Assembly (NCBI GenBank): GCA_024279915.1
Contig: JAJRRB010000076.1
Location: forward strand, 1 to 64,000
Length of the DNA stretch: 64,000 nucleotides
Direction: 5' to 3'
Source of the DNA: Deltaproteobacteria bacterium
GTDB taxonomy: Bacteria > Desulfobacterota > Desulfuromonadia > Desulfuromonadales > BM103
In this document: piece after piece, positions 1 to 64,000 of the stretch
Layout of the letters: the number at the start of each line of letters is the position of its first letter
Numbering within the stretch: the first letter of the stretch is position 1
Notes under the pieces: generated by a model
Database searches by the model: none
What the model saw: only the letters and a program-made list of their open reading frames with translations
What the model was told of the DNA's origin: nothing
Program-made: the position numbers and the translations under genes

Positions 1-1
1 C

Positions 2-400
2 ATGAAGATGGATAAGGACAAGACCATGGATCATGACATGAGTGCTATGAAAGGTGACTTTGTTGAAATCGGTAAAGATACGCAAAGCGGTGTTGTTGCC
101 ACGGTCAAGGTCAAAACTTATGATGAAAAGACCCTCGCCACAATGGCAAAAATGGGTATGGATGCAACCCACCACGTGATGATTCTTTTCGTAGATGAGA
201 AGAGTGGCGACAGCATTGCTGGCGGCAAGGTTGCCCTCAAAGTTAAGGGTCAGGATGGTAAGCCTGTTATGCTGATGCAAATGAAAAAAGGTTTCGGTGC
301 TGATATCTCGGTAGAAGAGGGGATGCATACCTTCGAAATCGGTACCAAGCTTGAAGATGGCAAAAAGCGCCAGTTTTCGATTAAGTTTCACAACATGTAA
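2..400 (+). CDS. Met/His-rich conserved hypothetical protein, probably 5'-truncated by the window edge
   Basis: Unrecognised protein of at least 132 residues. The frame is open to the window edge, so the visible ATG at base 2 may be internal and a signal peptide may lie upstream. The first 20 residues are rich in Met, Asp and Lys. The body is clearly paralogous to the next gene: both carry ATHH followed by a hydrophobic strand, a VALK strand, FGADI and GTKLEDGKKR near the C-terminus. The pattern of beta strands suggests a small secreted beta-sandwich. Met and His content suggests a metal-linked role, but that is inference only. It sits upstream of a bc-type respiratory operon and is separated from its paralogue by a strong hairpin. 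Confidence 0.6.
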   Translation: MKMDKDKTMDHDMSAMKGDFVEIGKDTQSGVVATVKVKTYDEKTLATMAKMGMDATHHVMILFVDEKSGDSIAGGKVALKVKGQDGKPVMLMQMKKGFGADISVEEGMHTFEIGTKLEDGKKRQFSIKFHNM

Positions 401-405
401 CCAAG

Positions 406-438
406 TCGGGGGTCGTAAAACGGCCCCCGATGATTTTA
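406..438 (+). terminator. Hairpin between the two paralogues, possible terminator or attenuator
   Basis: TCGGGGG and CCCCCGA arms (406-412 and 424-430) extend through CGT/ACG to an AAA loop. A short T-rich stretch follows (TGATTTTA). The stem is very GC-rich, but the U-tract is poor, so it may only partly terminate transcription between the two genes. Confidence 0.55.
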
Positions 439-499
439 CGTTTTCCGTTTAAGGAGGACGGTGCCAAGGGCACTTGTCGACCCCTGAAAGGTATATCCG

Positions 500-985
500 A
501 TGAAGAAGTTAAAAATATCAACAATGCTGTTGATTGCTCTTTTGAGCATACCGCTTGCCGCTGCGGCCGTAAACTCTGACGAAATGGGACATGCTGGTCA
601 TGGCATGCAGAAAGAACACGCCAAGATGGCATCGGGCGGTTCGATGATGATGGTCGGCAGTTCGGTCAGTAAGGGCGTCAAAGGGATGGCTCATATTAAA
701 GATGTTTCTGCAACCATGGCGGAAATGGATATGAAAGCAACCCACCATTTCATGATTGCGTTTATCGATGAGGCGACCGGCGAACCGATAGAAGCCGGCA
801 CAGTCGCCCTGAAAATCACCAATCCAGATGCAAAGGTTGGAGAACCAATCGAACTGATCGGTATGGCTGGCCATTTCGGTGCCGATATTGTCCTTGATAT
901 GGAAGGTGAATATCATTTCAAGCTTGGCACCAAGCTTGAAGATGGCAAGAAGCGCACGTATCATTTTCACCAGATAATTAAGTAA
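500..985 (+). CDS. Secreted Met/His-rich hypothetical protein (paralogue of the preceding gene)
   Basis: A 161-residue protein with a clear signal peptide (Lys-Lys start, hydrophobic residues about 8-22, AAA cleavage region). After cleavage comes a His/Met-rich stretch (MGHAGHGMQKEHAKM, residues 29-43) that looks able to bind metal, then the same domain as the preceding gene (ATHHFMIAF, VALKI, FGADI, GTKLEDGKKR). The family was not recognised. Tandem placement and similarity show a duplication, with the second copy gaining or keeping the His-rich segment. An export location is supported by the signal peptide. Copper or haem handling near the downstream bc operon is possible but not shown. Confidence 0.75.
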   Translation: MKKLKISTMLLIALLSIPLAAAAVNSDEMGHAGHGMQKEHAKMASGGSMMMVGSSVSKGVKGMAHIKDVSATMAEMDMKATHHFMIAFIDEATGEPIEAGTVALKITNPDAKVGEPIELIGMAGHFGADIVLDMEGEYHFKLGTKLEDGKKRTYHFHQIIK

Positions 986-1238
986 TTGTCGAGTTGCCGG
1001 CACGTCGTGAATAGAGCCTGCGACATGATTGGGTCAATCGTTTGGCCTGGCGGGACTATGTTTGGTGGAGGGGGAGGTATGATGCGGTTGGACTTTCCCC
1101 CTTTGTTGCCCGGGAGAAAACGAACAAGGGGTAAAGACCTGTCAGCGAAGCCCCTGTCGCTGCACAGGTCTAGCCACCGGGTTCGGTATTCTCCGTATTG
1201 GCTTTCTGTCCATCCGTACCAGAGGGCTGATTGTCACA

Positions 1239-2918
1239 ATGACAGCGGCACCCCCTAAATGGATTACACCGTTTTTCTATTGTTCCGTGTTAGCGGCTTT
1301 ATTTGCCGTAACACTGGTTTTTCTGCGACATGACACCGACAGACCCGATATTGGCACGCATGAAGTTGCTGACATTACCATCAATCTGGATGGGCAACCT
1401 GTCAGAGAACATTGCACAACCTGTCATATCGACGGGGCCCGACCTGACCCTGCACACCTCAGCCAGACCGTAAAACCTCATCCAGACATAGCTCCTCACC
1501 GTATTGACCAACTCGGTTGCACTGGATGTCATCTTGGTGAAGGGATGGCACTGGATATTGAGATTTCGCATGGCTTGCCCGGTCTTGAGGCGCGTAAGGT
1601 TTTGAGCGGCAAAGAGATGCAGGCATCCTGTTTCAGGCGTCATCAGCCTGGACCACTTCCCGGTGCAGAAAAAGCCTGGAAGGGCTACCAACAGTTTTTC
1701 GCGAAAGCCTGCAATACCTGTCATGCTATCAGCCGTGTTGGCCAGAGCGGATTCTATGGACCCGATTTGAGTCGAATTGGTGCGGTTGTCGGCCTCGATC
1801 AGATCCACTTGGCCATACGCGAGCCACGTAAGGAACCTGTCAACTCCAAGATGCCGCGCTTTCCTTTGTCGAAGAATCATTCACGGCAAATCAGTTATTT
1901 CCTGAAGAGTCTCGCCGGGGATTCTTTTTATGCGACACCGATGCAGATGCAAACAGGTATGGCCGAAACAACAGAGATTGACCTTCGTCCGCAAGGGGTA
2001 GAATTGTCTGATGGGGAGAGCGCCCTTTATCAGAAGCAGTGTCTCGCCTGTCACCAATTCGGCCAGGTCGATGGTCGGATCGGTCCTGACCTGACCTATA
2101 TCGGGTCTCAACGAGATGCAGATTACCTTTATGCATTTCTGGATAATCCGACCCGCCTGATTCCAGGGGTAGCCATGCCCCGCATTCCCATGGCTTCGGC
2201 AGCCGAAAAAAAACTGGTGCAGTTTCTTTTGAATGACGCCGTCGGTCCCGTTGCAGAACACACACAAACATCCGCTGATGTGATGACACCGCAAAAGCAA
2301 GAGTCTTCATCAATGGGAGCAAAACAGCTATACATGCGGCTTTGTCAGCGTTGTCATGCTGCCGAAGGGGATGGACGCGGCCCCATTCAACCCAATCTGG
2401 CAAATTTCCCAAGGGCTTTTGCTGGTAATGCCGATTTCTTCCGTTCGGCCAGTGACAAGAGGCTGCAGGAGAGCGTTCGCAACGGCATACCCGGGACGTC
2501 CATGCCGAGTTACAACAAACTCCTCAATCAACAACAGATCGATCCGTTGCTAAACTTGGTTTTTACTGCGTTCATCAACCTTGATCGCCATGATAAGGCG
2601 ATTCTCAGCGCACTGCCTGATTCACCGGAAACCCCAGTCTCGCAAAACCGAAGCAATGAACTTTATGTTGAAAATTGTCAGCGATGTCATGGCTCATTCG
2701 GTACCGGTACAGGGCCGGAATATCTCGAACACCAGCCGCGACCTCGTAATCTGCGCAATAAACCATATTTCAATGCTCTTTCGGACCGTCGTATTGCCCG
2801 AGTCATTCATGACGGTATACCGGGAACGGCCATGCCAGCCTTCAGGGATCACCTCGATGGCCCGGACTTCTGGGGCCTGGTCGAAAAAGTACGGGAGTTT
2901 TCCAGGAGCCAGGACTGA
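1239..2918 (+). CDS. Membrane-anchored multihaem cytochrome c (six CXXCH) of a bc-type complex
   Basis: A 559-residue protein with an N-terminal hydrophobic anchor at about residues 12-29. CXXCH haem c motifs lie at residues 59, 94, 158, 268, 369 and 480. A seventh site at 131-135 reads CFRRH, so the second cysteine is replaced by Arg. Possible Met axial ligands follow several domains (KMPRFP, AMPRIP, SMPSYN, AMPAF). The last two domains resemble class I cytochrome c modules. It directly precedes a Rieske protein and a cytochrome b with gaps of 2 bp, so it is very probably the electron-accepting subunit of a quinol:cytochrome c oxidoreductase. The start at the ATG has only a weak upstream GAGGG. 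Confidence 0.85.
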
Positions 2919-2920
2919 TC

Positions 2921-3382
2921 ATGGTCAAGCTCACGCGCAGGAAATATCTTGGGAAAGGATTGACAGGTCTGCTCCTGTTCAGTGTGGGCGGCCTCCTGCT
3001 GGATGTCTGGATGTCCGCAGGTCGTTTTTCGTCCACTCACTGGAAGGCGCTCGTTGACGCAAGGAATTTGCCGGGAGATGGTACTTATCCTTTCCCGAAC
3101 AACAAGGTCGCACTCGTAGTCAGCCGAGGGCGCCTGGCGGAAATCAGCCTCGAGTGCACCCATCTTGGATGTATCGTAAATGCAAGTGATGAGGGGTTTT
3201 TCTGCCCCTGCCACGGCAGCGAATTCGGTCCAAGAGGAGAGGTCTACTCAGGACCTGCTCCAAGGTCTCTTCCCTGGCATCTGGTCAAGGTGAAAAACGA
3301 TCAGGTCTGGTTCCATTCAGGTAAAAAATCAACAACAGCTGAATGGGTTTCTTACCTGGCTAAAGAAGGCAGGATGTCGTAA
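2921..3382 (+). CDS. Rieske [2Fe-2S] protein of the bc-type complex
   Basis: A 153-residue Rieske protein. Cluster ligands are visible as C79-T-H81-L-G-C84 and C95-P-C97-H98-G-S, giving the usual 2 Cys and 2 His ligands plus the disulfide pair. The N-terminus has a twin-arginine-like start (RRKYLGKG) followed by a hydrophobic stretch to about residue 30, matching Tat-dependent insertion with an uncleaved anchor, as known for this family. Its ATG lies 2 bp after the stop of the cytochrome c gene and its stop 2 bp before cytochrome b, so the three are translated as a unit. It would carry electrons from quinol at the Qo site to the multihaem subunit. Confidence 0.95.
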
Positions 3383-3384
3383 CC

Positions 3385-4425
3385 ATGGCGCGTAACTTTC
3401 TGAGTCATATACACGCCGGCAAAGTTAGCCCGCAAGCATTGAAGCCGACGATAACCTTTGGCCTGGGGGTCGCTTGCCTGACCTGTATGGCCATCCTGGT
3501 TCTCACTGGGATCACTCTGTTTCTCTATTATATTCCGGATCAAGCGAAGGCCTATGAAAGGATATTGCACATCACGACCACCTTGCGTTTCGGCAGGGTG
3601 GTTCGCAACCTGCATTTTCTGGCTGCCAATGCGCTGATCATACTCAGCGTGCTGCATCTAGCCCGGGTGGTCCTGACCGGTAGTTATCGTAAACGCTGGC
3701 TTAATTGGACGTATGGGCTGGTTCTTTTGCTCCTGGTTATGTTTGCTAATTTTACCGGTTACCTGCTGCCATGGAATCAGATATCCTATTGGGCGGTCAA
3801 GATCGGCTCAGCACTTCTCGAATATGTCCCCCTGATCGGACTTTCTCTCAAAAGTTTTTTGCTCGGTGGTGATGATGTCGGACATGAGACATTGTTGCGC
3901 TCGTTTGTATTCCATGCCGGGTTCATTCCTCCTCTCATGCTGGTTTTTGTCGGTCTTCACCTTTGGCGTGTTCGTAAAGATGGGGGCCTCGCAGCAGCCG
4001 AATTCTCGGATGGTGTAAAAGTCAACGCAGACCCTTGGCTCTATCGAGCTGAAGCCGGGGTCGCATTCAGTGTCCTGGCGGTACTGTTGCTACTTGCGTT
4101 TTTTATCGATGCACCGATTTATGAGCGCGCCAACCCCTCTCATCCGCCCAACCCGGCTAAAGCTCCTTGGTATTTCGTCGGCGTTCAGGAGATGATCAGC
4201 TATTCGGCAATGCTGGGTGGCGTCGTTGTTCCAGGGCTGGTTCTCGGCTATTTATTGCTTTTACCAAAACTCGATCAAAGTACAACGCCTGGAGGGAAAT
4301 GGTTTGCTTCCGACCGTCGCGTCTGGTCTTTGATTTTTCTTGCGATCATGGTGAGCCAAATTGTTTTCATCGTAATAGGAGTCTGGTTTCGAGGGCCTAA
4401 CTGGCAGCTTGTGCTGCCATTCTAA
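3385..4425 (+). CDS. Cytochrome b (b6/subunit IV fused type) of a quinol-oxidising complex
   Basis: A 346-residue integral membrane protein with about eight hydrophobic helices. Four haem b ligands fit the b6 spacing: H77/H91 (13 between) and H177/H192 (14 between). The C-terminal third resembles PetD/subunit IV. The Qo-site PEWY motif reads APWY at about 260-263, a variant that I recall from deltaproteobacterial cytochrome b proteins. It is thus a single polypeptide joining both cytochrome b halves. With the Rieske and cytochrome c genes it forms a compact operon that oxidises menaquinol and conserves energy; the physiological acceptor cannot be told from sequence. Confidence 0.93.
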   Translation: MARNFLSHIHAGKVSPQALKPTITFGLGVACLTCMAILVLTGITLFLYYIPDQAKAYERILHITTTLRFGRVVRNLHFLAANALIILSVLHLARVVLTGSYRKRWLNWTYGLVLLLLVMFANFTGYLLPWNQISYWAVKIGSALLEYVPLIGLSLKSFLLGGDDVGHETLLRSFVFHAGFIPPLMLVFVGLHLWRVRKDGGLAAAEFSDGVKVNADPWLYRAEAGVAFSVLAVLLLLAFFIDAPIYERANPSHPPNPAKAPWYFVGVQEMISYSAMLGGVVVPGLVLGYLLLLPKLDQSTTPGGKWFASDRRVWSLIFLAIMVSQIVFIVIGVWFRGPNWQLVLPF

Positions 4426-4443
4426 TGCAAAAAGGAGACGATT

Positions 4444-4959
4444 ATGTTGTTTTTTAAAAGAATTGTGAGCTTAACGATTGTACAGGTCCTTTTAATTGCG
4501 ACTGGTTATGCCGTGGCAATGGACGAACAACAAGTGGTGCGCTTTGCTCAACTCTTAGCTATGGACATGCCGCAATTGACCTCTACGGCCGAAAAATTAC
4601 TTGAACAAAAATATCCAGATGAGGATTGGGACCAGTATGGTTTCCCCTCCTTTGTTTACACAAGCGATTCTGTAGAAACTGGCTACAGGGTTGCGGTCAA
4701 GGAACCACGTTTGCTCGGGGAGGCCAATGTGAGTGGCAAGGAGACTGTCATCCCATGTTATTGCTTCTGCGATGCCATGGGGCACAATAACCTCCTGTAT
4801 TGTTTCTGGAAAGACGGGATTCCCGGAGGCGAGTTTGATGATCATGCTTCTAACTGCAACATCTGTTACGGTCAGGCTATGTTAGCTTTTCTCTGGAGTG
4901 ATCTTGGTGCGACACACGAAGAAATTATTACAGGAATGGAGAAGAAGTATTCACGCTAA
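4444..4959 (+). CDS. Exported PCYCGC-motif-like protein downstream of the bc operon
   Basis: A 171-residue protein with an N-terminal signal peptide (hydrophobic about 5-25) and a strong AAGGAGA ribosome site 18 bp after cytochrome b. The C-terminal half has PCYCFCD, then LLYCF, FDDHASNC and CYGQA. This layout matches the family of unknown function with a PCYCGC motif, here with F in place of G. The conserved Cys/His set suggests metal or cofactor binding. The position at the end of a bc operon suggests a role in assembly or electron transfer of that complex, which is inference. A strong terminator follows at about 5.1 kb. Confidence 0.75.
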   Translation: MLFFKRIVSLTIVQVLLIATGYAVAMDEQQVVRFAQLLAMDMPQLTSTAEKLLEQKYPDEDWDQYGFPSFVYTSDSVETGYRVAVKEPRLLGEANVSGKETVIPCYCFCDAMGHNNLLYCFWKDGIPGGEFDDHASNCNICYGQAMLAFLWSDLGATHEEIITGMEKKYSR

Positions 4960-5087
4960 TTGAAATGCACGAGAAAGGTGTCCTTTAACCTTTTTGCCTG
5001 GGTTGTGCTGTTTGGAGATCCTTGAATTGTTTCTCTAAAGGAACTCCAGTGCATCACCGTTGTCATTTTAATTCAGGTAACAATGCT

Positions 5088-5125
5088 GAGCCTCATCCCA
5101 CCACGGGTTGAGGCTCTTTTCTTTT
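5088..5125 (+). terminator. Rho-independent terminator of the bc operon
   Basis: GAGCCTCA (5088-5095) pairs with TGAGGCTC (5109-5116) and is followed by a T-rich run TTTTCTTTTC. Direction and position fit the end of the cytochrome bc/PCYCGC operon. Confidence 0.85.
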
Positions 5126-5359
5126 CATGATTATGCGTTAATTCTTAAGAGCCACTGCTCTGTAACCCACCTAATTCTGGATATCCTCTATAGACTGTAG
5201 AATATTGTGAAGCGTTAATGATGGGTATGCAATGAATGACAATGTGGAACTATAAGAATACTTATAAAACAACCACTTACGATTCACCATGCCTGTTGGC
5301 ATACCTGATGCAAAGTTAATGTGTCAAGTGGTTTAGGAGGATAAAGGCATTTCGCCTAA

Positions 5360-5381
5360 CTCTTCATAAGAACATGAAGAG
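5360..5381 (+). promoter_or_regulatory. Inverted repeat in the leader of the CKGC repeat protein
   Basis: CTCTTCAT (5360-5367) and ATGAAGAG (5374-5381) form a perfect 8-bp inverted repeat 33 bp upstream of the ATG at 5415. It could be a leader hairpin or an operator. The rest of the 290-bp stretch after the bc terminator is AT-rich and shows no gene. Confidence 0.4.
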
Positions 5382-5414
5382 ATTACTACTTAAGACTTAA
5401 ATGGAGGTAGCGTC

Positions 5415-5822
5415 ATGCATAAAAAAACTATTTTCACTACCGGGTTGTCTGTATTTCTCTTCTTGGCGCTGGTCGGTATCGCGTCGGCAGGTGACATCGG
5501 AACAGAAGCAGGGAACTGGGAGTACAATTTTGATTCTCCTGATGTCGCAGTAGAAGGCTATCAATACGATCAAGAGGCACTGGCGCGGATCGGTAGTGAA
5601 GCAGGAGATTGGGAGTACAGGTCTGGTGCTCCGGAAACAAAAGCTGATATTGCAGCGAAGAATTACCAGTACGACCAAGAGTCTTTGGCATTAGTTGGTA
5701 CAGAAGCTGGAGACTGGGAGTTCAAAGGCAATTATGAGTCTGATGCCAGTACAGGCAACACAGCCAATGAAGCTGTTGCTGATAAAGGTAAAGCCAAAGA
5801 TTCTGTGTGTAAGGGATGCTGA
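5415..5822 (+). CDS. Small secreted GTEAG-repeat protein with CKGC C-terminus
   Basis: Unrecognised 135-residue protein with a signal peptide (hydrophobic 10-25, ASA-G cleavage). The mature part contains three repeats marked by G(T/S)EAG at residues 29, 60 and 95, each followed by (D/N)WEY/F, then an acidic linker with a YQYDQE(A/S)LA strand. The last residues are CKGC. A clear paralogue lies at 11024-11455 on the other strand with the same repeats and the same tail. A good GGAGG site precedes the ATG. The CXXC tail on a secreted repeat protein suggests metal, redox or covalent attachment chemistry, but nothing proves it. Confidence 0.75.
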   Translation: MHKKTIFTTGLSVFLFLALVGIASAGDIGTEAGNWEYNFDSPDVAVEGYQYDQEALARIGSEAGDWEYRSGAPETKADIAAKNYQYDQESLALVGTEAGDWEFKGNYESDASTGNTANEAVADKGKAKDSVCKGC

Positions 5823-5849
5823 GGATGCTGCTTTTTCGCAGGGTTAATC

Positions 5850-5887
5850 GACACGAAACCTTGTCAATGTTTTGCAAGGTTTCGTGT
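5850..5887 (+). terminator. Strong hairpin after the CKGC repeat gene
   Basis: A 14-bp perfect inverted repeat GACACGAAACCTTG (5850-5863) and CAAGGTTTCGTGTC (5874-5887). The following bases are TGTAATATCATT rather than a clean T-run. It lies 28 bp after the stop codon, so a terminator or mRNA-stabilising hairpin is likely. Confidence 0.6.
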
Positions 5888-6081
5888 CTGTAATATCATT
5901 ACCTCAACGCGAATCTTTAAATCCCAGATGCAAATAACCTAGTAATAACACGGACATTGCTGATGATAGTTATAAGTAGACAAACCATCCATTTGTTAAA
6001 TACTTGAGCTTTTTAGTGTGATGTGGTCCCGGTTGTTGTGCAGCCAATCTCTATCTGTAATGGGATGACCACCTTCATTAG

Positions 6082-6510
6082 CTAAGCTGCCTTTGTTTGT
6101 GACAACGCGTTAAAGTAAACCTGATCCGGGGTCTGCCCGTCAAGACTCGAATGTTGTCGGCGGCTGTTGTAAAAGTTGAAATACCGGTTCAATCCTGTCC
6201 TGACGGCTGAAGCTGAATCATAATCCCTGAGATAAATATCCTCATACTTCACGGATCGTCATAGACGCTTGATAAAAACATTGTCCCGCCACGAATCCTT
6301 GCCATCCATGCTGACGCGAATATCATGCTACTTCAAAGGACCGGTAAAAGCCTGAGAAGTAAATTGACTGACCTGGTCGGTATTCATGGTTTCCGGTGTC
6401 CCTTAGCGTGAAATCGCTTCTTCTACCGCCTCCAAACAAACATGAACATCTAGGTGATTGATACTTTTCACGACAAAACGCGTCGGGTGTAGCAATCCAC
6501 CACAGTTTAA
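6082..6510 (-). pseudogene. Decayed IS3-family transposase OrfB (integrase core) remnant
   Basis: Read on the minus strand, this stretch gives a degenerate IS3-type OrfB: an ISRxGTPE segment with a stop where Tyr is expected, then NTDQVSQFTS (the conserved D of the DDE core), GPLK, DGKDSWRDNVFIKRL, a stop where Trp is expected, SVKYEDIYLRDY, and the hallmark C-terminus RRQHSSLDGQTPDQVYF. At least two in-frame stops and the missing 5' half show that it is dead. No intact terminal inverted repeats were identified. It marks past insertion in the accessory stretch between the two CKGC paralogues. Confidence 0.8.
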
Positions 6511-6906
6511 ATTAGGAAGCCTCCGTCCAAAATATAAATATGTCAGCAGGAGTATTCTCGCACAACTTATGATGGTTTGCTGAGAATATTGTTGGGCAGA
6601 TTGACACTATTGTTGAGTTTGTATCGAAATAAGCTTTTTAAATGTGAAGAATTGTAGATTTATAGCGGATTTATTTAAAACATTGTTTGGCACGATTACT
6701 GAAACAAAAGCGTTCAGGCTATTGTTTGGACTTGTTAAGATATTGTTAAGTACATGTAAAATGTACAAGGGACAAGGAGTATATAACGAACGATTACAAT
6801 TGATTCTAAATACAGAAGGTGGACTTGTTTATTTCATTGGTTTTTATGATTTGCTAGCCCAAACATAATTTAAGTTGACACAATTGTAAAATTTTTAGGA
6901 GGTATC

Positions 6907-8343
6907 ATGAAGAATGCACGCATTTCTGCTTTATTTGTACTGGTAACTTTATTCGCGGTTCCCGCTTATTCTTTAGAAACCAAACTTTCAGGCTTTTATA
7001 ATGTTAGAGGTATAAGTGATAACTTTTCTGCCACTAACAATTATGTAGGTACACTTACGGGTGACTCTAAGTCTGAATCACTAGTTGATTAAAGGCTTCG
7101 GCTGAAGTTGGACTCACAAATTAATGACTACCTTTCGTTTGTCTATTATGCAGAGATGGATATGCAGTGGGGCGACAAACAATATTCAAACGAGGGTCGA
7201 AACGATGGTGGGGGAATTGGGGGTGACACAACCAATCTGGAGACTAAAAACGTTTATTTTGACGCAAATTATCCTGAATCGAACCATAGTTTTCGTGTAG
7301 GTTTGCAAGGCTTTGATGATAACTATGAGTATTCCTTTTTTGGTGCAGATATGGCCGGTGTTAAATACTCAGTAAAAATAAATGATCTCGACGTGGTCGC
7401 TGGCTGGTTCTTGCTTATAGAAGATGAATTCGATAAAACAGACGATGTCAACCTTTGGGCTCTTCAGACCAATTACGAATTCTCGGAGAACCTGAAAGTA
7501 GGTGGAGATTATTATTATTATCAGAACCAAGGTAGCCAGCAATATGCCACTTTCTTTGGAACAGCAGATATAGAAGCTGTTATTGCTGACTCTACTTGGA
7601 CTGCAAATCGTGAAGAAATGGACCTCCATTACCTGGGTGGCCATGCAGAATATCGACTGGACAACTTAGTTTTAAGTGGTTGGCTCAATGTTAATGTTGG
7701 GACTGTAGATGGAATTAATAATGATTTGTCTTCGCCAGCTTCAGTAGAAAACCTGGATGTCCAAGGTTATGCTGCACGTCTTAATATTGACACCAAGGTC
7801 AACGGAATCAATCTAAGGCTGGGAGGGACATATTTCTCTGGTGATGACGATTTGACGGATGGAGATGCAGATTTTATTGTGAATCCACTGGCAACGGAAT
7901 CTTTTGCTTTTGCAACAGATGGATTTATGATTTTTACTCCTGATATCGCATGGAACAGTGTTGGTCAGTATGGTTTTGCCTTAGTTGATGCTGCGTGGGC
8001 TGGGTATGGCTTGGGAAGCGTAGTGCTGACAGCGAAATATGTCCCTGAATCCGCAAAAGACCTGACCATTAAGGGTGGCGTGGGCTATTTCACTTCTATT
8101 GAAGATAAGCTGGCAGCAAACGATCCCAGGACTGACCGTGCAGGAACCGAACTGGGTACAGAGGTGTTCCTGAGAGTAGGGTATACGGTTTCAGAAAAGT
8201 TAAATCTTTCTCTAAATGGTGCCTACGCTTATTTAGGAGATTTTTATGATGATCATGGTGGGGGTACTGCGGTAAATGATGCCCTCGTAACAAGCATTGA
8301 TGACCCGTATGAGGTCTATGTAAAAGCAACATTGACGTTTTAA
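6907..8343 (+). pseudogene. Outer-membrane beta-barrel (porin-like) gene interrupted by one nonsense codon
   Basis: A signal peptide and first strands (61 codons from 6907) are followed by TAA at 7090-7092, and the same reading frame then runs on for over 400 codons to 8343. Around the break the reading is LVD-stop-RLRLKLDSQIND, where Gln would be natural (CAA to TAA). The downstream part has alternating amphipathic strands, many Tyr/Trp/Gly/Asp residues and a C-terminal VKATLTF ending in Phe, typical of outer-membrane barrels of alginate-export or porin type. Total length would be 478 residues. A GGAGG site precedes the ATG. A single substitution separates this from an intact gene, so a recent mutation or a sequence error is possible. 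Confidence 0.8.
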
Positions 8344-8371
8344 ACATTAAGCGTTTGGGCTATTTTTTATT

Positions 8372-8404
8372 GAAGGGGTCGCATAGCGATCCCTTCATTT
8401 TTTG
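8372..8404 (+). terminator. Rho-independent terminator after the beta-barrel gene
   Basis: GAAGGGGTCG (8372-8381) pairs with CGATCCCTTC (8387-8396), followed by ATTTTTTG. It ends the transcription unit of the interrupted barrel gene. Confidence 0.85.
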
Positions 8405-8538
8405 TTCTCTTGATTCGCTGGCTCTGGTAATTCCTAAACTAGGTATGTCATGCTAACTCAAAGTACAACAACTTTTAGTGTTTGAGAATGTAGTCCTTTG
8501 TTGGTTTACATGGTACTAGCTCAAAGGGAGTAGCTATT

Positions 8539-10224
8539 ATGAGACGATTGGTTGTAGGAATCTGTGTAGCTCTGTGGTTGATTTGTACATATGTGTCTTT
8601 GCCTGTCTTTGCTGAGCCTGTTCCGGCTGATTTGCTGGATTTTCTTAAGCCGTTAGATGCGAAGGTTGTTATGAGTGTTAACTCTGAAGTATTGATTAAC
8701 AAGGGCTCCTCTGATGGTTTTTACCCGGGTGATATCCTGTCTGCTGTAACAGCGGAAAAGGTTGTTCGACATCCTGATACCGGCCAAGCTTTAGATACGC
8801 TTTTTACATATGGTAACCATCTGATTGTCACAAGGGTAAAAGAAAATATCAGTTACTGTCGTGTGCTAGATAGAAATGAAAATTTTGAGAATGGGGTTCG
8901 TTTGCACCGATTTGCAAACGTTCCCGTAGAGGTCTTGGATGCGACAAACAGTGGCTTCGAGTTTTACAGGAGATTGCGGCAAGAAACTCCTCACTTGAAG
9001 TGGTTAGGTTATCGAGTGGAACCTGAGAAAGATGTAAAAAGAATTGATTTAGGACTATCGGTGCAATTAGCTGACAATAAAGTAGAGGTCCTCAATCAAG
9101 ATGACAAAATTCTTTACTCGGGGGAGGATGAAAGTGTTGTTCATCAGGCCGATGTGAGTGAACCTTACAATGCTGTGGCTGACAACGCAATTTCTGAGAC
9201 TGAGCCGTTAAAGTCAAAAGTTTTCTCTAGCTCTGAAATGTCAGGTCAATTGAACAATTCTATGCTCAGAATTAACTTGCCGACGCAGGGTGAGATAGGA
9301 GCCTTGCGTGTCAGTGATCTCGATAATGATGGTCAGTCAGAGATCCTTTATAGTGTTGACAATAATATTATCATTAGTCGATTAGATGGCCAACATTTGG
9401 TGGAGGTTTCTAGCTATTCAGATCCTGTTTGGGATCAAGTTGTAGATATTTCTGTCCTCGATATTAACGACGATAGTAAAGGTGAAATTATTGTGTCAGC
9501 TATTGCTGACAACCAAGGCGTATCCACGGTTTTTAGGTACGAAGAGGGACATTTGACTAAGTTAGTTGAAGAGAGGATCCTGCTCGGGACATTTGTACAG
9601 CTCAACAATAAGCCTATTTTAGTTGGTGTGGAAGATGGTGACTATTTGTATCCCAGACCTGACCTGTATAAGGTTGAGCTATCTGGAAAGGAATTTGTAA
9701 AAGAGCCTTTTAAGTTTGGTAGTGCTAAACAGCCATATGGAATAGCATCATTTAGGGATAAACAGGGCACCGTCTTGAGGGTGGTGTTGTCACGGCATAA
9801 TAAAATTAAAATATTTGAATTGGATGGTGAACGGCGATGGGAAAGTCCTCTCCGGTATGGTGGTACAATAAACAGTGTTAAAGTTCAAATACCAGGTGCA
9901 CGTAACGTTGATGCGTTTGATAAGTTTTATTTTAGTTCAAAAGTGTTAAGAACTTCTTCCCAGACTTTAATCGTTGCTAAACATGACAAGCCAGGTATGT
10001 TTAAAAATAGCCCGACTTATGCTAATGGTCAGATTGTAGAATTGTCTTGGAATGGTTATTCTTTAGATGAAATATACAAAAGTGATTCTGTTGGTGGCAT
10101 GATTACAGATTTTGATTATTACGATATAGATGACGATGGTGATTTTGAAATAGTTGCTTCTGTTTTGTATCAAAGAAGTGGGTATAAACAAAAACCATAT
10201 TCCGGGTTAGTTGTCTTGAATTGA
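8539..10224 (+). CDS. Exported FG-GAP/VCBS-repeat protein with FlgT-like N-terminal domain
   Basis: A 561-residue protein with a signal peptide (hydrophobic 5-25, FAEP cleavage). Residues about 40-115 (VLINKGSSDGFYPGDIL, a PDTGQALD turn) resemble the FlgT C-terminal type domain found in many exported deltaproteobacterial proteins. From about residue 245, calcium-binding-like loops appear (DLDNDGQSEI, DINDDSKGEI, DIDDDGDFEI), typical of FG-GAP/VCBS beta-propeller repeats. A GGGAG site lies before the ATG. The following gene is convergent. Likely periplasmic or cell-surface; the ligand is unknown. Confidence 0.75.
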   Translation: MRRLVVGICVALWLICTYVSLPVFAEPVPADLLDFLKPLDAKVVMSVNSEVLINKGSSDGFYPGDILSAVTAEKVVRHPDTGQALDTLFTYGNHLIVTRVKENISYCRVLDRNENFENGVRLHRFANVPVEVLDATNSGFEFYRRLRQETPHLKWLGYRVEPEKDVKRIDLGLSVQLADNKVEVLNQDDKILYSGEDESVVHQADVSEPYNAVADNAISETEPLKSKVFSSSEMSGQLNNSMLRINLPTQGEIGALRVSDLDNDGQSEILYSVDNNIIISRLDGQHLVEVSSYSDPVWDQVVDISVLDINDDSKGEIIVSAIADNQGVSTVFRYEEGHLTKLVEERILLGTFVQLNNKPILVGVEDGDYLYPRPDLYKVELSGKEFVKEPFKFGSAKQPYGIASFRDKQGTVLRVVLSRHNKIKIFELDGERRWESPLRYGGTINSVKVQIPGARNVDAFDKFYFSSKVLRTSSQTLIVAKHDKPGMFKNSPTYANGQIVELSWNGYSLDEIYKSDSVGGMITDFDYYDIDDDGDFEIVASVLYQRSGYKQKPYSGLVVLN

Positions 10225-10349
10225 CATTGTCTTAAGCTTGCAAGGTTACTTTTCTCTGGAGCTTGACGAACAACTGGTGTTTGGGGCGGCCAAAGCCGTA
10301 CCTATGCGTTTGGAAGAGATTTTCACAACATCTCCTCACCATCTATTTG

Positions 10350-10859
10350 TCATTCAGAAATTGATGAGAGAATTGCACTTATCTCTTTCTTCTTCGAACG
10401 ATGAAGCGGTGACTGGTCAACCTCCCTTAACAAGTTACCCTTTTGTGACCGGATTTCAGTCAGTTCGCGTCTTGCTCTCTGTTTATCCCTCGTCAGGGAA
10501 GAACGGAAAACTTCTTTGCGTGTTGATAAATATTGTTCAACCAGGCCCTCTGCTTCACCTTTGAGGGCATGGTAGATGCTTTCCCCGCGTTCGAGTTGTT
10601 TCTGTTTAGATTTTGAGGTAGACAGTTTAGGTGTAGCTATCTGCTTAACATGTGGAGGAAAATCAGAAGGGATCCCAACACCAGGCGGCAAATCTTTCAC
10701 AGTTTCCGCTTGGCATCCCATTGGAACATTTAATAGGTTGTCCGTGAAAATGGTGGTGCCATCAGTCTCTTTGCACCGATAGATGTCAGCATGGGCCAAG
10801 TCGACTGCAGTAACTACAGCAATTAGCAATAGAGCACAAAAAGATAAGGTTTTCAGCAC
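10350..10859 (-). CDS. DUF4124-domain exported protein
   Basis: A short exported protein of 169 residues with a signal peptide (LSFCALLLIAVVTAV, cleavage near AHA-D) followed by IYRCKETDGTTIFTDNL, the hallmark of the DUF4124 domain. The C-terminal half is charged and helical, with many Lys/Arg/Glu. The frame opens at a TTG at 10877, but GGAGG ends 6 bp before the GTG at 10859, so the GTG is chosen. The function of the family is unknown. It is convergent with the VCBS gene, and an inverted repeat lies 42-70 bp upstream. Confidence 0.75.
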   Translation of the reverse strand: MLKTLSFCALLLIAVVTAVDLAHADIYRCKETDGTTIFTDNLLNVPMGCQAETVKDLPPGVGIPSDFPPHVKQIATPKLSTSKSKQKQLERGESIYHALKGEAEGLVEQYLSTRKEVFRSSLTRDKQRARRELTEIRSQKGNLLREVDQSPLHRSKKKEISAILSSISE

Positions 10860-10900
10860 GTGGCACCTCCACTCCAATTTCGTGTTGGTGGGTGCCTGCG

Positions 10901-10929
10901 TCTGACAGTGACCGTTGACAACTGTCAGA
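10901..10929. promoter_or_regulatory. Perfect 9-bp inverted repeat upstream of the DUF4124 gene
   Basis: TCTGACAGT (10901-10909) and ACTGTCAGA (10921-10929) with an 11-bp loop. The position 5' of the DUF4124 start could mean an operator; as it is also downstream of the CKGC gene at 11 kb, a transcriptional hairpin is an alternative. Confidence 0.45.
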
Positions 10930-10968
10930 TCAAGCCACGATACTCATGTTTGAACGATTCACAGACCA

Positions 10969-10993
10969 GTCCCCCGGCACAAAACCGGGGGAC
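10969..10993 (-). terminator. GC-rich hairpin downstream of the second CKGC gene
   Basis: GTCCCCCGG (10969-10977) and CCGGGGGAC (10985-10993) with a 7-base loop, 31 bp past the stop of the minus-strand CKGC gene. The stem is strong, but on the minus strand there is no clean T-run after it, so intrinsic termination is uncertain. Confidence 0.55.
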
Positions 10994-11023
10994 ATAGTTC
11001 TACTAGCAGGGCCAGCTATGTGC

Positions 11024-11455
11024 TTAGCATCCTTTGCATATAGCATCTTTTACTTTGCTTTCATCTGCCACTGCTTCATTGGGGGTTAATGATCCATAGT
11101 CTTTTATTCCCGAGGCATCAAACGTGAACCCATCGTTTCCTGCTTCAGTACCAACTGTTGCCAGTGACTCCTGGTTGTAATTGTAATTCCTTGCGGCTAT
11201 GTCAGCTTTTGTTTCCGGAGCATCAAACTTGTACTCCCAGTTTCCTGCTTCAGTGCCGACTTTCGCAAGTGATTCTTCGTCGTATACATGGTTTTTTACG
11301 GCATCGCTGACATCTGTGCGTGGGGCGTCAAATGTGAACTCATCGCCTCCTGCTTCGGAGCCATCATAGATGACTTCACCAGCCAAAACTGTTCCGGCCA
11401 GGCCCAAGCAGAAGAAAGCTACCAATATACTAATGAAAAATTCTTTTTTAAACAT
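11024..11455 (-). CDS. Small secreted GTEAG-repeat protein with CKGC C-terminus (second paralogue)
   Basis: A 143-residue protein with a signal peptide (hydrophobic 8-24, LAG cleavage). G(S/T)EAG motifs occur at residues 32, 67 and 102, exactly 35 residues apart, each leading into a WEY/FTF strand, FDAP and a Y(D/N)(E/Q)ESLA strand. The C-terminus (NEAVADESKVKDAICKGC) matches the copy at 5415-5822. The segment ETKADIAA(R/K)NY is nearly identical in both. An AAGGAGA site precedes the ATG, and a good promoter and long leader lie upstream. Function unknown; likely extracytoplasmic. Confidence 0.78.
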   Translation of the reverse strand: MFKKEFFISILVAFFCLGLAGTVLAGEVIYDGSEAGGDEFTFDAPRTDVSDAVKNHVYDEESLAKVGTEAGNWEYKFDAPETKADIAARNYNYNQESLATVGTEAGNDGFTFDASGIKDYGSLTPNEAVADESKVKDAICKGC

Positions 11456-11475
11456 GACAGTCTCCTTTTTGCTGA

Positions 11476-11541
11476 AGGTTACGCTCTCTACTAAGTTTTG
11501 GCAGTGCTGAGAAAAATATGTTCTCGTGTAAGAGAGCCTTT
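11476..11541 (-). promoter_or_regulatory. Structured 5' leader of the CKGC gene at 11 kb
   Basis: On the minus strand AAGGCTCTCT (from about 11540 down to 11531) can pair with AGAGAGC and CCTT further downstream (11489-11476), enclosing an inner GAGAA/TTCTC stem. The leader runs about 100 bases from the predicted promoter to the ATG. No known riboswitch consensus was recognised. Confidence 0.35.
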
Positions 11542-11564
11542 CATACGTTTTATCCCTTTGTCTT

Positions 11565-11594
11565 ATTATATCAATGTTACATACATCGTGCCAA
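11565..11594 (-). promoter_or_regulatory. Sigma70-type promoter for the CKGC gene
   Basis: On the minus strand TTGGCA (11594-11589), an 18-bp spacer and TATAAT (11570-11565). The -10 is a perfect consensus and the -35 differs at one base. Transcription would start about 100 bases upstream of the ATG at 11455. Confidence 0.65.
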
Positions 11595-12050
11595 GTTGAT
11601 GTGGTGCGAGTAACTAGCTGAATGTACAGTGGATTAATGTTTTGTCATTATATGCGACAAGAAATTACTAGGCAATTGAGGAGAATATTCAGCAGCACCT
11701 GTAGAATATCCATCTGGTTATGTATGTTGGTGTCGTATTAACCTTAGTGACTTGCTGTAGTAGGTGGTTGCGGAAACCCCTTTACTGTGAAGGATGGTCG
11801 CATTACCTAATAGTTGACAGATACCGGAACCACAGACTGCTTGTAGAATCTCAATTCCCTTGACGATTGTCCTCGTGTTTAAAAATTGACTTTAAGTCGA
11901 AGGAGCAAGCATGTATTATGCAGTTGGTCGACATTTGAGTAGGGGAGATAGCTCTTGGCAGGGGCAGCAAGTATCTTTTGTCTGTTGTCGCTATCTAGTG
12001 TCGGTGTCAGCTAACTTTTGTCAGTAGCATAATGAAATGGAGGAGGTTTT
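11595..12050. other. Gene-free AT-rich stretch upstream of ssb
   Basis: No coding frame with a convincing start and no repeat or clear terminator was found in this stretch. It must hold the ssb promoter, but no confident -35/-10 pair could be chosen. Confidence 0.5.
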
Positions 12051-12506
12051 ATGTCAGTCAATAAGGCAATTCTAGTCGGTAATCTGGGGAAAGACCCTGA
12101 ACTTCGCTACACACCTTCAGGAACAGCAGTCTGCACATTTTCTCTAGCGACCACTGAGCGCTTCAAGAACAAACAGGGTGAACAACAAGACAAGACTGAG
12201 TGGCACAATATAGTCGTTTGGGCTGGTCTTGCCGAGATTTGCGGTAAGTATCTGACCAAGGGCAAACAGATCTACGTCGAAGGTCGTATTCAGAACCGTT
12301 CCTACGACGACCGCGATGGTAATAAGCGTTACATTAGCGAGATTGTTGTTAACGAAATGCAAATGCTTGGTCGTGCAGGTGATCAGGGTGGCAGTGGTGG
12401 CGGTGGCGGTGGCGGTGGTAGTAGTCATCCTGTGTCTCAGGTCAATGAGCCTGCTGGTGGTCCTTCGGAGCCGCCTTTTAACCCTGACGACGATATACCG
12501 TTCTAG
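12051..12506 (+). CDS. ssb: Single-stranded DNA-binding protein
   Basis: A 151-residue SSB. The N-terminal OB-fold (about 1-108) has the family signatures MSVNKAILVGNLGKDPELRYTP and WHNIVVWAGLAEICGKYLTKG. A Gly/Ser-rich linker follows (a run of glycines at about 115-122), and the acidic tip ends DDDIPF, which binds partner proteins of replication and repair. Length is slightly below that of E. coli SSB, as is common in this group. GGAGGAGG precedes the ATG. It stands alone, followed by a 173-bp dispersed repeat and then a terminator. Confidence 0.97.
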   Translation: MSVNKAILVGNLGKDPELRYTPSGTAVCTFSLATTERFKNKQGEQQDKTEWHNIVVWAGLAEICGKYLTKGKQIYVEGRIQNRSYDDRDGNKRYISEIVVNEMQMLGRAGDQGGSGGGGGGGGSSHPVSQVNEPAGGPSEPPFNPDDDIPF

Positions 12507-12508
12507 CC

Positions 12509-12681
12509 TAGTTTTCGTCCGGAAACGGCCCTTTTCCGCAATCTCTGCGTCAATCTGCACATTTGATTGTGCGGCGTAAAATACAACGCCTCCGCTCAAA
12601 TGCTTGATTTCCTTGACCTTGCGAAAAATTGCTCGCTTCCAAATCGAAAACTACACTTGCGTTCATCCAGATCTTCAGGAT
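12509..12681. repeat. 173-bp dispersed element with terminal inverted repeats, copy 1
   Basis: Begins with TAGTTTTCG at 12509 and has the complementary CGAAAACTA at 12645-12653; similarity to copy 2 continues to 12681 through a small ATCC...GGAT hairpin. Inside, CATTTG/CAAATG and GCGGCGT/ACGCC arms can pair, so the whole unit may fold into one long stem. Copy 2 at 25191-25363 has the same length with about 17 mismatches and no gaps (about 90% identity, counted by eye). It has no coding capacity. It lies directly after the ssb stop codon, between ssb and its terminator. Confidence 0.85.
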
Positions 12682-12712
12682 GGTCACTAGTCTATAACCA
12701 AAACATGATTTT

Positions 12713-12750
12713 CCCGGGTAAGGCTTAACAGCCTTGCCCGGTCTTTTTTA
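12713..12750 (+). terminator. Rho-independent terminator of ssb
   Basis: CCGGGTAAGGCT (12714-12725) pairs with AGCCTTGCCCGG (12730-12741) around a TAAC loop with one mismatch, followed by TCTTTTTTA. The 173-bp repeat lies between the ssb stop and this terminator, so it would be part of the ssb transcript. Confidence 0.85.
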
Positions 12751-12831
12751 TGTTCGTTTTTTTTCATGTTTGCGCAGCGAGATAGTTTCTGGTAAATTCA
12801 AATCTGTTGATTTTATGATGTGGGGAATTTT

Positions 12832-13425
12832 ATGTCGCTCGAGCAAAGGCGCAATCTGTTTATTGAATTGCTGAATGATTCTGAGGAGGAGGTTCGTGCC
12901 GCCGCCGCCACTGCGCTCGAATGTCTCGAATCTTTCCAGGGCATGTCGCAGATTATCCAGGATCTCTCCTCGGATAAACGCGGTCAGCGGATCAAGGCGA
13001 TTTTTGCCATGGAAAACGTCAAGTCTACGGATGTTTTTCCTCATCTTATCAACCTGCTCAAGGATGCCGATGCCGACATCCGTGGCACGGCGATTCAGGT
13101 GCTTGGTTTGAAAGCCCATCCAAAGTCACTTAACAGCTTGGTCAAACATCTCAAGGACCCTTCGCCTTCAGTACGTGTGCATACAGCTGAGGCACTTGGC
13201 CATTTCGATGATGTTCGCCTGGCGCCTTACCTGGTTTCTCTCCTGGGGGATGACGATGAGCAGTTGGTCGCAAGTGCTGCCAGATCGCTTGGTCACCTTG
13301 GCTCTCCCGACAGTTTCGATGCGTTGACAAAGCTGGTTAAAGACGACCGGGCTACCGTCCGGGTGGCTGCTGTGCAGGCTTTAAGTGAGTTGCCGTTGAA
13401 TGGAATAGGGACTGTCCCCACATAG
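12832..13425 (+). CDS. Small HEAT-repeat protein
   Basis: A 197-residue alpha-helical solenoid. Consecutive units of about 31 residues show the HEAT pattern (LLNDSEEEVRAAAATALE, LLKDADADIRGTAIQVLG, HLKDPSPSVRVHTAEALG, LLGDDDEQLVASAARSLG, LVKDDRATVRVAAVQALS). It probably acts as a protein-protein scaffold; partners are unknown. The frame also allows a GTG at 12820, but the ATG at 12832 with GGGGA upstream is preferred. The last codons (GTVPT) overlap a REP-like element, so the present C-terminus may be an insertion product. It is followed by a terminator and converges on the HD-GYP/HEAT operon. Confidence 0.8.
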   Translation: MSLEQRRNLFIELLNDSEEEVRAAAATALECLESFQGMSQIIQDLSSDKRGQRIKAIFAMENVKSTDVFPHLINLLKDADADIRGTAIQVLGLKAHPKSLNSLVKHLKDPSPSVRVHTAEALGHFDDVRLAPYLVSLLGDDDEQLVASAARSLGHLGSPDSFDALTKLVKDDRATVRVAAVQALSELPLNGIGTVPT

Positions 13426-13441
13426 AAGGACTATCCCGATG
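13408..13441 (+). repeat. REP-like GGGACTGTCCC element, copy 1
   Basis: GGGACTGTCCCC, six bases, then AAGGACTATCCCGATG. The same two-block layout recurs at 53425-53458 and, inverted, at 48564-48590. This copy overlaps the 3' end of the HEAT gene. Confidence 0.6.
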
Positions 13442-13483
13442 ACACGTAATGCGGTACGACATAAGGGAAAAGTCAAAATCTAT

Positions 13484-13515
13484 AAAGGCTGGAAGAGAAA
13501 TCTTCCGGCCTTTTT
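13484..13515 (+). terminator. Rho-independent terminator after the small HEAT gene
   Basis: AAGGCTGGAAG and CTTCCGGCCTT arms with an AGAAAT-type loop and TTTTTG after the stem. Plus-strand orientation fits the HEAT gene rather than the convergent HD-GYP gene. Confidence 0.8.
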
Positions 13516-13526
13516 GTGTGAGGATA

Positions 13527-14870
13527 TTACTGTGGTGGGTCCAGGTCGAAAAAGTCAGTCACATCGATCCCTTTGGTGAGCGGATCAACTTCTGCAACGA
13601 TGCGACGTGCTTGATTAGGCTGCAGTTTTAACATGAACGGTTCTTCGAGAAGAATACCGGCAGGGTCGAAGATCACTTTGAGATCAACCAGGCTGGTCTC
13701 TGCCGTGTCAACCTTGATGACCACGCCGATTTCGTTGTTGTCGAGGCGCACCAGGCTACCTACCGGGTAGGCTCCGAGTGAGTCAATAAAGTGCATGACA
13801 AATTCCGGGTGCAGTGAAGTTCCGGAGATCTCTTTGAGCCTTGCTATGGCCTTACGTGGAGTAAAGGGACGTTGGTAAGAACGCAGGGTGGTCATGGCAT
13901 CGTAGGCGTCAGCGATGGCAGTTATCTCCACCAGCGGTGAGGAAATGTTACCAGCTGCGTTTGCCGGGTAACCGGAGCGGTCGTAGCGCAGGTGATGACC
14001 GAGAACGATCTCCAATACTTCGGGAGTGACGTCGTCCATCTCTTTAATGATGTTTGCGCCGAAATCGGGATGCTCTTTGATCGTATCAAACTCGGCGTCG
14101 GTCAGGCGGCCAGGTTTGGTAATAATGCCGACATCAATGCGTAGTTTGCCCAGGTCGTGCAGCAGTCCGCCAAGGCCCAAGGTCTTTAGCTGTTCCTCTG
14201 TGAGGTTACAGGCTCGGCCGATAGCGAGGGCAATGACAGAAACGTTGACCGAATGAGTGAAGGTATAGTTGTCGTACTCCTTGAGCATCGACAGGGCCAG
14301 CATGGCATGGGGTTCCGTCATGGTGAGTTGTGCCATACTCTCGACAACATTGATTGCTTCATCCGAAGAGGGGATTTCACCCATACGGACATCCTGAAAA
14401 ATCTGGTTAACAACCTTGAGCGCCTTGCGGTACACTTTGCGAGGTTGCTGGTCATCGTCATCATCTTCCGCTGCAACAGCTCGAATCTTTTTAACACCTT
14501 GTGATATTAGGGCATCGGCAAAGTCCTGGCCGTTGCCGCCGCCGGAGTGCAGCAGATGCAACAGAGTCTGAATCTCGTTGGCAGAGAGCCCTGTCATAAA
14601 TTCAAAGCCGACCAGCTCACGGGACTCAAGTAACTTGGCAACCTCTTCTGCAGCTGGAAACTCTTGCATGAAAAGGTGATCTTCGACGAAAAGGGTTCCC
14701 TCCAAGATGCCCATCTTGATTAGCTTCTTATGCTGCAGCAGGCCGAACAAGCCGTTCTGCAAGGTTTCAACCTGCTTAATGGTGGCCGGATGGTCGACAG
14801 CATAGAGACGCAGCCCCTTGATGGCTGCAGCCAGAACCTGTACGACTTGTTTTATTTCATCAACATTCAT
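13527..14870 (-). CDS. HD-GYP domain protein, probable c-di-GMP phosphodiesterase
   Basis: A 447-residue protein. Residues about 195-380 form an HD-GYP domain: H206, HD at 238-239, H267, HH at 292-293, GYP at 300-302 and DAYDAM at 321-326. The HHE-type stretch reads HHLRYDRSGYP. Known HD-GYP enzymes hydrolyse cyclic di-GMP in the cytoplasm. The N-terminal 130 residues, ahead of an acidic linker (EDDDDD), are not a receiver domain; they resemble the N-termini of the HEAT proteins at 14867 and 56114. The start codon overlaps the stop of the upstream HEAT gene by 4 bp (ATGA), so the two are translationally coupled. Confidence 0.88.
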   Translation of the reverse strand: MNVDEIKQVVQVLAAAIKGLRLYAVDHPATIKQVETLQNGLFGLLQHKKLIKMGILEGTLFVEDHLFMQEFPAAEEVAKLLESRELVGFEFMTGLSANEIQTLLHLLHSGGGNGQDFADALISQGVKKIRAVAAEDDDDDQQPRKVYRKALKVVNQIFQDVRMGEIPSSDEAINVVESMAQLTMTEPHAMLALSMLKEYDNYTFTHSVNVSVIALAIGRACNLTEEQLKTLGLGGLLHDLGKLRIDVGIITKPGRLTDAEFDTIKEHPDFGANIIKEMDDVTPEVLEIVLGHHLRYDRSGYPANAAGNISSPLVEITAIADAYDAMTTLRSYQRPFTPRKAIARLKEISGTSLHPEFVMHFIDSLGAYPVGSLVRLDNNEIGVVIKVDTAETSLVDLKVIFDPAGILLEEPFMLKLQPNQARRIVAEVDPLTKGIDVTDFFDLDPPQ

Positions 14871-16438
14871 GTTTTTGCCTTGTCCAGCTGCTTAAGGGCC
14901 TGGGCCGCTGCTCTGGCGACAGCCGCAGTACGGTCATAGGTGGCCTTCTCAAGCACGTTGCGTGTGTTTTTGTTGGCAATGTCACCCAGAGCGGCAGCCG
15001 CTGCTGTACGGAGTTCGTCATTAAGCTGGCGGTGTAGCCAGCTTTTTTTTCTGATGATCTTTGTCAACTCAGAAATAGCTTCAGGGTCCTTAATCTCGCC
15101 AAGGGCACGAATGGTGTCCTTTTTGAGGTCAATGGCGCGCTGGCTCCAGTCTGATTTTTTCAAAAGTGACAGCAAGGTCGGTACGGCGCTGGCTGCACGA
15201 ATGGCTCCCAGAGAAATAATCGCCTGTCGGCGCAACTCCTGATCGTCGGCAGCCGCAGTTTGCAATAGAATTTTGATCGCACGATTACCGCCGATTTTGG
15301 TCAGGGCACGAATTGTTTCCCGGCGTACGCGGATGTCATCATGCTGCAGCAATGGAGTCAGTTGTGCCAGTGATTCCTGGTTGCGAATGTCGCCCAGGAT
15401 AGCAATGGCGTTGCGCACCACATACCAGCGTTCATCACTGAGATATTCATAGATGATTGGCAGAGCAGCTTGACCGATACGGGCCAGAATTTCATTCAAT
15501 AATTTGCGCTTTGGGGCTGAGCTCTCGTTGGCTAAAATTTCCATCAAGTGGTTGGCAATCCTGCTACCCAGGAAGGTAAGAACCTGCACCAGCGTGTTAC
15601 GACCCTTTTGATTGGTCTCTGTCGCAAACATGTAGGCAACCAGATAATTGGTTATCTCTTCAGTCGCCAACTGGTCAAGAGCCTGGTTTGCATCTTGTTT
15701 GCGTTCTTCAGAGTATTGTTTGCCGGTGGCGCAGCGACAGAAAAGCAGGAAGGCTCGCAATACCAGTCCGCGGCTTTCGTCGATGAGTTGCAGACGTAAC
15801 AGCGGAATCAGTTCTTGTATAAATCGCTGGAAACGAGCATCAATCTTCTCCTGTTCCATCTTCGCAAGGAGTGTGTCCATGTCCATCGCATCTGCTTGAG
15901 CATGATTCTCATCAGCTTCATCGCCTTCGGTGAGGACTGCAGCCGGATCGAAATCCTCTTCCTCGGGCAACTCTTCAATCTCCTCCTTGCGCTGCAGGAC
16001 GTCATCCAGGTCACGGACATTAGTCCAGATAGTGGTCAGACGGGCTTTTTCCAGAATAATCTGGATACCGCCCTGTTTCTGGATGATTTGTGGGTCGAGT
16101 AGCAGGTAATGAACAAAATGGTGCAGGTCGCTGCTGTTGAGGTCGGCAAGAAATGTCAAATATTGAATGCGGCGGGCAAAACAGAAGTTGGCGAGTTGCA
16201 CAAGAACCTGATTGGTTTTGGCTATCTGGTTGTCATCAAAGAGAAAGCCTTCTTTGCGCACTGTTAGGGAAAGATGGTTGCCGCCAGCAAGAATTGGTTC
16301 AAAACTACGCAGACTTTCTTCGGCCGTTGCCTGTAGGGCCGGGTGTTGGGACGGGTAGTACCTGATCGCTTTAATCTGTTTGACTACTCCGGTAAGAGCA
16401 GTCGCAATCAAGTTATGAAGTTCATTGCCATTCTGCAT
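14867..16438 (-). CDS. HEAT-repeat protein coupled to the HD-GYP gene
   Basis: A 523-residue protein. Residues 1-150 hold a helical domain with YYPSQHPAL (about 28-36) and a FLADLNSSDLHHFVHYLL segment that match the N-terminus of the HD-GYP protein. An acidic linker (EEIEELPEEEDFDP) follows. From about residue 285 to the end are HEAT/PBS-lyase-like units (YEYLSDERWYVVRNAIAILG, LLQHDDIRVRRETIRALTKIG, LLKKSDWSQRAIDLKK). It is the first gene of a two-gene operon with the HD-GYP enzyme. A regulatory scaffold for c-di-GMP signalling is a reasonable inference, not shown. Confidence 0.8.
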   Translation of the reverse strand: MQNGNELHNLIATALTGVVKQIKAIRYYPSQHPALQATAEESLRSFEPILAGGNHLSLTVRKEGFLFDDNQIAKTNQVLVQLANFCFARRIQYLTFLADLNSSDLHHFVHYLLLDPQIIQKQGGIQIILEKARLTTIWTNVRDLDDVLQRKEEIEELPEEEDFDPAAVLTEGDEADENHAQADAMDMDTLLAKMEQEKIDARFQRFIQELIPLLRLQLIDESRGLVLRAFLLFCRCATGKQYSEERKQDANQALDQLATEEITNYLVAYMFATETNQKGRNTLVQVLTFLGSRIANHLMEILANESSAPKRKLLNEILARIGQAALPIIYEYLSDERWYVVRNAIAILGDIRNQESLAQLTPLLQHDDIRVRRETIRALTKIGGNRAIKILLQTAAADDQELRRQAIISLGAIRAASAVPTLLSLLKKSDWSQRAIDLKKDTIRALGEIKDPEAISELTKIIRKKSWLHRQLNDELRTAAAAALGDIANKNTRNVLEKATYDRTAAVARAAAQALKQLDKAKT

Positions 16439-16762
16439 GTGCTTATTTCCAGTGTCTGCATACCCTTGAGTGGTTTTGCACCAAACGAGAAAACTCAGAA
16501 CATTCTAAATGATTTTCTATGTTTTGACCAGACCTGAGGTCTTCTTCTCCGTCTACTTTTTTGTGGGGTTAATCAGTTTAACCAATAAAGTGTTCATGCA
16601 ATCCTTTTGCAAGGGCTGGCCAGATGATATCATGTTGCAGGTTGTCCTGTGTTTGCGAAAGGAAAGATGCCTTTTGCCACCCTCTTTCACGGAGAAAACA
16701 ATGCTCGGAATAGTGCTGGTAATGTTACTTCCAAATGGTCTATTGCAGGAGAAGTGTCTGTC
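16439..16762. other. Divergent intergenic region between the HEAT operon and coaE
   Basis: It contains a short palindrome AGACCTGAGGTCT (16530-16542) but no convincing gene. Promoters for both flanking genes should lie here; none can be assigned with confidence. Confidence 0.45.
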
Positions 16763-17380
16763 ATGATTCTTGGCCTTACTGGAGGCATTGCCTCGGGAAA
16801 AAGCTTTGTTGCTGACACTTTTGTCGAGTGCGGCGCTATTCTGGTCAGTGCTGACTTGCTTGCCAGAGAGGTCGTTAACCCCGGCAGCCCGACTCTGGTT
16901 ACAATGGTCGAAACCTTTGGTCCGGAGATTTTGACGCCGGGTGGGAGCCTGAACCGTGAGGTGATGGGGCAAAAGGTTTTCGCTGACCAGGCTGCCCGGC
17001 GGCAGCTTGAGTCGATCACGCACCCGGCAATTGCTCATCTGGCTGAATGTCGGTTAGCTGAGCTGAACCTTTCGCCACACGATCTGATTGTTTATGAAGC
17101 CCCTCTGCTTTTTGAGGCGGGAGGCGAAAGCCGAGTTGATCAGGTGCTGGTGGTTGTGGTCGACCCTGATTTACAGCTGGCAAGGCTTCTGCAGCGAGAA
17201 AACCTTAGTGAAGCAGAGGCAAAACAACGAATTTCTGCCCAATGGCCGCAGGCTGACAAGGTGCAGAAGGCCGATTTCGTGATTGATAATTCCGGGTCGT
17301 TACAGCAATCCAGTATTATGGTTGCCGCTCTTTATGATTATCTCACCCGGACTGTAGAGCATGGGGCTTCGAGTTCCTGA
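16763..17380 (+). CDS. coaE: Dephospho-CoA kinase
   Basis: A 205-residue enzyme that phosphorylates dephospho-CoA in the last step of CoA synthesis. The P-loop GLTGGIASGKS is at residues 4-14, followed by ADLLAREVV (substrate region), ITHPAI and YEAPLLFEAG, all typical of CoaE. The open frame extends to 16649, but the ATG at 16763 gives the conserved MILGLTGG start and has AGGAG upstream. Its 3' end overlaps the convergent esterase gene by 43 bp. Confidence 0.95.
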   Translation: MILGLTGGIASGKSFVADTFVECGAILVSADLLAREVVNPGSPTLVTMVETFGPEILTPGGSLNREVMGQKVFADQAARRQLESITHPAIAHLAECRLAELNLSPHDLIVYEAPLLFEAGGESRVDQVLVVVVDPDLQLARLLQRENLSEAEAKQRISAQWPQADKVQKADFVIDNSGSLQQSSIMVAALYDYLTRTVEHGASSS

Positions 17381-18186
17381 ATAAACCCAGTCGCCTGGGT
17401 AAACATTGCTTCACGACAGGGGTTCTCCTCTCGGGTCAGAACATGTGGGATCTCAGGACCGTACAGTTCGTGGATCTTGACGGGACTTCCCAGTAAGTCC
17501 ATCAATTGTCGGCTACTATCGATGTCTACTGTTTGATCACCCTCACCATTAAAAGCCAGGATCGGACAGATGACACGTGGCAGTTGGTGGCGAACAACTT
17601 TCAGTAGTTGATTGATCTGGTGGATGCCAGCAAGCGGCCTACGGTTGTAGTAACGCTCATTCAACCCTGCTTCTGTTGGTTTCACCTGGTAGGGTCGGAT
17701 CCCTTTTATCCATCCAGCGTAAGGTGCCAACCTATGCAGTACACGCAGGTATGGTGAAAAAAGGACCAATCCTTTGAACGGCTTTGATTGGGCCATAGTC
17801 AGCAACAGCAGACAGCCGGTACTCATTCCCATACCGTAAATAGCCTGAAAGTCCTTATTGAGAATCTGATAACCATTCAGGATGGCGCTTGACCATTCTT
17901 CCCAGCGCCGACCGGCTAGATCTTCAGGCGAGGTCCCATGGCCAGGCAGACAGACAGCCAGGCTGGCAATGCCAGCCTCTGCAAGGAATTCTGCGAGGAG
18001 GCGCATTTCCCAAGGTGTTGCTGTAAACCCGTGAACCAGCAACACGGCCGTCTTGGCTTCAGGTGGACAGAGCATAAACGGTAGGTTGTCTTGGTCAGAA
18101 ACCCCCTGGTTCCGTGAGTCACGACGAAGGCTTTGGCAGCCAGAATGTGTTTCCGAACAGTCGACCTTCTGGTTTGTATGCTTCAT
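17338..18186 (-). CDS. Alpha/beta hydrolase, carboxylesterase-like
   Basis: A 282-residue hydrolase. After about 45 variable residues comes LLVHGFTATPWEM (oxyanion loop), LPGHGTSPEDL, the nucleophile elbow GMGMSTG (GXSXG), a late Asp in GEGDQTVD and a His in PEIPHVLTRE, giving a plausible Ser-Asp-His triad. The layout matches the Est/monoacylglycerol-lipase type carboxylesterases. The first possible start is a TTG at 18189; the adjacent ATG at 18186 is preferred. No signal peptide, so cytoplasmic. It overlaps coaE tail to tail. Substrate unknown. Confidence 0.85.
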   Translation of the reverse strand: MKHTNQKVDCSETHSGCQSLRRDSRNQGVSDQDNLPFMLCPPEAKTAVLLVHGFTATPWEMRLLAEFLAEAGIASLAVCLPGHGTSPEDLAGRRWEEWSSAILNGYQILNKDFQAIYGMGMSTGCLLLLTMAQSKPFKGLVLFSPYLRVLHRLAPYAGWIKGIRPYQVKPTEAGLNERYYNRRPLAGIHQINQLLKVVRHQLPRVICPILAFNGEGDQTVDIDSSRQLMDLLGSPVKIHELYGPEIPHVLTREENPCREAMFTQATGFIQELEAPCSTVRVR

Positions 18187-18304
18187 CAATAACTTCTTAA
18201 GTGCTCTGATTTATTGGGAAATACTCCCGTAGAGCATAGCATTTCAGGCCTTAGTGTCAACTGCACCGAATTTCATCCCTGAGAATGTCTTGTTTTGACC
18301 TGTA

Positions 18305-18340
18305 TAACAAAAAAGCCTCCGCAGAAGTGCAGAGGCTTTG
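18305..18340 (-). terminator. Rho-independent terminator of the IclR gene
   Basis: On the minus strand AAAGCCTC (18339-18332) pairs with GAGGCTTT (18319-18312) and runs into a TTTT tract. It lies 22 bp beyond the end of the restored IclR frame, which supports the full-length gene model. Confidence 0.85.
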
Positions 18341-18361
18341 AAACAGAAAATAGAGGCTTTG

Positions 18362-19144
18362 CTATTTGTGATAACCAAGGCGGGTTGAGAGCTCTTCAGA
18401 GGAACTTAAGACCAAAGGGACAAGCTCTTTGAGAATTCGCTCTTCCCCCAAACGCATGTTTGGCCCGGAGATACTGATTGAGCCGACGATACGTCGGGTG
18501 TAGTCACGAATAGGTGCGGCGACGCAATGAACACCAAGGTCAAGCTCTTCGTTGTCAATAGCGTAACCCTGCTCGGCAATCTGTTACAACTCCGCCCTGA
18601 GCGCAGTATGCGTTTTGATGGTTGTGTCAGTAAACGTTTGGTATTCCTCGCCTGGCAGGATTTCACTGATTTCATCTTCTGACATGTGTGAGAGGTAAAC
18701 CTTGCCAGCGGCTGTGCAGTAGGCTGGCAGGCGTGAGCCGACCCGAGAGACGACGCGCACCGTCATGTCTGTTTCCACCATGTCGAGATAAACCACATGA
18801 CCCTCTTTGAAGATGGCGACGTAGCAAGTTTCGTTGCATTCGGTAACCATCTTTTCGAGGATTGGCTTTGCCTGACGCAACAGACCCATCTGTTTGATGA
18901 AGGTCTGACCAAGCTCCAGAGCCTTGAGCCCGAGGCGGTAGTTTTCAGTCGCTTTGTTCTGCTCGATATAGCCGCGCGATTCAAGAGTTGCCAAGAGTCG
19001 AAAAACATTGTTTTTGTGTAACTTCAGACGTTTACTGAGTTCGGTCACGCCGAGCTCATCCACATCGTCATGGAACTGCTCAAGCAGGTCCAGTGCGTGG
19101 GAGACCGCCTGGATGATATATTCGGACTTTTCTTTTCTTGCCAT
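18362..19144 (-). pseudogene. IclR-family transcriptional regulator interrupted by one in-frame TAA
   Basis: The first 186 codons encode an IclR winged helix (VSHALDLLEQF, GVTELSKRLKLHKNNVFRLLATLESRGYIEQ) and most of the effector domain (CYVAIFKEGHVVYLDMVETDMTVR, LPAYCTAAGKVYLSHM). TAA occurs at 18584-18586 after HTALRAEL. The same frame continues with QIAEQGYAIDNEELDLGVHCVAAPIRDYTRRIVGSISISGP and ends at 18362, all standard IclR C-terminal sequence. CAA (Gln) to TAA would explain it. Restored length is 260 residues, the usual size. It may once have regulated the nearby symporter or uspA. Confidence 0.85.
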
Positions 19145-19367
19145 TGTCTGAAAATCCTTAATTAATAATTGATAAGACGCTTTATGTTTTGCAAACTACG
19201 ATTTCTATCGAAACAGCTGGGAACTGTCAAGTTAGAATGGATATTTTTGTGATAAATGGTTGGGGCTGAAATTAGTAAACTTCCTTTTTATCTTCCCCTA
19301 GAATGATTTTAAAATAGTGTTTTATAGAAGTCAAATAGATTAGTTGTTTTTCTTGAATCCGGGGTGG

Positions 19368-19396
19368 TTGACACATCAATGGCTGACAGGTAAATT
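19368..19396 (+). promoter_or_regulatory. Sigma70-type promoter for uspA
   Basis: TTGACA (19368-19373), 17-bp spacer, TAAATT (19391-19396). The start point would fall about 40 bp upstream of the uspA ATG. Confidence 0.65.
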
Positions 19397-19441
19397 CAGG
19401 CTAATGAACTTTCAGGTGAATGGAATTTAGGAGGGTGCGTT

Positions 19442-19894
19442 ATGCTGACACTCAGGAAAAAGATTATCGTTGCCATTGATGGTTCGCCGCAATCCGATAA
19501 AGCCGCAGAAGAGGCTGTTCGTCTCGCCTCGGTATCCGGAACCAAGTTCAAAAGCCAACTCTTTGCTGTTATGGTCCTGCCCAGTATGAAGACACCGTCC
19601 TTCACTGATTTTTTCCCCGACAAGCCTGCCGATGAAATGCCCGGTTGGCAGGATAAACGTGACCGTCTTTTCTACGTGGTCGAGAAGGTTGCCAAGGAAA
19701 TGGAGGTTCAGCTGGAGTCGTTGGTTGTTTATGGTGATCCCGCTGAAGAGCTGATGCTGATGGCTGAAGAGAAAAACTGTGATGTGATCGTGGTTGGTTC
19801 TTCCGGAAAAGGTCGTGTGAAGCGCACTCTTCTAGGGAGCGTTTCCACGAAAATTTCTTTGCAGGCCCACTGTTCTGTTTATATCGTTCGATAA
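19442..19894 (+). CDS. Universal stress protein, UspA family
   Basis: A 150-residue single-domain Usp. IIVAIDGS at residues 8-15 forms the first strand with the ATP-contacting Asp. The C-terminal signature VVGSSGKGRVKRTLLGSVS (G-2X-G-9X-G-S/T) indicates an ATP-binding member. An insertion at about 45-70 (MKTPSFTDFFPDK) is longer than in E. coli UspA. GGAGG precedes the ATG. Monocistronic, with its own promoter. Role: stress or starvation response, details unknown. Confidence 0.9.
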   Translation: MLTLRKKIIVAIDGSPQSDKAAEEAVRLASVSGTKFKSQLFAVMVLPSMKTPSFTDFFPDKPADEMPGWQDKRDRLFYVVEKVAKEMEVQLESLVVYGDPAEELMLMAEEKNCDVIVVGSSGKGRVKRTLLGSVSTKISLQAHCSVYIVR

Positions 19895-19925
19895 CTTTCT
19901 GGCTCAGCTCAATTATACCGTTACT

Positions 19926-20741
19926 TTATCTAGCCGCTTGCCCCGACCGGGGCAAAGAATGCTTGGTCTCCTGGCATAAATATTCAAAGATTTCGATCAA
20001 AGTTTCCTTGATCAACTCCGGCTCTTCCGGGAATTCATGAGGTGAGAGTTCCAGCACCAGTGCATGGTCGTAGCTGGTCTCCCGTAGATGGTTGAGAAAA
20101 CGTGTCAATGGCAGGGCTCCGTGGCCAGGCAAGAGGTGCTCCTGGCCGTTGCCGTAATCGGAGAAGTGTATGTTACGCATTCGCCCGGAATCGTAGAATT
20201 GATGAAAGTCACCGAGAAAATCAGTGTGCATAGAGCCGCAATGTGCTGTGTCAAAAGTAAGATAGAGGTTTCGTTCTTCCATGAAGCGAACCATGTTGTC
20301 TATCTTTGCCAGCAGGTAGGGGTTCATCTTGAATTGTGGCAAGCTGGGCATGTTCTCAATCGTGATCAGGACACCATCCTGGCCGATCTCAGACTGAAAG
20401 TCTTTGATTTTTTTAAGCCATCTCCAGAATTTGAATTCAAAAAAGAGCCAGTTTGGCGGATGAAAATTGATCAGAGGTACCCCTGCATTCAGTGCCAGTT
20501 CAGCGCAGATCTTCAACTGATCACTCTTGTTTCCCCAGCCGTCAATATCAAAGAAAGGGGCGTGGATGGAGAGTACCGGGAGAATGCTTTGCAACTCTTG
20601 CAGGTGGCTGAGATGCCCCGATCCGGCAAAGTCATGATTAATGATGACTTCCATGCCATCGAAACCGACATCCCTGGCCATTTCAAAAACCAGGGTCGAT
20701 GGTAATGTGTAAAGACTTCCTGCGGATAAGATCAACTTCAT
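19926..20741 (-). CDS. Sugar phosphate isomerase/epimerase-like TIM-barrel protein
   Basis: A 271-residue protein of the xylose isomerase-like (AP endonuclease 2) superfamily. Family traits are FDGMEVIINHDF near the N-terminus, LSIHAPFFD, LINFHPPNW, ITIENMP with the metal-ligand Glu, LTFDTAHCGSMH, and IHFSDYGNGQEHLLPGHGALP, giving a set of His/Asp/Glu residues suited to bind divalent metal. The exact substrate is unknown. No signal peptide. The gene is downstream of the symporter genes on the same strand, with a 100-bp gap. Confidence 0.8.
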   Translation of the reverse strand: MKLILSAGSLYTLPSTLVFEMARDVGFDGMEVIINHDFAGSGHLSHLQELQSILPVLSIHAPFFDIDGWGNKSDQLKICAELALNAGVPLINFHPPNWLFFEFKFWRWLKKIKDFQSEIGQDGVLITIENMPSLPQFKMNPYLLAKIDNMVRFMEERNLYLTFDTAHCGSMHTDFLGDFHQFYDSGRMRNIHFSDYGNGQEHLLPGHGALPLTRFLNHLRETSYDHALVLELSPHEFPEEPELIKETLIEIFEYLCQETKHSLPRSGQAAR

Positions 20742-20841
20742 TCTATCTATTCGTCAATGTTGTAATAAAACGACATTTTAGTTTTTTGGGCACAATACTG
20801 CAAGGCTGGTGCGAAGGTCAATGCTAGTCCGCAGCCAATTC

Positions 20842-22364
20842 TTAGGGGCTATGAACTTTCTCGACCAGGAAACGCCTCAACTCTTCTGACGGAGGCGGTG
20901 TCAGGCGTGAAACGATAATCATCGTCAGGATGACAACAGGTGCGCCAATGAGGGCCGAAGATGTTGGTGGTAGCACAGCGAGCAGCATTGGAGAAAGATG
21001 TCCGAACAGAATTGGGGCAAAAGTGATCATGGTGCCGACAGTCATACCGGCAATGGCACCGTATTTATTGGATCGGTCCCACCAGATACCAAGCAGGAAG
21101 ACCGGAAAGAGTGTGTTGCCAGCCAGGGCGAAGGCGACAGCTGTGATCTGGGCGATCAACCCGGGAGGATTGACTGCAATCACCAGTACCAGCAGACCTA
21201 GAACCAGAGTTGCTCCCTTGGCAACGATCAGCAGGTGTTTCTCGTTGGCATTCGGATTGATCAGACGATAGTAGATATCGTAGGAAACTGTACCAGCCGC
21301 AGTGACCAGTAACCCGGTGATGGTGCTGATTGCTGCCAGTATGCCGCCGATAGCAAGAGCACTGACCAGAATCTCGTTAAGACCGACCCATTCAGCGGTT
21401 TTGATGACGATGATGTCTGCCAGAGCCTGAGCCTCTGCCGGGTCGAGGACCGTACCTGAGGTAGTCAGCCAGGAGTGGGCGAAGGCACCAAAAGCTGGTG
21501 CGCTCCAGTAGAGCAGGCCGATAAAAAAGAGGCCCCAGACCACCCCCCAGCGGGCGTCACGATTATTGGGGACAGTATAGAAACGAGAGAGTACATGCGG
21601 TAGTCCTGCGGTGCCGACCATAAGGGTGAAGCAGAGCGCAATCCATTCGTAAGGCGTGCCGAAGGTCCAGGGGAAAAGGTAGGCGGAAGAGATCTGTTCC
21701 GGCAGGTCGCGTAAAGCGCTACCGTAGCTGAATTGAGGAAAAAGCCAGTTGTAGCCCAGTTCTTTTGCGATCATCATTAACGGGATAATGAAAAAAGAAT
21801 TAAAAGCAGGTAGTGCATTTGTGGGTTACGGGATGCTTTTATGGCCCCTGCAACTATAAGAAAGACAAAGGTCACTAATACGCCGAAAATCAGGGCCTGG
21901 GTGTATTCGATGCCGAACATCCAGGCGAAGACCAGGCCGATCCCCTTGTACTGAGCGACACAGTAGATCAGGGAGATGACAACTGCGATAACCGCAGAAA
22001 ACACCCGCGCTACCGGGGAGTCATAACGCGCAGCCACAAAATCCGGGGCGGTATATTTGCCGAAACGACGAATCTGACTGCCCATCAGCACCAGCAGCAG
22101 GACATAACCGCCTGTCCAGCCGAGAATGTAGGCGAAGGCAAAGTAGCCGTTCAGGAAAAAGATCCCGGCAATGCCGAGGAAGGAGGCGGCGCTCATCCAG
22201 TTTGAAGCGATTGCCGCACCGATTTTGGCATGACCGATCGAACGAACCTGGATGCCGTAGCCGCCTTTGTCGTGGCGTCGGGTCAGCAGTCCGACGACCA
22301 GAGAGACAACCAGAACACATCCAAGCAGGAAAAACGGCGTGTATTTAACCGTGGACTCTATCAT
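20842..22364 (-). pseudogene. Sodium:solute symporter (SSS family, acetate-permease-like), split by a frameshift
   Basis: Two overlapping frames together encode one SSS transporter. The first (to 21777) holds IGAAIASNWMSAASFLGIAGIFFLNGY and GGYVLLLVLMGSQIRRFGKYTAPDFVAARY; it ends LLLILFSLSR-stop. The second begins MMIAKELGYNWLFPQFSYG and holds the rest to PPSEELRRFLVEKV. Adding one T to the T6 run (21791-21796 on the minus strand) restores LLLILFFIIPLMMIAKELGYNW, the expected family sequence. The DUF4212 small subunit lies just upstream, a pairing known for the VC2705-type symporters that import acetate or related acids. If the deletion is real, the transporter is dead. Confidence 0.85.
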
Positions 22365-22374
22365 CGCAGCTCCC

Positions 22375-22704
22375 CTAGCGCCGCCTGCGATAACTGGAGC
22401 TTAACCAGTCGATCAGGACATTGAAGAAAAAACAGAGAAAGATAAACCAGAGGATCAGAAATTGGCCACTGAACCAGAAGTAGGCCGGAATGCCAAAGAC
22501 ATAAGGCACTTCAGCCAGCGTGCGGGTCGGGTCATTATGGATTATTGCCAGGTGAATCGGCATGCCGAAGGTCGCTATTGCCCAGGCAGCAAGGGTGATC
22601 CAGATGATCGTGACCTCTTTGCGCATGAAACCAGGGCGAGGACGGAAGAAGTTAATACGGAGATCCTCTCTACTTGGAGAATTCTGTTCGTTGGTTTGTG
22701 ACAT
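22375..22704 (-). CDS. DUF4212 small subunit of sodium/solute symporter
   Basis: A 109-residue membrane protein with two hydrophobic helices (about 30-50 and 75-98), the layout of the DUF4212 sodium:solute symporter small-subunit family. Typical segments are YWxxx-type aromatic residues before the first helix and FWFSGQFLILWFIFLCFFFNVLID in the second. GAGGAG precedes the ATG. The large subunit starts 10 bp downstream, so the two form an operon; known partners import short organic acids with sodium. The large subunit here is frameshifted. Confidence 0.85.
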   Translation of the reverse strand: MSQTNEQNSPSREDLRINFFRPRPGFMRKEVTIIWITLAAWAIATFGMPIHLAIIHNDPTRTLAEVPYVFGIPAYFWFSGQFLILWFIFLCFFFNVLIDWLSSSYRRRR

Positions 22705-22816
22705 GCCTTACTCCTCATTTTCCTGATGAGTACTGATAGGTAAGCGGCATAAGGATCGTTGCAATAAAAATACTCAGCATTGCTTAGCGTGAGTTAATGC
22801 AAGGGCTTTGCCAATT

Positions 22817-24019
22817 TTAATCAATATCATTGGTTTTCATGACTTCAGCAAGCACGGTTGTTGCGAAGCTGCCTTTTGGCAATGAAAACGAGACCAGCAA
22901 GTCGTCTCCATCCATAGTGCTTTCAGCTGCATGTATCGGCACCCGTAATGGACGCCGCTCGCCGCTCATTGCCAATCCACCAGAGAGATGGAACGATTCC
23001 AGGGTAAGGTCTTCCTGGTCGAGTAGATTCTGCTCGAGCTGACCGGCCTGATCCTCGGCAAGTTTTGTCTTGTAGCCGAAAAGTGGTGCCGTCGGACTGA
23101 TCTCAAAAGTGTTGGCGCGCGGTTGCTCCGCTGCCGGGTCGGTTACCAGAAAGCAGGCGCCATTGATATGTTTATACGCCAGGTCACCGGGCCAGATTTG
23201 ATGCAGAGTGTCCATTCGCATATCAATCAGACGATCGAAGAGACTCGACTGGTATGCAGAGAGGTAGAGCCTCAGCAGTTTGCGGGGCATGGCCCGGACA
23301 GCCTTGCGGGCACTCTTGCCATCTCTGATCATCTCCAGAAGGTGACGCTCCGGCCGACAGTGACGCGGCAACTGTTCAATCGCTGTCTGCAGATCTCCGG
23401 AGTGATATGCTTCGATGGCCTGTTGCCAGCCGGGATGAGTGATCTCTGATGGATCTCCTATAATTTCGTCAATAGCAATGCTGTAATCAGCGCGGAGAAT
23501 CGCTCGACCTATGCGATGTGAATTCCCTTGGGCGCCGTAACGTTGCTCGCCAAAGCGGTTAGGGACACCTGCCTTTTCAAGCACACCCAGAATGGCTTCG
23601 GTGCGTTGTACGGCTTCTGGTTCCGGTTGATGGATACGAATCCGGAAACGATTGCCTGCCAGGTGGCCAGGGCGCAGGTTGTTGCGATGCAGGGTGGCGG
23701 AGAGAATCGTTACTCCAGGGATCTGCAGTCCTTTGACGTCATCGGGCGTGCGTAATGGCACGGAAACGGTCTGACGGGTGATTGCCTGGGCATCTTTAAG
23801 CCCGGCATAACCCAGATCACGCTCCTTGCAATTGAGAGCATTGGCCAGTTCCCTAAGCAGATCGTAGGTTGTCAGTCCACACTTTTCAACGCGCAAATAG
23901 AGATGATCTCCTTCGCCGCAGGGTTCGTAAAGAGGAATTTCATCAACCTGAAAATCTTCCGGTTGCTGGCGAATGATGCCTCCCGTGCCAAGCAGTTGAG
24001 AGGTTAGGAACTCAGTCAT
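22817..24019 (-). CDS. truD: tRNA pseudouridine(13) synthase
   Basis: A 400-residue enzyme that makes pseudouridine 13 in tRNA-Glu. Signatures are PEDFQVDEIPLYEPCGEGDHLYL, the catalytic Asp in GYAGLKDAQAITRQ, RNNLRPGHLAGNRFRIRI, VPNRFGEQRYG and NTFEISPTAPLFGYK. The open frame runs upstream to 24100, but the ATG at 24019 gives the normal start (MTEFLTSQLLGTGG). That start overlaps the trmB stop by 8 bp, so the two tRNA-modification genes are coupled. Confidence 0.95.
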   Translation of the reverse strand: MTEFLTSQLLGTGGIIRQQPEDFQVDEIPLYEPCGEGDHLYLRVEKCGLTTYDLLRELANALNCKERDLGYAGLKDAQAITRQTVSVPLRTPDDVKGLQIPGVTILSATLHRNNLRPGHLAGNRFRIRIHQPEPEAVQRTEAILGVLEKAGVPNRFGEQRYGAQGNSHRIGRAILRADYSIAIDEIIGDPSEITHPGWQQAIEAYHSGDLQTAIEQLPRHCRPERHLLEMIRDGKSARKAVRAMPRKLLRLYLSAYQSSLFDRLIDMRMDTLHQIWPGDLAYKHINGACFLVTDPAAEQPRANTFEISPTAPLFGYKTKLAEDQAGQLEQNLLDQEDLTLESFHLSGGLAMSGERRPLRVPIHAAESTMDGDDLLVSFSLPKGSFATTVLAEVMKTNDID

Positions 24020-24713
24020 TTTCGACCTTTTGCCAATCAAAGCGATACCCGCGTTGAATTGCCGGAACGGGAAGTTCCTGGCGTGATACCGCTGCATCAC
24101 GTTGATGGTGCATGAAATAGATCTTCTGACCTTTGTCGAGAAATCGCTGCATATATTTGGAAATCGGATAACCAGGCAAATGATATGTCCAATCCTGTTG
24201 TAACATATTGCGATAGCCGGTTAAATCGCTAATCTGCCCGGCAACATCTTCTGCATAATTATCGAAATCAGTACTGAAGAAGAAACTGCCGCCTGGCTCC
24301 AGGAACTGCGCCAGAGTTAAGAGGAATTCCTGGTTGACCAGGCGTCTGCCGCGATGCCGCTTCTTGGGCCAGGGGTCTGGACAGTTGATGTAAACAGCGG
24401 TGAGGCTCTCAGGATGTAACCCCTTTTCGAGCAGCCAGCGGGCTTCAACGCGCATGACACGGACGTTCTTTAAGCCTGCTTCGTCAACCTTTGCGCAGGT
24501 TTTCAGGCAGCCCTTGTTGTAGATGTCGATAGCCAGAAAATTAATTTCAGGTTGCTTAATGGCATGCTCAAGGATGAAGTGGCCAATACCGCAGCCGATC
24601 TCCAGGGCCAGGGGGTTGCTGTTACCCAAAATCTCTGGCCAGTCCAATGGTTTCTCAGGGGTTCTGTCAGGGATAAAGTTTGGGGAGTTAATCGGGATAA
24701 TGCGTTGAGTCAT
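24012..24713 (-). CDS. trmB: tRNA (guanine-N7-)-methyltransferase
   Basis: A 233-residue SAM-dependent enzyme forming m7G46 in tRNA. The SAM-binding motif ALEIGCGIGHFILEHA is at about 37-52, AIDI follows for ribose binding, and YINCPDPWPKKRHRGRRLV is the family hallmark with the catalytic Asp. The frame opens at a TTG at 24725; the ATG at 24713, preceded by GGAAGAG, is preferred. It overlaps truD by 8 bp. Confidence 0.95.
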   Translation of the reverse strand: MTQRIIPINSPNFIPDRTPEKPLDWPEILGNSNPLALEIGCGIGHFILEHAIKQPEINFLAIDIYNKGCLKTCAKVDEAGLKNVRVMRVEARWLLEKGLHPESLTAVYINCPDPWPKKRHRGRRLVNQEFLLTLAQFLEPGGSFFFSTDFDNYAEDVAGQISDLTGYRNMLQQDWTYHLPGYPISKYMQRFLDKGQKIYFMHHQRDAAVSRQELPVPAIQRGYRFDWQKVEND

Positions 24714-24758
24714 CTTCTCTTCCAAATGGGCTGATAGTTGTGCTCGTGGTGACTAGTC

Positions 24759-25082
24759 TTATGGCTCTGGCTGTATGAAGTTGATCAGGGTTTCAAGTTC
24801 TTCCTGTGACAGGGGACTGAAGTCCGGAATCATGCTCCTGCCATGTCTCCCGGCTGTGTTCACCAGCTTTAGTCGGATCTCTGCCCGGGAAAGTTTTGCG
24901 CGGATTTCTTCAAAGCTATCAGCCACGGTTCCACCGTCACCTTCCAGGGCATGACAGGCTTTACAACCCTGAAAATTTATCAACTTGCGTGCAGGGCCGT
25001 CATCTGCTTCTTCACTGTTAGCTGGTAAAGTTGTGAGGGCCGAGAGCAAAACAACTGCGATGATCAACCATGTCCGGTCCAT
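24759..25082 (-). CDS. Small exported monohaem cytochrome c
   Basis: A 107-residue protein with a signal peptide (MDRTWLIIAVVLLSALTTLPANS) and one CKACH haem site at about residues 44-48, followed by a likely Met ligand in SMIPDFSPLSQEELETLINFI, the normal end of class I cytochrome c. The open frame is longer upstream, but GAGAGGAAC before the ATG at 25082 and the signal peptide support this start. It could shuttle electrons in the periplasm. It is separated from trmB by 46 bp and may share its transcript. Confidence 0.9.
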   Translation of the reverse strand: MDRTWLIIAVVLLSALTTLPANSEEADDGPARKLINFQGCKACHALEGDGGTVADSFEEIRAKLSRAEIRLKLVNTAGRHGRSMIPDFSPLSQEELETLINFIQPEP

Positions 25083-25190
25083 GATGTTCCTCTCAATTCC
25101 AAGTGTGAAGTGTAGCATAGCTAAAATTAAGCGGTACGCCAAGCCGGGAAAGGGGAAAGAACTTGAAATCATCTCATTGGACAAGTAATC

Positions 25191-25363
25191 TAGTTTTCGT
25201 CTGGGAACTGCCCTTTCCCGCAATCTCTGCGTCAATCTGCCCATTTGCTTGTGCGGCGTAAAGTACTACGCCTCCGCTCAAATGCTTGACTTCCTTGACC
25301 TTGCGGAAAATTGCTCGTTTCCAAATCGAAAACTACACTCGTGTTTATCCGGAGCTTCTGGAT
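25191..25363. repeat. 173-bp dispersed element with terminal inverted repeats, copy 2
   Basis: TAGTTTTCG at 25191-25199 and its complement CGAAAACTA at 25327-25335; similarity to copy 1 continues to 25363, where an ATCCGGA/TCTGGAT mini-hairpin lies. It has the same length as the copy at 12509-12681 and the same internal pairing arms. It stands between the cytochrome c gene (minus strand) and aroF (plus strand) and fills about half of the 364-bp gene-free stretch. Confidence 0.85.
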
Positions 25364-25446
25364 GTACACAATCTAACCTTCGGGAAAAGTTGTAAGGCTG
25401 TAACGCTGGAGGCTTTAAAAAATAGAAACTTTAAGGAGTATGTCAT

Positions 25447-26460
25447 ATGTTGATTGTAATGCACCATTCGGCGACGGATGAGCAGGTCCAAGCTGTTATC
25501 AATGCTGTCGAAATCATGGGTCTGACTGCTGAACCGATTCCCGGTAGCTTAAGGACTGCCATTGGTGTCCTTGGCAACCAGGGCTACGTTGATGATACGA
25601 CCATCCGTGAACTTTCCGGAGTTCGCGAAGTGATTCATGTCAGCAAACCTTATAAACTGGTCTCGCGGGATTTTCATCCCGAGTCTTCTATCGTTGAGGC
25701 TGGTGGTGTCAAATTTGGTGATGGTCAACCACCGGTGTTGATTGCTGGCCCTTGTTCTGTGGAAAGCGAGGAGCAGATGCTGGCTGCCGCTCGACTGGTA
25801 AAAGCAAACGGCGCACAGATGCTGCGCGGCGGAGCTTTTAAGCCGCGTACCGGTCCGCACAGCTTCCAGGGTCTTGGTTTTGAGGGGCTGAAATACCTGC
25901 GCCAGGCGGGTGATGCTGAAGGTCTGCCGGTGATTACCGAAGTCATGCGTATTGAACAGCTTGAAATGGTCTGTCGTTATGCAGATGTTTTACAGATCGG
26001 TGCCCGCAATATGCAGAACTTCGATCTTCTCAAGGAAGCGGGCAAGACGGGTCATCCGATCCTGCTCAAGCGGGGCATGAGTGCCACTATCGAGGAGTTT
26101 CTCTCTGCTGCCGAGTATATCCTCTCAGAGGGAAATCCCCGCGTCATCCTCTGCGAAAGAGGCATTCGGACCTTTGAAAAGGCCACCCGCAACACTCTTG
26201 ATCTGAGTGTTGTCCCTCTGATTCGCGAAATGAGTCACCTGCCGATTGTGGTTGACCCAAGCCATGCGACCGGGCGGCGCAGCCTGGTTGGTCCGATGGC
26301 CAAGGCAGCGATTGTGGTCGGTGCACACGGGATTATGATTGAGGTTCATCCCGATCCAGATAAGGCCCTCTGTGATGGAGCCCAGAGCCTCGATGGTGAG
26401 GGTTTCGGTGCGTTAGTCTCTGAGCTTAAGCGTTTACAGGATCTGTTGGAGTTGGTCTAA
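25447..26460 (+). CDS. aroF: 3-deoxy-7-phosphoheptulonate (DAHP) synthase, type I-beta
   Basis: A 337-residue enzyme that condenses PEP and erythrose 4-phosphate in the first shikimate step. Residues 1-70 form the ferredoxin-like N-terminal regulatory domain known in Thermotoga-type DAHP synthase. The barrel has IAGPCSVES (metal Cys), [22 protein letters not shown] (Glu), [17 protein letters not shown] and [13 protein letters not shown] (metal Asp and active-site His). AAGGAG precedes the ATG. Monocistronic. Shikimate kinase is at 34.5 kb on the opposite strand. Confidence 0.95.
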
Positions 26461-26501
26461 TGCCTGGTTCCCGAATCAGATACATACACTGCCGTCCATA
26501 T

Positions 26502-27329
26502 TTACGCGATAGCCATTGACGCAAGCAGTACAACCTCTTCCAAAGGCAGACGAGTTTGAGTTTTCGCTAAGAACCCATTGGCATGAACGAAGCTGACTTC
26601 GGGATTCTCAGCAATTGCCCGGAAGTCCACATTTCTATGATCTCCGAGTCGTAAGAGTTCCCAACCGTCGCCGCGATTGGAAGGGGTAATGCTCATTACG
26701 ATCCGCTCGTCATCGAGAAATTTCAGATAGAGTTCGATAGCCAGTTTAGGCGAATTGTCAATCTCGCTGAAGACCGCTTTGAGGTGTTTCACCTGAACCA
26801 CTTTTGCTTCTGTTTTCAGCCGCTCAAGTCGTTTCATCTTGCGGCCAATCATGGCAATCATGTCCTGTCCAAAAGCCTTCATGAGAGCATAGAGAGAGTC
26901 TTGGCTACCCAGGGCCTCGACCTTGGAGAAGTTTGAAAGAATATAGCCATCGATCGGAGAAGAGCTGGCGAAGAGTACACTTGAATCCACGCCCAGATGT
27001 TCGGCTGTCTGGTATGGGCCTCTGACATCCATCATGCTCATGTGCGGGTACCACGCAAACATCAACATGGCAGCATCATGATGACCGAGATGCTTCATGA
27101 CCAGATGAAAGGCGCAGGGCAGGGATAGATCCTGATGGTGATCAAAATTGTGTTTTTCAGGAGAATAATCCATGCCGACATCGACCACATAGGTGTCTAG
27201 ATTCGCAAGGTCTTCGCTAGTCGGCTCACGGCGAAAAACTTCCGCGTTACCAAGGGTTGCAAGTAGCACGCTTACAGCAATGAAATCATCTTTATGAGCG
27301 CTTCCAGGATGTGCAATGATTTTGTACAT
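26502..27329 (-). CDS. MYG1/UPF0160-family metal-dependent phosphohydrolase-like protein
   Basis: A 275-residue protein. IAHPGSAHKDDFIAVSVLLA at residues 4-23 and DVGMDYSPEKHNFDHHQDLSL (about 51-71) match the MYG1 family, related to DHH phosphoesterases; eukaryotic MYG1 acts as an RNA exonuclease. His, Asp and DHH-type residues for metal are present. The protein is shorter than many MYG1 homologues (over 300). AGAGG precedes the ATG. Its bacterial function is not established. Confidence 0.8.
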   Translation of the reverse strand: MYKIIAHPGSAHKDDFIAVSVLLATLGNAEVFRREPTSEDLANLDTYVVDVGMDYSPEKHNFDHHQDLSLPCAFHLVMKHLGHHDAAMLMFAWYPHMSMMDVRGPYQTAEHLGVDSSVLFASSSPIDGYILSNFSKVEALGSQDSLYALMKAFGQDMIAMIGRKMKRLERLKTEAKVVQVKHLKAVFSEIDNSPKLAIELYLKFLDDERIVMSITPSNRGDGWELLRLGDHRNVDFRAIAENPEVSFVHANGFLAKTQTRLPLEEVVLLASMAIA

Positions 27330-27433
27330 TTTAACCTCTTCCTTTTTATCACCCCATTGTTACTAATTCTATCAACATTTCATCGTCATGCCACTGTAGG
27401 ATGTCTTAAAATGGAAGGAGGATCTCCTGAATT

Positions 27434-28267
27434 TTAGCCCAGCTCAAAAAGACCGATCTCCGGGCGGCAAAAAAACCTTAAGGGTAGGACGCTGGTGCCG
27501 ACACCGCGACTGACATAAAGTGGAATCCGGTGCTGACTGACCTGATAGAAACCAGCGACGAAGCGGCCGGAATAACGAGGCAGGTAGAAGGGTGGCAGGA
27601 ACGGCAGGCGTACCTGGCCGCCGTGAGTGTGGCCGCTCAGGACCAGGTTGATGTGTTCATTGAGTTGTTCATGGGAAAATGCCGGGACATGAGATAAAAG
27701 CAGGTTGAAACGCTGCGGATCAACTTCTTTTTGTAGTTGATGTAAATGATCGTTTGATGATGGGTAATCGAGGCCAAAAATAGAGAGGGCACGCCCCTTG
27801 ATATCCAGATCTGCCCGTTCATTGATCAGAAGTTTCACCCCGGCACCGGCGAAATGCCTGCGCAAATTTTCGCCCTCCAGTCGTGACCAGTATTCCCAGT
27901 TGCCCTGCACGGCGTAAATCCCATGCGTTGCTTTCAACTCTTTCAGGAAACTCAGCACACCCCGGATGTTACGCTCTTCCTCAAGATAGTCGCCGGTCAA
28001 AACAATCAGGTCCGGCTGCAAATCGGCAACCTGCTTTGCGACCCTGGCAAAATAGCTGTTGAAGCTGCTTAAGTGAAGGTCGCTGACCTGTAGAAGACGT
28101 ATCGACCCACCAGTTGAACTTGTGGGAAAGGCGATCTTCTCGAGCTGCAAGGCCTGCGGCTCATACCATACGCTATCAGCCACGACGGTACCGGCTACTC
28201 CGGCAATACCGAGGGACAAAAACCGACGTCTACTTATGCCCTTGCCGCGGCGAGTAGAAAAGGTCAT
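27434..28267 (-). CDS. Tat-exported metallophosphoesterase
   Basis: A 277-residue calcineurin-like phosphoesterase. The N-terminus ISRRRFLSLGIAGVAGTVVA is a typical twin-arginine signal. Metal ligands are visible in LLQVSDLHLSSF (D, H), VLTGDYLEE (GD), AVQGNWEYW (GN with Glu/Trp in place of GNHE/D), LLSHVP and VLSGHTHGGQV. This layout resembles the YkuE/phosphodiesterase type acting at the membrane, for instance on lipid-linked phosphates. Divergent from the flavodiiron gene. Confidence 0.9.
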   Translation of the reverse strand: MTFSTRRGKGISRRRFLSLGIAGVAGTVVADSVWYEPQALQLEKIAFPTSSTGGSIRLLQVSDLHLSSFNSYFARVAKQVADLQPDLIVLTGDYLEEERNIRGVLSFLKELKATHGIYAVQGNWEYWSRLEGENLRRHFAGAGVKLLINERADLDIKGRALSIFGLDYPSSNDHLHQLQKEVDPQRFNLLLSHVPAFSHEQLNEHINLVLSGHTHGGQVRLPFLPPFYLPRYSGRFVAGFYQVSQHRIPLYVSRGVGTSVLPLRFFCRPEIGLFELG

Positions 28268-28390
28268 TGGAACCTGCCGAAAGTTATCGTGTAGCGGTTG
28301 CCAGGATGGCTTGATTGTATTATCTTTAAAGCCTGCATCATTTGCTAATTATAGCGGGAACGATACCTAAAAGGAAAGGTGATACACATT

Positions 28391-29593
28391 ATGGAGCAAT
28401 ATCAGGAGGTCATTAACGATGTTTTCTGGGCCGGTGTCAGACATCCCGACCTGGAAATTTTCGATGAACTTTTTCCGACACATAACGGCACAACCTATAA
28501 TTCATACGTGGTTCGTGGCGAGAAAAAAACCGCTCTGATTGATACGGTCAAGGCTCCCTTTACCGATGAATTCTTTGCCAAGGTTGAAGCTGCTGTCGGT
28601 CTGGATCAGATAGATCTGGTTGTCATCAACCACACCGAGCCGGATCATTCCGGGGCTTTGGCGCGTCTGCTCGAAAAACGTCCTGACTTACCGGTTTACT
28701 GCTCCCGCCCGTCTCAGAATTTTTTGAGCCAATTGTTAAATGCGCCGTTCAATGCTCATGTTGTCAGTGATGGTGAAGAGATTGATCTGGGCGGACGGAC
28801 ACTGCGTTTTGTCCTGGCGCCCTACCTGCACTGGCCGGACACCATGTTTACTTACTTGGTCGAGGATGGCCTACTCTTTTCCTGCGACGCTTTTGGTGCT
28901 CATTACTGTGCCAGCAAGCTCTTTGATGATGAAATCCCTGATTTCTCCCACGATTTCCATTTCTATTTTGATTGCATCATGCGCCCCTTCAAAGACAAAG
29001 TGCGTACTGCTGTTACCAAAGTTGATGATCTGGAACTCAAAATGATTTGCCCATCCCATGGGCCGATTCGTCGCACAGATCCCCGTTCCGTCGTTGACTC
29101 TTATCGCCGTTGGTCTGCTCTGCCGCCGGAGCAGACAAAACCCCGAGCCCTGATGTTGACCCTCTCTGCACATGGCAACACGCATAGTATGGCGGCCGCT
29201 ATGCGCGAAGAGCTTGAAGAGAAGAACTTCAACGTGGTCGTGCTACGTTTATGTGATATGCGTGACAGTGACCTGCGCGACGAACTGGAACTGGCTGATC
29301 TGGTCATGATCGGAATTTCAACGATCAATCGTGATGCGCCGCCACAGGCATGGCATGCTCTTTCTCTCTTTTCTCTGGTGACACCCAAAGCGAAGATTGC
29401 TGCAGCATTTGGTTCCTTTGGCTGGAGCGGTGAAGCGGTCAAACTGGTTGAAGAACGGTTAAAGGGTCTGCGCTTTAAACTGCCGGTTCCGGCTCTGACA
29501 CTGCGATTTACGCCGACTGAAGAGAACTTCCGCGAGTGTCGGGAATTTGCCAGCCAACTCGCTGACCATGTTGTCGGTACGGATGCTGGTTGA
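28391..29593 (+). CDS. Flavodiiron protein (FprA/ROO type), O2 or NO reductase
   Basis: A 400-residue protein with a beta-lactamase-like diiron domain and a C-terminal flavodoxin domain. Diiron ligands are complete: HTEPDH, the His in YLHWPDTM, Asp in SCDAFGAH and His in CPSHGPI. The FMN-binding loop is LSAHGNTHSMA. Such proteins reduce oxygen to water or nitric oxide to nitrous oxide in the cytoplasm of anaerobes, usually with rubredoxin; no rubredoxin is adjacent. A GTG at 28379 is possible, but the ATG at 28391 fits the AGGAAAGG site better. Terminator follows. Confidence 0.93.
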   Translation: MEQYQEVINDVFWAGVRHPDLEIFDELFPTHNGTTYNSYVVRGEKKTALIDTVKAPFTDEFFAKVEAAVGLDQIDLVVINHTEPDHSGALARLLEKRPDLPVYCSRPSQNFLSQLLNAPFNAHVVSDGEEIDLGGRTLRFVLAPYLHWPDTMFTYLVEDGLLFSCDAFGAHYCASKLFDDEIPDFSHDFHFYFDCIMRPFKDKVRTAVTKVDDLELKMICPSHGPIRRTDPRSVVDSYRRWSALPPEQTKPRALMLTLSAHGNTHSMAAAMREELEEKNFNVVVLRLCDMRDSDLRDELELADLVMIGISTINRDAPPQAWHALSLFSLVTPKAKIAAAFGSFGWSGEAVKLVEERLKGLRFKLPVPALTLRFTPTEENFRECREFASQLADHVVGTDAG

Positions 29594-29630
29594 AAGAAGC
29601 TATAACGATTCAATGTAGACGGTGTATGTA

Positions 29631-29668
29631 CAGCGGGCAGAGTCACAAGGTTCTGCCCGCTGATTTCT
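29631..29668 (+). terminator. Terminator of the flavodiiron gene
   Basis: CAGCGGGCAGA (29631-29641) and TCTGCCCGCTG (29652-29662) form a perfect 11-bp stem followed by ATTTCTG. The stem is strong and the T-run short. Confidence 0.8.
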
Positions 29669-29690
29669 GACCTTAACGTATAGGCCTTTA

Positions 29691-31901
29691 GTGACTTCTA
29701 CAACGCAACAGGCGCAGGTTGCAGCAATTGCCGTTGTTGCTCCTCTCAATAAAACCCTCAGTTACGCAATTCCTGTAGCCTTGGCTGGAGAAGTCCGTAT
29801 TGGCAGCCGCGTCCGCGTCCCTCTCGGTCGCCGTCAGGTGGTCGGTTATGTTATGGACTGGATGGAGCTTGGCGACGCCAAGTTGAAGAATATTCTCGAA
29901 GTCATTGATCCCCATCCTCTGTTTCATGCCAATCATGCCGAATTCTATCTGCGTGCGGCACGTTATTATGCCTATCCGCCGGGCCAAGCCGTCAGAACGG
30001 CACTTCCAGCGGGACTCTCGGCCCTGGATAGCAAACCGGTGGTTTTGCGCGATAAGCTCTATCGGCCCACGACTTGTGAAGAACAACCCCAGGGTGCGCG
30101 ACAACGTGAGATCCTCGATTTTGTTCGAGCTGCCAATCATGTCAGTTTAAGTCAGCTGCGGCAGCAGTTTGCGACGCCTCATGTGGTTCTGCAACGTCTG
30201 GTGGAGTTGGGCTTCTTACATGTTGAAGAGATCGAGCGATGCCGGGATCCTTTTGCTGAAATTGCCGTGGTTGAACATCAATCTGTCGAGCTCAATCCCG
30301 CTCAGCAGCAGGCCGTAACTCAGATTGAAGAGGCTTTGTTTGACTCGGTGAGTTTTCGGTCTTTCTTGCTACATGGAGTGACCGGGAGCGGCAAAACCGA
30401 GGTCTACCTGAGGGCTATTAACAGAACCCTTGAGCAAGGTCGTAAGGCCCTGATGCTGGTGCCGGAGATTGCTCTGACGCCACAACTGGTCACCCGGTTC
30501 CGCAGTTGGTTGCAGGATCATGATGTGCGTCTGGCTGTACTGCATTCCGGGCTGTCCGATGGTGAACGCTACGATGCCTGGCGGCAGGTAGCACGGGGTG
30601 ATATCGATGTGGTGATTGGCGCACGTTCCGCTGTCGTTGCACCGCTTCCCAATCTGGGGCTGATCGTTGTCGATGAAGAGCATGACGGCAGCTACAAACA
30701 GTCAGAAGGCTTTCGCTATAACGCTCGCGACCTGGCACTGATGCGTGGCCAGATGGATGAAGCAGTGGTGATCCTGGGCAGTGCAACTCCGGTCTTGACG
30801 ACTTATCAAAGAGCTCTGGAAGGGCACCTGACTCACCTGCAACTGCCTGAGCGGACCTCCGAGCGAAAAATGCCCCAGGTGCAGCTGGTTGATCTGGCCC
30901 AACATGAGGGCGAGAGTCTATTGAGCGAACCATTGCAGAATGCTCTGTCTGAAGCCCTGGAGGGCGGAGAACAGGCTCTGCTACTTCTCAACCGCAGGGG
31001 CTATGCGCCTTTTTTGCTCTGTCATGATTGCGGTGCCGCGCTGCGATGCCCGAACTGTGATATCACCCTGACTTATTCCCAAGTGCAGCGTTCACTGCGT
31101 TGCCATTACTGCGATTTTCATCAGAGTCCACCAAATAACTGTGATCGCTGCGATGGTGTTCGGTTGCTTCCAGAGGGGATGGGTACCGAACGTCTTGAGG
31201 AAGAAATTCGACAGAACTTTCCTGATGCCCGGGTTGCACGTATGGACCGGGATACCACCAGTCGTAAAGGGGCTCATCATCGACTGATAGAGCAGATGAT
31301 GGCTGGTGAGATCGATGTTTTGATTGGCACCCAGATGATTGCCAAGGGCCACGATTTTCCCGCAGTCACTCTGGTTGGAGTTCTCAATGCTGATACGGCC
31401 CTGAACCTACCGGACTTCCGCAGCGCCGAGCGGGTTTTCTCATTACTCAGTCAGGTTGCCGGTCGGGCAGGGCGGGGTGATCGGCCTGGTCGTGTTATGA
31501 TTCAGACTTATGCGGCCGATAACTACGCGCTTGATTATGTCGCTCGTCACGACTATCAGGGCTTTGCTGAACTTGAACTGTCCCAACGCCAGGCCTTGGC
31601 ATATCCACCCTTTGGCTACCTGGTTCACCTGGTGTTAAGTGGCAACGATGAAAGCAAAGTTCACACCGCAGCAGAACAAATTTGCGCCAACCTGACTCCA
31701 GGAGCCGCGGATGTGGAAATCCTAGGCCCGGCGCCATGTCTTTTGCCGCGCCTGCGCAACAAACACCGGGTGCAGATTCTGCTGAAGGCAAAACAACGCA
31801 CTCCACTACGTCGTCAGATCGAGCGATTGGATCGTTTACGGTCGAAGTTGTCTGCCGGTGTTGTGCTTACCGTTGATGTCGACCCGGTCGACATGTTTTG
31901 A
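29691..31901 (+). CDS. priA: Primosomal protein N' (replication restart helicase PriA)
   Basis: A 736-residue helicase. The N-terminal DNA-binding domain is about 1-190. Helicase motifs are HGVTGSGKTEVYLRAI (Walker A), VDEEHDGSYKQ (DEEH box), LGSATP and QVAGRAGRGDRPG. Between them lies the zinc module with four CXXC pairs (CHDCGAALRCPNCD, CHYC, CDRC). It reloads the replisome at stalled forks. The start is a GTG without a clear ribosome site. Length is normal for PriA. Confidence 0.95.
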   Translation: MTSTTQQAQVAAIAVVAPLNKTLSYAIPVALAGEVRIGSRVRVPLGRRQVVGYVMDWMELGDAKLKNILEVIDPHPLFHANHAEFYLRAARYYAYPPGQAVRTALPAGLSALDSKPVVLRDKLYRPTTCEEQPQGARQREILDFVRAANHVSLSQLRQQFATPHVVLQRLVELGFLHVEEIERCRDPFAEIAVVEHQSVELNPAQQQAVTQIEEALFDSVSFRSFLLHGVTGSGKTEVYLRAINRTLEQGRKALMLVPEIALTPQLVTRFRSWLQDHDVRLAVLHSGLSDGERYDAWRQVARGDIDVVIGARSAVVAPLPNLGLIVVDEEHDGSYKQSEGFRYNARDLALMRGQMDEAVVILGSATPVLTTYQRALEGHLTHLQLPERTSERKMPQVQLVDLAQHEGESLLSEPLQNALSEALEGGEQALLLLNRRGYAPFLLCHDCGAALRCPNCDITLTYSQVQRSLRCHYCDFHQSPPNNCDRCDGVRLLPEGMGTERLEEEIRQNFPDARVARMDRDTTSRKGAHHRLIEQMMAGEIDVLIGTQMIAKGHDFPAVTLVGVLNADTALNLPDFRSAERVFSLLSQVAGRAGRGDRPGRVMIQTYAADNYALDYVARHDYQGFAELELSQRQALAYPPFGYLVHLVLSGNDESKVHTAAEQICANLTPGAADVEILGPAPCLLPRLRNKHRVQILLKAKQRTPLRRQIERLDRLRSKLSAGVVLTVDVDPVDMF

Positions 31902-31957
31902 TAATGGAGAAACTTTAGGATAAGACAGCTGTAAGGCTATCCAGAGAATAAGGACTT

Positions 31958-33112
31958 ATGAAGATACTACGTGTATTGATTGTTGCCGGTCTGTTGCTCC
32001 TCTCTGCCTGTGCCAAGCTACCGGAGCCACCACCTGTTGTTGAAGAACCGATTGCTGAAGAAATTCCGATTCTGCAGCCTGTCTCCTGGCAAAAGGTTTC
32101 CGGCTGGCAGAAAGACAACCCGAGCCTGGCTCTTGGTGCCTTTCTGAAAAGCTGTTCAGCGTTACGTTGGCGACCGCAATGGCAGGCGTCCTGTCAGGAG
32201 GCTCTTGCACTGGAGCATGCTTCAGAAGCTGAGGTTCGTATTTTCTTCGAACGCAACTTTGTGCCGCATCAGGTAAACCAGTCGAATGGCTCAAACGATG
32301 GCTTGCTGACCGGGTACTATGTCCCCGATCTTAAGGGCAGTCGTACTGCTTCGGCAGATTACCCTTATCCACTTTATCATCGTCCGGATGATCTTCTGGT
32401 GATCGACTTAAACGATCTATATCCTGACCTTGGCAACTACCGTCTGCGCGGTCGTATCGAAGAGAATCGGGTGATTCCTTACTGGAGCCGGAGTGATATC
32501 GACGGACAGACTCACCCGTTGGCTGGACAGGAGCTTTTCTGGGTTGCGGATGCAGTTGAGCTGTTTTTTCTGCATATTCAGGGCTCGGGTCGTATCCTGC
32601 TTGATAATGGTGAGCGGGGGATGATCAATTATGCAGAGCAGAATGGCCATCCCTACAAATCAATCGGTAAATATCTTATTGATCGCGGTGCCATGACCCG
32701 CGATCAGATGTCGATGCAGAATATCCGGGCCTGGGTCAGGGACAATCCGAGCGAAACAGGTAATGTACTTAATCAGAATCCGAGTTATGTCTTTTTCAGA
32801 GAACTGGGTGACGATATCCAGAGTCCACCAGGAGCCCTGGGTGTTCCTTTGACCCCCGGCCGCAGTCTGGCCGTCGACCGGCGCTATATTCCACTTGGGG
32901 CACCGGTCTTTATAGAAACCACCTGGCCCAACAGCGATCAGCCGTTACGGAGACTGATGATGGCTCAGGATACCGGTGGTGCCATTAAGGGCAGAATCCG
33001 TGGTGATTTTTTCTGGGGTATGGGAGCTCAGGCTGGAGAACAGGCCGGACGTATGAAACAAACCGCTAAATTCTGGGTCTTCCTCCCTCGTGTAACGGAG
33101 AATTCACAATGA
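31958..33112 (+). CDS. mltA: Membrane-bound lytic murein transglycosylase A
   Basis: A 384-residue lipoprotein. The signal peptide ends in the lipobox LLSAC, so Cys18 would be lipidated. The MltA domain is seen in LTGYYVPDLKGSRTASADYPYPLYHRPDD and FFLHIQGSGRI. The C-terminal 3D domain carries the catalytic Asp in MMAQDTGGAIKGRIRGDFFWG. It cleaves peptidoglycan with formation of 1,6-anhydromuramic ends. Its stop overlaps the yqgE start by 4 bp (ATGA). Confidence 0.95.
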   Translation: MKILRVLIVAGLLLLSACAKLPEPPPVVEEPIAEEIPILQPVSWQKVSGWQKDNPSLALGAFLKSCSALRWRPQWQASCQEALALEHASEAEVRIFFERNFVPHQVNQSNGSNDGLLTGYYVPDLKGSRTASADYPYPLYHRPDDLLVIDLNDLYPDLGNYRLRGRIEENRVIPYWSRSDIDGQTHPLAGQELFWVADAVELFFLHIQGSGRILLDNGERGMINYAEQNGHPYKSIGKYLIDRGAMTRDQMSMQNIRAWVRDNPSETGNVLNQNPSYVFFRELGDDIQSPPGALGVPLTPGRSLAVDRRYIPLGAPVFIETTWPNSDQPLRRLMMAQDTGGAIKGRIRGDFFWGMGAQAGEQAGRMKQTAKFWVFLPRVTENSQ

Positions 33113-33705
33113 GCATGATTTGCCGATCTTGGCATATTTGTCTTTTGATGCTGCTGGCCTGCGTGGCTGGAGCAAATGATTTGTATGCGTTTACCGCTGA
33201 AAAGGGGATGCTTCTGGTCGCGAACGAGAAACTTGCAGACCCGCGCTTTCGTGATCGGGTTATCCTTTTGATACAGCATGATACTCAGGGTACCGCTGGC
33301 CTGGTGGTCAACCGGACCAGTCGTTTACCTCTGGCAACGATACTTCCGGAAGGATCAAAGCTGGCCAGAGAGGGGATGACACTTTCTTATGGAGGCCCGG
33401 TTGAACCGCAAACCATGCTTGCGCTGGTGACGGTCCGAAATTATCCACCAGAACCAGCAGATGAAATTATTGAGGGCCTCTATGTGACGGGCGTGGGGGT
33501 TCTCGATGAATGGCCGGATTTTGCTGATGAAATGGTGAATTATCGGACATTTGTCGGCTATACCGGCTGGGCTCCTGGCCAGTTGCATGCTGAGGTGAAA
33601 AAGGGCGACTGGCATGTGTTGCCAGCGGATAAAGAGAGTATTTTTACTGGTGATGGGGTGGAGCTTTGGGAGCGCTTACGTGAAACGATTCCCAAAAAGG
33701 ACTAG
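33109..33705 (+). CDS. YqgE/AlgH-family protein with an N-terminal signal peptide
   Basis: A 198-residue protein. The core from about residue 30 (GMLLVANEKLADPRFRDRVILLIQHDTQGTAGLVVNRTS, then SYGGPV and RTFVGYTGWAPGQLHAEV) is clearly YqgE/AlgH (DUF179). Unlike most members, which begin right at this strand and are cytoplasmic, this one starts with a hydrophobic leader (CLLMLLACVAGANDLYA), a good signal peptide. It is translationally coupled to mltA. Export to the periplasm is therefore inferred. Function of the family is unknown. Confidence 0.88.
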   Translation: MSMICRSWHICLLMLLACVAGANDLYAFTAEKGMLLVANEKLADPRFRDRVILLIQHDTQGTAGLVVNRTSRLPLATILPEGSKLAREGMTLSYGGPVEPQTMLALVTVRNYPPEPADEIIEGLYVTGVGVLDEWPDFADEMVNYRTFVGYTGWAPGQLHAEVKKGDWHVLPADKESIFTGDGVELWERLRETIPKKD

Positions 33706-33727
33706 TAGATCGTCGGACTATCAGGGT

Positions 33728-34453
33728 TTATTCGTCACCGGTTTTCCCCAGCCGCTCAAGGAGTATTTTGACTACCGCGTCAATGCGCTCCTGGTCTTCT
33801 TCCAAAATATTCAGGAAGCGTAGACCGATTTGTGGCATCTCACCGCCCTCTTCTGGGCCAATCCATACTGCTTCAGCCAGTGCGCAGATGATGCCCTTCT
33901 TGTCGCCGATTGAAAGGTAGACTAAAACCAGTTCCGCCATCTCGACGGGAGTCTCTAGCGGCAAGCGCATGCCGCCACCGGCAAGATTAATCAGGTTTTT
34001 TTTGAATTCAGTAAGGTCTGCAGCCGAGATCCCCGATTTGATCTTGTTGAAGTTCTCATCCCAAAGCGCGCGCATATCGGCCAGGTTGCCTTTGGCACGC
34101 TCAATTCCCACCCATGCGTTGACATCCACCCGGCGATAGATGCGTCGCGAAATGAACTCAAGATTACCTTCAAATTGCAGGCGGATATCTTTACCGCTGA
34201 TACGCTCAACAAAAGATGCAATCAGACGCAGACCCATGCCCTGGTGATCAGTACGAATCTCGAATTGCATGCCCGGTTCAAAGGGGTAGGAGTCTGCTGC
34301 GTCGCAGCCGTAAGGAAGTGCGAGGTCGAGTTGCATTGGCTGACTACGCATCGCGTAGCCGGTTATGGTGTCCAAAGCCGTCCGATCCTCAGCGGTAAAA
34401 ATCCGCTTGATGAAAACTTTCTGACCTTTATTGAAATATTTTCCGTAAGACAT
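33728..34453 (-). CDS. PilZ-domain protein (YcgR-like), c-di-GMP receptor
   Basis: A 241-residue protein with an N-terminal YcgR-like beta domain (1-105) and a C-terminal PilZ domain. c-di-GMP contacts are visible as RRIYRRVDV (RXXXR, about 106-114) and NLAGGGMRL (N/DXSXXG-like, with Ala in place of Ser). An insertion of about 40 helical residues sits between the two motifs. Such proteins read c-di-GMP to control motility or secretion. The ATG is the only good start. Confidence 0.85.
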   Translation of the reverse strand: MSYGKYFNKGQKVFIKRIFTAEDRTALDTITGYAMRSQPMQLDLALPYGCDAADSYPFEPGMQFEIRTDHQGMGLRLIASFVERISGKDIRLQFEGNLEFISRRIYRRVDVNAWVGIERAKGNLADMRALWDENFNKIKSGISAADLTEFKKNLINLAGGGMRLPLETPVEMAELVLVYLSIGDKKGIICALAEAVWIGPEEGGEMPQIGLRFLNILEEDQERIDAVVKILLERLGKTGDE

Positions 34454-34481
34454 ATCGATTAAGTTTTAGTAGCAGTTTTGG

Positions 34482-35006
34482 CTATTCGTCAATTTGGCCA
34501 CAGACTGATTGCTCAATGGCTGCAGCAACCACCCCAACACTCAGGCCGCTGCCAGAAATCGTTACCTCTGCATATTGCTGGTAGAGTGGTTGGCGTTCTG
34601 CATAAAGGTGCTCATACGTTTCATTGGGGCCGATCACCAGGCCACGGTTGTCCATATCGTCCACTCTGTCGAGTAACTCTGCCAATGGAATATCGATAAA
34701 GACCAGTTGCCCCAGCTTCTTCAACCGGGTCATTGCCCGCTCACAGTACACCGCTGAACCGCCGGTGGCAACCACGCTGTGAGTAGTCTCAAGATTGCAG
34801 AGAACATCTGCTTCCAACTCCTTGAACTCTGCCAGACCCAAACGGGAAATAATCTGCTGCAAACGGCCTTGCTGCTCGGTTTGCAGCAGTAAGTCGGTGT
34901 CGACAAAATGGTAGCCGAGGCGTTTTGCCAGTAGCACACCTACGGTACTTTTGCCCGCCCCAGGCATGCCGATCAGGATGATATTCAGAGCACAGTCAGT
35001 ACGCAT
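34482..35006 (-). CDS. aroK: Shikimate kinase
   Basis: A 174-residue kinase. Walker A GMPGAGKST is at residues 13-21, the shikimate-binding DTD at about 36-38, and GGSAV is a variant of the GGG motif. The lid region reads MDNRGLVIGPNETYEHLYAERQPLYQQYA, with the conserved ERxxLY. It phosphorylates shikimate in the chorismate pathway. The gene starts 8 bp after the quinone oxidoreductase gene and is probably cotranscribed with it. Confidence 0.88.
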   Translation of the reverse strand: MRTDCALNIILIGMPGAGKSTVGVLLAKRLGYHFVDTDLLLQTEQQGRLQQIISRLGLAEFKELEADVLCNLETTHSVVATGGSAVYCERAMTRLKKLGQLVFIDIPLAELLDRVDDMDNRGLVIGPNETYEHLYAERQPLYQQYAEVTISGSGLSVGVVAAAIEQSVCGQIDE

Positions 35007-35014
35007 AATTCCGC

Positions 35015-36001
35015 TTAGCTGATCTTCAGGACAATCTTACCAAAATGCGTATCTTCTTCCATCATTCGATGTGCCTCGACTATCTCGTCGATGGTGAAAG
35101 CCTTTTCGATGATTGGTACGATGGTGCGGTCGGCGAATTTAGGCAGGGCGCGACGGGTAAACTCGGCTACGATTTCGGCCTTTTCGGGGACCGGGCGAGA
35201 ACGGAGTACGGAGCCGATGATCTGTTGACGCTTAACCATCATCAAGGCCAGGTTGAGTTCCGCTTTGATGCCGCTGATGACACCGATACTCACCATCTTG
35301 CCCTTGTAGGCAAGTGATTTCATGTTTGGGCCAAGGTACTTGGCACCAACATGATCGAGGATAAGATCGACACCTTTCTTCTTGGTATATTCCTTGATGA
35401 CTCCTGTGAAATCAGGGTTTTCAAGAAAGTTGATCACCAGATCGACACCGAGCTCGCTAACCCGATCCATTTTTGATGGATGGGCAGTGACAATCAGCTT
35501 GCTGTTCGGAGTGAGCGCCTTGCTGAGTTGGATGGCAGCCGTGTTGACGCCACCACCACCGCCGTGCAGGATGGCGGTTTGGCCGTCCTGGAAATCACCG
35601 ATCATAAAGACGTTGAGGAACGCGGTGATATAAGACTCGCAGATGCAGGCAGCTTCTTCAAAACTCACGCTCTCTGGGATACGCATCAGATGACTGGCGT
35701 AGGCCACCGCATATTCGGCATAGCCACCACCACCGACCAGCGAAATAACCCGGTCGCCGATCTTCCATTCCTCGACACCCGGTCCAAGCTCAGCAATGGT
35801 TCCCGATACTTCAAGACCGAGGATTTCCGAGTCACCGGGAGGTGGCGGGTAGTTACCAGCACGTTGCACCAGATCAGGGCGGTTGATCGAAGTGGCCACT
35901 ACTTTGACCAGTACTTCTCCTTCTTTTGGCGCTGGTTTGTCAACCTCGCCAACTTTCAGAACGTCAAGGCCACCGAAGCCATCCAATAATACTGCTTTCA
36001 T
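35015..36001 (-). CDS. Zinc-independent quinone oxidoreductase (MDR superfamily, PIG3 type)
   Basis: A 328-residue NAD(P)H-dependent oxidoreductase. MKAVLLDGFGG starts the catalytic domain, followed by NRPDLVQRAGNYPPPPG and GLEVSGTIAELG. The nucleotide fold has LHGGGGGVNTAAIQLSKAL, a variant of the usual GxSGGVG. No catalytic zinc ligands are seen. GAGGAGAG precedes the ATG at 36001; an alternative start 18 bp upstream is less likely. Cotranscribed with aroK, though no functional link is evident. Confidence 0.88.
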   Translation of the reverse strand: MKAVLLDGFGGLDVLKVGEVDKPAPKEGEVLVKVVATSINRPDLVQRAGNYPPPPGDSEILGLEVSGTIAELGPGVEEWKIGDRVISLVGGGGYAEYAVAYASHLMRIPESVSFEEAACICESYITAFLNVFMIGDFQDGQTAILHGGGGGVNTAAIQLSKALTPNSKLIVTAHPSKMDRVSELGVDLVINFLENPDFTGVIKEYTKKKGVDLILDHVGAKYLGPNMKSLAYKGKMVSIGVISGIKAELNLALMMVKRQQIIGSVLRSRPVPEKAEIVAEFTRRALPKFADRTIVPIIEKAFTIDEIVEAHRMMEEDTHFGKIVLKIS

Positions 36002-36093
36002 ATTTTCTCTCCTCAACAATTGAAGGTTTCTACTCTTGTTTGATTAAGGTCTTAAGCGCCAAACTCTAACGCAAAGGCGCAAAGGGTTCAAGT

Positions 36094-36804
36094 TTACCCC
36101 TGTTCAGGTTCACGAATAAATCGATAACCACGGCCCCTCACCGTCAGAAAATGTTTTGGTTTGGCTGGATCAGCTTCGAAATATTTACGTAGACGGACGA
36201 TAAAATTGTCGAGCGTACGGGTCTCTGTGTCTGCCGACATCCCCCAGACCGATTTCAAAAGCTCGGCCCGCGTCAGGGTCTCTCCCTCGTTGGCAAACAA
36301 AGTTCTCAACATACGACCTTCTAGTTCGGTGAGACAGATATTGCCGTGCGTTGTGACGGCTTCGAGATTCCTCAAGTCGATGCGATTATTGTTAAAGAGG
36401 TAGATTTCTTCTTTGTTGAATGTGGGTTGGTACCATGCAGAACGTCGTAATATACCGTGTACCCGTAGCAGAAATTCATCCAGGTTAAACGGTTTGGTGA
36501 GATAGTCGTCAGCACCTTCCTTGAGGCCTTTGATGCGATCCTGCTCTTCGCCCAGAGCAGTGAGCATGAGAATCGGTAGTTGTGATGACTCTTTGCGCAT
36601 CTGGCGACAGAGGTCAATGCCGTGGCTATCTGGCAGCATCAGGTCGAGTACGACCAAGTCGTAAGATTGTCTATGAAAGGCCTCCATAGCCGCAGCTCCA
36701 GTCTCTGCATGTGTGATCAGAAATCCTTCCATCTCAAGGTTGAAAATCAGCCCTTGCGCGATATGGGTTTCATCTTCGACAAGGAGGATATGCGGTTGTT
36801 TCAT
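36094..36804 (-). CDS. OmpR/PhoB-family response regulator
   Basis: A 236-residue regulator. The receiver domain has ED at 10-11, the phospho-acceptor Asp in VVLDLMLPD, Thr in MLTALGE and Lys in YLTKPFN. After a linker the winged-helix domain has LTELEGRMLRTLFANEGETLTRAELLKSVWG and RTLDNFIVRLRKYFE, ending RGRGYRFIRE. It overlaps the start of its histidine kinase partner by 4 bp on the coding side. Targets unknown. Confidence 0.95.
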   Translation of the reverse strand: MKQPHILLVEDETHIAQGLIFNLEMEGFLITHAETGAAAMEAFHRQSYDLVVLDLMLPDSHGIDLCRQMRKESSQLPILMLTALGEEQDRIKGLKEGADDYLTKPFNLDEFLLRVHGILRRSAWYQPTFNKEEIYLFNNNRIDLRNLEAVTTHGNICLTELEGRMLRTLFANEGETLTRAELLKSVWGMSADTETRTLDNFIVRLRKYFEADPAKPKHFLTVRGRGYRFIREPEQG

Positions 36805-37823
36805 GACTCTTCCTCCACTTGATCTGCCAGTGTGACTGGTTGATCTGAGGGTGCGACTGGTTGGTCTGGTGATGTGACCGGAAGGATAATTTTAAAGGTC
36901 GTCCCTTGTCCACTGCCCTTGCTCTCTACTTTGACCTGACCATGGTGGCGACGAACCGTAGCGTGGACGATGAAGAGACCGAGCCCGGTGCCACGGATGT
37001 TCTCATCTTTACGACGAATGCGATAGAACATGTTGAAGATTTTTTTCTGTTCTTTGGTTTCGATGCCACGGCCACAATCTGAGAAAGCCAGACAACATTT
37101 GTCTGTCTCGCGACTCAGCGAGACAGCAATCTTTGGGAATTTGCCGGAATAGAGCACGGCATTTTCCAGCAGGTTGCGCAAGACGGTTTCCATGGCATCC
37201 TGATCAATGGCAGCATAAATGCCCGGTGTGATGTCCAATGATAGTTTGCCTGCTTTAGGCAGGGTAAACTGGCGGGCACGAAAATATTTGTCTACGAAGG
37301 CGCTGAAGTCGATAGTCTGCAGATCCAGACGCCAATGTTTCTGACCGACCCGGTTGGCTGAAAGGAGATTGTCGATCAGACCGTTAAGACGGCTGGCATC
37401 GCTCAGCATGGTTTCAATGAACGCTGCCTGGCGCGCAGGAGATGGCTGGTGTCGACGAAGCGTTTCCAGATGCAACTGCAGGGAAGCAAGGGGTGACTTC
37501 AGTTCGTGCGTTACCTGTGAGATAAACTGGCGTTGCTCGCGGACCAGAGACGATTGCTTCCTCCAGTAAAGGAAGATGACATAGACGCCAACCAGGATAG
37601 AAATCAGCAGCAGCAGCCCCTCGGTCAAAATCAGCCAGTCTGGCCCGCCGACCAGCAGCTCGGGACTATACTTTTCGGCCAGAGCCCTTAGCTGGCGGTG
37701 ACTGCCAAGGAACCAGTTCAGCCAGACAATAACCGCCAGCACCCAGGCGACCTGAATGCCGATAAAGGCCATGAGTGGATTGAAAATACGTTTCAGAAAG
37801 TTCATAGAACCCATTTTTACCAT
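36801..37823 (-). CDS. Sensor histidine kinase, partner of the adjacent response regulator
   Basis: A 340-residue membrane kinase with two helices (about 12-35 and 64-86) and a short periplasmic loop. The H-box is FISQVTHELKSPLASLQ with the phospho-His; N box NLLENAVLYSG, G1 DCGRGIE, F and G2 GTGLGLFIV are all present. The C-terminus has three copies of a DQPV-type repeat. The start is uncertain: ATGs at 37823, 37814 and 37805 are all possible and none has a strong ribosome site. Stop overlaps the regulator start (ATGA). Confidence 0.93.
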   Translation of the reverse strand: MVKMGSMNFLKRIFNPLMAFIGIQVAWVLAVIVWLNWFLGSHRQLRALAEKYSPELLVGGPDWLILTEGLLLLISILVGVYVIFLYWRKQSSLVREQRQFISQVTHELKSPLASLQLHLETLRRHQPSPARQAAFIETMLSDASRLNGLIDNLLSANRVGQKHWRLDLQTIDFSAFVDKYFRARQFTLPKAGKLSLDITPGIYAAIDQDAMETVLRNLLENAVLYSGKFPKIAVSLSRETDKCCLAFSDCGRGIETKEQKKIFNMFYRIRRKDENIRGTGLGLFIVHATVRRHHGQVKVESKGSGQGTTFKIILPVTSPDQPVAPSDQPVTLADQVEEES

Positions 37824-37947
37824 TACCGTCAGCGGGCCACAAGGGGGAGAAACGAATGTTTTTACAGAAGTATTACAAAACGTGCAGTATGTATTTGTTA
37901 GATTAGATGGGATTTATTGTTTGATTAAAATCTTTCAAGGAGTGATT

Positions 37948-38994
37948 ATGCGCATCGGTAAACATGAGGTTCCCTATCCATTGATTCAGGGTGGTATGGC
38001 CGTTCGTGTCTCTGGCTATCGCCTGGCTGGCAACGTGGCTCGTTGTGGTGGGATAGGCCTGGTCGCAACGGCCGGAATAGCCCTGAACTCTCCACTCTTT
38101 ACCGGTGATAACTACTTTACCGCTGAGCCTGAGGCTCTCAAGGCTGAGCTGGCCAAAGCCTATGAAATTGCTCCCGATGGCGTGATTGGCACCAACTGTA
38201 TGGTTGCGGTTACAGACTATGCCGACCTGGTTAAAGCCTCCTGTGAAGGTGGTGCCAAGCTGATTGTCAGTGGTGCCGGGCTACCGTTGAATCTCCCGGC
38301 GTTGACCGCCGATTGGCCGGATGTTGCCTTGGTGCCAATTGTCTCCTCGATCAAGGCTGCTGAGCTGATTGCCCGCAAATGGCACAAAGCCTACGGTCGC
38401 CTCCCGGATGCCGTTGTGGTCGAAGATCCTGATACGGCTGGTGGTCACCTTGGTGAGAAGCTGGAAAAAATAGGTATTGGTGAGTACGACCAGTATGCGA
38501 CAGTCCGCGGTGTCAAAGATTACTTTCGTGAAAAATGGAGTCTCGATATCCCGATTATTGCCGCTGGCGGCGTCTGGGATCGTGAAGATTTCCAATATGC
38601 CATGGAGCAAGGTTCTGATGGCGTACAGATGGGTACGCGGTTTGTCTGCACCGAGGAATGTGATGCAGATGATGCCTTCAAACAGGCCTATCTGGATTGT
38701 AAAGAGGAAGACATCGGTCTGCTCATGAGCCCTGCTGGCTTGCCGGGCAGGGCGCTGATTGCAAACGTAGAAAAGATTCGCGAACGTGATCTGGAAATGA
38801 CGCCAACCTGCCCGACCGGCTGTTTGCGCAAGTGTGCGTACAAGTCAGAAGGGGAGCGTTTTTGTATCGTCCATGCTCTTGATCGCGCACAGCGTGGTGA
38901 TACGGAAACCGGACTGGTTTTCTGCGGCACCAACGCATGGAAGGCGACCCGGATCGAAACGGTTGCAGGGATTTTTGACGAACTTTTTCACTGA
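37948..38994 (+). CDS. Nitronate monooxygenase / FabK-like FMN oxidoreductase
   Basis: A 348-residue flavoprotein of the 2-nitropropane dioxygenase/enoyl-ACP reductase II family. Signatures are YPLIQGGMAVRVSGYRLAGNVARCGGIGL, GTNCMVAV, VVVEDPDTAGGHLG (the AGGH motif), IPIIAAGGVW and GVQMGTRFVCTEEC. A Cys-rich tail segment TPTCPTGCLRKC occurs near residue 290. The longer frame upstream has no support; AAGGAG lies before the ATG at 37948. Substrate is not determined. Confidence 0.88.
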   Translation: MRIGKHEVPYPLIQGGMAVRVSGYRLAGNVARCGGIGLVATAGIALNSPLFTGDNYFTAEPEALKAELAKAYEIAPDGVIGTNCMVAVTDYADLVKASCEGGAKLIVSGAGLPLNLPALTADWPDVALVPIVSSIKAAELIARKWHKAYGRLPDAVVVEDPDTAGGHLGEKLEKIGIGEYDQYATVRGVKDYFREKWSLDIPIIAAGGVWDREDFQYAMEQGSDGVQMGTRFVCTEECDADDAFKQAYLDCKEEDIGLLMSPAGLPGRALIANVEKIRERDLEMTPTCPTGCLRKCAYKSEGERFCIVHALDRAQRGDTETGLVFCGTNAWKATRIETVAGIFDELFH

Positions 38995-39035
38995 TTCCAT
39001 TTTTACTGCGAGTGGGAAATCTTTAAAGATAAATA

Positions 39036-39132
39036 GGACACGGATTGCACAGATGAACACGGATTTATGGGCAGGGACATTAAGGCGTTAGATTTTGTTT
39101 GATCCGTGTTAATCAGGTTCTTATCCGTGTCC
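39036..39132. repeat. Inverted-repeat element with GGACACGGAT arms
   Basis: Left arm 39036-39064 begins GGACACGGAT and ends AACACGGAT; right arm 39102-39132 is the imperfect reverse complement, ending ATCCGTGTCC. The loop is about 37 bases. It is a non-coding intergenic palindrome between the oxidoreductase gene and its downstream terminator. Confidence 0.7.
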
Positions 39133-39173
39133 AGAGATTTTGTTCGTAAACTGAATAGTCACTTTGTTCTTCG

Positions 39174-39201
39174 AAAAGGCCGCCTCCGGGTTGCCTTTTT
39201 T
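39174..39201 (+). terminator. Rho-independent terminator
   Basis: AAAGGC (39175-39180) and GCCTTT (39193-39198), with a 12-base loop and a run of T's. It follows the inverted-repeat element and fits the end of the nitronate monooxygenase-like gene. Confidence 0.65.
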
Positions 39202-39297
39202 GTCAGATGAGTTTAAGGAGCTGATCGTCTAACTATTGACAGAGACTATAGATTTTGATTCACTGAACAATACACTTCATACTTGCAGGGGGACTAC

Positions 39298-40872
39298 ATG
39301 TCGAAAAGCAACAGCAAACGTCTGGGAGAAATCCTTCTTGAACAGGGACTGATCACGGCAGACATGTTGGAACAGGGTATTCGTCGTCAGGGACAAGCTG
39401 CAAAACGTCTTGGCTCGACGCTTGTTAAGCTAGGTTTGCTGGAAGTCGGCGTTCTGGCCCGCGTTCTGGCACATCAGGCTGGAACTCCCGGATGTGACCT
39501 TTTCTCTATCAGGATTCCGGGTGAGGCCCTGGCAAAATTGTCGCCAGCCAAGATCCGGGAATTTCGTGTGCTGCCAGCCGGGATGAGCGGTCAGAAAGCT
39601 CAGGTGATTACCGCAGATCCAGATGATCGTGAACCTCTCGATAAAGTCTCCTTCGCTCTCGGTATGACTGTCCAGCCAGTGGTTGTCCCTGAGTATCAGA
39701 TGGTCGTTGCCCTGAAAAAGCTTGCTGAGCAGGGCCGGTTCCCTAAAGACGGACTTTCCCCGGCATTCTGGGGTGGGACTTCTGTTGATATAGATGTCGC
39801 CGATGGTTATCCCGATATCTGGGAATTGTGTGGAACGCTGGCCGAGTCCCGGGCTTCTGATCTGCTGTTGGTGGCAGGTGCGCCGCCAAGCATCAAACAG
39901 CATAACGAAGTGGTTCGTTTAAAAAGTCCATTGCTGACGCCGCAACAGGTAACCAAATATGCCCAGGAATTGATGACTGATCAACAGTGGTCACAATTCT
40001 CTGAGGATAAAGCCATCGACTTTGCCTTGACCCGTCCTGAATTCGGTCGTTTCCGTATCAATGTTTATCGGCAGCGCAGCTCAATTTCGATCGCCATGCG
40101 CCATATCATCGAAGAGATTCCGGCCATGTCGGCGCTTGGTCTGCCTGAATGGATCGAATCCTTTGTCCTTAAATCTCAGGGATTAATTCTGGTCACAGGT
40201 CCGAACGGACATGGCAAGACGACCACGCTGGCGGCCATGGTCGACCTTATCAATACCAAGAGATCTCGCAACATTATCACCATAGAAGACCCAATCGAAT
40301 ATCTGCATCGTCACAAAAACAGTAATGTCAATCAGCGCGAGGTCGGGCTTGACACCAAAACCTTCCACGATGGTTTGCGGCATGTTTTCCGTGAAGCTCC
40401 CGACGTCATCATGATTGGTGAAATGCGTGATCGTGAAAGTATTGCCATTGCTCTGGAAGCTGCTGATACTGGACATCTGGTGTTAAGCAGTATGCACGCT
40501 AACAACTCGGTCATGGCGATCAACCGGATCGTTGATGTCTTCCCGGCAGAAAGCCAGCAGCAAATCCGGGTGCAATTGGCAGACAACCTGTTGCTGGTCC
40601 TCAATCAACGTCTGGTTGAGCGCAAGGATGGCAAGGGCAGGGTGCTGGCATACGAAAAAATGGCCAACAGCTATCGTGTCGCTAACCAGATTCGTGAAGG
40701 CAAGGAGCATCAGATTCGCAGCCTCATGCAAAGTGGCTCTGAGGACTTTTCTTCTCTCGATACACATTTAGCGCAACTTTTTCGTGCTGGTAAAATCACT
40801 AAGGATAAAGCGGTGCACTACTGCCAGGATCAGAAGGCATTTAAAGATTTGCTGGCAAGGTCAACTCCGTAA
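39298..40872 (+). CDS. PilT-like ATPase with N-terminal T2SSE/MshEN domain
   Basis: A 524-residue type II/IV secretion-family ATPase. Residues 1-150 form the GspE/MshE N-terminal domain ([20 protein letters not shown]), which in MshE binds c-di-GMP. The C-terminal motor has Walker [10 protein letters not shown] (T, S, S of the usual GPTGSGKST replaced), Asp box [12 protein letters not shown], Walker [10 protein letters not shown] and the His box of [14 protein letters not shown]. The motor is closest to the PilT retraction group. No pilus genes are adjacent. The ATG at 39298 has GGGGG upstream; an alternative start is 15 bp earlier. Confidence 0.87.
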
Positions 40873-41038
40873 CGAGTTTTTCAGCGGGTGTGTTTCCCGA
40901 ATTCAGAATCGATACTTTCAAAGATGTTCCCTTAGCTCTTGTCAGCTCTGCTTTCCCTGTTGTAAAGTAACGAGATGTGGTTTGGGATTTCCCGAGCCGC
41001 ATTCTTTTCTCAAAAAAATATTCTAAGGAGTTGCCGTT

Positions 41039-42145
41039 ATGGCATTAAAAGAAGAATTCATTCCCAAGTGGATTGCCTGGGAGTCAACTCAACGCTGCAA
41101 CCTGAGCTGTGTTCACTGTCGCTGTTCATCCGATATGGATGCGGCAATCGGCGATTTTAATACCGAAGAAGCCTTTAAAATGATCGACGATATTTGTGAA
41201 GTCAGCAAGCCGGTTCTGGTCCTTTCCGGTGGCGAGCCATTGATGCGTGAAGACATCTTCGAGATCGCCCGTTACGGTACCAGCAAGGGCCTGCGGATGT
41301 GTATGGCCACCAACGGCACCCTGATCACCGATGATGTCTGCAAAGAGATGAAAGAGGCCGACATCAAGATGGTTTCACTGTCACTCGATGGTTCGACCGC
41401 AGAAATCCACGATGACTTCCGCTCCTGCCCGGGCGCCTTTGAAGGCGTGGTGCGAGCTGCTGAAACACTTAATCGCAACGGCATCAAGTTTCTGATCAAC
41501 TCGTCGTTCACCAAACGCAATCAGCAAGATATCGGCGCTACTTTCAAGGTCGCCAAGGAGCTCGGTGCCACCGCTTGGTACATGTTCATGATCGTACCCA
41601 CTGGTCGTGGTGAAGAGATAATGAACGAGCTGATCTCGGCGGATGACTACGAGGAGATCCTCTCCTGGCACTACGAGCAGGAGAAGGGTGAAGACGATAT
41701 TTTAATGCGGCCGACGTGTGCGCCGCACTACTACCGCATCGTGCCGCAGATGGCTAAGGCCGAAGGCGTTGACTTCAAGCGCCGCAGCCTGACTTTCTCC
41801 ACCGGCGGCGGTAAAGGTTGTATCGCGGCCCAGACCATCTGTCTGATTGATTGCTTCGGCAATCTCAAACCTTGCTCCTACTTCCACTCTTCGGTGGGCA
41901 ACATCAAGCAGGTACCGTTCAAAGACCTCTGGTTCAATAACAAGACCTTTAACGACCTGCGTGACAACAAGAAGTACAAAGGCAAGTGTGGCGAATGTGA
42001 ATTCATCAATGTCTGTGGTGGTTGTCGTGCGCGTGCCGATGCGGTTTACGGTGATTACATGGCAGAAGAGCCGTTCTGCAACTACGTTCCGCAGCGCACG
42101 CTCAAGCGTATGGAAAAAGAAGCGGCGGAGAACGCACCAAAGTAG
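41039..42145 (+). CDS. Radical SAM/SPASM protein of the haem cluster (AhbC/NirJ-like)
   Basis: A 368-residue radical SAM enzyme. The [4Fe-4S] motif is [13 protein letters not shown] (CX3CX2C), followed by [13 protein letters not shown]. The C-terminal SPASM-like region holds many Cys: [36 protein letters not shown] and EPFCNY. The family is close to AhbC/NirJ proteins acting on porphyrin side chains. Gene order with hemE and hemH supports a tetrapyrrole role, yet the exact reaction cannot be set from sequence; peptide-modifying SPASM enzymes are the alternative. AAGGAG precedes the ATG. Confidence 0.8.
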
Positions 42146-42150
42146 AACCC

Positions 42151-42221
42151 GTAAAATGTAAAACGAAAAATGTGAGAAGTGATTGGTTGCGACCTTTCGC
42201 GTTTCACCTTTAACTTTTCAC
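42151..42221. repeat. Degenerate 7-bp tandem repeats upstream of hemE
   Basis: In register: GTAAAAT, GTAAAAC, GAAAAAT, GTGAGAA, GTGATTG (42151-42185), then in inverted orientation CTTTCGC, GTTTCAC, CTTTAAC, TTTTCAC (42194-42221). Units follow a G-T/C-N-AAA-N scheme on one strand. They fill most of the spacer between the radical SAM gene and hemE. Confidence 0.6.
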
Positions 42222-42244
42222 AATAATTTCAGGAGACCACAACT

Positions 42245-43282
42245 ATGTCCACAGATTACACGTTTATCAAAGCTTGCTGGGGTCAGCCGACTGACTATGT
42301 TCCCGTCTGGCTGATGCGCCAGGCTGGCCGTTACCTGCAGTGCTACAAGGATGTGCGAGCCAAGGGCGGCGGAACTTTTCTCGATCTTTGCAAAGACCCG
42401 GCGCGGGCGGCAGAAGTCACCATCCAGCCGATTGATATCCTCAACGCCGATGCGGCGATCCTCTTCTCCGATATCCTGACACCGATTGAACCGATGGGCA
42501 TGAAGCTCGATTTCGTGCCTGGTCCGGTGTTTGAAAAGCCGATCCGTACCGCAGCTGATGTCGATGCCCTGGTGGTTCCGGAAAATATGGCCGAAGTGGT
42601 CTCCTATGTTCCGGCAATCATCAAGCGTCTGCGGACTGCTTTTGAAGGTCGCGTGCCGCTGATCGGTCTCGGTGGTGCGCCGTTTACACTCGCCTGCTAT
42701 ATGGTTGAAGGCAAGGGCAGCAAGGATTTCGCTTCTCTCAAGCAGATGATGTACTCCGATTTCCCGCTCTACGATGCTTTGATGAAGAAGATCACCGAGA
42801 TGGACCTGCGCTACCTCAACATGCAGATTGAAGCCGGTGCCCAGACGATCCAGATTTTTGATACCTGGGGTGGTCTGCTGGCACCTCTCGATTATGAGCG
42901 CTACATCCTCCCTTACGTCAAAGAGTTGATCAATGGTCTCAATCGTGATGGCATCCCGGTCATCTACTTCGTCAAGAACGGCGGCACTATGCTCGAACTG
43001 GTCAAAGAATCGGGCGCCGATGTGCTCGGTCTCGACTGGCACGTCAACCTCGGTAAGGCCCGCGACATCCTAGGCGATGAGATTGCCGTTCAGGGCAACC
43101 TCGACCCGACCGTTCTCTACGCGCCAAAAGATCATATCGAGCGTGAGGTGCAGCGGATTCTCGACGAGAACGCCGGTCGCCCAGGCTTTATCTTTAATCT
43201 TGGCCATGGCATCCTGCCCACTGTACCGCCGGAGAACGCTATCCACATGGTCGAATGTGTCCACCGTTTGAGCGGTAAGTAG
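42245..43282 (+). CDS. hemE: Uroporphyrinogen decarboxylase
   Basis: A 345-residue enzyme that converts uroporphyrinogen III to coproporphyrinogen III. Family signatures are PVWLMRQAGRYL (residues about 21-32, with conserved Arg and Gly), LFSDILTPIEPMG with the active-site Asp, GLGGAPFTLACYMVEG and FDTWGGLLAPLDYERY. The length is normal. CAGGAG precedes the ATG. Between the radical SAM gene and hemH, with heptamer repeats on either side. Confidence 0.96.
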   Translation: MSTDYTFIKACWGQPTDYVPVWLMRQAGRYLQCYKDVRAKGGGTFLDLCKDPARAAEVTIQPIDILNADAAILFSDILTPIEPMGMKLDFVPGPVFEKPIRTAADVDALVVPENMAEVVSYVPAIIKRLRTAFEGRVPLIGLGGAPFTLACYMVEGKGSKDFASLKQMMYSDFPLYDALMKKITEMDLRYLNMQIEAGAQTIQIFDTWGGLLAPLDYERYILPYVKELINGLNRDGIPVIYFVKNGGTMLELVKESGADVLGLDWHVNLGKARDILGDEIAVQGNLDPTVLYAPKDHIEREVQRILDENAGRPGFIFNLGHGILPTVPPENAIHMVECVHRLSGK

Positions 43283-43288
43283 GAAAGT

Positions 43289-43325
43289 GCGAAAGACCTT
43301 TAACCTTTAACCTTTCACGGTTCAC
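43289..43325. repeat. Degenerate 7-bp tandem repeats between hemE and hemH
   Basis: GCGAAAG (43289-43295), then CTTTAAC, CTTTAAC, CTTTCAC, GGTTCAC in exact 7-bp register (43298-43325). Same unit scheme as before hemE. They occupy the place where the hemH ribosome site should be; none is visible. Confidence 0.6.
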
Positions 43326-43327
43326 GA

Positions 43328-44305
43328 ATGAATCTCGACAAACCAACCGGATTGGTACTTCTGAATATGGGTGGACCTGACTCGTTAAGAGCGGTCCGCC
43401 CGTTTCTTTATAATCTTTTCTCTGATCGCAATCTGATCCAACTGCCTGCCGGGGCTTTGTTACAGAAGCCGTTCGCTTTTATGATCAGTGCCTTGCGTGC
43501 GCCGAAAGTTAAGGTGAATTACGCTTCGATTGGCGGCAAATCACCTCTGCTTGAGTGGACGGAAAAACAGGCAGCAGGTGTCGCTCGTGAGCTGGGTGAG
43601 CAGGTCAAACCGTTCGTGGCCATGCGCTACTGGAAGCCGCGCGCTGCGGAGTGTTTGCGTCGCATGAAGCAGGAGGGCATTGAACAGGCTGTTGTCCTCT
43701 CCATGTATCCGCACTACACCAACGCCACCACCGGCAGCAGTCTCAAGGATTTTGAAGCTGCAGCCGCAAGGATCTATCCGGAGCTCAAGTACACTGTGAT
43801 CCGCGAATGGTACGACTGGCCTGCTTATCTTGATGCCCTGGCCAATCGGGTGCGTGACGGGTTGGAAAAGTTCCACGAATTGACCCGTGATGAGATTCCG
43901 ATTCTTTTCTCAGCGCATGCTCTGCCACAGAAGTTTATTGATGAGGGTGACCCGTACCTTGATCATGTCACTGCTACGGTCAGAGGAGTGATGGAGCGCT
44001 TTCCTGGTCATCCCTGGAGGCTTGGCTTCCAAAGTCGCAGTGGTCCGGTGGAGTGGATGGCGCCAGACACCTTGGATGTGCTTGATCAACTTGGCACGGA
44101 ACAGGCCCCCGGTGTTCTGATTTTGCCGATCTCATTCGTTTCGGATCATATCGAGACGCTCCAGGAAATTGATTTCGAGATGCGCATGCACGCCGAGGCG
44201 ATTGGTCTGCCGCGCTTCGAGAGAACGCCTTCGTTGAATGATCACCAGGATTTTCTGCAGGCACTCGTTGGTTTGATACGGCACAACCTGGAGAAACTAT
44301 GTTGA
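43328..44305 (+). CDS. hemH: Ferrochelatase
   Basis: A 325-residue ferrochelatase inserting iron into protoporphyrin (or coproporphyrin). Signatures are GLVLLNMGGPDS at the start, YASIGGKSPLLEWTEKQA, VVLSMYPHYTNATTGSS, the catalytic His in LFSAHALPQKFIDEGDPY, LGFQSRSGPVEWMAPDT and SFVSDHIETLQEID with the conserved Glu. No ribosome site is seen before the ATG, as 7-bp repeats run right up to it, so translation may depend on coupling with hemE. It overlaps the following small gene by 7 bp. Confidence 0.95.
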   Translation: MNLDKPTGLVLLNMGGPDSLRAVRPFLYNLFSDRNLIQLPAGALLQKPFAFMISALRAPKVKVNYASIGGKSPLLEWTEKQAAGVARELGEQVKPFVAMRYWKPRAAECLRRMKQEGIEQAVVLSMYPHYTNATTGSSLKDFEAAAARIYPELKYTVIREWYDWPAYLDALANRVRDGLEKFHELTRDEIPILFSAHALPQKFIDEGDPYLDHVTATVRGVMERFPGHPWRLGFQSRSGPVEWMAPDTLDVLDQLGTEQAPGVLILPISFVSDHIETLQEIDFEMRMHAEAIGLPRFERTPSLNDHQDFLQALVGLIRHNLEKLC

Positions 44306-44481
44306 TCCCCTGCCGCCATTGCGGTGAAGAATTCGATCCTGATAACTTACCGGATGATCCGGCTGTTCAGGCTGGCATGATCCTGGCCGAAGAGCGCTAT
44401 GACGATGCTGGCAAGGTTTGTGCGAACTGTCTGGCAAATCGTGGCCGCTTGGCGATGATGTATGATCCGAGCTGTCATTAA
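44299..44481 (+). CDS. Small zinc-ribbon-like protein coupled to hemH
   Basis: A 60-residue protein with CRHCGEEF at residues 5-8 and CANC at about 41-44, giving a CX2C...CX2C zinc site. Its ATG lies inside the last codons of hemH, so it is probably coupled. Unrecognised function; a cofactor-handling or regulatory accessory of the haem operon is possible. Confidence 0.65.
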   Translation: MLIPCRHCGEEFDPDNLPDDPAVQAGMILAEERYDDAGKVCANCLANRGRLAMMYDPSCH

Positions 44482-44709
44482 GTAAAGAGGCGGAGATCAA
44501 TGAGAACTCCGATAAAGTTCAAAACCCCCTATTCTGACACAGAGGGAAATGGCTTCTTATTGATAGAAGCGAATTCAAGTTGCAGAATAAAGGTCAGTAG
44601 GGTGCTATTCCTTGGTGGCTTTACCTATTGAATCTCAAATTTGCTTTTGTGTTATAGTGGATCTACCTCAATAGCAAAAGAGGTCTAAAAGGAAGAGGAG
44701 GAAGATCTT

Positions 44710-44760
44710 ATGCCAGTCTCTGATCCACCTGACCATTTAGAGGAAATCTCATCAAGCTGA
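44710..44760 (+). CDS. Possible 16-residue peptide ORF with strong ribosome site
   Basis: GGAAGAGGAGGAAGATCTT precedes an ATG and a 17-codon frame (MPVSDPPDHLEEISSS, then TGA). The ribosome site is far better than chance and the small frame is followed by two hairpins and a terminator, so this looks like a short independent transcription unit. It may be a leader peptide, a small protein or the relic of a larger gene. Confidence 0.4.
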   Translation: MPVSDPPDHLEEISSS

Positions 44761-44775
44761 AAAACAAAAATATTT

Positions 44776-44822
44776 GGATCGCTGAGGTCTCGTGATCCAT
44801 CAAAGGTTCCCACGACGGGAAC
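44776..44822 (+). ncRNA. Two consecutive hairpins downstream of the small ORF
   Basis: GGATC/GATCC (44776-44780 and 44794-44798) and GTTCCC/GGGAAC (44806-44811 and 44817-44822). With the terminator at 44847 they give a three-hairpin layout reminiscent of a small RNA. No known family was recognised. Confidence 0.3.
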
Positions 44823-44846
44823 ACTCGCAGAAAGAAGTAAACATAG

Positions 44847-44875
44847 AACGCCCCAGGAAAATCTGGGGCGTTTTT
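44847..44875 (+). terminator. Rho-independent terminator of the small unit
   Basis: ACGCCCCAG (44848-44856) pairs with CTGGGGCGT (44863-44871) followed by TTTTC. A strong canonical terminator with no long gene in front of it on this strand since hemH's partner at 44481. Confidence 0.88.
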
Positions 44876-45027
44876 CTATTTATCAGGGTCAATAAAAATT
44901 TTGCATTTTGGCGAATCTGGAACCTTCAAATCAATACGAGAGGATTACTAGTAAACCGGATGACTGGATTCGGACCAGTGCCCCTTCCTGCTCCCGACGC
45001 AGGTCCAGTGACAAAAGTAACCAGTAG

Positions 45028-46605
45028 TTACGAACGCGGCACAGTGAAATGCACTTGAGTCCCTTCACCTAAAATGCTTTTCACCTCGATTTCACCACCA
45101 TGAGCTTCGACAATTTCCCTAACGATGTTCATCCCCAACCCTAACCCCCTTATAGTCTTATCGTTTGTTTTGGCGCGGTAAAACTTGTCAAAAACCCTCT
45201 CAACTTGAACCTTACTCATGCCAATACCGCTATCGACCACAGAAAAGCGTAGTCTGTCTACCTTTGTTTCTGCCACCAGTTCAACCAAACTACCATCGGG
45301 AGAATACTTTACCGCATTGCTGAGCAGGTTATCCAACACTTGAACGATTCTCCCTTCATCGATAATTACTGATTCTGGAAAATCGTCATCCGTATGCAAG
45401 CTGAAAACATGTTGCGGTGCGGTGTGCTCAAAACTAGCAACCACATTGGCAATTGTTTTGCGAATTTGTGTTGGTTTTTTACGCAGGTTCAAACCATAAC
45501 CTTTCTCGATTTTGCCAATATCGAGCAGGTCATCAATGATGCGTGACAGCATCTCAGCTTTTTCAATTATTATGTTGAGGTATTTGTCTTTCTTGTCCTT
45601 TGAGGCGTGGGCAAAGCCCTGTGGGTTGAGTAGCAGTTCAGCGTAGCCGACGATGGTTCCTAGCGGTGTGTTCAGCTCATGTGCTGCGATTGAAATGAAT
45701 TCACTTTTAAGTTGATCACTTCTTAATAATGCTGACATTGCTCGTTTGTGATTGATCGCCAGTGCAGTCAGGTCGGCAGCTGACTTTATTAGCTCCAGCT
45801 CGAATGGACCTGGCTCGCGCGGCTCGGTATAGTAGATGGCAAAGGTGCCGAGGACTTCTCCATCATTGGAGAAGATTGGCTGAGACCAGCAGGAGCGCAA
45901 TTCGGTTTTTTTGATCAATCGATGCGCTTTTGCCCAGTACGGATGATTGAGAATGTCGGCAACCACTACTCGGCGCTTGTAAAACGCCGCCGCTCCGCAA
46001 GACCCGACCTTGTCACCAATTTCCATCCCGTCGATTGCATCATTGTAAAAATCAGGGAGACTCGGTGCTGCGATTTTGTGTAATGTTCCAGCCGTAGAGT
46101 TGAGCTGTAATATAGAACACAATAAGCCCTCTTCAACGGTCTCTATCGATTCAACGATCGCTGTACAAACCTCTTCCAGAGAGCGATTTAGGTACAACAA
46201 TTCCAGTATGCGTGTTTGCCCCTGTTGTAGAAGTTCCTGGCGCCTCTGATCGGTTACATCCACCATCGTTGCAACTACGGCCTCACAGCTTCCATTGGTA
46301 TTGTGCGCAACAGTAATGTTGGTGTCGCCCCAAATCGTTTTGCCAGACTTTGTCATGTAGCGTTTACGAAAGGTTAGATTGTCTAGGTCACCATCAATTA
46401 GTTGGCGCCGTTCACGCAGTTCGCGTTCTTTATCATCAATGTGGCATAAATCGGCCGCAGCCAGTGACGCTAACTCTGTTTCTTTATAGCCGACAAAGTC
46501 ACGAAAAGCGGCATTAGATCCTGTGATACGCCCCTCACCATCAGTGATTTCGATCCCAATAGTCGGGTTGGCAAAGACGGCTTGTTCTACAATCTGGTCA
46601 CGCAT
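45028..46605 (-). CDS. PAS-GAF sensor histidine kinase
   Basis: A 525-residue soluble kinase. A PAS domain (about 5-125: FANPTIGIEITDGEGRITGSNAAFRDFVGY) with PAC motif VATMVDVTDQRRQ, then a GAF domain (about 140-295: LLCSILQL, SCGAAAFYKRRVVVADI, RSCWSQPI). The kinase core has IAAHELNTPLGTIVGYAELL with the phospho-His, N box NLLSNAVKYSPDG, DSGIGM and GLGLGMNIV. The ATG at 46605 with GAGGGG upstream is preferred over a GTG 9 bp earlier. No cognate regulator is adjacent, so it is an orphan kinase here. Confidence 0.92.
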   Translation of the reverse strand: MRDQIVEQAVFANPTIGIEITDGEGRITGSNAAFRDFVGYKETELASLAAADLCHIDDKERELRERRQLIDGDLDNLTFRKRYMTKSGKTIWGDTNITVAHNTNGSCEAVVATMVDVTDQRRQELLQQGQTRILELLYLNRSLEEVCTAIVESIETVEEGLLCSILQLNSTAGTLHKIAAPSLPDFYNDAIDGMEIGDKVGSCGAAAFYKRRVVVADILNHPYWAKAHRLIKKTELRSCWSQPIFSNDGEVLGTFAIYYTEPREPGPFELELIKSAADLTALAINHKRAMSALLRSDQLKSEFISIAAHELNTPLGTIVGYAELLLNPQGFAHASKDKKDKYLNIIIEKAEMLSRIIDDLLDIGKIEKGYGLNLRKKPTQIRKTIANVVASFEHTAPQHVFSLHTDDDFPESVIIDEGRIVQVLDNLLSNAVKYSPDGSLVELVAETKVDRLRFSVVDSGIGMSKVQVERVFDKFYRAKTNDKTIRGLGLGMNIVREIVEAHGGEIEVKSILGEGTQVHFTVPRS

Positions 46606-46908
46606 GGCCCTCACCCCTCTTTAAAATCGTACTGTTGATTAGCTCGCCTTGGTCTTTAGCTCAAAACCAAAACGTCCACCCTCGACAACACGAAGATGGA
46701 TGATAAGAACCCCTGTGGATTTCTCACCCTCTTCTTTAACTGGGCTGTCTCGTGATTGAGACTCCTGGCTTTGCGTCCTCAAGTCACCCTGAGTTTGCTA
46801 CTGTTGGAGAGCTGTGCCAAAAAGTTACTAAAGAACAGTGTTTTACGCAATAGATTTAACAGTTGAACGGGATTATGCCTATCTAATTGTCGAGTGTGTT
46901 GTTGTTGA

Positions 46909-46960
46909 CTCCTCACGGGACTCAAAAGAGGAGAGCGTCCACCTGCACCCGGAGCAGGTG
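46909..46960. other. Two adjacent hairpins in a 480-bp gene-free stretch
   Basis: CTCCTC/GAGGAG (46910-46934 overall) and CACCTGC/GCAGGTG (46940-46946 and 46954-46960). No T-run follows on either strand. The stretch 46606-47090 has no gene. The hairpins could belong to an untranslated RNA or a double terminator; this is unresolved. Confidence 0.35.
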
Positions 46961-47035
46961 CGCTAACTCCTTCTTAAAACTCATGACTTATCAGAAACTA
47001 TTAGCAAGGAGCTTTTCGCAACAAGATTAAAATCC

Positions 47036-47063
47036 TTTACAATTAATCCAATGCGACTATGAT
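47036..47063 (+). promoter_or_regulatory. Sigma70-type promoter for the small membrane protein
   Basis: TTTACA (47036-47041), 16-bp spacer, TATGAT (47058-47063), leaving a leader of about 20 bp before the ATG at 47091. Confidence 0.55.
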
Positions 47064-47090
47064 TGGCCCTTCTTAACGAAGGAGGGGTTT

Positions 47091-47411
47091 ATGTTTGACA
47101 TGGTCAGTGGAATGTTTTGTTTTGTAACAGCAATGGTAAGTTTCTTGTATGGAACAAGAATTTGCTGGGTTTGCGGGAAACGATGTAGTTTTGAGGTAAG
47201 CCCTGCGGAAAGAAAACGAATCCTAAAATCAAATATGCCTAGTGGCTTTGCTGTCTATCTTTTTGGATTTTTCGTTGTTTTCAGCACAATCTTAAACGGT
47301 ATATTAACAATTATCATCACATCACTTATCAGTGCCTTCCTGCTTTCGCACTTTGTGATTTCAATGGCTATGCCTACATTAAAAAGAAACCCTTCAAGTC
47401 ACACCGATTGA
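47091..47411 (+). CDS. Small two-helix membrane protein, unknown
   Basis: A 106-residue protein with an excellent GAAGGAGGGG ribosome site. Hydrophobic segments lie at about 5-22 and 50-92 (probably two helices in the latter). CWVCGKRC at about 25-32 offers a CX2CX3C pattern after the first segment. The family was not recognised. It has its own promoter and a downstream terminator, so it is a single-gene unit. Confidence 0.6.
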   Translation: MFDMVSGMFCFVTAMVSFLYGTRICWVCGKRCSFEVSPAERKRILKSNMPSGFAVYLFGFFVVFSTILNGILTIIITSLISAFLLSHFVISMAMPTLKRNPSSHTD

Positions 47412-47518
47412 CTTCTTAAGGCTGCAGTAATAGATGAAATGCCCACCAGGTATCGATAGGTTTATTCACCCAGTGAATGTTCTTGAGTAACTAAACAAAA
47501 GGCAAAACACAATGATAC

Positions 47519-47552
47519 AGCCAGGTCATTTTAAACCTGGCCGTTAGTTTTT
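47519..47552 (+). terminator. Terminator of the small membrane protein gene
   Basis: CCAGGT (47521-47526) and ACCTGG (47535-47540), flanked by one more pair, then CCGTTAGTTTTTC. Confidence 0.6.
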
Positions 47553-47577
47553 CGCACGACTCATCACGCGTATCGCT

Positions 47578-48471
47578 TTAAAGGTCTAAACTTTTAAGAT
47601 TTTCCAGAAGCTCTGTTTGCTCATCACTCAACTCCTTAGGCACTTCAACTTCGATGATGGCATAAAGGTCTCCAGCCTGTTGTCCTGAACGTCCAGGAAC
47701 GCCAACCCCCTTGAGCCTGACCTTGCTGCCATTCTGCGTGCCTGGTTTTATTTTGATGCGTTTGGCATCCTCCAGAGTTTTCACCTCTACGGATGTGCCA
47801 AGGCAGGCCCCTGTAAAGGGGATTTTGACAGTTGTATAGAGATCACTCTCCTCGCGACGAAAGTGAGGATGTTTGGTAATGTTGATCTCCAGCATCAAAT
47901 CGCCACTTGGTCCGCCATTCTGTCCCGCCCCGCCTTTCCCCGAAATACGCAGCTTCTGACCAGGTTCGATACCAGCCGGAATACGAACCTGTAACTGTTC
48001 ATTCTGGCCGTTACGATCGAGATCAACCCGTCGTTCTCCACCGAGCACTGCCTGACGGAAAGGAATAGTGATCTGCATCAGATAATCCTGACCTTTTCTG
48101 GGCCGAGGACGCTGGTGACCACCGCAACCTTGATGACCTCCTCTGTTGCCGAAAATCTGGCCGAAAACGTCATCACCCCCAAAGCCAAATTCACGAAAAA
48201 TATCGCCAAGGTCGGCGTTGCGGAAGATGTCTTCCTGGGAAAAGCGTTGATGAAAAGCAGCATCGCCGTACTGGTCGTATTGCTGTTTCTTTTCCGCATC
48301 CGAAAGCACTGCGTAAGCTTCGGTGATTTCCTTGAAGCGTTCTTCTGCTTTCTTGTCATCAGGGTTCTTATCAGGATGGAACTTCATTGCCAGTTTACGA
48401 TAAGCTTTTTTGATCTGGTCGGCGCCGGCAGTTTTTTCCAGGCCGAGGGCGGCATAGTAATCTTTGGCCAT
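47578..48471 (-). CDS. DnaJ/CbpA-like co-chaperone without zinc finger
   Basis: A 297-residue class II J protein. The J domain (1-70) has DYYAALGLEKTAGADQIKKAYRKLAMKFHPDKNPDD with the essential HPD. A Gly/Phe-rich linker follows (about 78-110: FGFGGDDVFGQIFGNRGG), then two CTD beta domains (YLMQITIPFRQAVLGGERRV, VRIPAGIEPGQKLRI, DLYTTVKIPFTGACLG). The four CXXCXGXG zinc motifs of DnaJ are absent, which places it with CbpA/DjlA-type proteins that stimulate DnaK. AAGGAAAG precedes the ATG. Confidence 0.9.
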   Translation of the reverse strand: MAKDYYAALGLEKTAGADQIKKAYRKLAMKFHPDKNPDDKKAEERFKEITEAYAVLSDAEKKQQYDQYGDAAFHQRFSQEDIFRNADLGDIFREFGFGGDDVFGQIFGNRGGHQGCGGHQRPRPRKGQDYLMQITIPFRQAVLGGERRVDLDRNGQNEQLQVRIPAGIEPGQKLRISGKGGAGQNGGPSGDLMLEINITKHPHFRREESDLYTTVKIPFTGACLGTSVEVKTLEDAKRIKIKPGTQNGSKVRLKGVGVPGRSGQQAGDLYAIIEVEVPKELSDEQTELLENLKSLDL

Positions 48472-48563
48472 TATCTTTCCTTATGATGAATTTTGAACAG
48501 GATCAATATAGTGATGAGGCAATGGAAATTCAAGGCACTAATGAGTGTATTTGTTCAAGAAAA

Positions 48564-48590
48564 GGAACAGTCCTTGTTCGGGGACAGCCC
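48564..48590 (-). repeat. REP-like element, copy 3 (inverted, divergent)
   Basis: On the minus strand GGGCTGTCCCC, four bases, AAGGACTGTTCC. It matches the two-block scheme of the copies at 13408 and 53425, with a shorter first block. It lies 4 bp from the end of the acyltransferase gene. Confidence 0.5.
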
Positions 48591-48593
48591 TGG

Positions 48594-49388
48594 CTAGTTC
48601 TCAGCTCTCCATTTGTCGAGATTCCGCTGAATGAAGTCGACGATACGTTTTTGCTCCTCCTGGCCCCGGCCAGTGATTTCCATCGGTTCGCCAAAGGCAA
48701 AGTGAACGGTGCGTGAGGGGATAACCGGTCCGAAGTCTTTGACCATTTTGCCGGCGGACCAGGCCCAGGTCAGCAAGGCAATCGGCACCACAATTGCTCC
48801 GGTTCTTTGCGCAAGCTTGATGCCGATGCTGTTGAACTTCTTCGGGTCGAAATCGACAGAGCGTGTATGTTGTGGGAAAATAATCAATGAACGCCCCTGC
48901 TTTAGACGGCGGGCGCCTTCTTCCATAACGACTTTGAAATCATCGCGAGGATTAACCCGTTCGACAACCACAGGATCCCGTACATTAACCAGGTCGCCGA
49001 AGATCGGGTAATTGACCAAGCTGCGTTTGACCACGTAGGCGAGATCAAAACCGTGAGGCATGATCAGGGAAGGCAGGGCAAATGTTTCCAGTGAACTCAT
49101 GTGGTTGCCGATGAAAATACATGGCCGGTCGATCACTTTAAGGTTCTCCAGGCCTGTTACCTGTAGTTGGCAACCGCTGGCTTCCAAAGCCTTGATTGTT
49201 CTGGCGCTGCCATCATGCCAGGCCGCAGAATCGTAATCACCTTTTCTGATTTTACGACTGTCACCCCAAACGATAAAAAAGAGTTTGTAGTAAAAAGAGA
49301 ACGTAGGGAAGAGTCGGCTCAGCAAGCTGATTTTGTGCTCAGGAGTTTGATATTCTGTGCCTTCGTAAAAACCTTTGATGTCGTTCAT
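48594..49388 (-). CDS. Lysophospholipid acyltransferase (PlsC-like)
   Basis: A 264-residue acyltransferase of the 1-acylglycerol-3-phosphate family. IFIGNHMSSLETF holds the catalytic His in an NHxxxxE variant of the HX4D motif. IIFPQHTRS replaces the usual FPEGTRS, and PIVVP-type IVVPIAL is also present. One hydrophobic segment near residue 30 suggests membrane attachment. The open frame is longer, but the ATG at 49388 with GAAGG upstream is preferred. The MFS gene ends 14 bp before it, so both are in one operon. Confidence 0.85.
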   Translation of the reverse strand: MNDIKGFYEGTEYQTPEHKISLLSRLFPTFSFYYKLFFIVWGDSRKIRKGDYDSAAWHDGSARTIKALEASGCQLQVTGLENLKVIDRPCIFIGNHMSSLETFALPSLIMPHGFDLAYVVKRSLVNYPIFGDLVNVRDPVVVERVNPRDDFKVVMEEGARRLKQGRSLIIFPQHTRSVDFDPKKFNSIGIKLAQRTGAIVVPIALLTWAWSAGKMVKDFGPVIPSRTVHFAFGEPMEITGRGQEEQKRIVDFIQRNLDKWRAEN

Positions 49389-49402
49389 AATACCTTCGGA
49401 AG

Positions 49403-50554
49403 CTATGCTGTGGAACGTGAAGTGCGAAAACGGAAAAGGATCAGTGCTGCAGCCATACTCAGACCTGCACACACAAAGAGAGTGTTGAGGCCGAACCAGT
49501 CACCAATATAGCCTAACATCAGCGACCCTGCAAAGATTCCCGCATCAAGGCCACCGGTAAAAATACCCGTGGCCTTGCCGCGGATGGCAGCCGGTTCATC
49601 GCGTATAGCCATAGTGTTCAGAAGCGGGAAAAGTAAGCCATGGCCGATTCCGGAAAGAACCCCTGCCGCACAGAGCGTGGCTTGGTTGTATGCGAACGGC
49701 AGCAGAAAAAGTCCCGCCATATATAAGACGATGCTGTAAGGGAGGATGCGGTTTTCTCCCAATCGGTCTGCCAGCCTGCCAGCGATAAATCGCACAGCGA
49801 TAGCGCCCCCTGAATAGCAGAAAAAGTAGACTGAAACAAAACCGAGATTACGCTCTTCGGCAAGTGGAGCGACAAAGCCCCCGGTTCCGGCCAGGCCGAA
49901 TCCGAACAGCAGAGCCAGAAGCCCTACCACGATGAATTTTTCTCGTCTGAGCAGGCCGAAAAATGTTGTCTGATTTTTTGCCCCCGGTTCCGGGTGGCTT
50001 TCCTGGAGTGGTTGATGGACCAGTAATGCCACCGCAGCCAGAACTCCGGCGGTGATAAAGAGACCGAAAAATCCGAAGTGTTTAAGAGTTATCTCGGCCA
50101 CAACGGGGCCAATGGCAATCCCGATCAGACCGGAGATGCCGAACATGCCGATTCCTTCGTTGAGCCGATCCTTAGGCAGGATGTCTGCCATGAAGGTAAA
50201 TACTGCAGTAAAGCAGATGGCCAGGCCGACACCATGTATGGCTCTCAATAGTAGCAAAAGTGGATAGGATGAGCCGAGCGGATCCTGAATGTAGATATAA
50301 AGAAAAGGTGAGACAACCATGAGAATGCTGCCCAAGGTGTAGCTGCGTTTACGGCCGATCCGGTCGATCATCTCTGCCACCCAGGGGCGACTGGCCGCCG
50401 AAGCGAGGGCAAATACGCCCATGACTACGCCGATATCACCCTGGCTGCCGCCGTGATCGAGGATATAGAGAGGCAACAGGAAGAAGGCGCTGAAGCTGGC
50501 AGTGTGACAGAGGTTTGCCAGTGCCATGGTCCAGAATGCAGGTGTGTAGAGCAT
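49403..50554 (-). CDS. Major facilitator superfamily transporter
   Basis: A 383-residue protein with 12 predicted helices. The loop 2-3 signature reads AEMIDRIGRKRSYTLGS (D-R-x-G-R-R/K), and a second copy after helix 8 reads AGRLADRLGENRILPYS, both classical MFS marks. Substrate unknown. Direct linkage to a lysophospholipid acyltransferase recalls LplT-Aas type pairs that import and reacylate lysophospholipids; that is a guess from gene order. Confidence 0.85.
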   Translation of the reverse strand: MLYTPAFWTMALANLCHTASFSAFFLLPLYILDHGGSQGDIGVVMGVFALASAASRPWVAEMIDRIGRKRSYTLGSILMVVSPFLYIYIQDPLGSSYPLLLLLRAIHGVGLAICFTAVFTFMADILPKDRLNEGIGMFGISGLIGIAIGPVVAEITLKHFGFFGLFITAGVLAAVALLVHQPLQESHPEPGAKNQTTFFGLLRREKFIVVGLLALLFGFGLAGTGGFVAPLAEERNLGFVSVYFFCYSGGAIAVRFIAGRLADRLGENRILPYSIVLYMAGLFLLPFAYNQATLCAAGVLSGIGHGLLFPLLNTMAIRDEPAAIRGKATGIFTGGLDAGIFAGSLMLGYIGDWFGLNTLFVCAGLSMAAALILFRFRTSRSTA

Positions 50555-50699
50555 TGAGGTTGTGTCCGGTTAAGGTTAAGTTCGCCGGTATTCTGACTTG
50601 GAGTTGGAGGGGAGTCAAGAGGCATAGATTGCTCTTTGCCACCATCGTAAAAGTGAGGTATCTTGGCAAAATTGTTTTAACACAAGGAACAGGGCTTAT

Positions 50700-53381
50700 A
50701 TGAAACAGGGATTACAGACGATTTATCTTAAAAATTATAGATTGCCAGAGTATCTGATCAATGCTGTGGACCTCCATGTTGAACTCGACCCAACGCGAAC
50801 CAGAGTGCGTGCCAGCATGCAGGTGCGAATCAACCCGGGCGCTCTCGATCATCCGAATGGTCTGCACCTGGATGGTCGGAACCTGGAGTTATTGCATGTC
50901 AAGATCGACGGTAGGGAACTATCGTCCAGCGAGTATGTTGTTGATAGCGAAAGCCTCTCGATTCCTGATGTACCGGAACGATTTGTTCTGGAGACGCTGG
51001 TCGAGATAAATCCGCAAGCCAATACCGCTCTTGAAGGACTGTACCGGGCCAGTGAGATTTTCTGTACCCAGTGTGAAGCCCAGGGCTTCCGGAAAATTAC
51101 TTATTATCCTGATCGCCCTGATGTCATGGCCCGCTACACCACAACTCTGGTTGGAGATCGCCAAACCAACCCCGTGCTTCTGTCTAATGGTAACCTGATC
51201 GATTCCGGCATTCTCGATGATGGCCGTCATTTTGCCACCTTTGAAGATCCTTTCCCGAAGCCGAGCTATCTCTTTGCCATGGTCGCCGGTCGACTCACTG
51301 CTATAGACGACAGCTTTGTCACCATGTCGGGGCGTAAAGTCAGCCTGCAGATCTTTGTCGAAGAACGTAATCGCTACAAGTGCGAGCATGCCATGGTTTC
51401 GCTGAAAAATGCCATGCGCTGGGACGAAGAAGTTTTTGGCCTGGAATACGATCTTGATGAATACAAGGTTGTTGCGGTCGATGATTTCAACATGGGCGCG
51501 ATGGAGAATAAGGGCTTGAACGTTTTTAACTCCAAGTACGTTCTGGCCAGACCTGATACAGCCACTGATGCCGACTTCCAGGGCATTGAAGGCGTGATCG
51601 GTCATGAATATTTCCATAACTGGACCGGCAATCGGGTCACCTGTCGCGACTGGTTCCAACTCAGTCTCAAGGAAGGCTTGACAGTCTTTCGCGATCAGGA
51701 GTTTTCTGCCGACATGGGCTCGCGAGCGGTCAAGAGGATTGGTGAAGTACGCTTGCTGCGGAATTTCCAGTTTCCCGAAGATGCCGGGCCGATGTCTCAC
51801 CCTGTGCGCCCCGAATCGTATATTGAGATCAATAATTTCTATACAGCGACGGTCTATAATAAGGGCGCTGAAGTCATTCGCATGTACCAGACACTGCTCG
51901 GTAAAGAGGGCTTTCGCCGGGGCCTGGATCTCTACTTTGAACGGCACGATGGCCAGGCCGTGACTACTGATGATTTCCTCGCGGCGATGACTGATGCTAA
52001 CAGCGTAGATTTAAGCCAACTCCAGCGCTGGTACAGCCAGGCCGGGACACCGGTTCTCGAAATCGACGGTTGCTACAATGAAACGACCAAAGAATTTCGG
52101 CTGACCGTGCGTCAATCTTGTCCCGACACACCCAGTTCTGATAAGCGGGGCCAGCCGGCCAAACAACCTTTTTTGATCCCTTTGCAGATTGGTCTAATTG
52201 GACCGGACGGCAGTGATCTGCCCTTGCAATTGACAGGTGAAGTCAAGCCGCAAGACTGCTCACGGACACTTAAAGTGACGCAAACTGAGCAGTTTGTTAC
52301 CTTTGTTAATGTCCCGGTTGCTCCAGTGCCTTCGCTGTTGCGTGATTTTTCGGCACCGGTCAAGGTTCGTTACCCTTACCAAAGGAATGAGCTGGCGTTC
52401 CTCTTTGCCAATGACAGCGATGCGTTCAATCGTTGGGAGGCCGGGCAACGATTGGCCACCGATGTTATTTTGGAGGGGGCTGCGCAGCTTCTGGATATGT
52501 CAGAGCAACTTAAGGCGCAACAAACAGCAAAGGCTCCTGAAGATTTTCTCGAAGCTTTCCGTATGGCCCTGCAAGACAAACAGGTTGATTCTGCCTTGCT
52601 GGCGTTGGCACTGACTCTGCCGGGTGAAATGGAGCTGGCAGAGGCGATGGGGGTTGCTGATCCTGGAGCGATCCACACCTCCAGACAAAATCTACGTAAG
52701 GCCCTGGCGTTTGAACTGAAAGACGAGCTCACTGCTGTTCTGGACGAGATGCAGGATGACGGTCTTTATTCTCTGGAGCCAGAGGCGATTGGTCGCCGCA
52801 GCCTGAAAAACCTTTGTCTGGGCTATCTGGCACTTGTTGATGTACCTGACATTCAACAGAACTGTTTTGAGCGTTTTGTAGCGGCAGATAATATGACTGA
52901 TCGCATGGCTGCACTAACCTGCCTGGTACACAACCGTCTGTCGAAGTGGGAAGAGGCGCTGGCGGCGTTTTATCACCAGTTTGAGAATGATCCTCTGGTG
53001 GTCGATAAATGGTTCACCTTACAGGCCACCTCACCACAACCAGAGACCCTTGCTGAAATCGAAGCCTTGATGGAGCATCCGGCCTTTACCATGCGCAACC
53101 CGAACCGGGTCCGCGCCCTGGTCGGTGCTTTTGCGCAAGGCAATCCTGCCCGTTTTCATGACCTGTCCGGGGCAGGGTATGCGTTCCTTGCCAACCGGGT
53201 GATTGAACTTGATGCTCTCAACCCGCAGGTAGCTGCCAGAATGATCGGCCCGTTAAGCCGTTGGCGGAGATACGACAGCGAACGACAGCGTTTGATGCGG
53301 GCACAGTTGGAACGGATTCAGGGACAAGAAAAACTCTCTGGAGATGTTGGTGAGATTGTTTCTAAGAGTTTGGTTCAATAA
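50700..53381 (+). CDS. pepN: Aminopeptidase N (M1 family)
   Basis: An 893-residue metalloprotease that removes N-terminal amino acids in the cytoplasm. The substrate-anchoring GAMENKGLNVFN and the zinc site VIGHEYFHNWTGNRV...LKEGLTVFRDQEFS (HEXXH-18-E) are intact. The N-terminal beta domain, YYPDRPDVMARYTT and the helical C-terminal domain fit the gammaproteobacterial-type PepN. AAGGA precedes the ATG. Stands alone, followed by a REP-like element. Confidence 0.96.
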   Translation: MKQGLQTIYLKNYRLPEYLINAVDLHVELDPTRTRVRASMQVRINPGALDHPNGLHLDGRNLELLHVKIDGRELSSSEYVVDSESLSIPDVPERFVLETLVEINPQANTALEGLYRASEIFCTQCEAQGFRKITYYPDRPDVMARYTTTLVGDRQTNPVLLSNGNLIDSGILDDGRHFATFEDPFPKPSYLFAMVAGRLTAIDDSFVTMSGRKVSLQIFVEERNRYKCEHAMVSLKNAMRWDEEVFGLEYDLDEYKVVAVDDFNMGAMENKGLNVFNSKYVLARPDTATDADFQGIEGVIGHEYFHNWTGNRVTCRDWFQLSLKEGLTVFRDQEFSADMGSRAVKRIGEVRLLRNFQFPEDAGPMSHPVRPESYIEINNFYTATVYNKGAEVIRMYQTLLGKEGFRRGLDLYFERHDGQAVTTDDFLAAMTDANSVDLSQLQRWYSQAGTPVLEIDGCYNETTKEFRLTVRQSCPDTPSSDKRGQPAKQPFLIPLQIGLIGPDGSDLPLQLTGEVKPQDCSRTLKVTQTEQFVTFVNVPVAPVPSLLRDFSAPVKVRYPYQRNELAFLFANDSDAFNRWEAGQRLATDVILEGAAQLLDMSEQLKAQQTAKAPEDFLEAFRMALQDKQVDSALLALALTLPGEMELAEAMGVADPGAIHTSRQNLRKALAFELKDELTAVLDEMQDDGLYSLEPEAIGRRSLKNLCLGYLALVDVPDIQQNCFERFVAADNMTDRMAALTCLVHNRLSKWEEALAAFYHQFENDPLVVDKWFTLQATSPQPETLAEIEALMEHPAFTMRNPNRVRALVGAFAQGNPARFHDLSGAGYAFLANRVIELDALNPQVAARMIGPLSRWRRYDSERQRLMRAQLERIQGQEKLSGDVGEIVSKSLVQ

Positions 53382-53424
53382 AACTCTGGCATATGGTGGT
53401 AAAGTCGTAAAATAGAGAACCACA

Positions 53425-53458
53425 GGGACTGTCCCCGGTGTTAAGGGGAATATCCCAT
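53425..53458 (+). repeat. REP-like GGGACTGTCCC element, copy 2
   Basis: GGGACTGTCCCC, six bases, AAGGGGAATATCCCATG. Same order and spacing as at 13408-13441. Located 43 bp after pepN. Confidence 0.6.
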
Positions 53459-53497
53459 GCTTGTAAGACAACGCAAGCTGTAAGGCGAATTCTGATT

Positions 53498-54430
53498 ATG
53501 AACGAAGAGAATAGAATCGATGATGTCTTGATAATTGGTTGCGGCGATGTTGGCGTCCGTGTTGCGCGCCTGGTACAAGGGGCTGGAGGCAGGGTCGCTG
53601 GACTGGTCCGTTCCGATGAAAGTGCAGAGCGCTTGTGTTTGCACGGAATCGAACCGGTTATGGGGAATCTCGATGACTCAGCTTCTCTGGCTGGTCTTTC
53701 GGCCGCGGATAAACTCGTTTACTATTTTGCTCCGCCACCTGGAGGTGGGCCGTTTGACAGCCGCATGCGTAATTTCTGCAAAACTTTCGAGCCCACACAG
53801 TTGCCGGACAAGATCATTTACATTAGCACCAGTGGTGTTTATGGTGATTGTGGAGGTGAGTGGGTCACGGAAAAGACTCCGATTAACCCGCAGACCAGCC
53901 GGGCGCAACGACGTGCTGATGCCGAAGCCACTCTGCAGGAGTGGGGATGTCAGCACAATGTCCCCGTGGTGATCCTGCGAGTGACTGGTGTCTATGGCCC
54001 CGGTCGTTTGCCTCTGGCAAGAATCGAGCAAGGGCATCCGGTCTTGCGTGAGGAGGAGTCGCCACCCACCAACCGTATCCATGCTGATGATCTGGCTATG
54101 GTCTGTTTGAAAGCTGCTGAAAAAGCGATCGATGGTGATATCTTTAATGTCAGTGATGGTCAGCCGGGGACCATGACGCAATATTTCAATGCCATATCCG
54201 ATCTGCTGGGATTGCCAAAGCTACCGCAGATCGATATGACAGAGGCAAAACAAGTCATGAACCCGATGATGCTTTCATATTTGACGGAAACCAGGCGTAT
54301 GAACAACCAGAAAATGATGGAACAACTTGGCGTGACGCTGGAATTCCCGGATATCGAATCGGGATTGAAGAATGTTGCCATGCAACTCGACCAGCCGAAT
54401 ATGGGGTATTTGGGCTCAGTGGGCCATTAA
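53498..54430 (+). CDS. NAD-dependent epimerase/dehydratase-like (extended SDR, YeeZ type)
   Basis: A 310-residue Rossmann protein. The nucleotide motif is IIGCGDVGVRVARL (GXGXXG) at about residues 11-24, then VRSDESAERL and GNLDD. YISTSGVYGDCGGEWVTE includes a Ser-Thr-Ser...Tyr region, and NRIHADDLAMVC is the usual extended-SDR segment. The YXXXK motif is degenerate (SRAQRRADAE), as in YeeZ-type proteins. The longer upstream frame contains the REP element and is rejected. Function unknown. hemG follows after 220 bp. Confidence 0.82.
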   Translation: MNEENRIDDVLIIGCGDVGVRVARLVQGAGGRVAGLVRSDESAERLCLHGIEPVMGNLDDSASLAGLSAADKLVYYFAPPPGGGPFDSRMRNFCKTFEPTQLPDKIIYISTSGVYGDCGGEWVTEKTPINPQTSRAQRRADAEATLQEWGCQHNVPVVILRVTGVYGPGRLPLARIEQGHPVLREEESPPTNRIHADDLAMVCLKAAEKAIDGDIFNVSDGQPGTMTQYFNAISDLLGLPKLPQIDMTEAKQVMNPMMLSYLTETRRMNNQKMMEQLGVTLEFPDIESGLKNVAMQLDQPNMGYLGSVGH

Positions 54431-54649
54431 TCTGAGATTCAGGTGTCATTACCATTTGATTTTTTAACTTAGTGTCGCGTCAACAATAAACTGACGCATC
54501 CAACTTGTTCTTTTTCGCGCCAGCTTCGTTATGTTTTAAGCCGCATAATTAATACTATGCAACTCAAGACATGCCTTGCTGTCACAAAAAATAACGGCGC
54601 TGTATTACGCCATTTCATCATTGACGTGACACTCGCTTTGGGAGCAATC

Positions 54650-56059
54650 ATGAAAAAAATAGCAGTCATTGGTGCCGGTATCTCCGGTTTGAGCACGGCT
54701 TACACTATCGAACGTCTTGCCGGTGAGTCTGGTCTGGATGTCGAGGTCACGATTTTCGAACGCGAAGAACGTACCGGCGGCAAGATCTTGAGCATCAAAG
54801 AAGAGGGCTACCTCTGTGAATGGGGGCCGAACGGCTTTCTCGACAGTAAGCCGCTGACTCTGGAACTGTGTGATCATCTTGGTATCAGTGAACAGCTTAA
54901 GCGGTCCAACGACAATGCCCGCAAGCGTTTTATCTATAGCGGCGGGGTTCTCAACCGGCTGCCGGAAAACGGACCGATGTTTCTAAAGTCGAAGTTGATC
55001 AGCTGGCCCGGCAAAATTCGCCTGGCCCAGGAATTCATTAAGCCGAAGCGCACGGATGGCGTTGATGAGACTCTGGCTGATTTTGCCCGGCGTCGGCTTG
55101 GAGCGGAAGCGCTCGATAAATTGATCGGGCCGATGGTCTCCGGGATCTTTGCCGGTAACCCTGAAACCATGAGTTTGCAGAGCTGCTTCCCGCGCATTCA
55201 TGAATTGGAGCAGGAGTACGGTGGCTTGCTCAAGGCGATGATGCTGCTGGCCAAGCAAAAGAAGGCCGAGATCAAGGCCGGGAAGCAAGTGGCTAGTGCT
55301 GCTGGCCCGGGTGGTGTACTGACCTCCTTTGTAGGAGGTATTCAGGAGCTGACTGACGGCACTGTGAAAGGGCTCAAAGGGACAGTTCGAACCGGCAGCG
55401 CTGTTACCGGCCTGAAAGCGATCGACGGTGGCTGGGAGTTGCGCCTGGCCGATGGTGCCAACTTTGATGTTGATATAGTGGTTTCGGCAGCGCCAGCCCA
55501 TATCCTCAAGGAACTCACCTGGTCGGTCGATGGTGAACTCTCAGAGCTTCTTGATGGTATCCCCTATGCGCCGATGAACATCATTTGTTTCGGCTATGAA
55601 CAGGAAAAAATAGCCCGCGACCTGGATGGTTTCGGTTACCTGATCCCGAAAAATGAGGGTTGCAAAATTCTCGGCACCCTGTGGGATTCGAGTATCTTCC
55701 CGGAGCGTGCCCCGGAGGGACATGTGCTGCTGCGTTCCATGATGGGGGGTGCCACTACCCCTGAGGCCATAGATTTGAGTGATGCCGAGGTTAAAGAACG
55801 CACCATGGCGGAGCTGAAAAAGATCATGGGTATTGATGCCGAGCCTGACTTTATTCGGATCTTCCGTCATCAGCGCGCCATCCCCCAGTATATTGTCGGC
55901 CATGCCGATCGACTGGTTGCCATCGATGAGCGGCTTAAAAATCTCCCCGGTTTGATTCTGACCGGTAATGCGTACTCCGGCATCGGTCTTAACGACTGTG
56001 TCAACGCTGCCAACAAGGCTGGCGAGCAAGTTCTCGACTGTTTGCAGAATCTGAGTTGA
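54650..56059 (+). CDS. hemG: Protoporphyrinogen oxidase (HemG/HemY type)
   Basis: A 469-residue FAD enzyme. The dinucleotide motif is IAVIGAGISGLSTAYTIER (residues about 3-21), then EREERTGGKI and WGPNGFLDSKPL, which are hallmarks of the oxygen-dependent-type PPO family. The C-terminal FAD segment is LILTGNAYSGIGLNDCVNAA. In strict anaerobes of this group, such an enzyme is thought to pass electrons to other acceptors than oxygen. The start at 54650 with GGGAG upstream is clear; the longer frame is not. It complements hemE/hemH 11 kb upstream. Confidence 0.92.
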   Translation: MKKIAVIGAGISGLSTAYTIERLAGESGLDVEVTIFEREERTGGKILSIKEEGYLCEWGPNGFLDSKPLTLELCDHLGISEQLKRSNDNARKRFIYSGGVLNRLPENGPMFLKSKLISWPGKIRLAQEFIKPKRTDGVDETLADFARRRLGAEALDKLIGPMVSGIFAGNPETMSLQSCFPRIHELEQEYGGLLKAMMLLAKQKKAEIKAGKQVASAAGPGGVLTSFVGGIQELTDGTVKGLKGTVRTGSAVTGLKAIDGGWELRLADGANFDVDIVVSAAPAHILKELTWSVDGELSELLDGIPYAPMNIICFGYEQEKIARDLDGFGYLIPKNEGCKILGTLWDSSIFPERAPEGHVLLRSMMGGATTPEAIDLSDAEVKERTMAELKKIMGIDAEPDFIRIFRHQRAIPQYIVGHADRLVAIDERLKNLPGLILTGNAYSGIGLNDCVNAANKAGEQVLDCLQNLS

Positions 56060-56113
56060 TTCGTTTCTGATCTGGAAACCGCCCCTTTTCGAACAGACAC
56101 TCCTGAGAGGGCT

Positions 56114-58147
56114 ATGACCTCCGCGACAATCCCATCAGCAGCCCAGCGTTTGTTGGCCAACCTGTTGCCTGCACTGCTTGGCCAGGGGGTATTTACTCCT
56201 GGCCGTCCTACTGTTCAAAGGGCTTTGGTCAGTTTGGGTGACAGTTTGTGCCGCTGGCTGGAGCAGCACCCCCGGATTGTTTTCCTGGGTGGCAACCCCA
56301 TCGATCCATTGCCTTGCTCAGCTCTCGGTTTCACCGACACACTCATCGATCCGCTCCTTGTTATTGATGATGAGCAGCGTGAAGAATTCAGGCTTCATCT
56401 GGCTGGCTTCTGGCGCGATCGACGGCTGGGCCTGATCTCTCTGCGCCAGGGACTTACGACTACAGAATTCGACCACTTATACCACCTTCTTACGCATCAT
56501 TCTGGTAAAGGATTGCTGCTCCGCAATCGCCTTTTTGAAGAACAGGCGCGCGGTCATCTGCCGCACGTCAGTCTGATCTTTCTTGATGACCTTCCGGACA
56601 CAGTTGGCTCTTTATCATGGCCTGCCCGAGTTTCACAGGGTTGGATTTATCGCGATCTCAACTTGTTATCACGTGCTCATGGTCTAGCGACGCGCGATCA
56701 GCTCGATTGGCGAGAACAGTTGTTGTCTGCGTCACTCGATCTGTCGCACGGGTCGGGTGTACTCGCCGATTTTTTCGCGCATCTTGATCTGATTGCCGAA
56801 GAGATTGACAACTACGATAAGGATGAGCTGGGTTTTTCGTTATTGGAACACCTTGATGATGCTCTGACTGGTGATCTCTGCTTGCAGCTCTGCTCTCGCC
56901 TTGAGCGTCTTCAGCCAGGTGATGATGAGGTAAATGACCAGCTGGTCAAGAAAAGGCGAACGGCCATTCAGTGGGTCGCCAGACGCCTGGCGGAACAGAT
57001 GATGGAGCAGGAACTGGCCGGGCCGGAGCATCTGCATGCACTGGTGCTGCACAAGGTCCTGCTTTACGAAGAAATCCCGCTGCAGATGCGTCCCAGGGTT
57101 GCCAGCCTGCAGGTTTTAACCAGCTTTCTGGCCAATCCACAAAAGTATTTTGCCGAAGTAGAAAACAGCCATAGCCCGGAAGTCCTTGAAACGCGCTTGT
57201 GGCGGATTCTGGAAATGTTGCCAAAACTTGTGCAGGCACTGCGTTTTGATGTCGCACTTCAAGTCCTCAACTTTTCACAACGCTTTGGGCCGACTTTTGA
57301 TCTGCAAAACAAGCCAGAGATTATGGCGAGGCTTATGGATGCTGCCGCTGGAGTATTGACTGAAGCACCGCGCGATCAGCAGTCGACCTTGATGCAGGCT
57401 TTGCCGCAGATGGGTAAGGCCGGTGTGCACCTGCTGATTGATCTTGCAGATCACCACAATCGTTCGGTGCGACGTGCTGCGATCGATGCGTTGATCAAAA
57501 TTGGCCAGCCGATCGTGCCGGTCCTCTTTGAAACACTGCAGTCCAAACAGGGGTGGCATTATCTGCGCAATATGTTGCTGCTACTGGCACAGTTAAAAGT
57601 CGGGGGGCCAACTGTGGAAAAACTCTTTCGCAAGTGTCTTGCTCATCCGCAAGCAAATGTGCGCAAGGAGGCTTTGCCTGGAATCGCACAGTTACTGAAG
57701 AGTGGGGCTGCAGTCCCGGTTGCCGAAGCTCTTAACGATGTTAACCTGGAAGTAAAAAAGCGGGCAGCGGCCTGTCTTGGTTTGACGGGTATTGCTGATC
57801 AGAGCGTTTATAAGCGTTTGGCGGATATTTTGTCGGCGAAGGATTGCTCCGAAGAGTTCGCTGTGCAGATTGTCGCCTCAATCAACCGTCTCAAGCTACA
57901 GTCACCGGAGTCCCCGGCTCTGGAAATTGCCATGATCGGTCTGCTTGGCACAGGTGGGTTCCTGAGTGTTGGAGGTCGCAAAGGGAGTGCTTCGCCGACC
58001 TTGCGTTTAGCGGTTGTACAGGCGCTGGGATTTGTTGGTACCGGCCGCTCCCGAAAGGCTCTTGCCAGATTGTCGACGAATCAGAACGCTGCTATGAACA
58101 ATGCTGTTGCGAAGGCCCTTAAACAATTGACGGCAAGGTCTACTTAA
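56114..58147 (+). CDS. Large HEAT-repeat protein
   Basis: A 677-residue protein. The N-terminal part (1-150) has a segment LGLISLRQGLTTTEFDHLY and LLTHHSG that resembles the N-terminal module of the HD-GYP and HEAT proteins at 13.5-16.4 kb. The C-terminal half (about 430-675) holds HEAT units (LIDLADHHNRSVRRAAIDALIKIG, CLAHPQANVRKEALPGIAQLL, ALNDVNLEVKKRAAACLGLTG, LRLAVVQALGFVG). No membrane segment. Follows hemG by 54 bp and may share its transcript. Role unknown. Confidence 0.75.
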   Translation: MTSATIPSAAQRLLANLLPALLGQGVFTPGRPTVQRALVSLGDSLCRWLEQHPRIVFLGGNPIDPLPCSALGFTDTLIDPLLVIDDEQREEFRLHLAGFWRDRRLGLISLRQGLTTTEFDHLYHLLTHHSGKGLLLRNRLFEEQARGHLPHVSLIFLDDLPDTVGSLSWPARVSQGWIYRDLNLLSRAHGLATRDQLDWREQLLSASLDLSHGSGVLADFFAHLDLIAEEIDNYDKDELGFSLLEHLDDALTGDLCLQLCSRLERLQPGDDEVNDQLVKKRRTAIQWVARRLAEQMMEQELAGPEHLHALVLHKVLLYEEIPLQMRPRVASLQVLTSFLANPQKYFAEVENSHSPEVLETRLWRILEMLPKLVQALRFDVALQVLNFSQRFGPTFDLQNKPEIMARLMDAAAGVLTEAPRDQQSTLMQALPQMGKAGVHLLIDLADHHNRSVRRAAIDALIKIGQPIVPVLFETLQSKQGWHYLRNMLLLLAQLKVGGPTVEKLFRKCLAHPQANVRKEALPGIAQLLKSGAAVPVAEALNDVNLEVKKRAAACLGLTGIADQSVYKRLADILSAKDCSEEFAVQIVASINRLKLQSPESPALEIAMIGLLGTGGFLSVGGRKGSASPTLRLAVVQALGFVGTGRSRKALARLSTNQNAAMNNAVAKALKQLTARST

Positions 58148-58236
58148 GTTGCTTGCAAGTCCCGACTGCCACCCATATAATGCCTATGTTCTAATAGTTT
58201 GACAGGCTGCCAGTAAATACTGCAAGGAGATGTTTT

Positions 58237-58734
58237 ATGAGACTACTGACCCGCTCCGATTTCGACGGTATCTGCTGTGCCGCATTGTTGAAAGAACTCG
58301 GATTGATGTCGGAAATGGTCTACGCTCATCCGAAAGATCTGCAGGATGGTAAAATCCCGGTGACTGAGAATGATATCCTGGCCAACGTGCCTTTTGTCCC
58401 CGGTTGCGGACTCTGGTTAGATCATCACTCCAGCGAAATGGAACGCAATGATCTTGACGGGCGCTATGAAGGTTTGAGCAAGCCTGCACCGAGTGCCGCG
58501 CGGGTTATTTGCGATTACTATGGTGCGGAAAAATTCACCAGATTCGAGGAGCTTCTCAAATACGTTGATAAAATCGATTCAGCACAATTGACTGAGGATG
58601 AGATTCTTAACCCGACCGGTTGGGTTTTGCTCGGTTTCCTCTGCGACCCACGCACTGGGCTCGGTTATCACAAGTCATACACTATCAGTAACCTGCAATT
58701 CTGTCGTGATCTGGTTGATATGATGGTGAGATGA
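58237..58734 (+). CDS. DHH-family phosphoesterase, N-terminal (catalytic) half
   Basis: A 165-residue frame with RLLTRSDFDGICCAALL (DXD metal site, residues 2-18) and LWLDHHSSEMERNDLDG (DHH), followed by SAARVICDYYG and the helical part to DLVDMMVR. Relatives in this group run on into the DHHA1 domain as one protein of about 305 residues. Here a TGA ends the frame and the DHHA1 part begins in another frame, with an ATGA overlap. A paralogue at the window end appears uninterrupted in its visible part. Either a split, coupled gene pair or a frameshift. Confidence 0.8.
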   Translation: MRLLTRSDFDGICCAALLKELGLMSEMVYAHPKDLQDGKIPVTENDILANVPFVPGCGLWLDHHSSEMERNDLDGRYEGLSKPAPSAARVICDYYGAEKFTRFEELLKYVDKIDSAQLTEDEILNPTGWVLLGFLCDPRTGLGYHKSYTISNLQFCRDLVDMMVR

Positions 58735-59147
58735 CAATTGATGAAATACTGGCACACCCGGACACGAAAGAGCGCACTGATTTCTATTTCGAAAGTACTG
58801 AAAAGGCCAAGAAATTTTATAAAACCTGCACTTGGATGGATGGTCCGATCGTTATCTCAGATTTTCGTATCGCAGGAATGGCACCGCCATCAAATCGTTT
58901 CCTGATCTACTCTCTCTACCCCGAAGCGAATCTCTCTATTCGTATGATCGATGGCAAAGACGGCGAGTTTGTTTCCTTCTCGGTGGGGTACAGCATCCTT
59001 AACAGGACCGCTACTGTTGACGTCGGCTCGCTGATGCTCAAGTATGGTGGTGGTGGCCACAAGGTGGTCGGGACCTGTCAGGTGCCATATGAAGAGGCAG
59101 AGGATTCTCTCCACGACATCGTTGATTTTATCAAGGCGGCTGGTTGA
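58731..59147 (+). CDS. DHHA1 (substrate-binding) half of the DHH phosphoesterase
   Basis: A 138-residue frame starting MTIDEILAHPDTKER and ending with VDVGSLMLKYGGGGHKVVGTCQVP, the DHHA1 GGGGH signature. It overlaps the catalytic half by 4 bp in a shifted frame. No ribosome site of its own, so translation depends on coupling or the shift is an error. Similar to the partial paralogue at 63604-64000. Together the halves would form an oligoribonuclease/exopolyphosphatase-like enzyme of unknown substrate. Confidence 0.78.
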   Translation: MTIDEILAHPDTKERTDFYFESTEKAKKFYKTCTWMDGPIVISDFRIAGMAPPSNRFLIYSLYPEANLSIRMIDGKDGEFVSFSVGYSILNRTATVDVGSLMLKYGGGGHKVVGTCQVPYEEAEDSLHDIVDFIKAAG

Positions 59148-59197
59148 CGGCGTCCTTGAGATGTTGAAGTAGCTTTGAGGTGCTGAAGGATTTTTTA

Positions 59198-59229
59198 AGG
59201 GGCGACAGGTTTGAATCTGTCGCCCTTTT
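59198..59229 (+). terminator. Rho-independent terminator of the DHH genes
   Basis: GGGCGACAG (59200-59208) pairs with CTGTCGCCC (59217-59225), followed by TTTTA. Confidence 0.85.
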
Positions 59230-59278
59230 ACATTACGGGTCTAACCAAAACCAAAGCAAAAAGAATTAAAACTACCTC

Positions 59279-59357
59279 TTAACGCTAAGACGCGGAGACG
59301 CAGAGAATAATGGTCGTGATCGAGTTATTACTCTGCGTTCTTTGGCCTTTGCGTTAA
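59279..59357. repeat. Inverted-repeat element with AACGC(A/T)AAG arms
   Basis: Left arm 59281-59305 (begins AACGCTAAG, ends GCAGAG) and right arm 59331-59355 (the imperfect complement, ends CCTTTGCGTT), extended inside by AATAA/TTATT. About 30 bp of stem. A single related half-site AACGCAAAGGCGCAAAG occurs at 36068-36084. Confidence 0.7.
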
Positions 59358-59380
59358 ACCTTTTTTTGGGTATAGGTCTA

Positions 59381-60052
59381 TTACATCTCATGTTTTTGGG
59401 AAGGTTTCCGCTCGGAGGATGTCTTCACGGGACTTTTGCGGAAAGTGAGGATGATCGTCAGCAAGATGGCTAGAAATAATGCCGCACCGACTCCCCAGAG
59501 GCTGATCTGTTCAATACGGGTACCAGTATTTTGACTCAGCATGTCGAGCTGTGAGCGGGTTTCGACAAGTTGCTGGCGGGCTTCGGCAAGGGCCTGGTCG
59601 ATTTCGGCACGAGCTTGGTCGTTTTTTGCCTGCTGTGCGGCAAATTCTGCCCGGAGTGTTTGTAGTGAGTCCTCCAGAGTGCCGATTTTGTCTGCCTGTT
59701 CCAGCACGGTGCGGTTTTGTTGCTGAAGCTCTTCGCTCAGGGCGGCTAATGCCTCTGTCAGGTTGTTCAGGTCGCTTTCTGTCTGCTCTGTTTTGTTCTG
59801 CTGGTTGGTGGTCGATTGGATCAGGGCGGTGAGGCGCTCGTTCTGGTCGAGTTGGCTCTTGTCGGTTTTGGAAGCAAGTAGTTTGAGCTGTTTCTGGTAC
59901 TCCTCAAGTGAGCTTTTTTGTACAGTGAGGTCCCTTTGCAGGTACCAGATCTTTTCCTGTATCCCCTCAATCTCTGTCAGGACAAGAGCCTGTCCGGCGT
60001 AGATAGGGGTGGTACAGAGCAGGATGACGAGCAGGATTTGCAGTACTTTCGA
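59381..60052 (-). CDS. Coiled-coil exported membrane protein without a visible start codon
   Basis: A long coiled coil rich in Gln, Glu, Leu and Ser (about residues 20-185), followed by one hydrophobic helix (ISLWGVGAALFLAILLTIILTF) and a basic tail. The frame stays open far upstream of the GTG at 59707: right after GGAGG comes codon TCG at 60052-60050, then KVLQILLVILLCTTPIYAG, an ideal signal peptide. TCG stands where ATG or TTG is expected. The product would be about 223 residues: exported, coiled coil, C-terminal anchor. If TCG is real, translation may start only at 59707 or not at all. Confidence 0.55.
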   Translation of the reverse strand, partial: SKVLQILLVILLCTTPIYAGQALVLTEIEGIQEKIWYLQRDLTVQKSSLEEYQKQLKLLASKTDKSQLDQNERLTALIQSTTNQQNKTEQTESDLNNLTEALAALSEELQQQNRTVLEQADKIGTLEDSLQTLRAEFAAQQAKNDQARAEIDQALAEARQQLVETRSQLDMLSQNTGTRIEQISLWGVGAALFLAILLTIILTFRKSPVKTSSERKPSQKHEM

Positions 60053-60221
60053 GTTGACCTCCGCAAACTCACCTGCTGCGCGATTCAGGCCGCTGGCGAT
60101 AGTCTTGGATATATTTACTCGCCACGGTAGATGAACGCCGGGACACTGAGAATGTATCGCAATCGGGCTGGCTGGTCAAAGGGAAGTGATGCCATAAGAT
60201 GAATAGTGCCACTGTTGCCAC

Positions 60222-60887
60222 TTAAGGTTCAGCCATTAACAGCCGGTTCTTCGGCGTGATGTCGCCTGGGATCTGTTGAGTGTAGAGCTTGTATCCCTTT
60301 TCCCGCAACTGGTTTGCTCTGACCACATCGATTGCCAGAGGCCCATCGAGCCAACCACCGAGACCGCCCTGATCAGCCTCGTCGAGATTGTGGCAGCAGG
60401 GCAGCACGGCGAGGCGAGCCTTGGCGGTGGTTGCCTTCTCCAGCACCAGATCGGTCAATTTCCCGCAGGCATGAACCGAAACCACCAGATCTGCCGGTGT
60501 CAGACTGATCTCCTGCAGCGGCGTTTCGATAAACTCGATTCGGTTTTTAAGCCGAGGCCATGTTTTAAGCAGAGCCTTATGAAGGTGTTTAGCAGAGGCT
60601 GGAATGTTACGATCCACAGCCAGAGCTTGTGGTGAACTATCGTCAAGCAGGAGCAGCAAGGCCGCAGTCAAACCATGTCCACAAGCCAGGTCGACGATAC
60701 GGCCGCCACGAAAGCGTCGTCGCACTCGTCGGGCAACTTCCCAGGCTTCGAAGAGTTCTTTGCGTGGCAGACAGCCCGCTTGGCAGACTGTACGACCAAT
60801 TTTGTCGAACAAAGTATCGCTGGGGAAAAGGAACAGTTCTTTTTCAGTCAGTCGGTTTTTAGAAGAACGTTTCATAAAATCAAGCAA
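60222..60887 (-). CDS. SAM-dependent methyltransferase with PCCH motif
   Basis: A 221-residue class I methyltransferase. The SAM site is IVDLACGHGLTAALLLLL (about 64-81), followed by AVDRNI for ribose binding. VVSVHACGKLTDLVLEKA and LAVLPCCHNLD form the CGxxTD/PCCH signature of a family related to METTL25/RRNAD1, whose substrates are poorly known. The start is a TTG at 60887 with GAGG 9 bp upstream; an ATG at 60875 is an alternative without a ribosome site. It follows the DksA-like gene by 5 bp and is in its operon. Confidence 0.8.
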   Translation of the reverse strand: MLDFMKRSSKNRLTEKELFLFPSDTLFDKIGRTVCQAGCLPRKELFEAWEVARRVRRRFRGGRIVDLACGHGLTAALLLLLDDSSPQALAVDRNIPASAKHLHKALLKTWPRLKNRIEFIETPLQEISLTPADLVVSVHACGKLTDLVLEKATTAKARLAVLPCCHNLDEADQGGLGGWLDGPLAIDVVRANQLREKGYKLYTQQIPGDITPKNRLLMAEP

Positions 60888-60892
60888 GGAGA

Positions 60893-61252
60893 CTAACCTC
60901 GCGTCTCTTTGTTACTCTGACAGTCGATGCAAAAAGGTGCCTCCGGTTGTGCTTTCAGGCGAGCGTAGCCGATCTCTTCTTCACACCCCATGCAAAAGCC
61001 ATATTCATCGCTCGCGTGACGGCGCAAAGCGGCTTCTATCCGTGTCAACCGAATTTGAGTTGTGCGACGATTTGCTTGAACCATACTTTGCTGCTGCATG
61101 GCGTCCATACGTGAAAGTCGTCCGATTGGTTCATCAAGGCTGACAGGTTGTGCACCGGCGCTGGAGTTTTCAAGTAGTTCCTGGAGTTCCTTGCGTAGTC
61201 CCAGCAAGTCCTGATGCAGTTCCGCGAGCTGTTGTTTGTTCAGTTCATTCAT
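60893..61252 (-). CDS. DksA/TraR-type zinc-finger protein
   Basis: A 119-residue protein with an N-terminal helical coiled coil (1-85) and a C4 zinc finger FCMGCEEEIGYARLKAQPEAPFCIDCQ (about 87-111), the DksA/TraR signature. DksA proteins bind the RNA polymerase secondary channel and act with ppGpp. The coiled-coil tip DxxDxA of true DksA is not clear here, so it is a DksA-like protein rather than DksA itself. Start overlaps the upstream hydrolase stop by 8 bp. Confidence 0.88.
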   Translation of the reverse strand: MNELNKQQLAELHQDLLGLRKELQELLENSSAGAQPVSLDEPIGRLSRMDAMQQQSMVQANRRTTQIRLTRIEAALRRHASDEYGFCMGCEEEIGYARLKAQPEAPFCIDCQSNKETRG

Positions 61253-61946
61253 GAGAGTTCGTCAGTGTGGCAATAAAGTTGCTGATCAGTTTTACCCCTG
61301 CTTCTGGTTGTGCCAGCAGAATGATGTGCGGTCCGACGACTTGCTCAATCTGTAGTTGTGCCAGGTGTTTTTGCAACGGAATAACCGCACGTGACGCGAC
61401 GAGACGGTCTTTGCTTGCCTGGAGGTAGAGACAAGGCCCAGAGAAGGTCGTGTCTGGCGGTGGCGGCAGTTCGGAAAGGATTTTCAGACGTTGGGAGAGG
61501 ACCTTCAGTTTGACGTTTGCCAGCGCTTCATGAAAAATATTGACAGCATCACTTGATGCTCCGCCAAGGCAGAAGAAACGGCTGAAGATTGTTGTCGAAA
61601 ATAGTTTGAGCAGCAGCCCTTGTGGCAGAAAACGACTTGCATCGAGTAAAAATGGGCTTGGATGGTGGGCAAAGGTTGCAACGAAAATGACACCGATCAG
61701 GTTCTTCGGTGGTTCAGCGAGCAGTTGTAGCCCGATCGGTCCAGAAAAAGACTCCGCCAGAAGCACAAAAGGTTTCTTTTTAGGGAGTTGCTTGCGGGCA
61801 AAAGAAACATGCTCCTGAAAAGACATAATGCGATCAGCAGGATAGCGTACAATCTGAGCGTCGATCTCGCCAGGCAGGCGCTTCAGTAGTGGCTCAAAGA
61901 TCTGTCCTGTGCCATCGAGGCCGGGAAGGAGTAACAGTGTTGTCAT
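61245..61946 (-). CDS. Alpha/beta hydrolase
   Basis: A 233-residue hydrolase. LLLLPGLDGTGQIFEPLL is the oxyanion region and LLAESFSGPIGLQLL holds the nucleophile Ser in ESFSG. A late His in VGPHIILLAQPE and Asp in ASKDRLVASRA may complete the triad. Substrate unknown. First gene of a three-gene unit with the DksA-like protein and the methyltransferase, joined by short overlaps or gaps. Confidence 0.82.
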   Translation of the reverse strand: MTTLLLLPGLDGTGQIFEPLLKRLPGEIDAQIVRYPADRIMSFQEHVSFARKQLPKKKPFVLLAESFSGPIGLQLLAEPPKNLIGVIFVATFAHHPSPFLLDASRFLPQGLLLKLFSTTIFSRFFCLGGASSDAVNIFHEALANVKLKVLSQRLKILSELPPPPDTTFSGPCLYLQASKDRLVASRAVIPLQKHLAQLQIEQVVGPHIILLAQPEAGVKLISNFIATLTNSHE

Positions 61947-62062
61947 GGTTGTCTAGAATCCTGAGTGCTTGGTGAAGTTTGATAAATTCGCAGCATTTCG
62001 ATCCTCTTGTTCGTGAGGCTAGGCTTCCCTTGGACCTCATATCTCGAACTGCGCTCTAGAGT

Positions 62063-62566
62063 TTATTTTGATTTACGTCGATATAAATCAGTTTTCAGAC
62101 TGGAGACCCGGTCAAGAAAGAGCAGGCCGTCAAGATGGTCCAGCTCATGTTGAATGGCAACTGCTTCGAAACCACTTGCTTCGATGACACGCAGCTGACC
62201 GTTGCGATTAGTGAACTCGACTACAATATGCTCGGCCCGTGTTACATTACCGGTGTAATCAGGTATGCTCATGCAACCTTCTCGCATTATCTTGCTACCT
62301 GATTTTTCGATAATCTCTGGATTGACCATTTCGAGCAGGCCGTGATTGTTGCTTTTGCCGAGTTTACTCTTGGAGACATCAACGACTAGTACGCGCCGCA
62401 GCACGCCGATCTGCGGCGCGGCGATGCCTACCGAATGACCGGAATCAACCATAGTATCGACCAGGTCTTGGATCACTGCGACAGCGCTTTCATCAACAGC
62501 CTCAACCGGATCGGCCACCTGTTTGAGAATTGGATCAGGATATATAAGGATTGAACGGACGGCCAT
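62063..62566 (-). CDS. def: Peptide deformylase
   Basis: A 167-residue metalloenzyme removing the formyl group from new proteins. All three motifs are present: GIAAPQIG (residues about 48-55), EGCMSIP (Met for the usual Leu) with the metal Cys, and QHELDHLDG with the two His and catalytic Glu. Its ATG is 2 bp after the stop of the ACT-domain gene, so the two are cotranscribed. Confidence 0.97.
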   Translation of the reverse strand: MAVRSILIYPDPILKQVADPVEAVDESAVAVIQDLVDTMVDSGHSVGIAAPQIGVLRRVLVVDVSKSKLGKSNNHGLLEMVNPEIIEKSGSKIMREGCMSIPDYTGNVTRAEHIVVEFTNRNGQLRVIEASGFEAVAIQHELDHLDGLLFLDRVSSLKTDLYRRKSK

Positions 62567-62568
62567 GG

Positions 62569-63108
62569 TCAGAGTTCCACAGTCGGGATAGTACGCACGG
62601 TGATGTCAACTTGAAGCTCGTCGCGGGTTGGAGCAAGCCAGGTATTGACATCTTCTTCTTCGACACCTTCAGGCAGGACAGCTTCAATGACCATGACGTA
62701 GACCGGACGTTCCTCAGTGCCGACCAGTTTGGTGTTGAGATCGGTGATGTTGACCTGTTTTTCGCCCAGTACCTGTGCGACATGATAAACGATCCCAGGT
62801 TTGTCTGCTCCATAGACCGAAATCATGCAGATGTCACCTTCGATCTGTGGGCGAATCTCGCCGCCCGGTTTGAGGACGCGCAGAGCAACTGTCAGGTCGG
62901 CATCTTCCAGAGGTTTGAAGGCCTCGCCAAAACTTTCGCGGCTGGTGAACTCAGGATGTCCGAGAATCAGGATCATGGTGAATTGGCCACCGAGAATTGA
63001 ACAACTCGAATCGGCGAGGTTGCAGCCTTGGTTGAAAAGAATCTCAGTAACCTGGGATACGATTCCGGGGCGGTCGCGACCGACAATAGTGAGGGCGAAA
63101 TGGTTCAT
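62569..63108 (-). CDS. Double ACT-domain regulator (GcvR-like)
   Basis: A 179-residue protein with two ACT domains, at about 4-80 (FALTIVGRDRPGIVSQVTEILFNQGCNLADSSCSILGGQFTMILIL) and about 92-170 (CMISVYGADKPGIVYHVAQVLGEKQVNITDLNTK). The layout matches GcvR and related amino-acid-binding regulators. The frame opens at 63129, but GGAGG before the ATG at 63108 decides the start. A TATAAT sits on the minus strand at 63147-63142, possibly its -10 box, though the -35 is weak. Coupled to def. Confidence 0.88.
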   Translation of the reverse strand: MNHFALTIVGRDRPGIVSQVTEILFNQGCNLADSSCSILGGQFTMILILGHPEFTSRESFGEAFKPLEDADLTVALRVLKPGGEIRPQIEGDICMISVYGADKPGIVYHVAQVLGEKQVNITDLNTKLVGTEERPVYVMVIEAVLPEGVEEEDVNTWLAPTRDELQVDITVRTIPTVEL

Positions 63109-63268
63109 GGTTTCCTCCAGTTTTGACATTAGAATGTAATGATTATACTTTTTAACACGGACAGGTACTTTGTGCCAGTATAAGCCAGAGACTGATTCCG
63201 AAGGTGTCTGTCCCGTTCTGGATGAAGACTGAGGTTGAGATCTGTAAAGCTGGAAGCTTGGTGATTTT

Positions 63269-63583
63269 GTGAATATTAAAGAGATAAGAATTGATTATTT
63301 TCGTGGCTCTGGTCCCGGTGGACAGCACCGCAATACCAGCGAAACCGGAGTGCGTATTACCCACCTGCCTACCGGTCTTGTGGTTACCGCTACTGAATCG
63401 CGCTCACGTCATCAGAACCTGCAAAAGGCCATGGCGCGGTTGGAGGAGAAGTTGGCTGCGCGATTGCGCAAGAGACGTCCACGTATTGCAACCCGTCCTG
63501 GTAAGGGGGCTATTGCCCATCGACTTGATGCTAAGCGCAAGCAGGGTGATAAGAAACGGAGACGCAAACTGGTTGATGATTGA
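63269..63583 (+). CDS. GGQ-domain release-factor-like protein (class I RF/ArfB-type)
   Basis: A 104-residue protein with only the catalytic domain of class I release factors: FRGSGPGGQHRNTSETGVRITHLPTGLVV carries the GGQ that triggers peptidyl-tRNA hydrolysis. The tail is very basic (KRRPRIATRPGKGA, KKRRRKLVDD). It lacks the stop-codon recognition domains, like the ribosome-rescue proteins ArfB/YaeJ, but with a different tail. Start is a GTG. Ribosome rescue is the likely role. Confidence 0.85.
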   Translation: MNIKEIRIDYFRGSGPGGQHRNTSETGVRITHLPTGLVVTATESRSRHQNLQKAMARLEEKLAARLRKRRPRIATRPGKGAIAHRLDAKRKQGDKKRRRKLVDD

Positions 63584-63603
63584 TGGGTTTTTTCTGCATA
63601 CCG

Positions 63604-64000
63604 CTAATTCTTCCTCAATTTCTCAGTAATGATCTTTATGGCAAGGTTTGCTGCCATGGGACGTAAAACGCAGCCACCGGCACCGCGGTGACCGCCGCCG
63701 CCGTAGTTCCTGCAGAGTTCCCCGACATCGACTGTGCAGGAGCGATCAAAGATGCAGTGCCCCATATTTAATGCGACTAGTTTTTTGCCTGGTCCCCACT
63801 GGATGCGAAGAGAGACGTTGCACTCTGGAAAGGTCGTATAGATCAAAAAGCGATTGCCGACAGGAGCATTTTCAATCTCGCGATAGTCGGTTACGACTAC
63901 CTTGCCATGCACTTTGGAATTGGCTATCAGAAATTCCTTGAAGTCCTTGTCATCACGCCTGAAAGCAGTTGTTTGTTCCCTGATGTCAACATCGTTCAGC
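63604..64000 (-). CDS. DHH-family phosphoesterase, C-terminal part, runs off the window
   Basis: The frame is open to the window end. Visible sequence begins LNDVDIREQTTAFRRDD and continues through VVVTDYREIENAPVGNRFLIYTTFP, CTVDVGELCRNYGGGGHRGAGGCVL to a stop at 63604. It is the DHHA1 part, paralogous to 58731-59147. The catalytic DHH half must lie beyond base 64000. An internal GTG at 63912 is not the start. Confidence 0.85.
   Translation of the reverse strand, partial: LNDVDIREQTTAFRRDDKDFKEFLIANSKVHGKVVVTDYREIENAPVGNRFLIYTTFPECNVSLRIQWGPGKKLVALNMGHCIFDRSCTVDVGELCRNYGGGGHRGAGGCVLRPMAANLAIKIITEKLRKN

Follow-up and report, generated by a model that had tools for sequence, protein, structure and literature searches.

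Copies A and B are two small proteins encoded in the window, the 64,000-nucleotide stretch of DNA analysed here. We propose, with a little less than even confidence, that they are induced, exported dithiol proteins of a sigma-54 metal-efflux regulon and act there as a metal sponge or carrier. Within this proposal, the statement that genes of their class share a sigma-54 two-component regulon with a Cus-type pump appears well supported by the promoters and genes compared. Since they have a DNA switch in common with pump genes and keep a cysteine pair, the proteins are suggested to catch toxic metals or to guard thiol chemistry beyond the inner membrane. The class proteins are small and acidic, probably lack a fixed structure and are exported to the periplasm or beyond. 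Features of the window are collected in Table 1.

Copies A and B and the class of two-cysteine exported proteins

Copy A is an exported, acidic protein of 135 residues with an ATG start. Its leader is a Sec-type signal peptide with cleavage between MHKKTIFTTGLSVFLFLALVGIASA and G (read by eye), GTEAG repeats begin at residues 29 and 95 and a GSEAG repeat at residue 60 (spacings 31 and 35), and the chain ends in CKGC followed by a TGA stop. The signal peptide, three G(T/S)EAG repeats and terminal CKGC named by a first-pass annotation of this DNA can all be read in the translation of the open reading frame; it gave a (D/N)WEY extension to all three repeats, but the third reads DWEF. When the mature chain was shuffled 100,000 times, no shuffled chain contained more than one G(T/S)EAG motif and 228 contained at least one; three are observed. 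The one structure prediction gave a mean pLDDT of 41 and a pTM of 0.14, a model of no confidence.

The diverged paralogue that the annotation placed on the other strand is copy B, in which the full GTEAG(N/D)WEY is present only once, but the source genome (G000) contains five paralogues rather than two: A, B, C54:61917-62339, C54:69828-70235 and C56:83212-83598. All five end in CxxC before the stop, the fifth as CSKC. By simple NG86 counts, dN is below dS in all six paralogue pairs computed (0.16 and 1.08 for copy B and the C54:62 kb copy; 0.36 and 1.15 for copies A and B), which indicates that the G000 paralogues are under purifying selection, as had been argued from the retained duplication. 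In the C54:62 kb paralogue, five tandem copies of a 16-bp unit follow the stop codon immediately (L002 from 1921). Selenocysteine read-through was considered for copy A, where a short open stretch continues past the TGA that follows CKGC. It was rejected, and CxxC taken as the true protein end, because copy A and the two C54 copies do not agree in sequence beyond the stop and because TAA is the stop of the C56 copy. Haem c attachment by the tail was rejected as no histidine follows CxxC.

Table 1. Positions of the features discussed, numbered from the first letter of the window
Feature	Position	Strand	Basis or remark
Pair of Met/His-containing proteins, the first lying right at the start of both window and contig	2..985	+	
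Multihaem cytochrome c, Rieske protein and cytochrome b, upstream of PCYCGC gene	1239..4425	+	same order in G036
PCYCGC-family protein (PF13798) adjoining copy A	4444..4959	+	Pfam/NCBIfam
Copy A upstream element 1, GGATATCCTCTA	5179..5190	+	weak, 8/12 to GAATATTCTACA
Copy A upstream element 2, GAATATTGTGAA	5200..5211	+	9/12 to GAATATTCTACA
Copy A sigma-54-type -24/-12 promoter, TTGGCATACCTGATGCA	5296..5312	+	119 bp before ATG
Copy A, three G(T/S)EAG repeats and CKGC	5415..5822	+	ORF, translation
Outer-membrane beta-barrel-like gene beside FG-GAP gene	6907..8343	+	by eye; no Pfam match
Protein matching FG-GAP weakly	8539..10224	+	relatives near five class loci
Copy B, paralogue, 143 residues, C-terminal CKGC	11024..11455	-	ORF, translation
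Copy B sigma-54-type promoter, TTGGCACGATGTATGTA	11578..11594	-	139 bp before ATG
Copy B element at -96, GAATATTCTCCT	11679..11690	-	
Copy B element at -117, GGATATTCTACA	11700..11711	-	

Neither copy matched a Pfam or NCBIfam family above cut-off, which supports the annotation's suggestion of a possible undescribed family. Searches of PHROGs and PADLOC with copy A, copy B and the G019 homologue gave only chance-level matches (E 0.0028 or worse), and the best match of copy A in a PDB sequence search was at E 0.023. A tblastn search of copy B against 72,556 plasmid records, a collection that presumably holds sil and pco genes, gave no match at E<=1. An alignment search of 136 genomes of Desulfuromonadales gave matches in 12 genomes at E<=0.001, 7 of them clear and 5 weak, and the clear homologues are 13 proteins in G000, G003, G004, G008, G019, G057 and G110. 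When 395 genomes were drawn from the phylum, 2 had homologues, both Desulfuromonadales. Of two contig scans, the first gave none and the second gave three Desulfuromonadales MAG loci that are the same as three known loci. By these matches, homologues were found only in Desulfuromonadales within the genomes searched, an order known for metal and sulfur respiration. No description of the family was found in the literature searched, which took in few subscription papers; there 'gteag' occurred only as a letter string under unrelated titles, and none of four longer strings was found.

Twelve of the 13 clear homologues end in CxxC-COOH, and the cysteines of the G057 protein are the 11th from the end and the last residue. 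Six relatives share the leader type and the promoter and are without the repeat: two in G007 and one each in G006, G010, G012 and G037. Five of these are weak protein matches at E<=0.001 and the second G007 protein is a promoter-pattern match; the G007 proteins have IELDESDY repeats in place of GTEAG, and the tails of such same-promoter relatives run from C-x11-C to C-x22-C. With the first 26 residues dropped as the leader, exactly two cysteines are present in 19 of 19 class members (13 homologues and 6 relatives), both within the last 27 residues, and the mature chain is net acidic in all of them; the C7 remnant described below and a one-cysteine candidate in G083 stand outside this count. 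The latter (L182 415-603) is exported, 62 residues long and contains the repeat ELGIGE twice; its gene follows a sigma-54-type promoter and element. The leader is conserved across the class while the mature part diverges, and after the leader His numbers 0-5 and Met 0-4 (18 proteins), so the proteins are not His/Met-rich. The constant feature is the cysteine pair at the C-terminal end, not repeat spacing. The strict 31-35-residue spacing in the first-pass annotation did not survive, as repeat number varies among homologues and the repeats are absent from same-promoter relatives, and its conserved final CXXC stands for the 12 homologues but not for the G057 protein or the non-repeat relatives.

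One could regard the class as generic stress-induced acidic spacer or matrix proteins with no specific ligand, the pump link then reflecting a broad envelope-stress regulon. The acidic, aromatic chains without confident structure are in line with this, as are the recurrent FG-GAP, outer-membrane and ECF-sigma neighbours, but we give it little probability: a cysteine function is hard to dismiss because exactly two near-end cysteines are present in every one of the 19 proteins.

A shared sigma-54-type promoter and its candidate regulator

A sigma-54-type promoter (TTGGCAY-N5-ATG-like) lies 119-146 bp before the ATG in 11 of the 13 homologues, the C56 and G004 copies being without it, and elements resembling GAATATTCTACA at 95-97 and 116-119 bp upstream of the promoter are likewise present in 11 of 13. 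In the six non-repeat relatives the promoter is at 129-141 bp with the same element arrangement. The elements of copy A are weak, below the 12-bit cut, and the far element of G003:C113 agrees at only 7/12. The class promoter has an NtrC-type (sigma-54) layout, -24/-12 with upstream elements, which copy A shows weakly.

Scanning G000 for the promoter alone gave 30 sites, against 7 for the control; 29 of the 30 were examined, one copy of a repeated contig start being left out. Six of the G000 sites carry the element at the set distance (A, B, C54:62 kb, C54:70 kb, C7 and C54:77 kb). Across the 136 genomes, a composite pattern gave 10 matches in 8 genomes and 0 in the control: eight before class genes (including the C7 remnant), one before the OMF gene of G036 and one in G106 (C69), which is probably chance because no class gene is seen after the site. 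A TGCAT variant gave 5 matches in 3 genomes (4 promoters), with 3 promoters before class genes and 0 matches in the control. The composite patterns are strict, and weaker members such as copy A are therefore missed. In a locus-wide scan, with an element weight matrix trained on class promoters, an element of at least 12 bits was found upstream of 26 of 117 promoter-like sites and of 0 at the mirrored distance, a count biased by the many loci fetched by the pattern itself; members that were not fetched in this way include G037, G010, G092, G084 and G110. G049:C229 was matched by both the TGCAT variant and the locus-wide scan, and L057, L065 and the second L112 were also matched in the latter.

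The C7 site of G000 precedes genes for a histidine kinase (HisKA, HATPase and a weak DUF4118 match) and a response regulator with receiver, sigma-54 (AAA+) and HTH_8 domains, with TlpA-like, CcdA-like, Fur and FeoB genes downstream. Between promoter and kinase lies an apparent small-gene remnant ending in CSHC, and the kinase reads through. The gene order in G008 is GTEAG gene, kinase, regulator. At E<=1e-15 the kinase sensor is present at 95 places in 90 of the 136 genomes. We examined 70 of these loci (the 30 first returned and 40 chosen mostly from families f1 and f8) and found an element of at least 13 bits before the kinase gene in 44; no site scored here was in the training set of the weight matrix. 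The element was found in 18/20 loci of family f1, 23/29 of f8, 2/2 of f17 and 1/19 of the others, and in 31 of 700 random control stretches, some of which hold true sites. By its domains the response regulator is a sigma-54 activator, and these counts suggest that it is autoregulated via the same element. In G019 and G057 the GTEAG gene has the element and the genome's own kinase is without it. In most genomes where kinase and element occur together, a class gene is not detected at E<=0.001, so the system also serves other purposes. A fragmented relative of the response regulator lies near the C54 GTEAG genes (L029 11116-13554), and an unbroken relative adjoins a GTEAG gene in G003:C25.

Among 30 kinase loci scanned, two (G008 and G012) have a class gene immediately upstream of the kinase, and the kinase gene carries the same element as class genes, as would be expected if the class protein were a feedback partner like CpxP or ZraP, a small stress-made protein that tunes the sensor. 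We consider this quite unlikely. The kinase is present in 90 of 136 genomes but class proteins in only 12 (E<=0.001, weak matches included), a set of five divergent paralogues in a single genome is more in keeping with an effector, and at C7 it is the small gene that looks like a remnant while the kinase is intact as a reading frame.

Pump genes, neighbourhoods and the proposed function

At C54:77 kb in G000, promoter and element stand before the gene of a TolC-type, OEP-family OMF, after which a CusB-like reading frame with a heavy-metal-binding motif begins (by eye) and is cut off by the contig end; the CusA expected next is not visible in the assembly. In G036, promoter and element precede an OMF-CusB-CusA operon. 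The two OMFs are 42% identical over 416 residues and their promoters have one clear element each. CusA of G036 can be aligned with E. coli CusA along most of the chain. The residues at M573, M623, M672 and E625 (positions mapped by hand), through which the E. coli protein binds Cu(I) (PMC8092243), are conserved in it, so that both the methionine triad and the acidic residue of this site are present. The next gene encodes a protein 47% identical to the weakly YtkA-like product of 500-985 in the window, and cytochrome c, Rieske, cytochrome b and PCYCGC genes are divergent from the pump operon. OMF-like genes with promoter and element were also seen by eye in G092 and G084, and four of the 70 kinase loci examined (G084, G085, G078 and G100) have a divergently placed OMF motif beside the kinase.

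No kinase match at E<=1e-15 was found in G036 or G092, whose assemblies are 87 and 71% complete, and another regulator may therefore act there. With two of four pump genomes lacking the kinase, our confidence in the metal-binding reading is slightly lowered. Additionally, the metal is uncertain because NCBIfam scores the OMFs, below cut-off, also against the divalent-metal exporter IhpA, and scores the G036 CusB under its CusB cut-off. Metal attachment via the tail, one of the roles offered by the first-pass annotation, would agree with the regulon found.

We clustered 198 ORFs of at least 80 residues from 17 neighbourhoods; overlapping ones (A with B; two C54 genes) were counted separately and G010, G012, G036 and G037 were left out. 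Families found in at least three neighbourhoods are the class itself, kinases, response regulators, the FG-GAP protein, DUF3106-type, PCYCGC, thioredoxin-like, CcdA-like and outer-membrane-like proteins, and an ECF sigma factor (Pfam) with a small partner that is placed like an anti-sigma factor and has no Pfam match. In L029, L038, L039 and L040, class genes lie near the ECF sigma factor and small partner together with a DUF3106 protein, an association seen by clustering in three loci and by Pfam in C54. A PCYCGC gene is often next to cytochrome b across the order, and the only other one in G000 also adjoins a GTEAG gene. We rejected PCYCGC as a partner of all class members because only three GTEAG genes have it as a neighbour and it often follows cytochrome b at loci with no GTEAG gene. 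Within the window, an in-frame TAA at 7090-7092 breaks the beta-barrel-like gene between its signal-peptide part and the barrel, a degenerate IS3-type transposase remnant (6100-6640, minus strand, by eye) lies between copy A and this porin-like gene, and the sole Rfam gathering match is a c-di-GMP-I riboswitch at 46732-46809 (minus strand, 45.4 bits).

A modifying enzyme, sortase or exosortase common to at least three of the 17 neighbourhoods was not found, and the dedicated modification or sorting system envisaged by the annotation is accordingly not supported. The one radical-SAM/B12 protein, encoded some 0.7 kb away from the C56 copy, does not recur in the other neighbourhoods. C-terminal sorting signals (PEP-CTERM, GlyGly-CTERM and the like) consist of a hydrophobic stretch plus a basic cluster, neither of which was seen by eye in the class tails. 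That the class proteins are modified or surface-anchored peptides, RiPP-like precursors or carriers of a sorting signal whose tail cysteines are modified, would suit a constant leader, a variable core and cysteine-ending tails, but is very unlikely given the lack of a common enzyme in the 17 neighbourhoods, a leader that looks like an ordinary signal peptide and tails without a hydrophobic anchor.

The main rival to metal binding is thiol-redox work, in which the terminal CxxC would be a redox-active dithiol on a flexible arm, served by TlpA/CcdA/Dsb partners. Envelope thiol redox would then be buffered or relayed, with metal stress only one trigger. Thioredoxins have CxxC as their redox motif, three loci (C7, G008 and G057) have TlpA-like and CcdA-like genes nearby, and G057 is also near DsbB, a DsbA-like protein and VKOR. 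We nevertheless judge it unlikely, since thioredoxin-like genes cluster in only 4 and CcdA-like genes in only 3 of the 17 neighbourhoods, copies A and B match no thioredoxin family, and the C-x11-C to C-x22-C tails of the same-promoter relatives are more easily reconciled with a disulfide or a metal site than with a redox-active CxxC.

In the metal-binding reading, a soft metal, for instance Cu(I) or Ag(I), or linked thiol stress would be the stimulus for a membrane-sensor histidine kinase, which with an NtrC-type response regulator would switch the class genes on through sigma-54; the regulator would bind the GAATATTCTACA-like element. The C-terminal cysteine pair would bind that metal outside the inner membrane, which we regard as close to an even call, and the protein may serve as an induced sponge or carrier that hands the metal to the pump or keeps it outside, its repeats acting as a replaceable acidic, aromatic spacer. 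Against a metal role, one cysteine pair per protein gives a small metal capacity, and Met and His are scarce. A wider reading, doubtful but still plausible, is that the class consists of regulon-defined exported metallopeptides in which promoter, leader and two terminal cysteines are kept and the body is swapped between unrelated acidic sequences. The bodies (GTEAG-DWEY repeats, IELDESDY repeats or none) would belong to fast-evolving, multi-copy soft-metal catchers, which the sigma-54 two-component system would deploy alongside a Cus-type pump in Desulfuromonadales. Should the tails prove to bind soft metals, the class would consist of inducible exported metal-binding peptides whose body evolves freely around two fixed cysteines. 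The previously unnamed family is in any case given a testable regulon, and a candidate metal- or thiol-stress switch is named, comprising a kinase present in 90 of the 136 genomes and a defined DNA element.

Comparison with known systems

Like the class members, proteins of the PCYCGC/CYCXC family (PF13798, NF041379) are small, exported and carry a cysteine motif, and GTEAG genes have one as a neighbour twice in G000 and once in G003. Their sequence is different, however, with an internal PCYC motif, and they are often found by cytochrome b without a GTEAG gene. ZraP and CpxP are small exported products of two-component regulons, ZraP via sigma-54, with helical chaperone folds, whereas copies A and B have no family match and no confident fold.

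SilE and PcoE are silver- and copper-binding proteins of the periplasm in the sil and pco systems, and PcoE, like SilE, is small and exported. SilE is small, exported, unstructured when free, and encoded with the SilCFBA efflux complex (PMC5008109). Class proteins resemble both in being small and exported. Class genes and Cus-type RND pump genes have promoter and element in common and may be co-regulated. The class proteins differ in that no sequence relation to either is detectable (Pfam, NCBIfam, plasmid tblastn) and in being under a sigma-54-type promoter. SilE binds by His/Met motifs, whereas in the class Met and His are scarce and the two terminal cysteines are the likely soft-metal ligands. 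On homology and His/Met content the class does not belong to the SilE/PcoE family, but its setting appears alike.

CorSR of Myxococcus xanthus is a kinase with a sigma-54 response regulator that controls copper-tolerance genes; the CorSR/curA operon includes a multicopper oxidase, a P-type ATPase and others, and one exported hypothetical protein is listed in the published table (PMC3707914). CorS has a HAMP domain, whereas the kinase here has a weak DUF4118 match. As a sigma-54 copper two-component system, CorSR is a precedent for the regulon proposed here.
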